Source: Cristatella mucedo (taxonomy: Eukaryota > Bryozoa > Phylactolaemata > Cristatellidae). From it: a stretch of 64,000 nucleotides of DNA. The stretch is from NCBI GenBank assembly GCA_009760855.2, contig WPIO01000031.1, positions 949,001 through 1,013,000 of the forward strand. Direction: 5' to 3'. The position numbers and the translations under genes were made by a program. Numbering within the stretch: position 1 is the stretch's first letter; every line of letters starts with the position of its first letter. Positions 1-64,000 of the stretch are shown one piece after another. The notes beneath the pieces were generated by a model. The model searched no databases, was not told where the DNA came from, and worked only from the letters and a program-made list of their open reading frames with translations.

Positions 1-21
1 CCTTCAATCGCATGCTTGCAG

Positions 22-122
22 GTGAACTATAAGAGCGCATTCATGAAGCCCACCGGCAGAAAGGCGATCCTTCCTCAGATCGTAGAGCGATGTGGAATGG
101 CCACCTTACTAGACTTCTGCGA
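22..122 (+). CDS. KNTC1: KNTC1 exon 1 of window
   Basis: The exon lies between acceptor TTGCAG (ends 21) and donor GA|GTGAGT. It reads [17 protein letters not shown]..., ending MATLLDFC plus two bases of a split codon (phase 2), which exon 439 completes. It carries no start codon, so it is internal to the gene. Its match to ROD is by continuity with later exons, not by a motif I recognise. Confidence 0.7.
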
Positions 123-2965
123 GTGAGTCGCCCGATGCCCATGCTCACTTATTGCTTGATTGGCTATTGAACATGCGTTTGAGTGCCTGCTTTAGTGAGT
201 TTTGAGTGCCGGTTGAGTGTCTCGGTACGTAGTGTGCGAAGCTCTCTCCTCATACACAGTGTGCACAGCTTAGTTACAGCAGCCTGTGCTCATCACGTGT
301 GGTCGCAAAGCCGGTGCATGGGCATGCACATTTTTATACTGTCCATTTGTGCGTGCACACTTTCCAAATTCAAGTTGGATATCAGTCTGACAGACATTGT
401 CTTTGTAGAGTCAGTTCTCTGTTTTCTTTCCTCTGCAGCTCACACAATGCTGACGTCGACATCGACGACGTGCTCCAGCGAAAGCTAGAGAAACTTGTCA
501 TGACTCATAATTCTGTCGTTGCTTCCCTTACGAATGTCACTCGCTGTGATGGCCAGCAAATCAGCGTCCTAGACGACATCGAGCTTCTGCTGTCGCGTGT
601 GTCTACCGAAAGCAGTCGGAGACAGTTGCTGGGCATGCTCATAAGCAAGGCAGGTCAAATGGTTTAGTTGCAGAAAAGTTGCGTGTTGTTGGCAAGTGCG
701 ATCAGTGCTTTACTTTTACTCAGCTGGCTGGTGACATGTTTGAGGCACCGCCGAAACTGTGGCATGCCTGGCTGGGCAGCGTTAAAGAAAGCTTTGTGAA
801 AGGATAAGAGCAGCCTTTCAAAAAAATGCAAATAGAGTTGAATAATGCAGAAAACTGGCAACTGCTCTGCCACCAAGAGGGTAATTTACATTCTCTCTTC
901 ACTGCCTTGATATAACACCGAAGGCAGTTCAGTAGGGGTGTCGAAAGCTCTCAGCTCATCAAGCCTATCACAGCACTTTCGTTTATCGAAAACTCAGAGT
1001 TGCAGTGAAATTGCACAAAATAGCGGGTGTAGACATGCACTCTCTCCATGTAAAGCTCTCTCTAAACTCTCTGTCGTCAATTCACTGCTCACTTTCTCAG
1101 TCACTCTCCAACCCTTCCGATTCTCTCCTCATCGCATTCGTGCGTGCACACACCCACCATATTCAATCGTTGTCTGACTTGTGTGCCAAAACTTGAAACA
1201 GTGGAGAACATCATGATCTTCACCAATCTTGCTCTGCTGCTGAGTAAAAAGTTCTGAAGGTTATATGACCTGTACTAAACTACGTGTTTTTGAGTCATTT
1301 TGCCTGATGAGTGAGGCATGTTTATCGTTCGAAGCTCAGAAGCTTTGCACCTAGTGAGGTCACAGTCCATGCGCTGACAGCTGTCGGCAGCAGAGAAAAG
1401 ATGTCTATCTGTAGGGCGATCACTGACCCATAATATGCTGAGGTTTCTCAGTGGTGTGGAAATCAGTGTTTGTAGGTCATATCAAGGCAAACTAGCATAA
1501 TTTCGTAGTTCGTTCCTTCGTGGACATCCCCGCTTGCTAGCTCACCTAGGCTTTGGCATCGGAACTTCGGCTTAGAAACGTGATTGTGATCATTGTGCGG
1601 CAGTATGTTTTCGTTAGCTAGCTGAAGCTTGCTAAACATTGCCATAACCAGAGTGTGCAAGTCGGAAATGAAATTACAAGTGCTGCTTTCGATGCCGGCG
1701 AACAACCCTAACCTCAAACCAGCTGCTGAAGATTCCCTGGGCCTCAAGATCCCTAGATTCCTCGATGGTGGCGTATTCAGGGTCATTTTTTCGGTAAAGC
1801 AGCCTCAGTTTCAATGTTTACCTTTTACAAATATACGGTTGCCAGTTCACTTTTAGTCTTTTCTTCAGAATTACTTCTGTGTCACTTTTTGCAATTATAA
1901 GTGGTCATGTTACCTTTAATTGAGGGAAACGATTAGGTTTTATGTTGCTTGTATATTCTAATGTGATGTGCAGTGGTTAAGGTTACACGCAATGCATGGC
2001 CTCTGTTTTCCGGTTTGTTGAATTACACGTATGCCTAGACACCGTTGTGGCATGCTTTGCTTTCTTGCTGCCTCACGCTCAGTAAAGCGTGAAAGCGGTC
2101 ATTTCATGCAATGATTGCATTAGACTTTGTTTTGGATCAGCCTTTTTTATTTGTTGCAAGTGGTTCCAGCTGGATCTTGTTTGCATTTTAGGCAAGCCCT
2201 TATAACTATGAGTTACTGCTCTTTGCATACGAGCGCCTACTAACCTTGGATAGTGAAGATGCTGCGCTGCGCAAGGTAAGGGTGTCACTGAACCATAGGC
2301 TGCTCTTCTTCCGCGACTCAGCCAGTGACGTGGTGTCGGCTGAGTGACAGACTTGCTGTCACTCTTTATGGGTGGTGCACAGTTGATGCGATTGCAAAGA
2401 GCTCTCGCTATGCAGCATCAGCATGTCCACCTTGCTGTGACAGCAGGATGAGGTCGCGAGCGAAATACATCTGGTTTAACTGATTTAGTCATCCACAAAA
2501 GATCGGATGATTCGTCATTCATCGTGTCATGCCATGTCATGTGATCATGCTTTATATAGGGTCTTAGTTGCAGTATACAGCTTTGCACAGAGCTATATCT
2601 ATAGCTGCGAGGGAGTCGCTGCCGATGGATTCACTCTTTCTGCTTTAGGGCATGCGGCTCCTCGTCTGTCTTCTTCCTTATGAACGTCTGTCGCCACATA
2701 GTGAGTTTGAAGCCGATCTTGTAGAGACTAAGAACAGCTCGGTAAGTGATGCTGTCTCAGCCAATGTTCTTTTTGTGCAGTACAACAGGCAAAGCATTAT
2801 CTATCGGGTTATTCTTGTTTCTGTACCCATCTCTTTCTCTCTCCATATCTTTCTCTCTTTCTATCTCTATCTTTCTATCTCTGTCTTTTATCTATCTCTG
2901 TTTATTCAATCTGTTTCTATCTATTTACACCACATCTATCTATCTCATCGGCTTGTGCTTATCTT

Positions 2966-3024
<59 letters not shown>

Positions 3025-6000
3025 GTGCTCGCTTTCTCTGAATACTTCCTAACGCGCTTGATCAATATGTTTTTTTGCTTTATAATAAATTTTTTTTCGT
3101 TAGCACGTCGTGTAATCAATAATGTTGGAAATGTTTTAGACTCATAATGCTGACCTGTTGATAGACCGTCGTCTGCCTTTTCATGCTTTGCTTGGTGGGA
3201 ACAGTTGGAAAATCTTAAGTGAGTGGCATAGCTCAGCATAATTTTTGCATGTGTCTTTGTACGCCTTTCTTCCACAACTTGATTTCCTTATTCAATGATC
3301 ATTTTGTGCTCTCCCCAGGATGCGCCACTGACGAGCACATTAGTGTATGTGCAGACAAGTTGTCTTAGTGAATGTGTGTGTGTGTGTGTCTGAGTGTGTG
3401 CGTGTGTTTGCATGCGTGCGTGTGCGTTCTTCTGTGTGTGCTTGCCGGCGTTTGTTTGTGAGAGACAGCCGACTCAGGGGTCCTAGAACAATTAGCCTTA
3501 CCCTTTGAGACATCCATCTTCCTTGGCAGCCTGCTTTGGTCAAGCGTTTTGGGGCGCTGAGAATGGCTCACGGCTGATGACCCAGCTTCGGAGCAGTAAA
3601 TCAACGGTGTGTGCAGCGTCGTCAGCAGAATAATCCATCGATCTGCCTCAGTCTGATCTGCATTGAGCTGCTAGCTGTCAAGTGGTTTCGGCACTGACAG
3701 TGGCTCGGCAGTGCAAAACAATACTTGTGCCTGTAATAAATAGGCTGGAGAGTGTACGAGTGATGGTGAATCCCTCTGTACAAATAGGTCGGTAGAATCC
3801 CTTTAAAGCCACGCTTCACTGTGAGGGCTGCTTCCATTCTGTTTCAGTCTTGGGTGCTTATGTCACGAAAACTAGGGGGCTGTCCTAGACTTAAGCAAGA
3901 CTGAACGAAGACTCGGATGCTGAGCGCGGTTCTAGTTCTTGGACAAGACTTGGGCAAGATCCGAGTAAGGTGGCCTCAGACACACAGCCACCAGCAAAGG
4001 GTGTCGTTTATGTCGGTTTATACTCTCCCTCTTGCTGATGTGATTGCCAAGCACAATCTAGGTTTTCACTTCTATGCGGATGACACTCAGTTGTACCTTT
4101 GCTTTGATCCCTCCCAGCCTTCGAGCACCTCGAATTCTCTCAACTCACTTGCTACACGTATTCATGACATCCGCACATGGATGGCAGCAAATTTTCTAAA
4201 ACTAAACGATGATAAAACAAACTTACTAGTTACGGGCAAACACAGTGTGATTCACAAATTGGAAAGGCTGACGCTCAAAATTGGCTCGGCCAGCATATCT
4301 CCTGTTGAATCAGCTCGAAATCTTGGTGTCATGTTCCAAAGTGACCTCTCGTTAGACGACCACGTCAGCTCCACAGTCAAATCTGCCTACTTTCAGCCAC
4401 ACAACATTGCTAAAATTCGGGCTTGTTTAGATAAGGATACCACGTCTTAATTGGTCCATGCATTTGTGACATCCCGACTTGATTTCTGTAACTCGCTGCT
4501 TACTGGCCTACCGGCGTGTGCAATCAGGCGATTACAGCTTGTGCAAAACTCTGCAGCTAGGCTTGTCTGTCGTGAACGTCACAGTTGCCAGATCACACCA
4601 CTTCTCAACGACCTGCACTGGCTACCAGTCAAGCAACGGATCGACTTCAGTCGCTCACTTTTAGGTCACTTCATTCTTTGGCTCCAGCTTGTCTCTCAGA
4701 TCTACTTCCCCATCAGGCCAGACATCGTACCACCCGCTTTTCGGAATCCAGCAGTTTACCAATACCGTGTACAAACCTCAGATCCTTTGGAGACCGTGCA
4801 TTTAGTTCGTATGCTCCCAAAGCCTGGAACTCACTCCCGACTTGCGTCAGAACATCCCCTGACTTGACCACATTTAAAAGAACTTAAAAACACACCTATT
4901 TAGGACAGCATTTAGTGCTTCCCTGTGATTCGTCCTTCATGTGCTTATGCGTGCTGACACTGCATGCTGCCACTAACCACACTTGCATGGTGACCCTGTG
5001 CATGTCACCCCTAACTATGTTATTCACGTTGTTTATCAAGCATGATATTACTCACCATTCAATCGTGTTTCACTTTGCAGCAAATGTAAAGCACCTAGAA
5101 AGAGATTGAGTTCTCTGAGGGCGCTTTATCAAGAGCATTATTATTATTATTATTATGTCTCGATCAGCAGAACTACATCTAGCCATCAATGCATCTAGAA
5201 ATGCATCGCCAGGAATCCATTTCATATAAGAATGAGATTGAGATTGTGAAGACGGCAATACGGGACAATGGTGGAAGATTAAAATTCACCGGAAGGTGCT
5301 GAGGGCCATTTCCTGCCTCACTAATAAAAGCAGTTTACCCATGATCACTCTGGGTTGGAGCTAGTAGGGAGCAAGACTTGGAGGAAAACTGACCTTGTAA
5401 ACCTCCTTCTCGGATGAAGACCGAAGCAGAACAGAAACAAGACTCATTGAGCAAATGTGGCTTAAGCTGAGCTAGCAAGCAATGGAAAGTCTACAATGCA
5501 AAGACTGAAATGGGCTAGATCGAGCTGGCGTCTTAGTGAATAAAGTGCTTGACACCAGAGACAGGGAAATTTTGCTTGGTTACACTACTCAGCCTCCAAC
5601 AGTGAGTGCGCATAAAAGTGTGCAGACTCTTTTGCCTATGAGTGTGTATGCACGCGGTGGTTTTCAGGTGCACCTTGCTTCAAGGTTCATTGCTTTGTGC
5701 GCTCCTGCAAGAAGCTGCTCTCTGCCTTTGCCTGAAGTTGATCCAAACCGGTCGTGTCCATGCAAGCTTGATTAGTGACCGTTCTTAAAATCACCAGCTA
5801 CTTTGCTGTTGGCTGCCGGTCACCGATGCCACCCCGATAGCATCGAGACCAGCTCTCATGATGAACAATCTATGCCGGCCGAGTTCGTCGGTGGAAGGGG
5901 CTTCTGTTAATCTGCTGACCTTCGGCCCCAGCTAGCTGCCCGAGTTCGACTCTCTGGACCGGCGCACAAGGCATATCCCGTGCTTTCTTTCTCAGAGGAG

Positions 6001-9000
6001 CACTCGGCTCAAGTAGCTCCGCTGGCTCTGTGTGCCACTGCGGCCGCTGGTTTAGGATTAGCTGCAGTTGCATGCGATCTCTAGCGTTTGCTGGATGGCT
6101 TGAGTTTAGCGTAGCTTGCAGCGAGACACCGCTGTAACTAACGGTGCCGCCATATGCAAACTTCCTGCCATAGCCGGTCGATTCGAATAAAATAAAGTCC
6201 GTCTCGCTTCTGGTCCTTGCCTGGCAATTCCACCAGAAGCGGCGATCTGCCACTGGCCCTTTGTAGATTGTTCGGTCAGTCATCCACCTTTGCTAGGCTT
6301 CCTGCCTGACAATGCTTTCCTCGACCGACCTGCTATCAAGCTGCTGCAGCAGCTGTGATTTGCTCGCATTTTAGCTGAGTAGTTGTGTGCACTGTAACTG
6401 TCTGGGTTGGGGCGACGAATCCAAGCAATCAGAGAGCCACTCGAGAAGTCCTCTCAGTGCTTTACAGTGTAGCGTGACGTACACGGCGCTGAATTTCTGC
6501 TCAGCCTGTTAGCTCCTGTTTGCTGGTGCAAGTGGCCAGTCCACATCAGCGCTATCGCTCGGCCGCGCTGCCAGACAGGTTACGTTTGGCGGCCCTTGAG
6601 CGTAGAGGTCATTGGTGCTGCGCACCGCGCTGCCCTCGTCGGAGACGATTTGCGGCCCTGCGATAATGCGGTTCCTTCTTTTTTCCACCTGTGCCGCAGC
6701 CGCGGAGCTGAGCGAACAGACCGTCGAGCCTCTGCTGGCCGTCACCTCACTGCTTAAGGTGAGGAACGCGAATCTCTCTACACTTTCAGGCCGGCACGTG
6801 TCCCTCCCTCTCTTTCCCCACTTTTTCTTTCTTGTCGAAATCGGCCGGCAGCTGACCTATTGGACACGATGCAGCAGCCTCGTCGTTGCAGCTATCTCCA
6901 GACCACTTATATGTGACCGCCGTTCGAAACATGGCGACGGCTCACATGAAGCGCTGCACCGGCACCAATGGAGCAGCCGAGACTTTGCTGAGCTGCGGTC
7001 CGAACCCTTTCCTAGAAAAGGCTGAGAGGCTTCTTCGCCACGTCAAGGTAGGCGTCGTTGTTTCCTGCCGCTTCTTTGCCTTGCCTTGGTCCTTTCACTG
7101 GCTGGCATGAGTGCTTCGGAGCCCTGGCAAATCTGCTGCGATAGACGTTCCCTAGTCTGGCGTTCATTCTCGTTTCTGAAATCCATTCACGTTGTGCTGT
7201 CGTCCGAGTTACCTGGCACCAACCGACTGGCGGCATCTTTTGCAAATCAAATGTGCTGCTCTCTCATTGCGAATTCGCCTATCTTTCCTTCTGCTGTAAG
7301 CAACGGCTAAGGAAATTCGTGGCTGTTTTGATGCTTAACTCGAGACTAGTAGCTGTGGGGTTTTATCTTTTTATGCATTAGACTTCTAAAACTTTTTTCT
7401 AGTAGTTCTCATAGTTTTGTACCCTTCTTTTCCAGCCACGGGCCGTGGACATTGAAAAAGAAATTAAAAACGCATCTATTTATCACAGCATTTAGTGGGT
7501 CCCTGTGATTCGTCCTTTATGTGTGTATGCGTGCTGACACTGTGCATGCTGCCACTAACCACACTTGCATGCTGACCCTGTGGATGTCACCCCTAACCAT
7601 GATATTCTTGTTTTTTACTGAGCATGCTACTACTAACCATCCGATCGTGCTTCCTTTGCAGCAAATGTAAAGTGCCTAGAAAGAGATTGAGTTCTCTGAG
7701 GGCGCTTTATTCAGTGTTATTGTTATTATTATTATGGAGTGAGCATACCCGAGTTCAATGGAAGGGGCTTCGTAATGGTCGTTGGTAGAACTGCTGCTTT
7801 AGCAGTATGCATGCCCCTCGGTTTTTTCCAAAAGCATTGCATTTGGCTTCATGTAGCTTAGGTGGAATGCAGATAGCACATGGGGGCCACGCTGTAGCAA
7901 CCTTCTTATGTGCACACATTCCTGTAGATGAGTTTCGCTGGCTTTAAATTCAAACCATTTCGATCAGAATAAGTAGCTGCTACAGAATAGTGCTGCTTCT
8001 TAGCAGAATACAACCGAATCTGTTTGCATCTTGCCTTGTTTACAATCGGTATGGTGCACGCTGTCTCGTCTCAGACGGAGCCGTCGTATTTTTCAGGACA
8101 AGGAGATGACGGTCGCCTGCATGCAGTGGATTGCACAAGGTATGCCGGAAGGCACCAGTGAGCAAGTGCAAGCTCTGCAGACGTCTGTCACCCTCGCTCA
8201 GGATTGGTGCAGCTGTGAAAAGGTATGTGCGAGCAGTGTGCCCAATAACGTCATTCTAAAGTTGTGCTATGTCCCGGTTCAGAATTCTTGCTGTACTGAA
8301 CTGATGTGTTGTCGAGCTAACCCATCTTACTAAGCTTCGTTTGCAAGGCCAGTCTCTCTTTTTAACGTTGCCAACTTTGACTTTATGAGAGGTGGTTGTC
8401 ATTGCTAAATCATCAAAAGGTCGAAGCTCTGCTGTGAAGTTCATGTTCAATGTTTGGACTCATTGCAACTTTTGTGGTTGGAAATTCTATCCCCAAAAAA
8501 CAGCTGCTGCCACCTACACATCGCCATCGTTGCTGTCGTAAACGATTCCTGCTTGTACTGTGTATAGCATGTCACCTTCTTGCCTAGATTCGTTGCCAAT
8601 TACAGACATTTTATCCCCACCGATGCAGAAATCCCAATTAATGATTGACCCCTGAACGATATGTTGTGCAGCATAGGATCTTGAGGAGCTTGTAGCTCTT
8701 TAGTGAGAGAAGTGGAGCTGAGAAAACGATATGTTGCATAATGACTTGCCGGCCATCAAAGGGCTGCTGAATCTTGGCTTTCTGAATTGTATCGACTGCA
8801 TTTGGGGGTCGCTGAAGGAATTGTGCTAGTGTAAGCACGACACCTTTAGTTTAGTTCTAGTAACCCACTTTGACATGTATATGTAAAAATGCTTCAGCAG
8901 TTCCCCTGTAACCTGTGCATCACAGTATTAAAGCGACTCGTATCAGGCAATGCATTGTCTATGGACAGCTGCTGCATGAATCTGCATGGATCCGGTCTAG

Positions 9001-12000
9001 CTATATTTTTTGCTGCTGCTTGACTTGGTAACTAGCGCTGTTAGCGAAAGAGTCGCTGCATTCTCCATTCTGTCTGTCAAGTGATTCAAAACAAAACTGA
9101 TGTGGGCATCCCTAATCTCAAGTTTGCATCATTTGTATGGATCTCCATGCACACCCGTGTCAAGACGGATGTTGTACCACCACGGCCAGTGTGTGTTGCC
9201 TATCGTATAATCCATAGCAAGAGAATTCTGCTAGAGCTGTGACACATGCGACTCAGGTCGCGACTCGGTTGCATGGACAGACTTAGCTGCTGTAGTAAAG
9301 GCAACCTTTGAACAGGACAAATATAACACAGTGATTCATACTGTTTATGTCACCGGATTTCTCTTACAGAACAAAATAATTTTCACACTTGGCCTCAAAG
9401 GGTGGCTTTGTAGTGGTAGCTGCTGACACGCAGTGGCGACGGTAGCTTGCACCGGTAAGCCTGAAAGCTCTGTTGAGAGTTCACATGAACAACTTGGCCT
9501 TCTCGGGTAGGAATCAAATTCGCACATGTCGTCCAAGCAGATTTCAACTGGTCTTCTGAAAAGCTCAGCTTTTTAACTGGGATGATTGCGTAATGTTTTG
9601 CAGACATCTTTATAACGTATGGCCTTGAGTTCGGACTTATGTCTTTCAGCTGTATGAGCTGCACTTGGATAATAAATTTCCTTACTGAGATTTTAAAGAT
9701 TTTTGTGACCCATGATTTTGCTTTTCAAGTTCAACTTTAGTGGTTACGTCTAAAACTTGTACAGAGCATTGCTATCTTCTTTCATTCGGGATCATTCGAT
9801 ACTGCTGTGCTTCTAAACTCCTCAATTCACCTCCCCATACACAAGTGCATGACATGAAGGCTATTGACTACCGATTGTATGCCAATAGCTAATTAGGTTC
9901 GATAATTGGATGTGCCAAAGAAAACTCTCACACATAATAACTCTGTATGTAAACAGCCTATATAAATTCCCTAGAGACTAAGTTTACTGATGGTGCTAAT
10001 CAAATGTATTATTATGGCTCTCAGCTTATTTGATTGCAATAAAATAAAACAGGTGTGTGTTCATTTGTGCAGTTAGGTGCCTCTGCAGTGGCTCGTAGCT
10101 TAAAATGGTTAGCCTATTGAGCCACTTCTAACCGCAAAGTGTATGCTATGACCAAAGGCTTATTGGAGTGGGCTTGTTGTGAGTGTTGGAGTGCACTCGT
10201 GGTTATGCATATGCATAAATGTGGTTTCTGCTCAGAACTTAACGAAGTGACACCCGGTAGCCCTGGGAAGGAATTTGACAAAATTAGCTGCTGTTGGATG
10301 AATGGAGTCTGTTTTCGGTGGTATGATCTTCCTATAGCTTTGTCAAAAGTAGTATTGGAAAATTGCATCTTAGTTTAGATCGTATCTAGCACCTCTTTGC
10401 TGTTTCTTTGTTGGCCAAGATGTTGACAGCTGTTAGACCTTATGACTGCGAGACCTTTAACTAGTCCACTAACTTTGATTTTTGTCATAGTTGAGAATGG
10501 CAGTAATGGAGAGTGACCCTGCTGTCATCTGTGGCCCGTCGAACCTGTCGGAAAGTAGACTTGAGCTGCCCGAATGTTGTCTCTAGTAAAGCACGTGTCG
10601 TTGCAGAAACCTGATCTAGCCATCAAAGCTCAGGATGCACTTAACCGGCTGACCGCTTCGTATCAGGAGGCAGCCGTATCTCGCTTGCTAGGCTGGCACG
10701 GCCTGAAGCCGACAGCGTATGTGCACCTCGCTTCGGACCCCGAAGCTCTCATCGAGTCCCTCTATTCAGACGTTGATCTTTCACAGTGGGCCAGCTCGAG
10801 CTGCAGTGCACTGACCTACGTCGGGAGCACTTTTGCGAGACCCGGTGAGTGGCGGCATTCTGCACATTCCCCGGCAGGTGTTAAGTGGCCTTGGCTGTGC
10901 ATGCTAGCAGTCTCTTTTTAATAGCGCATGCTTCACAGAAACCCATGCACACCCCGTGTGTGAGAGTATTTCGAAATGAATCCCCAACTGCCTGTTAGTA
11001 GAAGTCCTGCTGCCCTGTCGTGCTGTCAGAAGCCGTGGTAACAAACGGCCGAAACGCATGTGCTCAAAAGTGCAAGCTACCCAAGTAATGTAATGTAATT
11101 TATATCCGTCTGTAACTCCACAAAGCTACAAAAACTAAGTGGGTGTTATGCAGGAGAGTTTCTATAGTGTACTCAAAGCCTATGCATGCTCTAGCTAACA
11201 GACTTCATCCCACGCAACAAACAGAAAGTCGTGAGCATAGCTGAGTCAGGAGGGCAGTTGATATAGTGAGTAGTATGGAAGTAGCAGCTCAGGACCGCTG
11301 AAAAGGATGTGCCATAGTCGGCAGTAGGAGAGTAGTTGTCTTTGCGTAAGAATTGTGGAAGCGAGTTCCACAGTCTAGGACCTGCAGAGCTAAAGCTTCT
11401 GTCCAACCGTCTTTAAGCAGAGGAATGGGACAGCTAATTTATTGTCCACTCAGGACCTATAGGCTCGAGGAGGCTGAAACTGGTGCAGCAGTTCAGCTAG
11501 GTATGAAGGAGCCAAGCCGTGGCAGGCCTTGTGGGTCAGAACTTAGCTCTGTATGATTTATGCTTGTTGACTTTGAGCTTGCTACCACCAACCATTCGAT
11601 CATGCTTCCTTTAGAGCATGTACAAAGTGCCCAGAAAGAGATTTGCCTAGAAAGAGATTAAGTTTTCTGAAGGCACTAGACAATTATTAAAATATTATTA
11701 TTGTTATTATAACTGTTGATGAACTGGAAGCCATCGAAGCTCCTTCAGCAAAAGAGACACGTAGTCAAGCTTTTGGGACTTATTAAAAACCTTGCAGCCA
11801 TATTTATCACCAGACAGTGGTCTAGTGGCTTTTTTGGTAGCTTGGAGGCGTCCTGTCACTCGGCACTTTCCTTCCGGCTAGCGATGTGCAGACCGAGCAG
11901 CTGACCTATGGATCGAGTTGACCGGGCAGCTGGCGATGTGTCTAGTAAAGGGGAGACATCCTATTAATTGTCAAGCCTGTGCAGCACGTTTTGCAGCATG

Positions 12001-15000
12001 GGGCATTTAGGGTATTATGGCCCTAAAATGAGAGATTTCCAGAGCAGAGAATGTGGATTTTGCTGTCGCGAGTGCAAGGCTTGTCAAAAAGGTACTATAT
12101 TTTGTGCGAAGGCTCTTCTTAAAACTGCTCAGTATGTAGCTGGGTAGCTCAGTTTAGCGTGTTACTGTTCCCTGTAAAATTGTACTTTCCACTCGTGGTT
12201 GGGTCCAACAGATTACCGAAATAATACAAAAAACGGCCCAGTTCCAAAATACAAGAATGCAACCTAAAGTGAAACTGAAAAGACGCACTATTTCGATAGC
12301 ATATATTTTGTAAGCAATGACATTAACAGATGGGAAATAGTTAAGCAGGCAGCTGTGTATCTTGTAAGATGTAATTACTGATTAGCCCTTGTAGCTATAT
12401 TAGATCCCTGCAATAATGAGGAAGTTTTCTTTATCATGTAAGCTTTTATCCGTGATTGTAGATTGTGCCGTTGCTTCACTGGTAGAAACTCACCGAACCT
12501 TATTTCAGAGGTGCCAGTTTTCCCTAGGTAGTTGGACAATGTGGTCTACCCATTTTCAGCAAAAAATGACATTCTATGACCAACTTGTCTCAAGCAATCA
12601 ATGTGCTTGTCGCTTTGCACAACTAATAATCTCTGGAATGTTAACTGTGTGCTACTTTTTATTTCACTGTGAATTATCGGTTGTGAGCACTGTTTGGTTA
12701 CTCGATATGAATTAAACACTTGAAATGAGCGGCATGAGCTCATTTTTATGTTGCTGTTTTGCATAGCTTAACAGCATGATTCATTTTATAGACATATTTG
12801 TAATCGTGGAAGAAGTGGCCAAGATATTCGGCATCAGCATGGACAAACTTTCAAAAGCTTTAGCAAAAAGTTGGCTCGGTTCTGCAGAAGACTCTCAGAC
12901 TCCAGTGCTTGATGACCTCAACAGCAGCATGGTACGCTCTTGCTTGTGAAATTAGGGAGTATTTGACTAATTCTTCTCGATTCGCCGCAGCTGATGCAGC
13001 GTGTTTCTTTGCTCGCACAAACCCCTGCTCATTCGGGCACTGTGCCTCTGGCCTGTTGACCGACCTACCAAAGACCTGCCAAAGGTTTCTGCAAATATTT
13101 TTCGGAAACCTTCGAGCCTCAGCATGCGTTAATTGTGTGCACATCTCATCATGCTGTTCTTTACTTTCTGTTTTCATCTTGCAACGTTTCTTTGTTTACA
13201 TTAATGGTTTGGTGGCTGCAGAATATCGCTACTTTAGCTTGTGGTGAACCTTATAATATTTTTGACTGCATCATCAGGGCTTGTTGCCTTGCACTACTTG
13301 GTTGGATGCATTCATATCATTCCCTTGGTGGTCTGTCTGCCGAACACCTGCCAGACGGGTCAGCTGTGGTAATTATGATTGAGATGCCTGTTTGTACTTG
13401 CTATACTTTTCCATGTTGTCAGACCGTCATCGGAAACATTAACATCTCTCTTAGCCCGAATACTCGTACCAGCAAGGTCGACGCGGTCGACGAAGATGGA
13501 TCCGTGGTTGTTAGCAAGTGAGTGGCTTGCCTCAGTTAAAAATACCTGCCATATGGCTTACGGAATCCATTTTACCCCTACAGCTCATAATTCTTGCTGC
13601 ATGCAATTAAACTCGTGTATGTGAGCTCATCATGAACCCGTGTAGAGTGTAGCTCATTATGAACCCATGTAGAGTGTGCAGGCATGCAGCCTGTTATTGC
13701 ATTGGCTGGCAAGTGAATCGCCAGCTACGAGTTCTCAGTTTCTGTGCTGAAAATCCCCTTACACTGTTAATAGGGTCGCGTGCTTACACAGAGAAAGCAT
13801 CTCACCAGCTCCCGACTTCAGTCCCTCGACGTCTGTAATATGCCAGTGTCAGAACTGTTTGACTGCTGTAGCAAAAGCTAGAGCAAACAGCTGTTGATAC
13901 CTCTGGCAGCTGCAGCGTTTGCTGGTGCAAACGTTAAGGATAGATCGAGAAAGCATGGATATGATCCAGCTTTTGTGTTTTCTTTACGTACTTAAGGGGT
14001 AGCTGATTTACCAGCCTCATTTATAAAGCAGCAAAAGAGCCTTAATCTCTATCAGCACTGCTTGTACTTGAAATGGTCGGCAACCAATAATAATAATACG
14101 TTCGATAAAGTACCCTCAGAGAACCCAATCTCTTTCTAGGCACTTTACATTAGCTGCAAAGGAAGAACGATTGAATGGTTAGTCTAACCATGCTCAATAA
14201 ACAACAGGAATAACATAGCTGATATGCACAGGGTCAGCATGCAAGTATGGTTAGTGGCAGCATGCACAGTGTAAGCATGCATAACCACATAAAGGACTTA
14301 ACACAGGGACCCACGAAATTATTTGATAAATACGTGCGTTTTTAGTTTCTTTTTAAATGTGGTCAAGTCAGGAGATGTAGTGACGCAAGTCGGGAGTCAG
14401 TTTCATGCTTTGGGACCATACGAACTAAAGGCACAGTCTCCAAAGGATTTGAGGTTTGTATGAGCTGTAGGTAAACATTTAGATTCCGAAAAGAGGGTGG
14501 TACGATGCTTGGCCTGGTGTGGAAGTAGATCTGATCGGTAGGTTGGAGCCAAAGAAGAAAGGGACCTAAACGTTAGTGACAAAACCTTGAAATTGATGTG
14601 TTGCTTGTCTGAAAGCCGCTGCAGGTCGGCAAGAAGTGGTTAGGTGTGGCTACTGCGCCACTCACAACAGACCAGCCTAGCTGCAGAGTTGTGAACCAGC
14701 TGCAAACACCTGATTGCACAGACCGGTAGACAAGTAAGCCCTAAGTAAGTCAAGAGGAAATTTCACAAAGGCATGGACCAATATAGATGTTGTATCCCTG
14801 TCTACAAAAGCCCGAATTTTAGCAATGTAGCTGAAAGTAGGCAGACCTTACTATGGAGCTGATGTGGTCGTCTAATGAAAGGTCACTTTGGAACATGACA
14901 CCTAGATTTCGTGCAGGTTCAACAGGAGATGTGCTAGCAGAGCCGATTTTGAGCATTAGCCTTTCCAATTTCTGAATCACACTCGGTTTGCCCATAACTA

Positions 15001-17635
15001 GTATGTTAAATTTATCATCATTCAATTTAAGAAAATTTGCTGTCATCCATGTGCAGATGTCATCAATACATGCAGCAAGGGAGTTGGGAGAATTCGACGT
15101 GCTGGAGGGCTGGAAGGGTTCGAAGCAAATGTACAACTGGGTGTCATCTGCGTAGAAGTGAAAGCCTAGATTGTGCCTGGCAATCACATCAGCAAGAGCG
15201 AGGGGGACCAAGCACAGAGCCTTGAGGTACCCCATATTTCAGAAGTTCCTCGGATGATAGGTATCCATTCACATCATTACTCTGGAGTCTCTCACTGAGA
15301 TAGGACCTGAAGTGCAGTGCAGTGTCAGTGATGCCCAGGCGAGATGAGAGATGCTCGAGAAGGACTTGGTGATCGATAGTTCAAAAGCTGTCGAGATATC
15401 GAACAAAACCAGCAGAGATACTCTACCTATGTCTGCATTCCTAAGTAGGTCGTTGTACACCCGACGTGATGCTGACTCTGTAGAGTGATTAGCTCTAAAG
15501 CCAGACGAGTTTACTAACAGGGTTTGAATTTCGATATATGAGTTCAGTTGGTCTGCCACGACTCATTTCAGTGTCTTTGATAGGAATGGTAGAAAGGAAA
15601 CTGGGCAGAAGTTGCTCAAGTTCTCTTGTACTAGTGTTGCTTTCTTGAGTAGTGAATGGCCCGACTACAGCCTTTTTGACAGGTGCTGAGGCATTACCTG
15701 AGGCCAGTGACATTTTTATGGTGTTAATTATGCATGGCGGCAGCAGATGAATGCATCGTAGAAGCAGGACGGTGGGGATAGGGTCCAAAGAACCAAGTTC
15801 TCTCATCATTTGATGATGCCGACTCGCATGCTGTTCAGTTGAATTCTCATTGTCACTGTCGTCATAGTAACTCGGTCTTGCCTCCTCTGGCTTTCAGTCG
15901 ACTTCGTCCACGGGATGGACTCGGCAGAGTGGTTGTTGTGGGCCAATTGCTTACCTGATTGTCGGTTCAGTGGAGGGGCAGGGCCTCAGGCAGCAGTCCC
16001 CTGTTGCATCTTGACGTATTCGTTGTACTCTAGGACTTAGGGCTTTCATCCATTCCTCATAAGCAAATCGGTTGTAAGATTGCTAATATTTAAAAAACTG
16101 CCTGCCATCATTGTAATTGACCAAGGATTTTTATAGTGATTTAAGCCAAATGTGGGTTGTCAGTGCTAACTTAATCTGTATTTTTTTCTGTGTTGCCATC
16201 ACAGGCAATTACATGAGGGCTGTGCAATTTGTCTTTCAAAAATATCTAATGACTAGTGCCTTAGATTCCATGTCCGAGATCGTGACCAACTGCTATACGG
16301 TTACCATTACCTTCATTCTTTTCTGCTTTGCGACATTTCCGTATTGCTCCAATGCTATGCACGTTAGCACATAAGATATCAACTCTTTGTGTGCGATGAC
16401 TGGTAGGCATTCGAACAAAGACCGAATGCTTGCAATGAAATGACGTTTTCAGGCATTGATGTTTCACAGTGGCGTTTTCATAAATCGGTGTATTTGATAG
16501 AAAAATATTTAGAAAAAGTGTTTGTGAAACTTAAAAATTGGCAATGTCCCTATTGATAGTACCTTAAAAGCAACTGCATTGACTATTTTTGTAGATACTT
16601 TTTGTAGATACTAGACATGCCGGGTATACGAAAATTCTAAGCATTGTCTATGCTGATTTCTTAATTTCCAATCCATAGCCAATCGGCATGCCGTCTGACC
16701 ATCCAGTTGACTGCATTTACTACAGCCCAAATGTGGGCTTGGCACCAACTGGGACTTAGCAGCATTCAATTGCTAGGCAATTGCGTATGGTGAGACTTTT
16801 GTGCATTGGAACCTGTGGAAGATGGTTGGTTCAAATATTATGGATAACACTAAGATACCCGGTCGGCTACGTGTTCCTGCACCCACAAGGGCAAGCTGAT
16901 TTCAGAATGAATCCTCATCGGTTTACCCCTGCCTGGGTTCATGCTCAAAGCCTGCTGCTGGCTGCTACTGAGGAGCCATTAGGCAACGATATGAACAGGT
17001 ATCGACTAGGTGAACAAGGTGTGTTTGCCCAAAACATGTAAAAGAAACCGCTTTTGTCTGTCAAGCATCAAGTCGCTTGTTTTCAGTGTGCTAGGATGAA
17101 AGCACATTTACCTATAAAGACTAGAGCAAAGTCGAAGGGTGTCATATCACATCTGTATGCTAGCTTTTTTCAAGTTTACATGACGTGAGGAGACCGATAC
17201 TGCCAGATGCTTGGGACTGCTTAATTGCCTCTATGTCCAAGTGGCAGATGATTGCTAATCGTGGTAGTGCAACGTCACTATAACTTATTTAAGTTGTTCT
17301 GAAACTTTGCTTGTACCCTATGTAATCAAATTTTATATACTTTGCATGATTACAGTAGATTGCAATAACTTTTTTTTTATACCAGAAGCAGAACTTTTGG
17401 TGCTGTGGCTATTTTAGGCAGCCTCGTCAATACTTTTGCGCACTCGAGTGGAAATTTGGCTGTCGGTTCAGTCACATTTGCCAAATTTGTAATTGTGTTT
17501 TAGGGTCATAGCTATTCTTCGACATGTCTCAATCGATTCATCAGTTGCATTCCTGTTTAACATGGCATTCCGGGTAAGCTTGCATTACATTTTATTTCAG
17601 TTGCTGTTGGTTGCTGTTGATGTCTCCTCTCTTTC

Positions 17636-17688
<53 letters not shown>

Positions 17689-20600
17689 GCGTGTATGTGT
17701 GTGCGTATGCGTGTATGTGTGCTCACGGCACATGAATGTGCGCAACTCCTGTTTACTGTGAAGGTTGCATTGTTCCAGTCAGCATTTTTTCTACATCAGC
17801 AAATGGTTGCCAGGGGGACGAGTTGATCCTAACGAGAAACATACAATTGGAGCAAAACTATGCGGCTCGGCATATCTTTCGTAAACGTCACGACTTCGAC
17901 ATTACACTGCTCTTCATTAATCTTCACTGGCGGCCTGTCAAGCATCGTAACTTCTTCGATATTCTTTCACTCACCAATGATCTCTCTGTTCTCTTCCTCT
18001 GGCCTACCTATTTGAATTAGTTTCAGATCGGGCCTACCATCTCACTCTCGATGTTCTTTCTTTAGTCGATTGGTTGTGCTACCATTTAGCACCGAGGGTC
18101 CTTTGCCACGTGCTTCCCCCCCCCTGCGTAGTGCTGTCAGCGTACTTGGAACAACGTCGCTTTGTTCCGTGCACGTTGCACGGCCGTGTGTGCCTCCGAT
18201 CATACCTTGCGCCACCGAACGTTTGTGAGTGAATCAGAACGAGTTCTGCCGATGCAGCATGCAGAGCACTGCAAAGTGGTGTCGGCAACGTCTGCGCGTT
18301 GAGCCAGCGTTAAAAGCCGTGCCCTGTGGCCTGCCCAGCATCGGTCTTTCAGGGGTAAGCTGTGATGGCACTCTATGTAAGGTGGTTACTCTTTACGACC
18401 TCGGTCCCGAGGTTGAGGGTTCGGATCCTGCTGTGTGTGATTCTTTATTGCCACTGCAAGTGGTGGTGATAGCCTTTAAGGCTCTTCTGCCGCAAAGCAA
18501 AAAGAGGCTGTTAAATCAGCTGGTAGATTTTCTTTACTTCGTACGATGGCATCTCTGTCTGTCCTGCCGGCTCACACATCATCATCGCCGCATTTTCGGC
18601 TGGCCTCACTCAGCTACCGTGCCACGTTCTTCCTGCCACGTTCATCGTGCCCCAGCCGTCCACATGCTTCCGGAGGCCTGCACACACTCCATCGTTCTGG
18701 CACTGTGCAGGAGACCAAAGCAGGAATGGCCAGCGCCTAGTCCGTGCGCCTCCTCCCACCGCCATAGTGGCCCCTCCCATCTGTAGGACCAGCTGGTGGA
18801 CGAGAGTGTGCGCTTCCGAGCGCTGAACTGTCTGCTCACCATGTGCAAGATGGAAGACCTCGAGAAGCTAACTGGGATGTGTGCACCCGACTATCGGTAC
18901 GTACCATCTCTTTCTCATTTGCTTCAATGATGTGAGTGCCTTGCTGCAGCAGATATCTAGCGAGGCCCGACCTCTTCCTTTGCCACGAGAGTGGGCTGAA
19001 ATGTTAAGCCTGCCGCCCTTCCGTCTGAGGCGTCGGCCACGGGTGCTCTGTAGGCGGGAGCAGGGTCGCGCCGGCTCGCTTGCAGCGCTCAGCCAATCAC
19101 TGCTGCCTAGACTGGCCGTGCCGCCAAGAGGAAAGCTGCCTCGATTTTTTCTCCCTCCATTTTTGCCAGCAAGAAATACGAAGACTTCGACCTGCTGCTG
19201 AAGCTGAGGGCCTTTCGGATGACTTATAGTTTGGGCAGCATGGCTCAGTGTGGCAAGGACACCATCATCCGAAACCTCTGGCAGAGGCACCGTTCCGAGC
19301 CGCAGGTACAGCTCCTGCTCATGGGGCAGCGCTGCCTCTTACTCCACCCCCTGCACTGGCGCCCGGAAAGAGGCCCTTGGTAATCGTGCGATCTTGAACC
19401 TAACGGCAAGCTTGGGTTGTTTATGAAGTTGCCGCTGAAAGTCCAGACTCACTACATGGGAGGGCATGCTTAGTCTATTCTTAGTCATGGGAGGGCATAC
19501 TTGGTGGCGTGCTTTTCCCTATTCTGGTCTTGAGTATTCGTTGTCTTGCAGAAGAAAGGACAGCCCCTTCATTCGACTCCAGCCTACCTATCAGATCTAA
19601 CTCCCCCACCAGGCTAAGCACCTTACCACTCACTTTTCGGAATCTAACTGTTTACCCATCCTCGTATTGCTCGCTAGATAAGGCGGTTGCTTTTCACGAT
19701 ATTGGCCCCGAGGTCGTGGGTTCGAATCCTGCGGTGGGCGATCCTTTATCGTCACTGTAAGCGGTGGTGATAGCCGTAAAGGCTCTTTCGTTGCTATACA
19801 AAACGAGGCTGTTAAATCAGCTAACATTTTTTTATAAACCTCAAATCCTTTGGAGATCGTGCCTTTATTTTGTGTGCTCCCAAAGCCTGGAACTCACTTT
19901 TGACTGGCGTCACGACATCCCCTGACTTGACCACATTTATAAAGAAACTAAAAATGCATTTACTTATCACAGCATTTAGTGGGTACCTGTGATTCGTCCT
20001 TTATGTGGTTATGCGTACTGACACTGTGCATAATGCCACTAACCATACTTGCATGCTGACCCTGTGCATGTCACTCCTTACCATGTTATTCTTGTTGTTT
20101 GTTGAGCTGGTTACCTGTAGCCATTCGATTGAGCTTCCTTTGCAGCTGATGTAAAGTGCTTAGAAAGAAATTGAGTTATGAGGGCACTATATTGAATGTA
20201 TAATTATTATTATTATTGCCTGTCGTGACACCTTGCACGATGCCCGAGCAGCTGCTGCTGCAATCACGTTTCTCTTTTGCCTACATGCCACATACCCAGC
20301 ATCTGAAAGAAACCGGACAGCCGTACCGTCAACTTTCTGTTAAGCCAACATAATGTCTATAGCCTATGCACCCAGTTTGGGTGTCCCTTCTCCGAAGTGA
20401 CCTCTTGCCAAATGACCCCTTCAGCTCCATAGTTAAGCCTGCCTACTTCACGCTGCCTAATATTGGAAAAACTAGGTACGTGCTGTCACTTGGCATCTCT
20501 GTAAATGGGTCCATCTGAAAATCTCTTCGTGCAGGCCTTTCTGCCTGTGCATAGAGATACTTGCAATTGGCGTCTGTCGTGAGTGTCCTATATGGCGCGT

Positions 20601-21301
20601 CACATCACTTCTCCCCGACCAGCCTTGACTATCCATCAAGTTGTACATCGATTGCAAGGTCCTTTCAACTAGCTTTTAGGTCCCTGCATTCACTTGCTCC
20701 GGCTCACCTATTTGCAATACTTACTCCTCGTGCCTCCTAGCGCACCATCTGGTCTTCTGACTCTGGTCGTTTAAGTATACCTCTAACCAACCTAAATTCT
20801 TTCGAGACCGTGCCTTCAGTTCCAAGCACCTAAAAATTGGAACTTTACCATCTGACGTAGCAACCCCCCCCCCGACTTAAGGATGAGACCGATGTTTACT
20901 GTGATGACGTAAACGTTGTCATCACGGCAGGTTGTGAACCTCCTTGGCTCGAGAAAGGCTTTATGCTACGTACAATGCAAATAAGACTATAACCATCCAT
21001 GTGATGGCAAATGATATTGTGAATATCAAGGGTGTGCCTGGTTAGCTTAATTATGTGCTATCTACCGTGAGCTTCAGTGTGCCATTTTGGTTTGCTTGCT
21101 CGTAGTGGACGTTCAATTACGACTGTCTATCTAAATGTTACCTAAATTTCATCAACTCATTTACTAAATGATGTGCATCCACTAGATCTTTTGTGAATAG
21201 ATATTGGACTCAATTGTAGCACATTTGGACTAGAACACGATTAAAAGTTCCAACGTGCGAATGAGTTTAAAAGGTATACACAACTCAGCCATGCTCATGT
21301 G

Positions 21302-21351
<50 letters not shown>

Positions 21352-21749
21352 AGTGGCCACCGACGTTGTTGTGCAATAGTATGGTTGAAGTAAGTGTTTG
21401 ACAACGAAGTACTGATGGTAAAGAGGCCCTCAAACGTGCACGTAGGGTATAGGGTCATTACTGATCTGAGACGAGCGATTTATTATTTCAAATGGTAAAA
21501 TCTAGAAAAGTGGCTATGAAATGCCACTATTCAGACTCGGTTCACTTGCAATATGAAGGAATACCAGAGTTGAATTGCACTACCAGCGAGCTAGATCTAG
21601 ACACGGGATAATTCGTAGGCTTTAAGAACCGATACTGACTTTTAACAATTGTCGTATTTTAGAAGTCGTTAGTAAAAGAACCGGTTTGTATTTTTTTCTG
21701 TTAATGTTCTTTGCTTTGCTCTTATGCCGAGGTAGGGCGGTGACGATTG

Positions 21750-21785
<36 letters not shown>

Positions 21786-24700
21786 GTATATGTATTACAT
21801 ATATATATATCGGGTATACGATTGTATGAACCTCCAATTGCATGCTAAATCTAGATTGACATGAGCGAACACGGAACACGATGACATACCAAGCGACCCT
21901 AGTTACCTCACCAGGCTTCGGCTACAGTTTGAAATGTCTTTCTGCAGTCACAGCCACCGTGCCACCGTGTTTGTTCAATGTGTCACAAATAAATGGATGC
22001 TCCAATTAACCTCAGGCTTGCTTAACCGAAAGCTACCCAAACAGAACATGTTATAGTCGGCATGTTCAGTCCTCTTGGAGTTTTTCCGGGGAAGGGTGTA
22101 GCAGGACTCGGTGGTGTATGCACATATTTCCGAATAAATGAATAATTTTGGCCGGAATCGTCACTGTGCTTCTAGGAACAGAGGGATGCCAATTTCGTTC
22201 GCATGCCTATCGATATGTAGCAAGCTTGTGAATTTCATGTGAGAGTTGTCATTCGTTTGAAATTAAAGCATCTTCATTTGCACGTGACGATTGCCATTTA
22301 GGTTAGAGCTTAGGCTTCATGCATTGATACATGGCAAACAAAATAGGCGACGTGCGTATTTTCAAGGGTCTCTTCCAGTACCGCCAGGTGTCGTTCCGGT
22401 GGAGCCAGAATTCGTGCATCGTTAATTGGAGATTCTGGGTGTTGTGGAACTTTGACCTTCAAGCACTGCTCATCTTAATTTATTCACAGATGCCTTGCAG
22501 CATTCTTATTGTCGCTGATTATTGTACAAATGGTAGCTGCTTTTGCTGTGCTATTCTAAATATCCTGGCAGCAGTGATCGACGATTAAAATCTTCAGTTG
22601 ATGCTAATTAGCTGTGTAATAATAAATTATTATTTATCTGAAGGAACATTTCACGGCAACTGAACGTGTGCATTTAGATTTTATTAACTGTGTAGAGCCA
22701 ACTGTGCAGTACTTTGTAAGATAGACAATAGACATAAAAATTAACCCCGTGTTGTGCAGCATAGAAAAGACCTAGCACGATCAAGCAAAGCATAGTGCTA
22801 TGCCAAAGGCAGGGCACGGGGGAAGGCCATGTTGCTTTCTTTAGCACCGCCTTTGCACTGCATTTCTGTGACCTAGCACGCGCGAGACGGAGCTTTTTGC
22901 TTGCAGAAGGTGTATGGGGATTGGCCTGCCCTGACATCTCTTCTTCCGGAACTTGCAATGCTGCTGCACAAAGCCCATGTATAGCTTGCCGAGAATCTGA
23001 TTCGATGGAACCCCATGCAACTAGTGGGTGTACATATTTTAGATGTGGCGATGTTTCTGATGTGTAACGGTCCCAAAATTGAATCAGAAATTGCTTAGTA
23101 TCCGAACTGAAGAACGATCATCATATCACCTCAACGTATTCTCACCCTCTATAGATCCTATATAAGCTGTCGAATTTTAGAATGGCCCTGCTCGAAAAAC
23201 GAGCACGTAGGCAAAATTCCAGTATACACAGCAAGTAAGTTCATGCAATGGTGTGGTTAGAAAAGTCAGTTGTTGTAATAGAAGGCAGTCATTGTGTGTC
23301 CCTAAGCTACATTTTGGTAGCTCGTGACCACAGCTGCTGCACCAATCCTTTGGGAAGCTCGAAACTTGACTCGCTAAAATTGTGCAAGCAAATTATTTTC
23401 TAGTTTACTGAGTTTAAATTATTTTCTAGTTTACTGAGTTTTTTGTACATTCGAAGAAGGCAAGAAATATGGAAAAAATTTAGAATCTTCTTAATTTTGG
23501 TTCCAGAGAATTCTGAAAAAAGACAATGCCTAAGTAATTGTACGATATCCACAACTCAGTTTATGGAGGTCACAAGTTACCCGATCGCTTTGGTTTGGAT
23601 TGAGAAAGTGTTCGTCCTTGCTCTTTGTATGTTTGATGGACCTTTGTACATTCGGTTGTGCAAAAATCGTCTGGAAATCGTCAAATCCAGGGTTTGTGCT
23701 CACTTATGAATGGTGGTGTATGTATACATACCTAGCACAAACACATATACATATTTTTTAGTGGAGGAGCACTAGTAATTACAGCTGAACCACAGAATCG
23801 TGATTAGATTGATGAATATAATATCGGATAGTGTTGCAGAAGTATTTTCAGGACCAGCATGCAATAAAGTATCCACTATCACGGTACTGTGGGCTGATCT
23901 TTGTTGTCATACGTTACAGGCATTGAAGCTTATCTGTGACCTATGCATAAAATACAAGTTTACTGATCTGGTCTTTATTGGTGGACTGTTACATCAGCTA
24001 GTGGAGGTCAAGCAGGTAAGGAAAGCACTTTGCTATCAGTTGGCTTTAGCTCCCAAAGTAACCACGTTTTGCTCCGTGATGGTCAATCCCATTTCGGGTT
24101 GATCGGAAGAGACTACGCTTTTGTGGATAATGCATTGGCTGGCTAAGCCGGCCCCTTGCTGTTCTTCTCTCGGTTGTGTATATCTGTTATCAACGCTAGC
24201 CCGTAGGGGTGCTGTGAGCTTCGAGATAGGTACACACCTGACTGGTACTAAATCAAGTTATTCTGTACTTGTTTGGTCCTCATCTAAGTATGCCTAGTGA
24301 TGTGTATATTTCGGCAAACTCATACTGTTTGTGAATCCCATGTGAGCTTAGCCATATGTCTGTGGGGCGCAGAGTAGAAGTACTCACGAAGACCGTGAGA
24401 GCTACATAGCTCTACCAAACTGCATGCTAAAGATAGGTGTGGATATTTAAGGTGCTCGCTTTTCACGGCCCAGGTCGTCGGTTTGAGTTGTGCAGTGGGC
24501 GATTATTTATTGCCCACTGCAAGTAGTGGTGGTAGCCGGTAAAATCTTGTCTGCTGGTATAAAAATGAGGCTGTTAAATCAGCTAACCTGATTGTTGCTA
24601 CTTTTTTTTTTACCTATAGACTGCCATCTTTCCTGCTCTCTCGATCTCTCGTTTGTTCGACGATGAAAACCCAGTGGCTTTCTTTGCATATGCAAAGTCC

Positions 24701-27629
24701 TATCGAAGGAGATTTAGTTCTCTTAGTGTGCTATGCAAGTGCATTATTATTATTATTATTAATGGCCGGTGGTGCCACATCCTGTGCATGCCGGCCTAGT
24801 TTGGATATTAGATTCAATATAGAGTGAAGACACGGGCCACACGAGAATATCGGCCCATTTGTATCGCAAGTGGAGTGACACTGCCTTTGAACGCCACGCA
24901 CCCTCTTTCGAGAAGCCTCGAAAGTTGTTCGGCGGCACCTGGGTAGTCGCATCTGCACCCTTTTCTTTCTTTTGCACAGCCCCGATGCGTACCCTTCGCC
25001 TGCCCTGCCCGTGTCCTCGTTGCAGCTCGAGTGTCTGCAAAGATTGCTGCCCTGGTGCCCCGCGGTGCAGCCCGACCTGATGCAGCAGGCTGTGTTCCGA
25101 TCTGCCTGGAATCTCCTGCTCCTCGCAGCATTCGAGCGCTGCTCGGGAGCAGAAGACGGTGGCTGCCTCGACTATGCCGACTTCCTCGGCCTCCTCGTCA
25201 GGTGCGGTACGCTCGCTTTGTGTGCAGGTCTAGCTCTGTGCGCTGCCTTTTTCTTTCGCCCGGTGACGTGACCAGTGCGCTTATCTTTCCACAGCTGCCC
25301 CATAATCGATCAAATAAATTTGCGAAAGTTCCACAACGCCTTCAAGTCGCCTGGCTTCGAGGCATGCTCGTTTCTGCTCGGCCACCTGTGCCCTGGCACG
25401 AGTGAAAACAAACTGGTAAGGCCAGCTGTAGCACTTTTGGCCTGTGATGCCTGCTCGAATGTATCTGCAATCTGGGCGGAGACTGGTGCACATGGCCGGC
25501 TAGTATCGGCGGCTGGTTTTTCGGATAATGTGCTGGGATTCTTTGCTCTGCATAAGTTTTAGTCGGAGATCGGTGTTTAATTTTAGGGCACGTCTACTAG
25601 TAGGGATGCAATATTGCAGCAGTGCCAGCAGTGGAAGCCCTTGTACCCCTCGCTGGCCAGTCAGGTGAGTGACCCATGAAAGCCACCGGCGGTGAACGTG
25701 CCGGCAAAACGAAGCCACCGTGGAGGGGCATCAGTTCAGCCTGCTTTTACGAAGGGAGTTAGCTAAAGCGCACGAGCTGTTTGCAAAAAACCTCACGGCT
25801 ACCACAGTGGTATGCTTGCTATGGTTGCTATACCATGCTGCTAATCCAGGCGCCCACCACCAGCATTGGTTGTCACTCGCGTCCTCGTCTGTCGATTGCT
25901 GCCGGCGCCGAGCCTCCAGCTGCACGTGACCATGGGATGTGCTGGCTAATGAGCTTGCCACCACTTGGGATGACCTGCTTTGTCCACTGAACCCACTGCC
26001 ACACGTGGGCCTATCTCGCCGGCCCATCCATCATTAATCGCCCTTTGGGTCAAGCCCCTCCCCCAGAATCCACTCCCGTGTCAATGTGCAGCTATCACTG
26101 GTGCCTTGTAGCCGGTACATGTATTGTTCTTTTTGTGCTTTTGCATGAGACATTGCATGCTATCTCTCACCAATTGATATGCTTTCTGTACATCATATGT
26201 AATATGCCTTAAAAGCGATATAATTTTCTTAGGGCGTCGTGGAAATATCTACTTATTAACATAACCGAAGTCGGGGTACCATTATCAAAATAATCATCTG
26301 AAAAGCAGCTGGTAGCTTACAGTGAGCCGTAGTAGAGTCTAATATTAGCTTACGTAACAGCCTCATTTTTATAGCGGCAGATGACCCAGACTGCTATCAC
26401 CACTGCTTGCAGTTGGCAATAAAGGATCACCCACTGCAGGATTCGAATCCACGACCTCGGTCGTTAAGAACAAGCACCTTACTTCCTGGGCTATCACGGC
26501 CCCTTTTGGTCAGAAACATTTGGTTTATGTGCTGCCACCTCGTAGTGCAGTCAAAGGCCACCACAAAACCACCACACCAGATTCCTGCTGAAGTCAAATG
26601 TTCACATGCCTTTAGTGAAGTGCCATCTGGATCTCTGCATCTCCAACTGCCAACCCCTACTCAATGGTGCCAAGGTGCATTCCCTCTCAATCGTACCCAG
26701 CAGCCCTTCTTACGCTGCTGCTGTCGGCAGGTGGGGGGCCCAAGGCATTGCCACCCAGCTGGCCCCCCACCCAGCTGGCCCCCCACCCAGCTGCCTCCCC
26801 ACCCAGCTGCCCCCCACCCAGCTGCCCCCCACCTAGCTGCCCACCCTCCCAGCAACATCTGCGACCAGCTTACCTTACCGTCTACCCACACCTGGCTGCA
26901 CTAGCAGCTTTATCTCTCGGGCCACGATTTACTGTGCTGATTGTCTGTTGCTGGCATGATCCACCGGCCGATATTTTTGTCGTCGTGGCACGAGCGGCTC
27001 TGCCTGCAAGCTACCTGATCGTACCACCTGGACCATTCCTGCTACTTGGACTGCTGCTGGTAGCAGCGCTAGCGGCCGAGGCATGTGGGTTGGGAAGGAC
27101 CTGTGAACTGCTTAGACTGACTGGCTGGTTTGCAGAGATTTCGAGATTACGAAATTTTGCAGAGACACATCAATAAAGCCGAACTTTTCAAATCGAGCTT
27201 CGGCTCACGGTTGCACTACATAGTGGCTGAGCCGAGTTTAGTTATGCTCATGCCTGTGTGCAAGCCTGCATACACAAGCCCGTGTGCTCGCTTTGCAGCA
27301 TGCCAGCTACCTTTGAGGGGGTGGGAGTTAAACATCACTAATAGCCCATGTGACTCTTCACTTGAGGAAACTGTGCCTAAAGCAAGCTGAAGACCATACC
27401 TTTGTGTGAATTGTGCTCGGCTGAATTGCGGTTTTCAATTTGACCTGAGCGGCACGACATTCTTATCTCGGACAAGCGATCTTGATTTATAGTCTTTGTA
27501 TGAGTGCCTCTGCAGCAGCTGCTTTTGACCTTCTCCTCTTTCTCCTCCACAGTACAGTTCGACCGTATCATGGCTAATTATTCCATTTTTCCATTTCAGG
27601 TCGAATTTCTTGTAAACCGCACTTGCTGA
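22..27629 (+). CDS. KNTC1: KNTC1/ROD kinetochore protein, C-terminal 17 exons (partial gene)
   Basis: ROD is the large helical-solenoid subunit of the ROD-Zwilch-ZW10 complex. At unattached kinetochores it recruits Mad1-Mad2 and, through Spindly, dynein to run the spindle checkpoint. Seventeen exons join in consistent phase: 22-122, 439-653, 6700-6758, 6892-7047, 8097-8222, 10607-10844, 12792-12931, 13423-13517, 17504-17573, 18787-18896, 19170-19305, 23920-24015, 25026-25201, 25295-25415, 25587-25664, 27136-27222 and 27600-27629. They give about 678 codons, against roughly 2,200 residues in the human protein. From exon 6 onward the order of motifs follows the human C-terminal (Rod_C) region as I remember it, for example [11 protein letters not shown] against RTRALQCLFYL and GGLLHQLVE against NGLLQKLLG. 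Exons 1-5 are assigned by splice continuity and composition. The gene begins upstream of the window. The last two junctions and the stop are the weakest part. Introns are loaded with LINE and SINE insertions. Confidence 0.88.
439..653 (+). CDS. KNTC1: KNTC1 exon 2 of window
   Basis: The acceptor is CTCTGCAG and the donor GCAG|GTCAAA. The frame is open for 71 codons ([17 protein letters not shown] ... [12 protein letters not shown]), charged and helical in character as expected for the ROD solenoid. The end phase is 1, which matches the start of the exon at 6700. Confidence 0.72.
2818..3022 (+). repeat. Pyrimidine-rich (CT)n/(CTAT)n microsatellite
   Basis: Degenerate TCTCTAT and TCTATC units pass into a nearly pure (CT)n run at about 2,962-3,021. 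It opens artificial serine/leucine-rich frames on the plus strand and arginine/glutamate-rich frames on the minus strand. Confidence 0.9.
3371..3440 (+). repeat. (TG)n-rich microsatellite
   Basis: Interrupted (TG)n with TGCG variants. The minus-strand frames over it read as histidine/threonine repeats and are not genes. Confidence 0.85.
3990..5157 (+). mobile_element. L2-like LINE (family L2A), 5'-truncated, reverse transcriptase to 3' tail
   Basis: This is the longest plus-strand L2A copy. It starts inside the reverse transcriptase just before the catalytic box [11 protein letters not shown] (about 4,065) and continues through FLKLNDDK and [14 protein letters not shown]. After a stop at 4,448 it goes on with [34 protein letters not shown] and, after a frameshift near 4,650, [15 protein letters not shown]. 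This order is typical of the L2/CR1 group. The 3' region ends with a hairpin (5,089-5,128) and an (ATT)n tail (to about 5,157). Stops and frameshifts make it inactive. Confidence 0.9.
5089..5157 (+). repeat. L2A 3' hairpin and (ATT)n tail (type copy)
   Basis: An outer stem AAGCRCC/GGCGCTT encloses an inner stem AGAGA/TCTCT within AGAGATTGAGTTCTCT, followed by (ATT)n. The same structure recurs at more than ten places in the window, in both orientations. Confidence 0.85.
6700..6758 (+). CDS. KNTC1: KNTC1 exon 3 of window
   Basis: A short exon between GTGCCGCAG and AAG|GTGAGG. It reads [19 protein letters not shown] after the split alanine codon. The in-phase junction with exons on both sides is the main support. 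Confidence 0.68.
6892..7047 (+). CDS. KNTC1: KNTC1 exon 4 of window
   Basis: Exactly 52 codons between CGTTGCAG and AAG|GTAGGC, starting [20 protein letters not shown] and ending [11 protein letters not shown]. It is helical and rich in alanine and leucine. Both ends are phase 0. Confidence 0.72.
7447..7735 (+). mobile_element. L2A 3' end fragment
   Basis: It contains the last ORF2 codons ([13 protein letters not shown], degenerate from [13 protein letters not shown]), then the L2A 3' untranslated region, the hairpin near 7,670-7,710 and a (TTA)n tail. It lies in the intron between the KNTC1 exons at 6,892 and 8,097. Confidence 0.85.
8097..8222 (+). CDS. KNTC1: KNTC1 exon 5 of window
   Basis: Exactly 42 codons between TTTTTCAG and AAG|GTATGT, reading [19 protein letters not shown] ... 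[11 protein letters not shown]. The pattern resembles the ROD segment that has a KEMAISCIQW-like stretch, as I recall it. Both ends are phase 0. Confidence 0.75.
8223..10606 (+). other. KNTC1 intron with no recognised repeat
   Basis: AT-rich, CpG-poor intronic sequence. I see no transposon, RNA gene or conserved coding motif. Open frames are all below 100 codons and lack recognisable domains. Confidence 0.5.
10607..10844 (+). CDS. KNTC1: KNTC1 exon 6 of window
   Basis: The exon runs from acceptor CGTTGCAG to donor CCCG|GTGAGT, 79 codons plus one base. The segments [20 protein letters not shown] and [13 protein letters not shown] align with the human ROD block that has AKKAYVHLKRQYQRSA and KPTSLIVALYEH. 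This is the first exon in the window with a clear colinear ROD match. Confidence 0.85.
11085..11790 (-). mobile_element. L2B LINE fragment, interrupted by an L2A 3' end
   Basis: On the minus strand it reads [20 protein letters not shown], the C-terminal ORF2 signature. It ends at 11,085-11,150 in the L2B tail (ATTAC repeats after a TTTGTGGAGTTACAGACGG-like block). Upstream parts continue at 11,400-11,555 and 11,712-11,790. The gap of about 155 bp between them is a separate plus-strand L2A 3' end. Confidence 0.8.
11560..11712 (+). mobile_element. L2A 3' end nested in L2B
   Basis: A short L2A tail with part of the hairpin duplicated (two AGAAAGAGATT blocks) and an AT-rich ATT tail. Flanking L2B sequence aligns across it with the uninterrupted L2B copy at 40.4-40.6 kb. 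Confidence 0.7.
12792..12931 (+). CDS. KNTC1: KNTC1 exon 7 of window
   Basis: Acceptor TTTTATAG, donor ATG|GTACGC. The segment [19 protein letters not shown] ... SWLG corresponds to human AAKEIAEVNEINLEKVWDML ... KWLC, with matching spacing. Phase 1 in, phase 0 out. Confidence 0.87.
13423..13517 (+). CDS. KNTC1: KNTC1 exon 8 of window
   Basis: Acceptor GTTGTCAG, donor AGCAA|GTGAGT. It encodes a polar, probably disordered linker ([20 protein letters not shown]) in the position where the human protein also has a low-conservation linker. It ends in phase 2, which the exon at 17504 completes to lysine. Confidence 0.8.
13619..13680 (+). repeat. 31-bp tandem duplication
   Basis: Two adjacent copies of a unit with GAGCTCATCATGAACCC and TGTAGAGTGT, differing at a few bases. 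Confidence 0.75.
14000..14070 (-). mobile_element. SINE-A 3' fragment
   Basis: The block has GTAGCTGATTTACCAGCCTC, the reverse of the SINE-A tail, and a short stretch of SINE body. The promoter boxes are missing. It abuts the L2A tail at 14,085. Confidence 0.65.
14085..15810 (-). mobile_element. L2A LINE, longest copy, reverse transcriptase domain
   Basis: Read on the minus strand from 15,810. A degenerate LDPIPTVLL ... MSLASG motif and [12 protein letters not shown] ... [10 protein letters not shown] (reverse transcriptase blocks) come first, followed by [15 protein letters not shown] (catalytic YADD) and [15 protein letters not shown]2 C-terminal remnants, the hairpin at about 14,098-14,148 and an ATT tail complete it. 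Several frameshifts and stops are present. It is the most complete L2A copy here, lacking only the N-terminal endonuclease part. Confidence 0.88.
15811..17503 (+). other. KNTC1 intron segment without recognised elements
   Basis: AT-rich sequence. An open stretch at 16,205 after a good acceptor was considered as an exon and dropped (see rejected items). I see nothing else. Confidence 0.5.
17504..17573 (+). CDS. KNTC1: KNTC1 exon 9 of window
   Basis: A 70-nt exon between GTGTTTTAG and CGG|GTAAGC. The segment [20 protein letters not shown] aligns with human VQYLLLSRPIDYSSRMLFVF. The phase fits both neighbours exactly, which decides in favour of this exon over an open stretch near 16,205. Confidence 0.86.
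17638..17725 (+). repeat. (GT)n microsatellite
   Basis: About 45 bp of pure (TG)n, then TGCGTG and TGTATG variants. It lies 64 bp after the KNTC1 exon at 17,504-17,573. The cysteine/valine-repeat frames across it are artefacts. Confidence 0.92.
17820..18070 (+). mobile_element. L2-like LINE internal fragment
   Basis: It reads [20 protein letters not shown] and [10 protein letters not shown], degenerate from QNSAARLV ... [10 protein letters not shown] of the L2A C-terminal region. No tail is present. Confidence 0.75.
18360..18522 (+). mobile_element. SINE-A copy
   Basis: A tRNA-like head with an A-box-like region and the B box GGTTCGGATCC, then the SINE-A body and tail ending GGCTGTTAAATCAGCT. 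It sits 264 bp upstream of a KNTC1 exon. Confidence 0.85.
18787..18896 (+). CDS. KNTC1: KNTC1 exon 10 of window
   Basis: Acceptor CATCTGTAG, donor TATCG|GTACGT. The segments [19 protein letters not shown] and MEDLEKLTG match human HQLTFAHRTRALQCLFYL and KETIESLFK. This is one of the strongest colinear matches in the gene. Confidence 0.9.
19170..19305 (+). CDS. KNTC1: KNTC1 exon 11 of window
   Basis: Acceptor TTTTGCCAG, donor CCGCAG|GTACAG. One base completes the arginine codon, then 45 codons follow. [15 protein letters not shown] and [15 protein letters not shown] align with human RCITFLASFETLNI and KEGMIKGLWKNHSHE. Confidence 0.9.
19555..20215 (+). mobile_element. L2A fragment split by a SINE-A insertion
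   Basis: L2A C-terminal ORF2 sequence, [17 protein letters not shown] in degenerate form, stops near 19,665 and resumes at about 19,838 with the next motif. It then continues through the 3' region to a hairpin at 20,155-20,190 and an ATT tail. The gap is filled exactly by a SINE-A copy. Confidence 0.82.
19666..19835 (+). mobile_element. SINE-A copy nested in L2A
   Basis: A near-consensus copy with perfect B box GGTTCGAATCC, body and tail GGCTGTTAAATCAGCTAA followed by a T run. Its placement shows that SINE-A moved after this L2A copy had inserted. Confidence 0.9.
20370..20885 (+). mobile_element. Degenerate L2-like LINE fragment
   Basis: It reads [18 protein letters not shown] and NIGKTR, matching [18 protein letters not shown] and NIAKIR of L2A, with broken downstream ORF2 sequence. 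No hairpin tail is visible. Confidence 0.65.
21303..21350 (+). repeat. (CA)n microsatellite
   Basis: Pure (CA)24 or so without interruptions. Confidence 0.95.
21753..21812 (+). repeat. (TA)n microsatellite
   Basis: About 30 bp of pure (TA)n, then CGTATATG and a second short TA run. It can fold back on itself. Confidence 0.92.
23391..23441 (+). repeat. 26-bp tandem duplication
   Basis: Two adjacent copies of AATTATTTTCTAGTTTACTG plus GAGTTT, essentially identical, which points to a recent duplication. Confidence 0.85.
23920..24015 (+). CDS. KNTC1: KNTC1 exon 12 of window
   Basis: Thirty-two codons between ACGTTACAG and [29 protein letters not shown] and GGLLHQLVE match human AVRLVTELCLEYKIYDL and NGLLQKLLG almost position for position. 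Confidence 0.93.
24440..24612 (+). mobile_element. SINE-A copy, diverged
   Basis: Degenerate B box (GGTTTGAGTTG), a recognisable body and tail GGCTGTTAAATCAGCTAA followed shortly by a T run. It lies in the intron before the KNTC1 exon at 25,026. Confidence 0.8.
24690..24762 (+). mobile_element. Solo L2A-type hairpin and (ATT)n tail
   Basis: Only the hairpin (GGAGATTTAGTTCTCT core with decayed outer stem) and the ATT tail are present. Confidence 0.7.
25026..25201 (+). CDS. KNTC1: KNTC1 exon 13 of window
   Basis: Acceptor CGTTGCAG (ends 25025), donor GTCAG|GTGCGG. It begins [14 protein letters not shown], corresponding to human YLRKVLKAISSIHSL, and continues through [14 protein letters not shown] to [11 protein letters not shown]. 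An AG at 24,979 also precedes an open stretch, but its phase does not fit exon 12. The AG at 25,025 does, and a pyrimidine-rich tract lies before it. Confidence 0.87.
25295..25415 (+). CDS. KNTC1: KNTC1 exon 14 of window
   Basis: Acceptor TTTCCACAG, donor AACTG|GTAAGG. The segment [16 protein letters not shown] ... [12 protein letters not shown] corresponds to human CPVSGDLDLIGVARQY ... PAFALACLMLM. The split serine codon joins exon 13. The intron before it is only 93 bp. Confidence 0.9.
25587..25664 (+). CDS. KNTC1: KNTC1 exon 15 of window
   Basis: Twenty-six codons between AATTTTAG and [26 protein letters not shown] parallels human SCDPQVILKQLEEH. Both ends are phase 0. Confidence 0.85.
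26346..26503 (-). mobile_element. SINE-A copy
   Basis: Reverse orientation. The tail complement is degenerate (TTACGTAACAGCCTC), the B box reads GGATTCGAATCC on the plus strand, and the head is near 26,490. Confidence 0.83.
26749..26852 (+). repeat. C-rich minisatellite of about 16 bp
   Basis: At least six units of the type CCACCCAGCTGGCCCC, with CTGCC variants. It lies in the intron between the KNTC1 exons at 25,587 and 27,136. It is strongly strand-asymmetric (C-rich on plus). Confidence 0.9.
27136..27222 (+). CDS. KNTC1: KNTC1 exon 16 of window, 3' end uncertain
   Basis: The acceptor GGTTTGCAG is clear. [17 protein letters not shown] corresponds to human KEFGILAKTKYFQMLK. The donor ATA|GTGGCT at 27,223 is weak, but it keeps phase 0 and joins the next exon so that the spacing to VEFLVN equals that of human ELVNYL. 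An alternative donor at 27,210 would give an early stop in the next exon. Confidence 0.72.
27600..27629 (+). CDS. KNTC1: KNTC1 terminal exon, stop TGA (possibly frameshifted)
   Basis: A strong pyrimidine tract and CAG end at 27,599. The frame then reads VEFLVNRTC and stops at TGA 27,627-27,629. In the human protein ELVNYL is followed by ANDLSLDEAS and about 30 more residues. Here ADDLLNLPV lies just downstream in another frame, as if one T near 27,624 were extra. The end may therefore be a true shortened C-terminus, a sequencing indel or a lineage change. Confidence 0.5.
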   Translation, partial: VEFLVNRTC

Positions 27630-27739
27630 TGACCTCTTGAACCTTCCAGTGCCTGGTGGACGGAAGTTGCAGCTACCACCGTGTCATGTTACAAACGATG
27701 ACTGGTGGCTTGCTTAGGAGGACATACTTCATTTGCATC

Positions 27740-27815
27740 AACTCTCTCTCACTCTCTCACTCTCTCTCACTCTCTCTCACTCTCTCTCTCTCTCTCTCTC
27801 TCACTCTCTCACTCC
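27740..27815 (+). repeat. (CT)n/(CTCA)n microsatellite
   Basis: CTCTCTCACTCT-type units with a purer (CT)n centre, just beyond the inferred KNTC1 stop. Confidence 0.9.
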
Positions 27816-27899
27816 TCGGACCGAGCAGCCTGCTTGGTTTGTCGGTGAAGCTCCCGGGATTACTGCTGCACTGTCTTCGATCAGCCCTAAAGATTGACG

Positions 27900-28500
27900 C
27901 TCTGATGCCTAACACTTTGACAGCAAGCAAAATCACTCCGAACGATATGGAAGCGATGCGTTTGCCTCCTCTTTTTTAAATCTCGCCGATCTTGATCCAT
28001 GTGACTATGCTCTTGCCTGCAAGAATATCAATGCAAACGTTTCTGGTAGTGAAGTGAATGCCTGTGCCGTGCTGTGGAGCTGGCATGCATACGGCTAAGT
28101 CCACTTTGTCTGGTCTCGTTTTGTTGACCAATCGCACCAGCATAGGCCAAGGTGAGTTGTGCTGACGATGGCATCGACCAGGATCTACTTCTTGCCTGCA
28201 CTGACGGACGTGCTACCTGCTACTAAGTGCTAACTACTGACGGTGCCGCAAAACTAGAGACTAATGCTTGCTCTTCAAAAGGCAACGTGATCCACAACCG
28301 GTGACCATGTATTACAGTGGCTCTATCCTCAACTTGCAAGCTCCTCTTAGTGCACAGAATTTGGCTAAGCAATTTGTCCTCGATGAACAAGTTTGTCTCT
28401 GTCGCTTTTGCGGACTGGACAAAACCTGCCCAGCCCCTTGCTCTGAAGGTTGCAAGGGCTAGAGGTAGTAATATGTGCATTTAAGCATGACGAAACGTCT
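27900..28500. other. Unassigned stretch downstream of KNTC1
   Basis: No repeat or conserved coding motif recognised. CpG becomes more frequent than in the KNTC1 introns. No AATAAA polyadenylation signal is obvious in the first few hundred bases after the stop. Confidence 0.4.
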
Positions 28501-30330
28501 CGAAACTAGGTGCTTGTAAACTGTGAGCCGTTGCCACTCACTTATTTGTCTGGGATCCCTAAATTTGCAGATAGTGTCGAGGACTTGCTTCATGTCCACT
28601 GCGTGTACTGCATTGAGCTTGTATGCAGTAAACAATTTGCTATAATAATCGATAGTAAATAAGTAGTAACTTCCATCGATAGCAGGTCCACTCCCTGCTT
28701 CAGGTGTTTGTATTTCGGAGAACCTGGACCACATGGTGATGGTGATGAATAGTTCAGTTGTCTTTTTGAATTCTTTAGATATGCTAAGAAATGGGCCGTG
28801 ATAGCACCGGATGTAAGGTGCTTGCTCTTCACGACCGAGGTCGTGGGTTCGAATCCTACTGTTGGGCGATCCTTTATTGCCAACTACAAGCAGTGGTGAT
28901 AGCCGATAAGGCTCTTCTGCCGCTATCCAAATGAGGCTGTTAAATAAGCTAAGACTATTTTTGTGTGCTGCCGCCAAGAATTCAGTGCCGTTGATGTAGC
29001 TAGGTCAATTGACCTAGTGTTTTAGTAGGATGATAGTTTTTACAATACCAAAGTGCACACAGGCGGTGCGATGCCTGCTGTCGAATTGACTGAGGGACGA
29101 CCACGTGTTCGCCTTTGAAGATCAAGTCTGTTCTGGAAAATCTTGCCGAAATCCTCAGGAAGGCCTCAAATGAGCAGGTAAGTGTCGATATCTATCTGTA
29201 CAGCCTGTCACTAAGTATGTTAGTTCGGCTTGAAGTGCTGTATATCAGTTGCTGTTGCTCGTCGTCAGGCTTCTCATCGTAGGGCCGGTAGGGTTCGGCG
29301 GTGTCTAGCTACTCGTGGGCCTTGTACAGACGATTTCATGGGCTCTGCTGAGTGAGTACATCTGCTATGACCAACTCATTTCCATGCTTACGGACTACTA
29401 AGACGAACGGGTAGCGCCTCCTTAAGACACCAAGTAGTGGAACATGGTCATTTTCTGTTGGCCGACTCTGCCCAAAGACATAATGGTGAAATCATCCGAG
29501 GCATCATATGAACAGCCCTCGTCTTCTTTCGAACATCATTTCTGAAGTGGGGTCAAAATTTGAGAAGCATATATGGATTGAAAGGCCCCAGGTTTTCCAT
29601 CAGTTGTGCTCCAAGGCATTTGCTGTCCTACAAGCACGAAGTCTCTGTATGCGTTGAGTGTCGTGAAGATGCACATTTATCTAACTTTATCTTCATCTAA
29701 CTTTAGGCAAACTGGATTAAGTAATCAGCCATCTCTAGTAACTGAAAGACGTCGTTTGACGAGGGTAAGTTAAATTTCTGATGGCATTCCCCTTGATCGA
29801 ATGCAGCCTGACATCCCCTCGCCCGACAAGACACGGCTCAAGTAGAGAATTATCTATGTTAAGGTCTAGATGAGTGTCACTGCATTTTGCCAAAAACATA
29901 CCTCTGGTTCGTGAACAATACCTCATTGCGGACCCGTTTACGAATATGTCATCAATGTATGTATATAAATACCGGGGAAGTCCGCTAAACGAATCGAAAT
30001 AATGTGTGTAAGACCTCAGCGGCTGAAGTATAACCGAATGGCGATCGCAAAAATTAAATACTTTCGAAAAGTGTGGCAATCGTCGTTAAAAGACTGCTGG
30101 CCTTATCAAAGCCCACCTACACAGTGGTGCAGGTTGGCCTTGATGGTGGGCACACCTTGATGGCAGGTGGGCACACACCCACCACACACAATCAGGTTCT
30201 GTGCACAGTGGATCGAGCTTCTTGGAGCCCACTCGATCTTGGAAAGATCCCAGTCGTCCGGAGCTGCCGGTTTTGTAATCCCGGTTTCGCAACTAACCCT
30301 GGTAATTGTGTTACACATACTGTGGATTCG
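28500..30330 (-). mobile_element. Decayed Ty3/gypsy-like retrotransposon, pol region
   Basis: Read on the minus strand. A weak start of reverse transcriptase (30,110-30,320) is followed by LYTYIDDIFVNGSAM (about 29,970; YIDD in place of YLDD) and LRSIKG-like and TYPRQTTSFSY (P.PTT...L region). A broken RNase H stretch with FQSIYASQILTPLQK (about 29,550) follows, then an integrase-like block DGSYYLFTIDYYSKLFTAYK (28,640-28,700). The order RT-RNase H-integrase is that of Ty3/gypsy pol. Many stops are present and no LTRs were found. Confidence 0.6.
28799..28950 (+). mobile_element. SINE-A copy inserted in the gypsy remnant
   Basis: It has B box GGTTCGAATCC and a degenerate tail GGCTGTTAAATAAGCT. 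It separates the integrase-like block from the RNase H-like block of the minus-strand gypsy remnant, so it is younger than that element. Confidence 0.85.
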
Positions 30331-33300
30331 ATGACTTATACAAATATCTTGACGTACGCCACAAAAGAGATTATTAGCTCGATGCTTGTTAATAAGTGGG
30401 CGTTTTTATCGACTAACAAGAAAACTTAATGCATCCCTAAGCACTGCATCTGCTAGGGAATCGCTATCCAAGGGTTAGGTGTCATGTCTGCAGCTACGGT
30501 ACCAAGCTTGCACACCGGAAAAGCTTTAACCCAGCTAGGGGCCATTTCTGTACTATTTGAACTATCGCGTTAGCCGCGAGGCTACCTAAAACTTGCCTGG
30601 ACGATGTGAAAGCGGACTAGGTAAAATTCTTGTGTGAGTTCCAATATTTACATTCAAAACATGCTGGTAGCAGTGCATTTATTGCGACCGCCAGAGCGGA
30701 CTAAGTAGAATGTAAAAGCTAATTCAATTATTCACGTTTACCTACCGTGACTACATGTGCGGGTATGAATTTATCAAATGAATTGACAAAAGTGGTACAT
30801 AAGCAGCAGTGCTCCCAAGACCGCTTGTTTTTAGCGGACCAGATAGAATGCATGGATTAATTCTAGGAATACCTAAATTTGTATATATATACTGAGATAC
30901 TGATCGCTAAAAGTCCAAGCGATCATCACACGCGAACAGGGTGCTTGAGAACAAAACAACGGGTCGACTGGTGCGTGGCTTCGAGACTCGAGTGGATTTG
31001 CCATACGTTAAATTCCAGGCGGTATGCAAAAGCAAATGTGTCATCCTTCGGGTTCTAAAGCAAACATGACACCACAGTCCAATGCCTATTAAAACTGTAG
31101 GGGCTCGCCTACGCGGACGAAGAAGCACGATCAATCAACGACCCCCCCCCCCCCCAGACGATTTATGGGCGTGGCAACTGCAGCATTATAGGCAGGCGGG
31201 ACGCACATGCTGACGTAGTGGCCGAGGAGAGAAGGAAGAGAAGAGAACATTGATTGTGCGTGCAAGCTGACGCACAAGTAGAAGCAAGTCGAAGCAGCGC
31301 TAGTGGGGTCACACGACCGGGCTGGCCCTACGCAATTGCAGGCGTAGATAGCTTGCATACAGGACGAAGCAGAAAGTAGGTTGGGGTCACGTGACCCGGG
31401 CCCCGTCGAAATTAAATCTCGCATGTTCAGAGGATACGTCCTGACTGCAGTGCACAACTGGCTGACGACCAGCGCGCCCGTTGGTCGGTAGGAGTGATGG
31501 GAGTCCGGCTGCGGGCCAGAACAACATTTAGACGAAGCCACGCCCAAAATACGGCTAGTGTAATTCGCTGAATTACGCACAGGTTCGCAGGCAAAGCACA
31601 TGGGAAAAAACTATAGAGTTTAGGGGCAATGAGAAAGCGTAACGGAACGGATGTGTTAGGTTCCACAATTTAAACCGTACAAGGTCAATGCTGGCAGAGA
31701 TCGTGGCCGGGCGCAAGTTAAAAAATTTTGGTGTTTACAAGCTAATGGGCCGATCGATATTTCAATTTAGTGGAGGAATGGACTAGATGCTGAGGAGCCG
31801 GCGGTGGAAGAGCCTACTGGTAGAGGAGAGTGGATATGTATCCCAGTGCAAGATAGCGGACATGAGACAGAAGTAGTGAGTACACTGTTGACTTTCCGAG
31901 GCCAGACGAGCCTTTGTGTTCGGCCCCAGCTGCAGACGGCACCGATCTAAAGCCCTGAATAAAGGGATACCAAAAACTAGTTCATGCATTTGTTCCATCT
32001 AGCTCTTTACTGGAAAATAACTCTACGCGCAAAATCTAACTCCTAACTCTATCTGGATAACCGACTGTTCATCTGGGAGCAGCTTGGTTTTGTAATTGAC
32101 ATTCAGGTTGCTCAAGCAATTGAAGACATGGGGAAATTCATCCCTCGGGTTAACAACGGCATAGTATAGTGTAGAGAGCAACTGGGCCATTTCACTCGTG
32201 ATGTCGAGCACTGAGGATATGTAGACCTTGGAGAGCTAGAACTTCTTCTTATACGACAGACAATTTCAGGGTCTGATGCCTGCCTTGGACGGAATAGTGG
32301 AAACAGGTGGACCCAATTGCTAACAGAGATGTGGTGGCGTGGGCATAGGACCATAATTATAGGGCCAGGCGCCTTCACCGGCTGCTTTTTACGGAGGTGT
32401 GCCAGCATGGGCATAGAGTTTACCTTTTTCGTGTGCTTTTGTGTCCCGTCGCACAGGCAGTACAATGACTCACTGCAACATGACATTGCAAGTGGCTTCA
32501 GTGCCAACTCTAAAATAACTGCCAACGGCACACCTGTAGCACACGCACAGCGACGTGATAACAATAATACAGTTGCTACAGCGCCTATAGAGAACTCAAT
32601 CTCTTAGAGAAGTTTATTAATCAAGATTCACTAGCAGCTGCAGCAAAGGCATCTGCTGCAGTGCGAAGCGCACGTCTAGGAACAGAAGTTTCCTAGCACG
32701 AAAAAGCTCGCTCGCTTAGCAAAAGCTTGAGCTTTTCATATACGCATGCTGGTTATATACTGGGTACCTTAGTAAAAATACCGATGTCGCTCTGGAACGC
32801 CGAACTGTGGATGGAGGAAGCTTGCCAAGCGGCGAACCAGACTGCGGCCGAGTGCCGGTTCGAGTGGTAAACGTGCAATGAGCAGGTCGCTTTACCTGTA
32901 ACATTGTTTATGTTATCCTAATTAAATTACATTCACCTAGGGTTCGTTCGTTGGCGTTAAATGAACCAGATACCAAGCATAAATAAGGGATTTAACCGAA
33001 CCGTATTCGCTAGCTCACATTTTCACTGCGAATCTAGCTCATCGCTACTCCCACACTCCTCGATAACACTCGTCAAGACAAACTCGCGAACCTCGCCCTA
33101 CAATACACCGAGTTCTGCTAAAGAGGAAATGACGTAGTGCCGGTTCAGGCTCAAAGTAGCTCAGCAGAAACACGCGGTTCCCGGAACGCAACTGCAACGA
33201 AGATCCGCTGCCTAAACATTAAGAAATATTTCTACTTCCGCCCCATGCTCGGAGCGGGAACAACGGACCGCTTGCACTCATATGAACGCGTTTGAAGTGC

Positions 33301-34150
33301 ACCATACGCCTCTCGAGGTTTCGGCCAAACACCCGACTCCTCTCGTCCTCACTCCGCTCCTGTCGTCGTCGGTAGGCGGTGAGGTGCCTGCTCCGCTCCC
33401 CGCTTGGCGAAGACTCAGCCTGGTAGTTAACAGGCTGTCGGCCGACTCGCTGTCTCGCTCCGTCGAACGCCCCGTGAATGCTCCCGGTTAGCCCCCGGCT
33501 GCTCGAGCGCTTAAGCGCACTCGGGCACTTTCACTAGCACCAGTCCTCCCGACTTCTCCCCGACTCTCTAAATCTGCCGCGGGAGCTTCGCCTTAACTAA
33601 ATATCGTGGGCTATCCGTCGCCTTTCCTTGCCCAATATAAAATCAAGGTCTACGTGCCGGAAATTGACGCCGATCCGTGATGCCTTTAATCTTAAACTTA
33701 AGCCATACACCGAAAGTTAAAGCATAAACATGCCAGAGCGCTTACCTGTTGTGAATACTGAAATCTAAACCCTAAATCTGCCAAACCGCCTGACCTTTAC
33801 TCGTCTAAAAAGCGTTCCGGTGCGTCTGTCCATTAAAGCCCTGCTTTGCAGCCGCTTGTGAAGGCCTTCGGCGAGTCGTCTAAAGTCGGTGGAGGATCTT
33901 CTGCTGGACGAGTAACAAGCCGCTGTGTTCATCGCTGAATACGAAGCAGCAGGTAGTAGTCAGGCGTTCCTACCTGAGACCGACGAATGCTCGCAGCTGT
34001 TCGGACCGAGCCTGTGTATATATATAGAGAGAGAGATTATGTTCCCTTAGGGCAGTACGAAACGACCTGCTATTAGCAGTATTTTACGCTGGTCACTTTT
34101 TAAGAAAGAATTGGCTGGATTTCCGACAGGACAACCTGGTCGTACCCAGC
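30331..34150. other. Intergenic sequence with no recognised gene
   Basis: Contains a 16-base C run (about 31,141-31,155), three dispersed copies of AGCGGACYARRTARAAT at 30,611, 30,694 and 30,833, and one decayed hairpin-tail element at 32,560-32,625. CpG density is high, especially after 33.0 kb. Open frames are short and without motifs. Confidence 0.5.
32560..32625 (-). mobile_element. Solo L2A-type hairpin tail, decayed
   Basis: On plus it reads AACAATAAT, then GCGCCTATAGAGAACTCAAT and CTCTTAGAGAAG, the reverse of the hairpin with a damaged outer stem. Confidence 0.6.
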
Positions 34151-34560
34151 TTTAGGGCTAAGTTTGCTTGGCTGTGACGCCTGTCACGTGATGTGAGGGC
34201 CAACAGCTGGGCAGGGGCTTGACCGGTAGGCGTGCCCCGATATGCGACGACGCCAGGCAACCTTGGCTTTCGGAGATCTGACGTTGGCCGGACAAGTCGG
34301 TGGTGTTTGACGCTCTTGGTCTCGCCAAGTTATACACCTGGACGGGTGTAGGGCGTTCCCCGACGATGCGGCCACGCACGGAAGTCAACGAGGGCCCGAG
34401 CGAGGCGAGAGATAAGCTAGAGATAAGCTCGCTCGCTGCTATGGCATGCATACTCCACAGGTCCTTGCAACGTCTCTTTCATAGTCCCCTCTTCCGTCAG
34501 CCGGAGCGGTTTAATATCAGAATGCGGCAGTGACAGGGTACCCCAACACGATTTTCCGGG
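34150..34560 (-). repeat. Uncharacterised dispersed repeat, copy 1
   Basis: The reverse complement of this region aligns with about 43,000-43,200. Shared blocks include CTCGGGCC, CGTGCGTGGCCGCATCG, CCAGGTG.ATAACT and GGAGTAT. I estimate about three quarters identity by eye. No reading frame is conserved between the copies. Confidence 0.55.
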
Positions 34561-34979
34561 GTAGAGGGCTTGAAAGTGTTACGTTACTGTGTCTCCGGCG
34601 GCAGCAGCGCGAGTGGAGTCTCGCGGTGACACGAAGATACGAGCGGGCGAACGCAAGTGGTGAACGAGACTCTCTTTATTCCCCAGCGGGGTACATATAC
34701 GAGCTGGGGCTGACCACAGATACGTGTGTAACGCCGAAGGCTCGGCGGAGTAAGCTTGACCTGCCGCTTCCCTAGCGGCGTAGCCTATCGCCTAATGCCG
34801 TTCGGTGCGCGCCTCCGCGCAATAAGCTGGCCGCCACGAAACGAGCGTTTCTGGCGCTGACCTGCTTACCGTTACTAAAGGGGGTCGTGAGTCCGCGGCG
34901 TGAATTAGAAAGCGAGACACACAAATTGGGGATTTTACTGAACTTTATTCGCAAGCGCACAAAGTCGCTGCGCGTCTAG

Positions 34980-35560
34980 TTCAGCTTTATCTCCACTCCT
35001 CGCACGTTCTCAACTGCACCAACACTCTTGCGGAAAGAATACTCCTCCACACTAAGCGCGACCCGGACCCTAAACCCTAACCGGTGAACTAGGAATCCGT
35101 TCCCACCTGTGCCGAGGGAATACCCCAAACACGCCAACGTAAACACTCTTGCGGAGGGAATACTCCTCCGCACTGAAGCGCATACCGGAGTCTAAACCCT
35201 GACCGGTGAACTAGAACTCGGTTTCCACCAGTGCGACCGGAATACTCCACACACGCCAACTCAAGCACTCTTGCGGAGGAAACACTTCTTCACACTGGGG
35301 CTGCTTACGTGTATAATGGGAAACGACCCAAATAGACGGAGCCTGAACCAGAGTCTAAACCCTGACCGGGAACTAGAACTCGGTTTCCACCAGTGCGGCA
35401 GGAATACTCCACACACGCCAACTCAAGCACTCCTGTGGAGAAGATACTTCTCCACACTGAAGCGCGAACCGGAGCCCAAACCCTACCCGGAGAACTAGGG
35501 CTCCACAGACGCCAACTACGCCTAGCTCGCACCGGCAAAACCCTATGCCGAGACCACGTG
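34980..35560 (+). repeat. Minisatellite with about 122-bp unit
   Basis: Four units plus a partial one begin at ACTCYTGYGG near 35,023, 35,145, 35,267 and 35,429. The first two steps are 122 bp and the third is 162 bp, with an extra segment around 35,300-35,345. Each unit carries AAACCCTRACCGG, ACTAGRA, a CACCAGTGC-type block and ACACGCCAAC. The first unit contains CCCTAAACCCTAACC, similar to telomeric repeats. Confidence 0.85.
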
Positions 35561-36224
35561 CTAGCGCGAACACACAAAACACGAAAGAACACAAAATGCC
35601 AGCCCGGGCGCGATACGACCGTTTTCGGTGGAGTTCCACCGAATCCTCTTAGAGCTGTCTCGTCCTGTCCCGTCCATCGTCGGCGGACAGCCCGCCCTCC
35701 TCCCTCGCTTTCAGAGAAACGAGTGCCCGACGGCGTCGAGGCGCAGAGCCGGACCAAAGACAAAAGACACGAGGCAAAAGACCTAGAGCGAGCGTCGCTC
35801 GACTCTTAAATACTTAGCTGAGACAATGGGGCAAGAGCTTAGTGGTATTGGGCCCGACACCAGGGCCCATCACGGTAAGGAATTAATGCCGGCATTAGGC
35901 CACTGGAATGTCCCCTCTGTCCAGCTTGAATGGCGAATGGGTTCCAGACGATTCTTTTTGGACAGAGTGATGGCGAAGGTTGACAGGCCAGCCAACATCA
36001 ATCAGCCGCTCCCGCGGGTATCGGACCAATTCTAAAGGCCGACTCGCCACCGCTGGTCAGAGAGCTTCCTGGCTTGCTCCTAAGCGCTTCCTCTCTAACC
36101 GCACTGACGCTCCTCTCTGGCTCACTGCTCCAGGACAAAGGAGTTCTAGCCCGCCTCCGAACAGCTCTTGTTCGTGCTAAAATTCAGCCAAGGCCAGCAG
36201 GGCGCTACACGTGAGTGCCTGTGG

Positions 36225-36405
36225 TGGGCCACATGCTGACGTCAAAGGCTGCTTGGTTCCACCACCCGCCGCAGGCGGGGCATATACTAGCGGCCGGGAA
36301 GCAGCAGGCTCACGCAACATCCCTTCCCCCATAGAATGTCAAAGGCTGAACCACCCGCCGCAGACCCGGGCATACATCGCGGTCGAGAAGCCACAGGCGC
36401 ACACA
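36225..36405 (+). repeat. Direct repeat of about 85 bp
   Basis: Two diverged copies share GTCAAAGGCTG, CCACCCGCCGCAG, GGGCATA, GCGG..GAGAAGC and CAGGC.CACRCA. They start near 36,240 and 36,338. Confidence 0.7.
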
Positions 36406-36614
36406 GCAAAAGTTACGCCTGTCTGCGTACTCGCACGTGCTCATATTCACCCTCGGCGCTGCTCTTGGCCGCAAAGCCGACTGCCTTGGGTCGTCCATAG
36501 AAGCAGACTAGCAGTCTACTTAGAGCAGCGTACAATGGCGCGCAGCGATTACGCTTCGAGCATTTGCGGACAAACTTCGCTCCAAGCCGAGCGTAACCAT
36601 CTCTCGAGGGTGCC

Positions 36615-36745
36615 CATGCTTGATAAACAATATGAATAGGGGTGACATGCATAGGATCAGCGTGCAAGTGAGTTTACTGGCAGCACGCACAGTGTCAGCA
36701 CGCATAAGCACATAAAGAGCGAATCGCAGGGACCCACTAAATGCT
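36615..36745 (-). mobile_element. L2A 3' untranslated fragment
   Basis: The reverse complement matches the L2A 3' region (AGTGGGTCCCTGCGATTCGC, GCGTGCTGACACTGTGCGTG). The hairpin end is absent. CpG sites seen as TG or CA in intronic copies are often intact here. Confidence 0.78.
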
Positions 36746-38400
36746 GTCATTGCGGACGCACATGAAATGCGGAGGGACGCGCATGGAATGGGCCGAGGAC
36801 CTGGGTCTTGACTCAGCTGGCGAAATACGTGTATCTCAAATATCCAGTTCTTTCGACGAGTGAAATGCGCCTTTCAGCTTCGTTCTGGTAGATATGGTAG
36901 ATTTGATTTAGTTTCGATTTGCTAGAGAGGAACTGTCGGCCTCCGCGACCCCGAATGTGTTGGACGTGTTGGAAACATTTTCTCCTGCAACGTGCAGCAA
37001 GAGGGCTTTCTTGCGAGCGCTGTACTGCATTTCCGGCCCAACCGCGTAGATCTCGCGACGGCGGAGCCATATCCTCCAACGGACGCCAGAGGTCAGCGGA
37101 GCCCTGTCAAATGGTGGAGGAACTCTCGTAGTTCATTTTCGTTACACTGTTGAGAAGCGGGGTTCGAATTCTCCGTCGCTACACACGCCGCCTTTGACTG
37201 TGCCGCGGGCGATAACACAACGATGCATGCAAGCGGCAAGCGAATGGTCTGAACGCCACGTCGTCAATACGTTCTTTCTCATGTAAGACGGAACGGGTTC
37301 TGTCGAGGTTCGCATGGGTCTACGAAGAGTAGCTACGCATGTCAAGGTCAACCATTCGGGAGATAACTAGGAAGCAGTTCAAAGGTTGGGCATGTAGTTA
37401 AACATCGGCTTTTTCTGCTGAGGGTGGAATATACAGTAAATCTCGTCAGTACTTTGTCAAAGTCGTCTATATCGCACGAAAAAGCACCGTATTCAAATGT
37501 TCACAAATCTCGATAGCGTCGCAACCACTTACCGCTGGCAGCGAAGCCAATTAAGTTGGTTCCATTCTCGGTCGACGTTTCAGCAGCAATTATTTAGTAG
37601 TCAAAATGATCCTTCCATTTCAGCCACGCTGACGCATCATTAGTCACTATCGGACATATGCCAGGCGGGAGCAACCACTCAGCGCTCGTGATCGCTGCAA
37701 TAGATAGTATCCTACTTATGCAATGCTGTCGATACGGCACGCCCAGCCACGCCAGTGCGCGGCCTATGCAATGCGCGCGTCTCCGGTCTGTCACTTACTG
37801 AACTAATGTGTAACGAGGAGGTTCTATTTACTTCCATCTCATGTCAAACAGTTCGCAAAGTAAAATATGCTATACAAATACGATGTTGCCGGACATCGAT
37901 TGTGCAGCCTTTTTTTCTACCGCGAATATAAAAGGCGATATATCGTCAATTTTCTCGTACTGTCTGACTCGCTGACTTAACAGAACAAGCAGCAGGCATT
38001 CTCTTTCAGGGCGGTTCCTGAAGCGTAGGACTGCTGACAGTCGAAGCTTTCGTTCCAAAGTCCCGGACGGGCGGAACTGACTTCCCTAACTCTGGTGCGC
38101 GCGAAGGCACCTTTCTGTCGTTGAATACCTTTTCAAGGGCGTTCCAGCAGTCTTTCGCTGTTAAGTCTGTTCGCGGCCTGTTATGCGCAACAAACACCTC
38201 CTGGACCATCGGAGGAAGTGTAAAACGGTCGATAGCGCCGAGCAGAAGCTGCGGCGCGAAAACCAGTGGCTTCCAAGGGCTCGAGGGCAGCCCATTCTCG
38301 ATGTTTTTGGGTAATAAGATTTATTAAGAAAACAATGGCCATTAATTGCTGCAATGTCCATTGGCCCGCGGACGCACACTCGCGAGCACGGCGCTGCCGT
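36746..38400. other. Intergenic sequence, nothing recognised except a possible gag trace
   Basis: No repeat family seen repeatedly in this window covers this stretch. Short frames only. See the separate low-confidence gag-like segment at 38,065-38,330. Confidence 0.45.
38065..38330 (-). pseudogene. Possible Copia-type gag remnant
   Basis: The minus strand reads LLLGAIDRFTLPPMVQEVFV, then DLTAKDCWNALEKVFNDRKV. The pattern TAK..W.ALEK.F recalls the UBN2/gag segment of Copia elements. No reverse transcriptase or LTR was found nearby, so this is only a suggestion. Confidence 0.3.
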
Positions 38401-38439
38401 GCAATAAGTTACGACCGATGGTTGCGATGATGCGACTTT

Positions 38440-38860
38440 TGCTCGAAGGTGGTGACGACTACGCCGCAGAATGTGCTACCGCAGCCGACGGACACGACCG
38501 TCGCTAGCACCGCCGCACTTCTGGCAATCACGGAGCAGGCTCGGCCGCGACGCCACAGCCTCAGAGCGTGGCGGCGGCGGCGGTGTAAGAGGCAGGTTGA
38601 GGCGACTGCGCGCGCAGCAGCTCGACGGACGCGGCTTGCGCGTCGGCGCGGAGGAGTCCGCGTCTGCGGAGCCGGCTCTTCCGCACGATTCGAAATGGGC
38701 GAGATGGGGCGGAGCTGACCCGAGAGGCTAGGCGCTTCGTTGAGCGCCGGCCGCGACTTGGGCGGCGGCGCGTCGGAGGCTGCCGCCCACGTCACAGCCA
38801 ATGGCCGGTCGCCGCTGCAGTAGCGGTCGCTCTTAGACGAAGCCTCTTCGCTGACGGAGG
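38440..38860. other. CpG-dense intergenic island
   Basis: Very CpG- and GC-rich DNA with frames open on both strands (160 codons on minus, about 89 on plus). The predicted peptides are arginine- or proline-rich without domains. It could be an unmethylated regulatory island or simply GC-rich repeat debris. Confidence 0.4.
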
Positions 38861-39283
38861 CAGAGGTCGTTGGGATCGCTCGCCAGAGCACGATGGTCGC
38901 CGTCGAATGTAGTTACTTCTCGAAACAGTTCAACCCAATTAGTGGAGAAAGCGTGTAAACTGGCGAGTGACAATTGCATGCACGATTTCCGCACACATAG
39001 AGCAGCCGAACGCGACCGCCGATTCATTCGGGTGGTTAATTAGTTTGAGGAATCGATCCGCTTTATATGTAGCCAAGGCTAACGGGAAGTCAAACCTGCC
39101 ATAGGCGCTCAGGAACATAGTGTGCGGCCATCGAAGGGTTTCAGATTGGTCGAACGACGAAATGCTGAGCAGCCAGAATGATAAGTACACTAGTGATTCG
39201 TTTACTTAGCGCCTTAAGAAAATGTAATCTCTATCAAGGCGGCGCTTTGCAAATAATCACACAACACCTTGCCCACTAGAATT

Positions 39284-39319
39284 AGTGGCGATAGCCAGTT
39301 AAGGCTCTTCTGTCTATAA
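39284..39319 (+). mobile_element. SINE-A fragment
   Basis: Only the GTGGCGATAGCCAGTTAAGG to TCTTCTGTCTATA part of the body remains. Confidence 0.5.
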
Positions 39320-39797
39320 ATTAAATGAAGCAACTCAATATGCTGACATCTTGTAGTCCATCGTGTAAACCACCTTGCAGCGCCTTCCACTTTGATCGAA
39401 ATCATCGCCCGCTCCAGACGATCGCTGCCGCCGTCGTCGAATCGCGCGACGCTCCGTTTTACATAGCAACCTTCGACTTCCTCCTCTGCCGGTCGGGAAA
39501 CTATCGACGATTCTTCGGCCAGCATGACGCACCGGCGCTCCGCCGAGTGAGCCGGTCGTTCCTTTCGCCGTCGCCCGGAGCTACTTCGCCTTCGATCTGA
39601 ATAGCGAAATAGGCTTGCATTTTTGGCCGGAAGCTGCCGTCAGGACGATCGCGGAGCGGTGAGACGCAATGCGGCGAGCGGCTGTGTCTGGCGTGCTCGT
39701 GGCCGTCTTGCTCCGTCCGCCGGTTTGCCACGCAGCGGTGGGCAATCGGCAGTTCTTCAGAGGCTTGCGTTCGTCGTCTGACGCATGACGTACAAAG

Positions 39798-40158
39798 TGA
39801 CAGTGCATTTAGTTCGTTTTCTCCCAAAGCCTGGAACTAACTCCCAACTTGCGTCACGACATCCCTGACTTATCCACATTTAAAAAGAAATTAAAAACGC
39901 ACCTGTTTATCACAGCATTAAGTGGATCCCTGGGATTCGACTTCTATATGTTTATGCGTGCTGACACTGCGAAAGCTGCCACTAACCACGCTTGCACGCT
40001 AACCCTTCGCGTCACCTCTAACCATGTTATTCTTGTTGTTTATTGAGCATGCTGTCATTAACCATTAGAACGTGTTTCCTTTGCAGCAAATGCAAAGCGC
40101 CCAGAAAGAGATTTAGTTCTCCGAGGGCGCTTTAGCAAGTGTGCTATTCTTATTATAT
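39798..40158 (+). mobile_element. L2A 3' end fragment
   Basis: Starts in the end of ORF2 ([40 protein letters not shown]), runs through the 3' region and ends in the hairpin (AAGCGCCCAGAAAGAGATT ... GAGGGCGCTTTA) and an imperfect tail. The hairpin stem is fully CpG-preserved here. Confidence 0.88.
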
Positions 40159-40199
40159 AGTGGCGTTCTGTGCGCATGCGGTAACAACCTCTGACCTCG

Positions 40200-40620
40200 T
40201 GTCACGCAGCAAAGAGAAAATGGAAAGCATGGCTGAGTCAAGAGGGCAGTCGAAGGAGCGACTCGCATGCAGTTTGTGCTGGCTGGAAAGGATTCGCCAA
40301 AGTCGGCAGCAGGAAAGTTGACCGCTGCGTAAGAATCCGTTGCGTAAGAATCGCGGAAGTGGTGTTCACAGTCTTGGACCTGCGGAGCCAAGGCTTCTGT
40401 CGCCAACAGTCCTTACAATCCTTGAATAAAGAAATGGAACGGCTAGGTTATTGTCGGTGGAGAGCTTGAGTGCACGAGGAGGCTGAAACTGGTGCAACAG
40501 CTGCGCTACGTAGGAAGGAGCCAAGCCAAGGCGGGCCTTGAGGGTCAGAGTAAGAATTATCTATCGATCAATTGGGAGCCATCGTGGCTCTTTCTGTGAA
40601 AAAGACACATGGCGGAACCT
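40200..40620 (-). mobile_element. L2B LINE fragment
   Basis: The minus strand matches the L2B copies at 11.1, 44.8 and 55.2 kb (CTGAAACTGGTGCARCAG, AAGAATCGCGGAAG, GGAGCCATCGTGGCTC blocks on plus). The tail part is missing because it abuts the L2A copy to the left. Confidence 0.8.
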
Positions 40621-40899
40621 CTCTGATTATTTAGTCAACCCGGCATTCGCATTCGTCGCCGTCTTAAAAGGATTAATGGTTTGCTTCAGTAACCCAGCCA
40701 AAACGAAATATTAGTCATTCAGCCTAGACAAAACCGAGGAGCTGATAAGCCGATAGATATTCCGATAAAATATAAGATAAGCTGATAAATATTCTAATCT
40801 GTTTAGGATCGAACGCGATTTCTAGGTGCAGAATAGCTGGTCTTCCTTATGAAGCTTTTTAATGGCAAGCAATTATCAAGAGAATGCATAAATTCCGAG

Positions 40900-41345
40900 C
40901 ACACGACAGTTGCACTATATCATCGCCAATTTGTAGAGTCAACTCTCCTAGTCCAGCCGCAAACTTGGAGTGTCCTGTGATTAGGAGTCTGGCGTTATCA
41001 GTAGTTAGCTTAAGAAAATGAGCCAACATCTTGAATGGAATGTCTGATTAGAGGGCTTTATCAGACCCTGCGGCTGATTCCGATGGCTCAAATGGTAATA
41101 CAGCTTTGTATTGGGAAAATAGATGAGATAGCCAGTCCCACGGGCCCGAATCACTTTTCCGAGAGGCTCAATATAAATCGAGAATAAAAAAGGATGGATA
41201 ATTGATCCTTGCGGAACTTCACAGGTGGCTGATCTGCTTGACGAGACGCGAGCGGCGGCACATGGTGAGGACTGAAAACGATCGCACAAGTACGATTCCA
41301 ACCATGCTAGAGGCGCATCCAGCAGACCGGTCGGTGTTCTCAATC
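40900..41345 (-). mobile_element. LINE reverse transcriptase fragment
   Basis: The minus strand reads WLESYLCDRFQSS, SATCEVPQGSIIHPFLFSIY and IEPLGKVI, the reverse transcriptase blocks just before the catalytic motif. That motif is decayed (YADD to YFPN-like). It is related to L2 but not clearly L2A or L2B. Confidence 0.78.
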
Positions 41346-41864
41346 TTTCGACTAGGATTGTAATCGGAACAAGTGGCGTATGCTATATCCCGATCGACGT
41401 TTCCTGCCCCAATTTTGGCGGCCCCCAGCCACGTGACCGTCGCTGGTATAGCGCCAGTAGAACAACCATTTGATTAATCTGTTAATAATAAAATCGCGGG
41501 CGTCAAAAATAACAGGTGAACTAAGCAATATCACAGGGGAACCCGAAATACACTGAAATCGTGGCGTGCTAAATCAGCCAGATTATTAGGGATATTAATT
41601 ATTAATATTTATATTAATTATTCGCGGCTCCTAAATTTAAACTTCTATGAACCGTAAATGCAACGCACTATTGACTAGGCCGCATAAAAGCAGAAGACGT
41701 GTAGAGAGCCTTGAGTGTTGTGCTTCCGGAGTTGGCATTGGTATTTGAGCTGATTTTTACTATAGACAATTGAGCCGCTGGTGCACGTTATGACCGCTGC
41801 GGAATGCCTGTAACCCTTCATTGCTGTCGATAGACTAGTCTAAGCTACAGATGTGGACTTGTTA

Positions 41865-42080
41865 TGCTAAGTTATGGGCGCTCTGCGTCGCTGCCGTGTT
41901 CTGCTACTTCGGAATATCTGCTTGGGCATGCACATGCTTACACTGTGCCTGCTGCTTTCGGATGCTACCACCAAAAATTTGGCAATGCTTTATACACAGC
42001 ATCTGTAAAGTGCCTCGAGAGAGAGATTCATTTCTCTGCGGGCTCTATACAAATCTATTATTATTAGTAGTAGTAGTATT
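41865..42080 (+). mobile_element. L2A-related 3' end
   Basis: The 3' region with TGCTTACACTGTGCCTGCTG is followed by the hairpin (AAGTGCCTCGAGAGAGAGATTC ... GGGCTCTATAC in two parts) and a mixed ATT/AGT tail. The tail form with TATACAAAT resembles the SINE-B end. Confidence 0.72.
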
Positions 42081-43020
42081 GGTGTTGAACCTACAACTAG
42101 CTAGCCGCGATACAAAGTTCAGGCGTCACTAGTATTCGTCGCAAGTCAGCCGAGACTTTCGCCGCCGCCGCTACTAGCGCTGCGTTAGTGGCCTAGTTCT
42201 GTCGTGGCGTGGCAGCAACGCGCCACATTAGTAACCACAACCAGACTATCGGGGAATACGGAATAGCCATACGCAAGCGATCGCTATCCGCTAAATTTGA
42301 ACCATCGGCTCCAGAGATTCTCGACGGCAGCATTGTCCCGGCATGCCCTCACTCTAGTCCAATTCGCGAGTGGCTGGGTAACGGGACTCATGCACGACGC
42401 CACGCGTGCTAATAACTTCCGTCCTGGGGCCCTACGAACGTCGCAGTACGTGGAGGCGCAGAATAGTTCAGGCGTTAACTTTGCCGCTTTCGCTTTTTCG
42501 CTGGACGCGGCGTTCGTCTTCTTTATTGGTATCGGCCGCGGTTGGTTGTATCGTAATAAATCCAGGGCAGCCGATATCTCGCGCTCTCCGGTCGCCGGAG
42601 GTACTGTAGCTGAGTTCCGGGGGTCAGAGGCTAATTCTCGCCTAGCCCCGCCATGCTCTGGCCACGACGCCGCTCGCCATGCCGCTGAGCTAGGGTAAGG
42701 CGAGCGGTCGTCAGGTTAGACCTCTTTATAATATCGCATGCACCAACAAAAACAGGGGAACTAAACAATTCTACAGGAAGGGTCCTACACACAGTACACT
42801 ATAGGGGCGGCAAGCGCGAACAAACGTATTAGTCGGTCAGTCGGCTTCGGCAGTCCCGCCGTTGTACCGACTCCCTTCCAACAGTACGAGCGTACGCCAT
42901 TAAAGATCCGGCAAGCCGAGTAACTGCTTGGCTAGTCGGAGTCGACGTCTACCACAATCGAGAGCTTCTGCCGAAAGACGCCTACTCACGGAGGGGGGCA
43001 CGAACACGCTACACGGGGAA
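42081..43020. other. CpG-rich intergenic sequence, nothing recognised
   Basis: Frames up to 133 codons are open on plus, but the translations have no conserved motif and lie in GC-rich DNA. Confidence 0.4.
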
Positions 43021-43350
43021 CTCGGAGTATACAAGTCCCAACAACGAGCGTGCTATCCAGCTCCGCTCGGGCCTTGCGTGCGTGGCCGCATCGCCAGAGC
43101 ACGCCTGCACCCATCCAGGTGCATAACTCGGTGAGAGTGGGAGCCTCCAACATCACGACTTAGTCAGTCAACTTCTGCTACCCAAGAGCCCCGGTGACCT
43201 CTCGCCACCGCACATTCGGCCGTACCCATAGGTCAGACCCCGGCCTAGCCGATGACCCTTACTAAATTACAGCCGTCGTGTCCCAGCCAACCGAACCCAA
43301 CCTGGGCACAGTAGTATCCCGGTAAGGCCGGCGCACTCCGCCGTTGGCGA
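43000..43350 (+). repeat. Uncharacterised dispersed repeat, copy 2
   Basis: Partner of the inverted copy at 34.15-34.56 kb. Both are CpG-rich and share at least about 200 aligned bases by eye. No terminal repeats or poly-A tail were identified at the ends. Confidence 0.55.
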
Positions 43351-44770
43351 CGAGCGAACGCTAAGCGACGAGGACGGCTCCGTGCCAAAGTCAAACTTCA
43401 AACCTTTCGAGAGTCCTTAAAAACTGCCTTGGCCACCCAAGCCTACACCAAGGCAAAGGGCAGGCTTGGTCCAGCCGGTTGATCTCCAGCGGGCTTTATC
43501 ACTTATAAGCCGCCCGAGGCTACGTGAATCTCGCAGAGTACAAGGGTGTCTTGTGATCAAGAAATAGTGCCAAACGCAGCTAATAGATCGGACAGGACCT
43601 GGTTTGTGACGTTAAATCATAGTCATAAATCAGAATGTCGTTGGTCGCACGGTGGGTAGCAGAGTCAGTGGAGTCGCTCTGCTTGAACCCCAGCTGAAAA
43701 ATATGAGTGACAATTCAATCTTGTCCATGCGCTCCCACTAGCTTCTTAGCAACAATCGCTGCACCTTAAAGTCTATGCTGAGAAGCCACGTGAGTCTTAA
43801 GCGTCGGATTAAACGCGCTCTCAAAGATGACTCTACCGCGAAACGTGCTGAATGCTACATCGGACTGATTGTTATGACAGCCCTAGCGATTATTAGCAGC
43901 TCCTGAATTAATACTATTGCCAACCGGTATGATGGGTAGCAATGAGTCACTCTTGCTTTGGGCTTCGAACGAGGCGATTGTACTTCGGGTTTTGATCCAG
44001 AGCATTGTATACTAAGGCAGGCGCAGTGCACTCCCACCTCTCTCTGGCTATGAAATGGGTGTAAAATAGGAAAGGGAAATTGCAGCCCACTGGGGGCTAC
44101 TTGGTCTACAAGGGCGCATAAAAAGGCCTACCGTGCCCAGTGCTGTATCCGTATCTGTATCCGTGCCCAGTGCTATATTGCTTTGGCATGATGACCTCAC
44201 AGGAGGCTGCTGCAGAAGTGCAAATGTGATGCTGCAAACTCTCGGACAAACTTGACTGTGGTTAAGCACGACTACATTGCTACGCTGTGGTTTGAATTAA
44301 AAGCAGGCAAACTTGACAGCAGCGGCGATGTGGTCATCCAACAATGGTCAGTGTGGAGCACGGCGAGCACAGGCTACAGCTGCTTCGTATTTATTGGCTG
44401 AGCCAACGTAGAGCTCTTGGCTGTCAAACGTTTTGAGTTACGATAGTTTGGCCCCGATAACCGTTGCGGTTGTCTTGAGACTGTTTAATTGGAGGAGGAG
44501 GTCAAAAACCGTCAGTGTGACAATGTCAGCAATACGACATGCGATTAATTTGAGAGAATCCGAGGCGCTGGAAGGCCGCTGCGATCGATAAAAGCACAGA
44601 TGCGACTGCGTCATCTGCACAGAGAATCCGGAGAGCGGATATTGCTACATGAAATCGACCTTGAGCCTATTCCCCAGTTACCCATTGGCGTGTCTACAGG
44701 ACGGAGCCAGGTCGCACTCGAGGGGACTCCCTTCAAGATGGCGGCGTTGCACTAGGCAAGTTCAAACCTC
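43351..44770. other. Intergenic sequence with weak LINE traces
   Basis: Minus-strand pieces near 44,440-44,620 (QMTQSHLCFYRSQRPSSAS ... LLLQLNSLKT) look like a decayed YADDTQLY...FLKLN segment of an L2 element. The rest is unrecognised. Confidence 0.45.
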
Positions 44771-44784
44771 AAAGGAATTATCGC

Positions 44785-45110
44785 AGCAATGTAATGTAAT
44801 GCAATGTATCTCCGTCTGTAACTCCACAAAGTCATAAAGACCATGTGGGTGTTACGCAGGAGAGTTTTGTATAGCGGACTCACAGCCTAAGCGGCTTTCT
44901 GTAAGCGTTCGGTACCCAACAGACGTCGTCTCACGAAACAAAGAGAAAGTGGGAAGCATAGAAGAGTCAGGAAAGCAGTTGAGGTAGTGAGTAGCATAGA
45001 AGTAGCAGCCAAGGACTGCTGAAAAGGATGAGCCATAGTCGGCCGTAGGAGAGTAGTTGTCGTTGCGTAAGAATTGGGGAAGCGAGTTCCACAGTCTAGC
45101 AGAAGAGGCC
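44785..45110 (-). mobile_element. L2B 3' end
   Basis: Ends at 44,785-44,830 with GTAATGTAATGCAATG and the CCGTCTGTAACTCCACAAAG block. Upstream it reads back through the L2B 3' region to AATTCTTACGCAACGACAAC on the minus strand. Confidence 0.85.
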
Positions 45111-46570
45111 TCGTAACTATTATAACTAGTAAAGGAAAGAGCTTTTCTAAGCCGACAAACTGTGACGACGGGTAGTCAAAACAGAGACTGATTGAGATTC
45201 CCAAACAGAGCTCTCCATCATCGTGAAGCATGGGCGTGTGACATATAGTCGTCGTGCACTCATCGTGTGTCTGCTACGATGTCGCTTAAGGCGACGAATA
45301 GTGAGATGATAATTCGGAATCTGAAACGCTCTACAGTTCTGAGGATCAACACACCTGAAAAGCCAAGGACGACGCTTTGCATCCCAGTTCGATGCCGTGG
45401 CGGCTTTTGGTGATAAGGATGAAGACAAGACGACGATGAAGATGACTACATGAGAGCTATAGCGACAGCTACAGAGAAGATTTCTGAAAATCCTCGGTTG
45501 CAATAACTATCAGAGCGAAGGGGCAGGCCAAAAGTAAATGACACACTTATCCAAAATGGCTATGTTAGGTTCATTTCATTATCTGACGGAAGTCAAACTT
45601 AATTTGCAGAATGTTCGCCGGAACGCGTGAGCGCCAAAGTAGTTAAAGTATGACAGTGCTTGACATTATTAGCAGTCCCTTAATTAAGATGGCTGGTAAG
45701 CGGATATGTCGCAATCTATGGTCTTGACGGTATGAGAGTCCAATTCAACATACGGTTTGTAAGTAGTGCTCCGGGGCTTCGAGTCGGAGAGTTTTGATTG
45801 GGGCTTCGAGCTTGCGTCAAGTACGCGATTGGCTGTAGCGGTGAGCAGATGCCTCTCAGTGGAGTAGCCAGGTCTGCATTGGCTGCATCGAATTCTTATA
45901 CTATGGTACGGGCGCTCTTAATCGCTGCTGTTCCCATCTCCACACACGTGAGCACAAGCGTGGCATACCGTATCGAGCACCTGCTACTCGCTAGCCCTGG
46001 GTCGAGACACCGGTTCAGCCCGCCTTTATCGAGTGAAGTCTGCAGCTGCTAGCGAAGCTACGAGCGCTGCGTGTGCATGCGTGGCAGCGGACTTTAGTTA
46101 AGCAGCCGCAAGAGCCCAATCGAAAACTAGATTCGGGTTCTTAAGGAGACGTTGCCGCTGCTGCCGTGAGGGCAGCTCTCACTAAATCGCTCCATAAGGC
46201 CGAGCGGATATCCGCTGGGCATCTGCTGGGATGTCGATGCGTAGGGAATAGATTACTCTCTAGCGGAAAGTATTGAGCAGCTTGCCAAAAGAAGGTCGAC
46301 AGTTTACGAGTGGAACGGAGGCCGCCGCTCCTCCGTACGTATTTACTTAAGAGAGCAAAGTCGGATCTCTCGCGTCAAAACTCCGCTCTGCTTCGTGCAA
46401 ATTAATTCAGTGACAGCCTCGCGATTAGCTAGCGTAGCTGCAGCACGGTGCGATTTTCTCGTCGAGACGGTGGCAGCGCTTGGAACTGCGATGTCCCGCG
46501 ATTGTGAGCGTTGAGCTCGACGACGCTGAACTTTGAACTAAGGAATGCTTAGGAAATAAAAATGCTAAAT
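45111..46570. other. Intergenic sequence, nothing recognised
   Basis: No repeat, RNA gene or coding motif identified on either strand. Confidence 0.4.
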
Positions 46571-46740
46571 GCTAGCTGATTTAAAAGCCTCTTTTTGTAT
46601 AGCGACAGAGGAGCCTTTATGGCTATCACCACCGCTTGAAGTGGCGATAAAGGATCGCCCACCGCAGGATTCGAACCCACGACCTCGGGGCCGAGGTCGT
46701 GAAAAGCAACCACCTTACCTAGTGAGCCATTATGGCTCAA
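46571..46740 (-). mobile_element. SINE-A copy, near full length
   Basis: A clean full-length copy. Tail complement TAGCTGATTTAAAAGCCTC, body, B box (plus strand GGATTCGAACCC), an inverted CGACCTCGGGGCCGAGGTCG block and head AGCCATTATGGCTC. It shows the family's head palindrome well. Confidence 0.92.
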
Positions 46741-47249
46741 ATAGCCGCTATGAGCGGCGGCTCACGACCAGCTCAATATATTTAATCACGAAACGGGATT
46801 TATGCTCGACTTACAACCTGGCCGGTCTATAGAAGGCTTCTGCCAACCGCGGGCTGTCGGTCGGTGAGTCATATTCGCGATCTTTGGCTGCTGCTTGCTT
46901 GTGAACGTGTCTGTCTGAAGGAGCCTGCCGTAGCAGCAATATTGACAATTGTGTGAACTTTCAAGAATTAAGTTTTGCTGATAGCGTCGCTTGCATGATT
47001 TCGAAAAGCGCTCCGTCAGAACCGGTTAGCTCACTGCGCCTGTCAGGTCTGCACACACTGCACGAGTCGTGCCGCTACCGGAACTAGGTAGCGTCACTAA
47101 GCAGACTCGACGGTACCGTGAGCGGCTAATAAAACTTTTAAGTCTGCCCTCGCTCAAAGATGCTAGCTGATGGCTATCCCGCAGAAGTGCCCCGTCGAAA
47201 TCAGTCAATGCACTTTTAATTCATTTCTCAATTTACAATCGTAGCTCCC

Positions 47250-48419
47250 ATTTTTAATCCAATGCTATCTGCCTCGGTCGGCGGGGTAGGTAGCAACCAC
47301 GACCCAGACGAGTTGGACGCCGGAGGAAAGCGAGCGAAATTCCATCGCAGAAAGCACGAAGGTCTTCTAGGTTCTAAAGTGGAGCGCTGCGTGCCGCTGC
47401 GGGTCGACAGTGGAAGCTTCGCTTTCGGAGACCTGCCGTCCGCCGCGTTGTGCCAGATGTTGCAGAAGGGACTAGCTTTGAATTAAGCAAAACCACCCCT
47501 GTAACTCGACGTGCAGCCACAGGCGCAGCGCAGCAATCTGACCTAATTGCAGAGGCAGCCGAGCCGGCTGACGTGTGGCCCTCGGGGAGCGCGATCGCTG
47601 GCGACATGCCCTTTTCCGGCGGTGGTGATGAATGCGCGACCGGCGTCGTGCGCCGCTCGTCACGGCTTCCGGCCCGCGTTTTAGCCAGGGCGCGAGATTG
47701 CAGGTGCCTCGAGCCAGCCAGCCAGCAGGCAGCCAGCAGCCGTCGTCATTGCGGGCGCGTGGCCCCACCCACGAGCATTGACAGACTCATCGTTCGAGTT
47801 CTAGGGCGCCAGGGCGGGCAGGCCCATATCCGCTGCTTCCGTCGCGGTAGTCTCCTCCTGCCAAAATCGCGGGTGCGCCCCTCGCGCCGTCGGTCTCGCT
47901 GGCCGCTGGTGTCTCCCAACTACCGCGTCAACGGCATCGCGTCGCATCTCGCTGCCGCCGGCGGTACCCGAAAGCGTTCGTCAGAGCGATTGGGTTGCGA
48001 AGGCTGCGATTGAGCGGGCATACGGCAGTGCTACTACGCCTGCGTGTGACTACGCCAGCCAGGCCCGCTCCGGTCCGACCGGTCGCCAGGCTCCCGTCGT
48101 GGGGCGGACGGCGCCGGCGGCGGATTGTGCGCAATTGTTCTGGACCTTGCGGCTGTGCACAGTGCCCGACGGCCGAGGCAGCGGGAGCCGCTCGGTGGCG
48201 CCACCCGCGCACGCGCTCGCCGGCGGCGGCTGGCCTGCGGCGGCAGTCGTCGGAAGCCCCGCCGGCACTCCGAAGCTGCTACCGCGGCCGCCAAGCAGGT
48301 GGACTTGGTAGCCGCGGCCGCCAAGCAGGTGGCCTTGGTAGCCGCGGCCTCGGGCAGACTGGCCTCCGACGCTCCTATTATCCGCAGATCTCGTCATCCT
48401 GCGCTAGCGGCTTTCCATC
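47250..48419 (+). promoter_or_regulatory. GC- and CpG-rich 5' region of the CLOCK-like gene
   Basis: CpG-dense sequence rises toward the first coding exon at 48,420 and drops off within about 200 bp after it. That is what a TATA-less CpG-rich promoter with 5' untranslated sequence looks like. Frames open on both strands across it (187 codons on plus from 47,450) have no domain and are best explained by the GC bias. No start site can be fixed from sequence alone. Confidence 0.5.
48284..48352 (+). repeat. 30-bp tandem repeat in the CLOCK 5' region
   Basis: Two full units and a partial third of a repeat with CCGCGGCCGCCAAGCAGGTG followed by GMCTTGGTAG. It is about 70 bp upstream of the proposed start codon. 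Confidence 0.85.
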
Positions 48420-48460
48420 ATGAACTACGGCAAGAGGAAACTGGCCGGCCGTGCCGACAG
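48420..48460 (+). CDS. CLOCK: CLOCK-like first coding exon (proposed start)
   Basis: ATG at 48,420, 13 codons plus AG, then donor CAG|GTGAGT. Phase 2 is completed exactly by the first base of the bHLH exon to give arginine. Lysine and arginine are frequent, which extends the basic region. It stands at the edge of the CpG-rich block. No in-frame homology is available to prove it. Confidence 0.6.
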
Positions 48461-50106
48461 GTGAGTCTCGGCGTAAACAGCGTTAGCTTGTTGCTGGGTA
48501 TTGTCTGAACGCTGGGTTGGGCTGGTTTGTGACGGAGAGAGGGGGGATGTGTTCCCGTCGGCCGGCTGGTGGGGGGGGGATGTAGTGTGCTCCTGCGGCT
48601 TCAGCTGTTGTAATTAGCGAAGCGCCTTGGACACTAATGCACATGCCTCACCTGTGGCCACTAGTTAAACCATTGACTCAACGCATCTTCAGGCCACTAA
48701 TGCGTGTTATATTTCGTGCCGTCTGCTGCGATTGATCGAGCTTTCTTATATGTGCCCGTTGAGAGTAATAAAAGGAGTGTCTATGTCTCCGGCGAGACTC
48801 CAAACAACCGCCGCCGGAGCCACAGTCAGGGGTGCATCTTTTGGCCGTGGTGCCTACTACTTTGCCTTCGCAAAGTAGCCTGCGAGCCTCAAGCCGCAAG
48901 GCTCAGACAGTACTTAAACTGTTCTGCCTGGGAGTGTGCAAAGGATCATTATCTTGCTGCAAAATGTAACGATCTCCAAGAAGCAGAGTATTTGAACTCT
49001 TTAGTTCAACTTCCTTGACCAACGATAGCTTGAGTATAGTACTTTTTTTTGACAATTCCTTGTCACGTGCTGATGCAGTGGCCCAGCTAGTTGCCTGTTT
49101 TGAACCCCATAGAATGACTGCGAAGCGACTTCGAGGCTGGATGTTCCGCCTACTCTAGGAGCCGACTTTTTTTTTTTTAATAAAACAGGCTCAGTGAAAT
49201 ATGCTTCAGCAGCACAGACGATACATAAGCTTGTGGCCTTTACGCCTAACCAGAAAAGGAGGTAATACAGAATCGTTGTGGGGCGACGTCACACAACGTT
49301 TACATACCGGCAGCATAGGTTTGTTTTTGGGCTGTGCTTTGCACTCCATAAGTATGCCTGGCATCGTAGAAAACCTTATTACCCAACCGAATGTATGACT
49401 GAGTGTTGCTGAGTGAGGAGGGCAATACAGGCAAGCCAGTGCAGGTGCTACGCTTGCTAACCTCTCTGTGCTCGTGTGCGTGCTTGGTATGCGTTATGCC
49501 GAGACAAGCCGAGACAAGCTTCTTGACCGAAGTCTCCCGTGATCGTCAGCTATGGGAAGTGTGACACTCGCGTGTCTACTGCTACAGTTGGAACTCACTC
49601 CCGACTGAAGTCACGACATCCCTGATTGATGGCATTTAAAAAGAAGCTAAAACCACACCTGTTTATCACAGCATTTAGTGGTTCCTTGTGATTCATCCGT
49701 TGCGTGCTTATTTATGCTTGGTGACACTGTGCCTGCTGCCACCAACTAAATTTTACATGGTGACACTGTGCAGGTCACCTCCAACCATGCAATGTTTGTT
49801 GAAATTGTGCATGTTACCACTAATCATTTGATCATGCTTCCGTTTCAGCATATGTAAAATGCCTAGTAAAAGCTTGTTCTCTAAATGTGCTATACAAATT
49901 TATTAATAATGTTATTATTACGGTTAGCATTGTGTGCCGCCCCATTATTGTAGGTGATGCTCCGTACAGATGTTATCTGTGTGCATCTGTCATGCGAACC
50001 ATTTTCTATGGATTCTGCTGCCTGCTCTCCTTTCCCACATCCTCTGCCTCTCTCCCTGATGTCCTCTCTCTCTCTCTCTGTGCTTCTCTCACTCTCTTCC
50101 TGCCGT

Positions 50107-50175
<69 letters not shown>

Positions 50176-50619
50176 CTCTCCCCCTGCCTTTGTCTCTCTC
50201 TGCCTCTTGCCCTGTCTCTTGCTCTATCTCCTGCTCTGTCTCTTGCTCTGCCTCTTTCTCTGCCTCTCTCTTTGCCCTCTCACTCTCTATGCCACTCATT
50301 TCTCTTTGCTTCTCTCCGTGTCTCTGTCTCTCGGCCTTTCTCCTGTCTCTCTCTGCCTTTCTCTCTCTGTCTCTCAGTATCACTCTCAGTCTCGTTCTCT
50401 GTCTTGTTCTCTCTCTGTCTCTTCCTCATTCCCTCCCTCTCCGTCTCTCTCTGTCTCTCTGTCTCTCGGTCTCTCTGTCTCTCTGTCTGTCTGTCTCTCT
50501 CTCTCTCTCTGTCTCTCGGTCTCTCTGTCTGTCTGTCTCTCTTGCTCTCTCTCTCTGTCTCTCTCTGTCTCTCTCTGTCTCTCTCTGTCTCTCCCGGTCT
50601 CTCTCGGTCTCTCTGTCTG

Positions 50620-50652
<33 letters not shown>

Positions 50653-50737
50653 GCGCCTCTCTGTGCCTCTCTCGCTCTCCATGCTTCCCTCTCTGACTCT
50701 CTATCTACTCCACCTCTACCCGTCTTTCTGTCTCTCC

Positions 50738-50771
<34 letters not shown>

Positions 50772-51105
50772 CTCTCTCTGTTTGCCCTGCTCTCTTTCTC
50801 TGCCTCTCCCTCTCCTTCTTCTCTCTCCTTCTCGACTGCCTCTTGCTCTTCCTCCCTTGCTGGTCTTTTCTTTTCTTTCACTCTTTCTTTCTTTCGTTCA
50901 CTTTCTCTGCCTGCTCACTTTTGCTTGCTCTACCGCTTTCTCTCTCCCCCACTCTCTTCTCTTGGCTGCCCAAATCATTGTCGACCCCTTTCCATTATCC
51001 CCACTCACTGTTCTCTTTCTCCCTCTCTATTTATCTCTCTGTAGGGATCTCTGTTTATTTGTCTCCTTCTGTCTCATTGCCTGCATGCCTTTCTACCTTC
51101 CCCGT

Positions 51106-51167
<62 letters not shown>

Positions 51168-54100
51168 CCCATATCTTTCGTGGCCTACTGGGTCTCTTGA
51201 ATATGCACATGAGGTTCGTTTGTACAGCTCATACAGTTTGTATGACTGCACGTACTTGCACTGTGCAGCAGCGCCTGCTTGAACGCTTGTATGCTCAGCT
51301 GCGCTTCGGATACGAACGTGTCATGCCATCGCTCAAACATAATATAATAATATATTTATTTGTATAGCACCATAAGAGAACTTAAATCTTTATCTTGGTG
51401 CTTCATATATGTCTCAGGGCTCGAGCCGACGACTTCGGTCGTCAGAGGGAAGAACCTTAACCTTGCTCGTCAAACGAGCTTACCTTAACCCCTGGGTAAA
51501 AAAAAACCAGCAAGGGGGATGCTGTGTTGGCAGTGGTGAAGCACTAGGTGCAGCAGTAGTTGAGGCAGTAGCTGTGGTATTGGCTGCAGTAGTTTTTCCA
51601 TCTACCTTCTGCCTGCTGATGTCTGTTGGGTGTAAGGGGTGGCTGTAGACAGCTGCATTGTAGGATCGGTCGCTTGTAACCTCTCATGTGACATGCAATT
51701 ATCATCCTGCCTACTCAGCAGAATTGAACACGGTCCCATGTATAGGAGCTTGCCTCGAGCTTCAGGTGCCAGATCCAGTTTAGAATTACAAGATGGCAGC
51801 TTCCTTGTTTTTAATCGAAGAGCATATGGTGCAGTGACTTGGTTAACATGTCTTGGCAGTCTTTCGGACTGCTTTCTGCCATTGGCTGTCAGCTGGCCGT
51901 ATGGCCAACCGATTGATCGGCCAGCTTCTGCTAATTACGCGATATCTTGCAACTGCTTAATGTCCTGCAATTGCACGATATAGTGCAACTACCGATATCC
52001 TGCAACTGCTGCCCGATGACCCGGGGAAGGCGCTATCGTGCCTGTCGGCACTGCTGACAGAGCAAACTGTCCTTCGAACCAGCTGTTGATGGGCAAACTA
52101 GAACCAGCCCAGTGCTCCGAGGCATTTGGGATTTGTGATGGTACTAGTAACTTGCTTAGGCCTTGCACAAATATATTAGTCAATAGATTGACCTTACAGG
52201 AATAGTGTTGCACCAAAGCCAATCAACAGCATCCGAGCATTTGCTCTGAAGCTGATCACATCACCTAGCAAATGCAGACACAAGGTGAAAGGCCAGGCGC
52301 CGGCTCCTGGAAAATTGCTGGCCGTGCCCTGGCTGAAACTGCTGTACCACCTGTACTGCTGCCCAGTTAGCTCTGCCAGGGCTTGAGAAAAATTTCGAAA
52401 GTAATTCTTTGCTTGGATTACCCCTTTGAAGCCGGTTTCCCGGCCTGGTGCACATCATACTTTGAAATGCATGCCATATTCAGATGCATAATTGTTGGCA
52501 AAGCTGATTAAACAGCCTTGTTTATGTAGTGGCGTAAGAGCCGTATCGTGGCTGTCTCTGCAGTTTGCAGTGGGCAATTAAATATGGCCCACTGCACGAC
52601 TCGAACCCACGACCTGGGTCGTGAAGAGTGGGCACCTTACCCCTGGACTGAGATCCAGTGGCCAGTAGTGCTGGGAAAAGGGGTGCCGAAAGAGGGACTG
52701 GGGGTCACAAGCCTTGACTCTCCCCCTTATCAGACCCAAAGAGAAATGCCCCACTGCATGCCAACAGGGCACACTTCTGCAGTGCTCCTGTATGATTAGC
52801 CATCCAGCAAGAGACCCTTCTAGACTCAATCCTGGTTTTACCTCTGCTAGTTAAGACATGTTTAAACGTCACTGAGTATCAGGCATCCTTTTCCTTGGCA
52901 AAGTGGCCGTCACCCATCATAGCAAACGCCGCGGCAGCCGCATGCAGTGGCAGCTTAGAAGCACAGGCAGTGGCAGCAGCAGCTGAGCTGTGTAGGCCAG
53001 TAGCAGCATTTGAGTGAGGCGCTGCTTTACTACTGCTTGTTTGAAGCTGTCCCCCCCCCAGGCCAGCCCGCATAGTCTTAGGTAGCTTAAACCCTCCTCT
53101 TAAACTTCCTCTCACTGCGTCGTGTGATCTTTCTAACAATGCACAGTAGCTTGAGTTGTCTGTGAAAAGCTCGTGGAGGCAGCAGTAGTCTAACACAGTT
53201 GGAGCGCATCTCGGTGATGTAGAACCGTCCGACTGTGTGCTATGAAAGGCCACAGACTGCTGTTGGCTTGAGATCCGGCGTTTGAATAAATATAATTCAT
53301 TTGTGGCGAGTGCCCTAAGAGAATTTGATCTCTATTCGGGTGCTTCACGTGTGCCACACGGCTTGAGCCAACGACCCCGGTCTGACCCTGGTCGGGGCGA
53401 GCACTTAACTTAACCACTGGGCCAAACCAGCACGGCAGTTGTGCCTTAGTCGTGGGCCTGAGGCTCGTGCAACATTGAGGGTGGAAGACCCAGATTTAGG
53501 CAATCGCTAGTTTTATTTTGGATTGGTGCTTTGCTTACATGCCGTCGTTCTAAATTAGCAGCGCAGGGAATGTTAGCAGCGAGCGGTTTTTATATGAAGA
53601 TACTCTCAAGAGTAGAGGGGAATTGTTGACCTTGCCTGAGGTCCTTGCATGTTTTGGCTCGTGCTCGAAGGCCACTGCCTGGCCTTGCCTGGGGTAGCCA
53701 ATCACGAGAGGGATTCAGTGGAATCAGCAGATAGCAGCTTGCCTCCTCGGCGCCACCCCATGCAGACTCGTCGTGAAAAGAAAGTAAATACGGTATTAGC
53801 CGATTCAACAGCCTCATTTTTTTAGTGGCAGAAGAGCCTTAATGGCTATCACTACCGTCACTTGCAGTGGGCAAGAAAGGATCGGCCACTTCAGGACTCA
53901 AACCGACGAACTGGGTCGTGGAGAGCAAGCAACCTTACCTCCTGCGCTCGGGCCCAGGGGCTCATTGGTGGTGAACCCATGATGCTGGAAGATAAGTTTA
54001 TCCATGCAACTCCAAGACGGTATTCGCCGTGAGAGTATGTACGTTATGCTGAATAGTTTTATATCCCACTCACAGTCCAAAAGCAAAAGGTGGCTTCAGG

Positions 54101-57100
54101 TGGTGGGCACACGGTGGCTCATGGACCTAATCGCATGCAGCAGGGAGAATGCCTGAAGCATGAGCGAGTCTCGAGGACAGCCCCCCTAATAATAATTCAC
54201 TTGATAAAGCGCCCTCAGAGAACTCAATCTCTCTCTAGGCGCTTTACATTTGCTGTAAAGTGAAATGCAATTGAATGGTATAGAATCGACGCAGGATAGC
54301 AGGAAAGGATATGCTAGAGACTGCAGTAGAAGGGATGTTGCTGCGTATAATTTTTGGACGCAAGTTCCACAGCCTAGGACCTGTACATCGATTGCCTTGG
54401 TTGCCTACTTTACTGAAGCGAAATAATGGTGCCACGGCTTATTAATTATCGTGTGAGGTCAAGGGACACGAGCAGGCTGACACTAGAAGTAGTGGTTCAG
54501 CTGTGCTATGCATGGAGGAGATGCAAAGCGGCGAAGTTCTCAGCCCTCAGTCAGATGGTGGAAGTCATCGCAGTTTATTTGGCGAAGGTGACACGTGACT
54601 TTTTCGATTTAAACACCAACCTAGCAGTCACATTTGGCACCAACTGCTCATGCCTAATGAGATTTTTGGCAGCCCTGCCTATACCGAATTACAGATGTCT
54701 ACTTTGTGGAACAACCAGTGAGCTGGTAGGATTTGTAGCCGGCTATTGTGGTGCTGATCGGTCCCTAATGTTAGCGATGGGGATCGACACAGGATGACCA
54801 GCTGCTGCAGAGTGGTCTCACAATAAAACTTGCAAATGTCGAGCAGTCCTCAGCAGGGTGCCAAAATGGCGAGCTCTTGACGACGGTCGCAGTGTGGCTC
54901 CTCCAGTTCGGAGCAGGTTATCTTATCACCCCAGTCACAAGCTTAGGAATTAACCATGAGATGGAGCTCGGTTTTTATCCGAGGTCATTTGAAGGAAATT
55001 GGCAGCTAGCCAGAATCAACTGTGTCGTTGTAGAGGCCATGGTCGATGCAGTGAGCCCGTAGTACCCTTTACTGCTAGAGGCTCCCTATCTAAATGGTGA
55101 GCACGATCGGATGGGCACGCTTCGAACTGCGCCAGACCCTTATTTTCCAGACCCGTGGTTTTTATGTGCCACGTTTGAATCTGTGCAGTTCAATGTCACG
55201 TGTCTCCTTTGCTGAAGGAGCTGCGATGGCTCCCCGTTGATCGACAGATACAGGGTGAAGTTCTTAAGCTGACCGATAAAGCTTGCCATGGCTTGTGGCT
55301 CCTTCATACCTATCTGAACTGCTGTGTCAGTTTCAGCCTCCTCTAGCCCTCGGATCCTCTGTGGAAAATAAATTAGTTGTTTCATTTCAACGCTTGAAGA
55401 CCGTTGGCGACAGAAGCTTTAGCTCCAAAGGTCTTAGAATGTGGAAATCACCCCTGGAATTCTTATGCAATGACATTTAACCATCCGATCGTGTTTCCTT
55501 TGCAACAAATGTAAAGCTCTTAGAAAGAGATTTAGTTCTCTGAGGGTGCTTTATCAAGTGTGTTATTATTATTATTATTATTCTACTGCTGCTGACTGTG
55601 GCACATTCTTTGTAAAGTGCCCAGAAAGAGATTGAGTTTTCTGAGGGCTCTATACAAATGTATTATTATTATTATTATTATTATTTTTATCCCTTCCAGC
55701 TGTCCTGAGCTGCTACTTCCATGCTTCTTACTGCTCGACTACCCTCCTGACTCATCTATGCTTCTCACTTTCTCTTGACTGTATGGGATGAAGTCACTGA
55801 ATGCTGCTTAGGCTTTGAGTGTGCCATTGAAAGCTCTCCTGCATAACAAAAACTTTATTGCTGTGGCTTTGTGGAATTATATTTGGAGTTTTGTGGAGTT
55901 ATATATATTTGCGGAGATACATTATGCTGCTTAAATGTAGGATCTTTTGGCTGTGGAAGTCATTGTTGGTAGAGGGTATGTAACCGAGGCAAGGGACCGG
56001 GGTAGCAGTAACCACCGCCTGGTGTTTCGTCACAGTTGGATCGCCTGGCATCGCTTGTTTGCAAATAAACACTAGCTGATTTAACAGCATCTTTTTTGTA
56101 TAGCGACAGAAAAGCTTTAACGGCTATCACCACTGCTTGCAGTAGCAATAAAGAACCATCTGCCACAAGATTCGAACCCACGACCTCGGGATTGAGTTCG
56201 TTAAGAGCAACCGCCTTACCTAGGGTGCCATCACGTGTAGTCCTCCTTGAAAGTTCTGAGCCATAATGGCTCACTAGGTAAGGTTGTTGCTTTTCACGAC
56301 CTTGGCCCCGAGGTCGTGGGTTCGAATCTTGTGGTGGGCGATCCTTAATCGCCACTGCAAGCAGTGGTGATAGCCGTCAAGGCTCTTCTGTCGCTATACA
56401 AAAAAAGGCTGTTAAATCAGCTAGAATTTTTTTTACTTCTTGTCCGGAGGTTTTCGAATTTAACTGTGAGTCTCCACTCGAGAGACATCGCATGTTTTCT
56501 GGTTAGGCCATTCTTGCTGGACTTGCATGTACAGCGATCGTGTGAATTGAGTGGAGCCGGCGGCTTCGGTTAAGGTACGCAAATCAGCTCGAGTGTTCAG
56601 TTCGTAAAGTGCTGCTACAGACACAGAATAGGCTCCCCATGCGTAGCTTGGATGGGTGTTTAAGTGTGCTGGCAATGCCACGAGGTCGTGAATCATTGGT
56701 GCAGTCGCTCAGCTGATGCATCAACAGCAGCAACGGCGCTATTCCGTGATCTTCCAATGAGCCCTATTATGCTTGAGCTTTGTTATGCTGCACTGATAGG
56801 TCAATTGTCGAAGCTGCTGCTGGCCTGCGAGTTTTTACAGTTCGATCCACCAGAACCGGCGGGTGGATATACTTTAATGTGCTGTTCGAACTTCTATCAT
56901 AGCGTAACGACTGCCGAATCTCCTATGCCAGGCAATGAGGGCGAAACTCAAGATACCGCCAAGAGGTGCGTGCTGGCTGCGAGGCTTGCAGTGGCGGTGG
57001 CGGTGGCAGCAGCGCCACGGCTCCAATTCGTTTCACAACGTAGCCGCCGGCGAACTCCATCGAAAGCCGCAGCTGCTGCTCCTGAGCTGCAGCCTTTGGA

Positions 57101-58870
57101 GCAGAAGCTCTCTCGCGCTCTCCACGTGGCACTGCCAGCCCTCTGCCGCAGCTTTGAGCGCAGTGCTGCTTGCTGTGTGGTCAAATGTCAAGAGAGTCGG
57201 CAGAAATGCCATTGCCTGAATCGGAGTAATCTCCAGGCAGCAGCAGCTGCAGCTGCCAATTGTCCAGTTGTATTGGCGACTCTCTGGCGGCTCAGCCGAA
57301 GGACGGCGCCTCCCGCGGGCACTGCACAGCCGAGCCTGCAGGAGCATAGCACTTTGCTTGGTCAGCCGAAGGCTGTGGCAGCTAGGGCCTGCGCATCTGC
57401 CGGTTGGGCCGGGCTCTGGACCGACCCTCTCGCGTGCTTCGTGCGCATGCACGAGCCATTGGCTCGGCTGAAAACCGTTGAGTCGTGCTTGGGGGCGGTG
57501 GGCTGCTGCAGCGCCGGCGGCACGCTTTGGTGTGGGCGGTGGCTCGCGCCTAGCTCGCTTTCTCTGCCGATGACGGATCCCATTGGGCTTGTGTGTCGTC
57601 GAGCGCAGGGTGTCGAGCCTCGTGCAGCCCCAGTAAAGAGCGATTCGCTCGCCTGCTGGGATTTTGCTGCACATCGTGGAAGTTTGACCTCCACGAGTGA
57701 CATCTTGGTTTAATCGGAAACCGTCTCCAAATCGGCTCTTATCGGTTCTGTCGTCAAGTCTGCCTTCTTTCACCTACTGTATAACATTGCCGAAACTCGG
57801 GGCTGTCTGGATGAGTACTCACTCCACAGCCGTGCTAGCTTATGCATTCCTGACATCCTGACTAGACTTAAGTAACTCACTACTCGCAAGTCTTCTTGCC
57901 CATGCGTTGAAACACGTTTGCAGTTGGCAAAAAACTCACCGGCTAGGCTTATCTGCCGTGATCGTCGGTCGAAACTGTCAACATTGTACCTGTGCTCACT
58001 AATCAGCAGTGGCTGCCTATTATGCAGAGTATCTACTTCAAGGTCCAGTCACTCACCTTTACGGCCCTCCATTCTCTAGCTTCGGCCTACCGACCTGAAT
58101 CAGTTTAACTTCAAACCTTCCATCGCCCCACCCTCTCTTCAGACTAGTTCATTGCGTGTGCCCCTTACTAACATAAATCCGTCCGAGACCGTACCTTCAG
58201 TTACTACGCCCCCAAAGCCTGGAACTTATTACCAACTGACATGATGTCATCACCTGATATAATAACATTCAAAAACAAGCCGAAAACCTACACTTTCTTC
58301 ACCCTCTTTGCCATGTTCGAGTAAATTGTGCTTCTACAAGTGGTTATGCATCATAAAACCGTGCATGTCCTGACTGAGGATAGTGCAGACATAATTTTGC
58401 AGAGCACCCTGATGGACCTTTCTTTTTTCGTGCGTGCTTTGCCTGCCTGTACATGATTGATAACGTATTGCTAGCAGTGCATACAACTAACCAGCATTCT
58501 TGAGTCTTTGTGTGCTTTTGCATACTCGTCTTAGCATGATAACTGTGCGCTAACCAGCGTTCTTGAGTCTTTTGTGTGCTTTTGCATGCTTGTCTTAGCG
58601 TGATAACTGTACGCTTTTGCATGCATGCCTAAGCTTGATACCTCACTTTTCTATAATTATTGGTTTAGCCCTGTGGTAAGGTATTCGAATCTTGCAGTGG
58701 GCGATCCTTTATTGCCAACTGATGTGGTGGTGATAGCTGTTAAGGCTCTTCTGCTGCAATGTAAACAAGGCTGTTAAATTAGCTGACAATTTTTATATTG
58801 GTTCTCTTTCGGCGAGTTGTTAAGCACCTGAAAAGAGATGCAGTTCTCGTAGGGTGCTATACAAAGGCAT

Positions 58871-58905
<35 letters not shown>

Positions 58906-61900
58906 TATATTTCCTGTAGTCAGGCTGCAGTACTCTGATCCTTGCTCTTATCAATCAAATATAATAATAATAATACACTTGATAGAGCGCCCTCAGATAA
59001 CTCAATCTCTTTCTAAGCGCTTTACATTTGCTGCAAAGGAATATCAATACTCATCCCCGGTCCCCCACCCTTGCCTGCCTATGCTAATAATTTGGCTTCA
59101 TGTGACACTGGTGACTTCGGCTCCTCCGAGCGTTGTGCAGTGACAGATACAGCTCAAGGACCTGTGATGGCTGCCCGCCAAATGCAAGATGTCGTGTAAG
59201 GTCTTGGGTATTTATGAAGGAAGGCAGGAAGTGTAGGCAAGCAAAGCATTTTCTTGTTAAATCTTTGACCTCCTCTGGAGATGCGGTCAACTAAGAGAGC
59301 TTAGCTATCCTCGGGTCTCTCGTCCTGCCCTACCTGGTTTCGCAGAAATGATTGGAGTTCCTGCGCCCACTTTGCAAACTTTGGCATCTCCGTGATCAAA
59401 CTCACTTTTTATTTTACCTTATCTGTAGAGACGATAGACTGCTTAGAAACAATGGAAGGGGAGAGAGAGAGGGTTGATGCCTAAACGTGCGCTCGGGCCT
59501 GTTGTGTGATAGCCCCCCCCCCCCCCCCCGTGCAGATACGTAAAAAGACGTCCAACAGAAGCCGGTAATAAGAAAGGCAGCACGAGTGACTCAGCTCTGC
59601 CGTTCATACATTTCCTGTAATCTGCTCCTTTGCTGCAGGAGAGTGCGTAACATGACGGAGAAGAAGCGACGTGACCAGTTCAGTCAACTGATCGGTGAGC
59701 TAGCCAATATGGTGTGCTCTGACAGCAAAAAGCCCGACAAGACCAACGTGCTGCAGATGACAATCGATTTCTTGAAGCGGCAGAAAGGTAGGCAGACTGA
59801 ACATATTTGTGAACCTGTCGCCTTGGCCATGCGCTCGCGTGCTTGCACAAGCATTAGCAGGCATGTGATTGCGCCTGCACTTGCATATCTGCATCGCCGG
59901 GCATACGCATGGCTTTTCCCACCACACTGCCGGCCAAAACTGTGCACAGCCATGTAGAGTGCATCGCTGTAAGAACTGTGGCAGCTGCTGCTGCTCCTGC
60001 TGCTGATGCTGCTGCTACGATGTGTATATGCCAGCACTGCTGCAGCCTGCATATTAGCGGCATTGTGCGCTACTGAGATCTTTGCCTCGAAGTGGTGCTG
60101 AGTGGGGCTCGACAGTTCAGCGATGTCGCTAGCTGAAATGTCACATCGTCTGCTGCATGGATGTCGGGGAGCTGTCTTCCGAGTCCGAGCGCTGCCACTG
60201 ATCTGCCGTTGCTGACTTGCCCAGAGACACAAGCCTAAGGCGTCCTCAGGTGCCACATCGTCGGCGCCCCTAGGCCAGGCTTGCTTAGTTTGCGTATGAG
60301 TGCGAAAGGGTGAAAGGAAGCCATGGCTCATGAACTGCAGCGTTTGTTCGCTTCATCGTAAAATGCAGAGCGAAAAGTTCTTAGTGCAAGTCGGGGGATG
60401 ACCAAATGTGGGGATAATATGTCAGGTGTCTGAAATACCATTCGCTAGCTGTCAACTTCGATACTGCAGTGGTCATTCGCTCGTGTCGAACTTACACTGA
60501 CTCAAGTGAGTGATGATAGGATGACGTTTGAGGGGCAGATGTGGTCTTGCAAGCCACTTCCATTGTTTGGGTAGCATGCGTGCGAGATGGTCGAATGTTC
60601 CTGAGCCTCCGTGTGTGTGTGTGTGTGCTCGTATGTGTGCGTGCGAGATGGTCGAATGTTCCTGAGCCTCCGTGTGTGTGTGTGTGTGTGTGTGCTCGTA
60701 TGTGTGCTTTCGTGCTGCCTCATTGAAAGGACCATTTTGCATTTGCTTTCTCCGTGCTGAGGACGTACGGGTGCAGCGCTTGGCATGCGATCCTATGTGT
60801 GTGCAGTTTTTTGGAGCCTTGGAATCTCTCTCATCAGCCTCGATTTTTGCTTCGGCGTGGAAGGGAGGGGAACCTCATTGCAGTCTCAAACCTCATCGGG
60901 TCGCGCACCCGTTCGGGAAGCGAGAGGGAGAGGCAGAGGCAGAGGGGCGGACCCAGTGTCCTCCTGCTAGGTGGTGTGAGCACTGGCTGAGCTAGGACAC
61001 ATTTGCTCCCGAGCAGGTATTGTCTGCACGAAGGCCGTGGCGATCAGTGAGTTGGAAGAGTGTCTGTCACGAGAGCAATTTCTGGAAAGCACGAGCGAGC
61101 AAAGGGTTCCTAATTCTGGAGTGGGGTGGAGCGGCCAGGACTTCTTTCAACCGAGTTCACTCTCGGGCGAGGCCGCTTGCCAAGTGATACTACGTTGCTG
61201 TCGATGCTTGTGACAAGTTGTTAATGATGACCAGTGACCGGCGCTTGTTTACGCTTGTTGCTGTTTCGATTGGTGCCGAGCTCTGTCGACCGTCAGGATT
61301 CAGGACCTAGTGGATAGCTGGGTCAGGTGGCAGTAGTCGGCTGGCATCGTCATTTAATGCTGATCTTCGTTGAAAGCATCAGCCAGATAAGCTGCTGTCA
61401 TTAAGCCGGCTGTGTGAAGTCCGGCCGCCTGTGTGAAGTGTGTAACTACCAGTGTACCCTCACATCCTCCTTGATAGATGGTTGAAGGGGTCGGAGGCTT
61501 ATCGGGCCAGTGTAATGGCATCACTGCAACCAATGGCAGTCGAAAGGATTCTTGGGCAGATAATCCTCCATCTATCACCCGGCCTCCTCCTGCTCAAGCT
61601 GCTCCTTCAGGTGGATAGAATAGATGCCGGCCATCTCATGGCAAGTAGTTAGACTTTGCCTTTATTAATATAATTCATTTGCATGTATAATTCATTTGTA
61701 TAGCGCCCCAAGAGAACTTAATCTCTATTCAGGCGCTTCACATATGCCTCGGGGCTCGCTCGAGCCCACGACCTCAGCCGGACCTTGGTCGGGGCAAGCA
61801 CCTTAACCGCTGGACCAAACCAGCACGGCGGTGGGGGCTCTTGTATCTGACCTAGGCTTGCAAAGATGTGGCGTGGGGCATTGGCCTGGTGCATCCTCAC

Positions 61901-63889
61901 CTGAGTGTGTGTCACTTGCTGTGCATGGCTGCATCCACCCATACTGTGTAATGAATGGATTAGTTGTCTTAAATTTGCAGTGAAAGGGGGCTTTGTTGCC
62001 ACGACTTGTGCTGGACATCAGGTTCTAGTGCAGTGGCTCTCAACCTGTGGGTCGCGACCCCTTTGGGGGTCGAACAATCCTTTCACAGGGGTCGCCTAAG
62101 ACCATCAGAAAACACATTTCCACATTTTGCATACAATATTTTTATGGCTGGGGGTCGCCTTAACAAGAACTGGAGTAAAGAGTCGCGGCTTAGGAAGGTT
62201 GAGAACCACTGTTCTAGTGGCTAAACCCTATTGTGGCCAGCAGGCAGTGGCTTTCAGCTGGCTACCTGGTAGGCGATCGATCGATCGTTGGTGATTGGCC
62301 AACAAGCTGGCTAGCTGGTAGGTAATCATCGGTGATTGAGCTAGCATTTTAGCTGATGGCTAATGATTGGCTAGGAGGTGTGGAAGTGGCATATGGGCCT
62401 TGGCAGACTTAATCTACCCCTAATGTAGTGTATCCGTGTCTGTAACTCCACAAAGCCAAATGACTATCTGGGTGTGTACCTGGATTTGTTTTGTATAGAG
62501 CACTCAAAGCCTAAGCAGCTTTTGGTATGCATTCGGTACCCAACAGACTTATAATTTATAATAAGCTGGTTTGGTTTCTTAGTTTGCCCGTCTGTGACAT
62601 CACACTTACACGCTGAGCTGGTTTGGCCCAATGGTTAAGGTGGTCACCCCACCAAGGTCAAGTTGATTGTATTTGATGACCAAGGTTGTGGGCTGGAGAC
62701 GCGTGACACATGTGAAGCGCCTGAATAGGGATTAAGTTCTCTTGAGCTGCTATACAAATGAATTATTATTATGCTAGGCCTTTCATAGTTGTATGTAGGC
62801 GTAAAACATAGTTTGAGCAATGATGAATGCCAAAAAAGGAGGGGGATAATTTAGTAATTTGCATATGTAGATGCAAATAAATGCACTCTTTTGGTTGATA
62901 TTGAACATGGTCAACTTTAAACAGTAAAATGTGAGCTTACCCATGTTGTTAAATGGCTGAAAATTAATGGCAGACCTAAAATTCACACCCAGTGCATTTT
63001 TGGATGAATACTAATCAAAATCGAGCATCAGCCTAAGCTCAAAGAAAAAGACACTTGCACTAGCAACAAGTAGTCGGGGAGATGCCAGAACGAGGCTGCA
63101 GAACCAAAGCTGGATGAAAGAGGGTTCTTGCCAGCGACAATGTGCCCGAGAGACCCAGAGGAAAAAGCAGAAGCATGACGAATTTGGGAGTCACATTTTT
63201 CCTGTCATACATGCCGACTGAAACCTAATTTCAGTATTATTGCATTATTGTAGTGCGTGCGAGGGCTTGGCCAGGTCAAGCTCTCCTGTTGTAGCTGGGT
63301 GTTGGTGGAGGTATGGGCTATTTTGCCATTGCAGGTATGTGTGCTCATGGGTGCTCGTGGGGGCGCGTACACAGTGCGCTCGTTTGTTTGTGGCAGGTTG
63401 AACGTTGTCTTCTCCACCGGTGGGAAAGGGTTGAAACTGCCCTCTCCATGTCGCTTGCTTGTGATTGCTGATTCGATTTCATTTTATCTGCTGGCAAGTT
63501 GGGCTATTTCGCTCATCAGTTTTTGCAACAGCGTGGTGTTCACTTGCAGCTTCCCTTGCTAGACGTTGCCTCAGTTAAATAGATAGTGACAGGCACAGTG
63601 CTAGTGCCGAGGATGCAGGTGGATTTCTCCCTCCTTCCCCTGTGCTAGAGAGCCGCCTGGGGGGGGGAGGTGTTGGCTTGGCGATGACAGGGTGGCCAAG
63701 CCGATGCAGCTTGCCCACGATCGCCCAGCCGCTTTGCCCCCCCCCTGCGCTCTGTGCTCGCCACGTGCCGCACTGCTACTTTTGCATCTTCCAGCTTCTC
63801 AATCTGCTATCGGTGCTGAGTCGACCAGTGACGATGGGTGGAAGCCGTCCTTTATGTCGGACGACGAGCTGCTGGCACTGCTCATGGAG
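48420..63889 (+). CDS. CLOCK: CLOCK/NPAS2-type bHLH-PAS transcription factor, first three coding exons (partial)
   Basis: CLOCK pairs with a BMAL/Cycle partner and binds E-boxes in the nucleus to drive circadian transcription. Three exons join in phase: 48420-48460, 59639-59787 and 63795-63889, 95 codons in all. The order is a short basic N-terminus (MNYGKRKLAGRAD), then a complete bHLH with the CLOCK-type basic helix RNMTEKKRRDQF. Helix 2 reads DKTNVLQMTIDFLKRQK, and a WKPSFMSDDELLALLME block follows, equal to the QDWKPTFLSNEEFTQLMLE lead into PAS-A. PAS domains and the rest lie beyond the window. The first exon is less certain, since an additional exon could exist in the 11-kb intron. Helix 2 (KKPDKTNVLQ) is less like vertebrate CLOCK (RKMDKSTVLQ), so either a CLOCK or NPAS2-like name would fit. 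Confidence 0.85.
49590..49920 (+). mobile_element. L2A 3' end fragment
   Basis: Begins TTGGAACTCACTCCCGACTG in ORF2 and continues through the 3' region (ATTTAAAAAGAAGCTAAAAC). It ends with a damaged hairpin and an ATTAATAATGTTATTATT tail. Confidence 0.85.
50040..51165 (+). repeat. Giant (CT)n-rich pyrimidine tract of about 1.1 kb
   Basis: Almost unbroken pyrimidine sequence: pure (CT)n cores at about 50,108-50,170 and 51,108-51,162, joined by CTGTCT, CTCGGT and CTGCCT variants. It opens frames of up to 442 codons that read as serine/leucine repeats and, on minus, arginine/glutamate repeats. These are not genes. Confidence 0.95.
51340..51512 (-). mobile_element. SINE-B copy, diverged
   Basis: The reverse of a tRNA-like head with a partly duplicated middle (two CCTTAACC blocks), followed by the hairpin (GCACCATAAGAGAACTTAAA) and an AT tail. 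Confidence 0.78.
52502..52655 (-). mobile_element. SINE-A copy, diverged
   Basis: Tail complement GCTGATTAAACAGCCT, altered body and B box complement GACTCGAACCC. It matches the family over its whole length, with several small changes. Confidence 0.82.
53284..53436 (-). mobile_element. SINE-B copy
   Basis: Tail AATAAATATAATTCATTTGT, hairpin (GTGCCCTAAGAGAATTTGAT ... GGGTGCTTCAC), then the tRNA-like part ending TTAACCACTGGGCCAAACCA, the reverse of an A box of the form TGGCCCAGTGGTTAAG. Confidence 0.88.
53797..53955 (-). mobile_element. SINE-A copy
   Basis: Tail complement AGCCGATTCAACAGCCTC, a full body and a mutated B box (GGACTCAAACC). Confidence 0.83.
54185..54530 (-). mobile_element. L2A-related LINE 3' end
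   Basis: The minus strand reads RCTGPRLWNLRPKIIRSN, the RLWNSLP motif of ORF2, followed by a shortened 3' region, the hairpin at 54,205-54,250 (AAAGCGCCCTCAGAGAACTC on plus) and a short AATAATAATT tail. Confidence 0.75.
55185..55915 (+). mobile_element. L2B LINE fragment interrupted by two L2A tails
   Basis: L2B starts GTGTCTCCTTTGCTGAAGG and carries RLKTVGDRSFSSKGLRMWKS. It halts near 55,475 and resumes at about 55,693 with TTCCAGCTGTCCTGAGCTGC, ending in the TTTGTGGAGTTATATATATT-type tail near 55,915. Other copies are continuous across the break. Confidence 0.8.
55478..55692 (+). mobile_element. Two adjacent L2A-type hairpin tails inside L2B
   Basis: The first runs from CCATCCGATCGTGTTTCC to an ATT tail at about 55,583. 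The second begins near 55,600 and ends in (ATT)n at about 55,686. They differ just before the tail: CTTTATCAAGTGTG in the first and CTATACAAATGT in the second. The second therefore matches the SINE-B type of ending. Confidence 0.78.
56073..56234 (-). mobile_element. SINE-A copy, left arm of an inverted pair
   Basis: Complete reverse copy: tail complement TAGCTGATTTAACAGC, body, B box complement GATTCGAACCC and head near 56,220-56,234. Confidence 0.9.
56258..56423 (+). mobile_element. SINE-A copy, right arm of an inverted pair
   Basis: Full-length plus copy. Head GAGCCATAATGGCTCACTAGG, with inverted GACCTTGGCCCCGAGGTCG, B box GGTTCGAATCT and tail GGCTGTTAAATCAGCTAG. It lies head to head with the left copy, with only about 25 bp between. 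Confidence 0.92.
56664..57713 (+). other. Long GC-rich open stretch (349 codons), coding status doubtful
   Basis: The frame from ATG 56,664 stays open for 349 codons. Two minus-strand frames are open too (246 codons at 57,033-57,773). The translation is rich in alanine, cysteine, leucine and serine, with no domain, signal peptide or repeat. It runs straight into an L2 fragment at about 57,700. It is not joined to the CLOCK exons by splice signals that I can see. A GC-rich intronic insert is the simplest reading; a young retrogene or repeat ORF cannot be excluded. Confidence 0.3.
57700..58330 (+). mobile_element. L2-like LINE ORF2 C-terminal fragment
   Basis: It reads SVVKSAFFHLLYNIAETRG (compare [16 protein letters not shown]), then QQWLPIMQ, LTFTALHSLASAYRPES and FSYYAPKAWNLLPTD, with stops and frameshifts. 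No hairpin tail is attached. Confidence 0.8.
58493..58620 (+). repeat. 63-bp tandem duplication
   Basis: Two copies of a unit with TTCTTGAGTCTTT, TGTGTGCTTTTGCAT, CTTAGC and TGATAACTGT, and the start of a third. Confidence 0.85.
58658..58784 (+). mobile_element. SINE-A copy, internally shortened
   Basis: The head is shortened and the B box region reads GTATTCGAATCTTG. The body and tail GGCTGTTAAATTAGCT are intact. Confidence 0.8.
58805..58902 (+). mobile_element. L2A/SINE-B type hairpin tail with (TA)n
   Basis: Hairpin TTAAGCACCTGAAAAGAG ... GTAGGGTGCTATACAAAG, then CATTATTA passing into a (TA)n run at 58,873-58,902. Confidence 0.72.
58960..59050 (-). mobile_element. Solo L2A hairpin tail
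   Basis: Plus strand: AATAATAATAATACACTTGA, GAGCGCCCTCAGATAACTC, CTAAGCGCTTTACATTTGC. This is a clean reverse copy of the L2A 3' end. Confidence 0.8.
59511..59529 (+). repeat. Poly-C run of about 19 bases
   Basis: Unbroken C run 110 bp upstream of the bHLH exon. Confidence 0.95.
59639..59787 (+). CDS. CLOCK: CLOCK-like bHLH exon
   Basis: Acceptor TTTGCTGCAG, donor AAAG|GTAGGC. It covers the basic region RRVRNMTEKKRRDQF (the E..RR DNA-contact pattern), helix 1 SQLIGELANMV, a loop and helix 2 TNVLQMTIDFLKRQK. The EKKRRDQF string is characteristic of the CLOCK/NPAS2 group rather than BMAL or ARNT. Confidence 0.95.
60585..60712 (+). repeat. Tandem duplication of about 64 bp containing (TG)n
   Basis: Two near-identical units, each GTGCGAGATGGTCGAATG, TTCCTGAGCCTCCG, a (TG)n run of different length and GCTCGTATGTGTG. 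The duplication looks recent. Confidence 0.9.
61662..61829 (-). mobile_element. SINE-B copy, best preserved
   Basis: Full length on the minus strand. A-box-like TGGTCCAGCGGTTAAGG, a B-box-like GTGGGCTCGAGC stretch, then AAGCGCCTGAATAGAGATTA and TTCTCTTGGGGCGCTATAC as an intact hairpin, then an AATTATATTAATAA-type tail. The TTCATTTG tail unit is duplicated. Confidence 0.9.
62023..62030 (+). repeat. Target-site duplication, left copy
   Basis: TTCTAGTG, identical to 62,212-62,219 on the other side of the hAT element. Confidence 0.9.
62031..62211 (+). mobile_element. SPIN-like non-autonomous hAT element
   Basis: A 181-bp element with 16-bp terminal inverted repeats CAGTGGYTCTCAACCT (one mismatch), flanked on both sides by the 8-bp duplication TTCTAGTG, whose centre CTAG suits hAT insertion. 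Internal blocks GGGTCGCGACCCCTTTGGGG, TCGCCTAAGACCATCAGAA, TTTTTATGGCTGGGGGTCGC and GTCGCGGCTTAGGAAGG match the short SPIN element family as I know it from mammals. It codes for nothing and would have been moved by a transposase made elsewhere. Confidence 0.88.
62212..62219 (+). repeat. Target-site duplication, right copy
   Basis: TTCTAGTG, with no mismatch to the left copy. Confidence 0.9.
62240..62350 (+). repeat. Imperfect repeats of TGGCTAGCTGGTAGG type
   Basis: TGGCTACCTGGTAGGCGATC and TGGCTAGCTGGTAGGTAATC blocks, each followed by TTGGTGATTG or CGGTGATTG, plus a (GATC)n stretch and related half-units. Confidence 0.65.
62405..62555 (-). mobile_element. L2B tail fragment
   Basis: On plus it starts TAATGTAGTGTATCCGTG and has TCTGTAACTCCACAAAGCC and CACTCAAAGCCTAAGCAGC. 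This is the same 3' end as at 11.1 and 44.8 kb. Confidence 0.85.
62615..62771 (+). mobile_element. SINE-B copy
   Basis: Plus orientation. GCTGGTTTGGCCCAATGG (A-box region), GGTTGTGGGCTGGAGACGC (B-box region), hairpin GAAGCGCCTGAATAGGGATT with TTCTCTTGAGCTGCTATAC, then AATGAATTATTATTAT. Confidence 0.9.
63795..63889 (+). CDS. CLOCK: CLOCK-like pre-PAS exon
   Basis: Acceptor ATCTTCCAG, donor GGAG|GTGCAT. The split codon joins the bHLH exon. WKPSFMSDDELLALLME matches the conserved segment directly before PAS-A in CLOCK and NPAS2, and the exon ends at the same place as I recall for the vertebrate gene (before ALDGF). Confidence 0.92.
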
Positions 63890-64000
63890 GTGCATTGCAT
63901 TGCGGTGTGCCTCCGGCCGGCCGGAGGCTGTCGCCCGCCCACCAGCCACGGTTTTCCAGATGGCATTCGTTCACCTGCAAGATGCGTCTTTCGATTTCTG

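Follow-up and report, generated by a model that had tools for sequence, protein, structure and literature searches.

SPIN (SPACE INVADERS) transposons, known from mammals and reptiles, are a standard example of how transposons can pass between distantly related animals. A short element within the 64 kb stretch of DNA analysed here (the window) raises the question of whether this family also reached an invertebrate lineage, as a sequence-only reading had proposed, and whether it did so recently. It is highly probable that the element is a SPIN miniature, a non-coding deletion derivative of a hAT transposon of the Buster group, which would have been acquired horizontally and multiplied in trans.

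Structure of the element

The features of the element are listed in Table 1. The perfect 8 bp target duplication described in the sequence-only reading was confirmed and could be placed to the base; between its two exact copies lies the 181 bp element and nothing else. The 16 bp inverted arms agree at 15 of 16 positions, and the agreement is 86% over 22 bp if the duplication is included. Because of its length, the element has no coding capacity for a transposase. It had been called intact, which holds for its ends but not for its body, as the window copy is 7.7% diverged from the 187 bp family consensus and carries small deletions, mostly in the right arm. No further copy was found within the 64 kb of the window.

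Table 1. Positions, in the window, of the element and its parts
Feature	Position	Strand	Remark
Left target-site duplication, TTCTAGTG (nnnTAnnn)	62023..62030	+	
Putative SPIN non-autonomous element (MITE), 181 bp	62031..62211	+	
Left terminal inverted repeat, CAGTGGCTCTCAACCT	62031..62046	+	
Left subterminal block, CAGGGGTCGCCTAAGACCATCAGAAAA	62086..62112	+	
Right arm	62149..62211	+	Match to mouse FDH allele
Right terminal inverted repeat, AGGTTGAGAACCACTG	62196..62211	+	
Right target-site duplication, TTCTAGTG	62212..62219	+	

Similarity to rodent sequences

SPIN ends are defined by a motif of the kind CAGYGGTTCTCAACC; the non-autonomous SPIN elements of tetrapods include the rodent elements named URR1. 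The rodent letters used for comparison are genomic sequences printed in papers, found by text searches with SPIN letters, some of which returned nothing. Their equation with SPIN is drawn in the present analysis, the passages concerned giving no such label.

Two primers from the mouse Ate1 locus matched the family consensus at 18 of 19 and 18 of 20 bases (scores of 33 and 30), and 500 shuffles of each scored at most 20 and 19, respectively. The mouse FDH allele matched the consensus at 67 of 80 positions (score 90, with at most 26 in 500 shuffles) and the right arm of the window copy at 51 of 63. For a rat primer, 20 of 22 bases agreed with the consensus, both mismatches being at CpG sites, and 1000 shuffles reached at most 16. 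Together, one mouse and one rat primer span the first 26 bases of the left subterminal block. It can be seen that SPIN-type terminal inverted repeats are present in the arms of the window copy and in the consensus and are matched by the first of the mouse primers, and that internal identity with tetrapod SPIN is found on the other, short rodent pieces.

Ends of the CAGNGGTTCTCAACC type are common to many hATs, and at least one other Buster family is present in the home genome (that from which the window derives). Both observations would suit a lineage-specific Buster-type miniature, internally unrelated to SPIN and similar to it only through such common ends. This explanation is nevertheless very improbable, because consensus positions 56–81 and 107–187, which are internal, match mouse and rat sequences better than all shuffles. 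A likeness limited to the ends, which had been named beforehand as the result that would count against SPIN, was therefore not what was observed. SPIN has been reported from murine rodents (15–46 Mya) and, in view of the internal rodent matches, the element is read as a miniature of SPIN, and hence of the Buster group within the hAT superfamily, an assignment supported by both internal and terminal matches to short pieces of rodent sequence.

Copies of the element in the home genome

A 33 bp core, with up to three mismatches allowed, occurs at 852 places in the 572 Mb home genome, and the internal 21-mer CAGGGGTCGCCTAAGACCATC, which forms the first 21 bases of the left subterminal block, at 220 exact places; the reversed controls gave none. 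When the home genome was searched with the element, 40 of 2137 candidates were scored, the best E value for another copy being 1.6e–59. The copies are far above chance expectation, and the search for others in the same genome, proposed as a check in the sequence-only reading, thus yielded many hundreds.

The consensus of Buster-group target duplications is the 8 bp nnnTAnnn, and duplications of this type were found around the home-genome copies. The flanking 8-mers agree at seven or eight of eight bases in 28 of 40 copies and at five or fewer in 7 of 40, and TA occupies positions 4–5 in 33 of 40 left flanks. Among 20 places chosen by means of the 21-mer, 19 proved to be the miniature (one, L113, without its right end) and one a longer form of 319 bp (L111), the flanks of which agree at 7 of 8 bases. 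A search with the extra internal part of L111 scored 40 matches among 99 candidates, its own locus being one of them; the part outside the miniature resembled the mouse allele at chance level (188 of 1000 shuffles were equally good). Upstream of the L111-type internal part, the SPIN left end was encountered again at three places, which are therefore short copies too.

Vertebrates are the best-known hosts of the family, as would be expected if vertebrate DNA had contaminated the assembly, but the copies are scattered across dozens of contigs, some of them longer than 10 Mb, and the window copy, the one whose flanks were viewed closely, is embedded among repeats common to the window. Moreover, the mitochondrial COX1 of the assembly yields a sensible protein when AGA/AGG are translated as serine, AAA as lysine and TGA as tryptophan, as judged by visual comparison with known COX1 proteins; this fits an invertebrate code and is not vertebrate-like. 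Contamination is accordingly an extremely improbable source of the copies.

As regards the host genes noted in the sequence-only reading, a CLOCK-like helix–loop–helix exon is indeed present, and the one piece of KNTC1 that was tried gave no match. Exact SPIN patterns had no match in viral and prokaryote contigs, phages and plasmids beyond one 20-mer in a viral contig (L009), where only 20 bases agree and which looks like chance.

Search for a source of transposase

A transposase with SPIN ends was found at none of 30 PF05699 loci, 20 second-tier loci and 8 Buster loci; these 58 hAT loci were the best candidates only, some possibly cut short of one end. Two groups were considered as the autonomous partner and rejected. 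The richest PF05699 matches belong to a ZBED-like hAT family whose members are almost identical and show no match to the SPIN consensus, and the TcBuster-like loci represent either another Buster family or weaker relatives (L076, L087, L084, L088).

That resident family (L092–L099) is 2.7 kb long, its copies are mostly 93–96% identical, and its amino acid identity to the TcBuster query is 29–32%. Like the SPIN miniature it is a Buster-type hAT, but it has ends of its own, CAGGGGTGTCCAAC, and none of its eight loci matched the SPIN consensus. The presence of such closely similar copies, together with the failure to find SPIN ends at the 58 loci, could be taken to mean that the miniature is SPIN by descent and was mobilised here by the resident, non-SPIN transposase. 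Against this are the difference in ends and the one to three stops in each of the eight best loci; in addition, hAT transposases usually require matching subterminal sequence. Mobilisation by the resident family is therefore considered unlikely. The many copies would be the product of a SPIN-type transposase that acted on the ends of the miniature in trans. Movement would have been by cut and paste with transposase supplied from elsewhere, by a source that may since have decayed or may have been missed.

Divergence and origin of the family

Mean divergence from the consensus was 0.058 in the 40 best-matching copies and 0.086 in 19 copies picked by the internal 21-mer, which was excluded from the measure. 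The value for the window copy (p=0.077) exceeds the first mean and is near the second. Since this is ordinary for the family, a recent arrival is not supported. SPIN identity, with its internal and terminal rodent matches, is a part of the earlier proposal that is supported, and the later arrival a part that is not; the reading as a unique or lately arrived element was rejected, the window copy being unremarkable among the many copies of its family. Other SPIN copies are 84–88% identical to it (best matches only), and the window's pieces of LINEs and other repeats show approximately 72–87% mutual identity; with subfamilies taken together, some of the LINE pieces may be older than the SPIN copies.

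Such similarity of non-coding DNA between phyla argues for a horizontal origin, and SPIN very probably arrived in this invertebrate lineage by that route. For inheritance from the common ancestor of vertebrates and the host, no support was found. That ancestor is more than 500 million years old, a span over which such likeness of non-coding DNA could not be sustained, and the copies examined average only about 6–9% from the consensus; vertical descent is thus as improbable as contamination.

Comparison with known systems

SPIN or SPIN-like elements of invertebrates have already been published, and the present case is probably that of a known family in a new host. The chances are about even that it represents SPIN in an invertebrate phylum or class without an earlier record, numbering many hundreds of copies or more and independent of the arrivals in the bug and snail described below. 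High-copy SPIN in another invertebrate lineage, if true, would broaden the range of hosts and be of use in testing which animal contacts carry transposons across phyla. The mechanism is not new.

In the blood-sucking bug Rhodnius prolixus, SPIN is present and is attributed to transfer from vertebrates (PMC11614815). Both hosts are invertebrates, a likeness of description rather than of letters. Unlike in that host, an arthropod-cuticle match (PF00379) is absent from the home genome, the model being silent in every control genome as well. The freshwater snail Biomphalaria glabrata is described as having about 1000 copies of a SPIN-like hAT, intact transposases being undetected in that assembly (PMC5440852). 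Unlike in the snail, the home genome has no match to mollusc haemocyanin (PF14830), for which the control genomes were likewise silent. The two families are alike, again by description, in high copy number; here, no SPIN transposase was found at the 58 loci. With tetrapod SPIN, as represented by the rodent letters, the window miniature shares the parts that were compared, namely the ends, the left subterminal block and the right arm, and the home-genome family shares the 8 bp duplication with its central TA.

Identification of the SPIN miniature and its copies

The sequence-only reading had described an intact SPIN-like hAT element in this window, and its coordinates proved exact (see table). 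The feature is a real SPIN miniature: 181 bp in length, it starts with CAGTGGCTCTCAACCT and ends with AGGTTGAGAACCACTG, its terminal arms are alike at 15 of 16 positions, and TTCTAGTG is present on both sides. No second copy was found within the 64-kb window.

The home assembly (688 contigs, 572,011,866 bases; the window is C244:949001-1013000) was searched with the element. Forty scored matches, the window copy included, were obtained among 2137 candidates, and the other 39 were 84-88% identical to the window element across most or all of its length. An internal 21-mer (CAGGGGTCGCCTAAGACCATC) occurred exactly at 220 places, and a 33-bp core at 852 when as many as 3 mismatches were allowed; the reversed controls gave 0 in both cases. 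It is apparent that the further copies for which a search had been proposed do exist and are dispersed. Flanks were compared at fixed ends in all 40 scored copies and tallied by hand: the paired 8-bp flanks were alike at 8/8 bases in 15 copies, at 7/8 in 13, at 6/8 in 5 and at 5/8 or fewer in 7. Positions 4-5 of the left flank were TA in 33 of the 40, an nnnTAnnn-type target preference that we take to be that of Buster hATs.

Features of the C. mucedo window and of other loci in its genome (window positions unless a locus or contig is named)
Feature	Location	Observation
SPIN miniature with both target duplications	62023-62219	order: TTCTAGTG, element, TTCTAGTG
Dispersed repeat, possibly a SINE (by eye)	61686-61832, 62611-62766, 53291-53439, others	tRNA-like start, ATTATTATTAT tail
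Two LINE-like fragments	4025-5148, 14086-15202	81% identity; reverse-transcriptase-like reading FYADDTQLY; no Pfam match
Long impure CT repeat array	50064-50827	source of false long reading frames
CLOCK-type helix-loop-helix exon	59586-59957	match to mammalian CLOCK
Piece tried for KNTC1	299-667	no match among solved structures
Example open frame, ZBED-like hAT family	L053 1483-3216, minus	
COX1 pieces off the mitochondrial contig	G000:C166:4375626-4376390; also C83, C549, C299	probably nuclear copies of mitochondrial DNA

Comparison with rodent sequences

No SPIN consensus sequence was found in the sequence collections searched. The vertebrate comparison rests on short rodent genomic pieces, published for other purposes, which we take to be SPIN/URR1, the source passages giving the repeat no name. 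They were compared with a 187-bp majority consensus of the 40 scored copies. The mouse Ate1-locus primers given in PMC2767504 matched it at 18/19 bases (positions 1-19) and 18/20 (56-75), and a mouse FDH-locus sequence in PMC8376875 at 67/80 across positions 107-187 (score 90; 500 shuffles gave no more than 26). A rat primer described in PMC5739704 as targeting a non-coding RNA agreed at 20 of 22 bases, starting at position 60 (1000 shuffles gave no more than 16), and both of its mismatches were located at CpG sites. The window copy fitted these pieces equally well or less well (18/19 and 18/20, 51/63, and 19/22, respectively). A likeness confined to the terminal repeats had been set beforehand as evidence against SPIN; the similarity instead spans both arms, beyond the ends alone, and through these short pieces the family identity is shown.

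Divergence and age

The 40 scored copies, a set biased toward good matches to the window element, diverged from the consensus by a mean of 5.8% (4.9% without CpG sites). A less biased set comprised 20 of the first 21 listed 21-mer places, one being omitted as already present (L035). Nineteen were miniatures, one of these without its right end, and one was a longer form; mean divergence of the 19 was 8.6% (7.8% without CpG), with the 21-mer left out of the calculation, as opposed to left in for the 40 copies. Because the window copy diverges by 7.7% (6.8% without CpG), it is ordinary for its family. LINE pieces in the window share about 81% identity over 1.1 kb, and shorter pairs about 72-87%; some of these pieces may predate the SPIN copies. 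Since subfamilies are pooled here, a clearly later arrival of SPIN is not shown.

Longer form and search for a transposase

The longer form (L111) is a 319-bp element flanked by CTCAACAT and CTCTACAT. Its extra internal part gave 40 scored matches, itself included, among 99 candidates, and three of these (L120, L121, L122), traced upstream, all arrive at the left end of the miniature. L120 and L122 carry an inverted pair, GACCATCGGAAA ... TTTCCGATGGTC, which L121 has with a single base altered. This palindrome, like the AT-rich stretch inside L111, is presumably that of tetrapod SPIN non-autonomous elements; a literature text search found no printed sequence for comparison, and the mouse FDH allele did not match the extra internal part beyond chance.

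An autonomous transposase with SPIN ends, for which the sequence-only reading had proposed a search, was absent from the 30, 20 and 8 loci fetched. PF05699 gave 138 matches, of which 63 reached at least 69 bits, the next best scoring 45 (hand count). The 30 loci fetched belong to a single ZBED-like hAT family that apparently moved very recently: most copies share 99.0-99.9% identity with L053, and open frames reach about 640 aa. The SPIN consensus was found in 0/30 of them (loci extend 1.5 kb each side, and one end may fall outside) and in 0/20 second-tier loci. A TcBuster query gave 69 scored matches among 890 candidates, the eight best loci being one Buster family of about 2.7 kb (mostly 93-96% alike, ends CAGGGGTGTCCAAC, 1-3 stops per locus), with no SPIN match in the eight. 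A SPIN transposase may have decayed, may be scarce or may have fallen below the scoring limit.

Host genes

The assembly carries COX1 on C688, a contig of 21 kb. Compared by eye with known COX1 proteins, its translation fits a code in which AGA/AGG stand for serine, AAA for lysine and TGA for tryptophan. Such a reading would fit the invertebrate mitochondrial code, is compatible with lancelets too, and would argue against vertebrates, tunicates, flatworms, echinoderms, sponges and cnidarians. Arthropod cuticle (PF00379) and mollusc haemocyanin (PF14830) profiles had no match in the home genome, but as neither matched any control genome, both families may still be present. The host was tentatively placed among the lophotrochozoans.

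Relationship to known SPIN elements

A SPIN-type transposase acting in trans would move the miniature by cut-and-paste, and no new mechanism is involved. SPIN would have reached this host lineage horizontally, because non-coding sequence should diverge more across phyla under descent. C. mucedo is probably a new host of a well-known family. A review (PMC5857283) records SPIN from galago, murine rodents, opossum, tenrec and vesper bats and dates the transfers to 15-46 Mya. A vertebrate origin is stated for Rhodnius SPIN (PMC11614815). The situation here resembles that in Biomphalaria glabrata, whose genome paper describes a hAT of about 1,000 copies with identity to SPIN and reports no intact transposases (PMC5440852).
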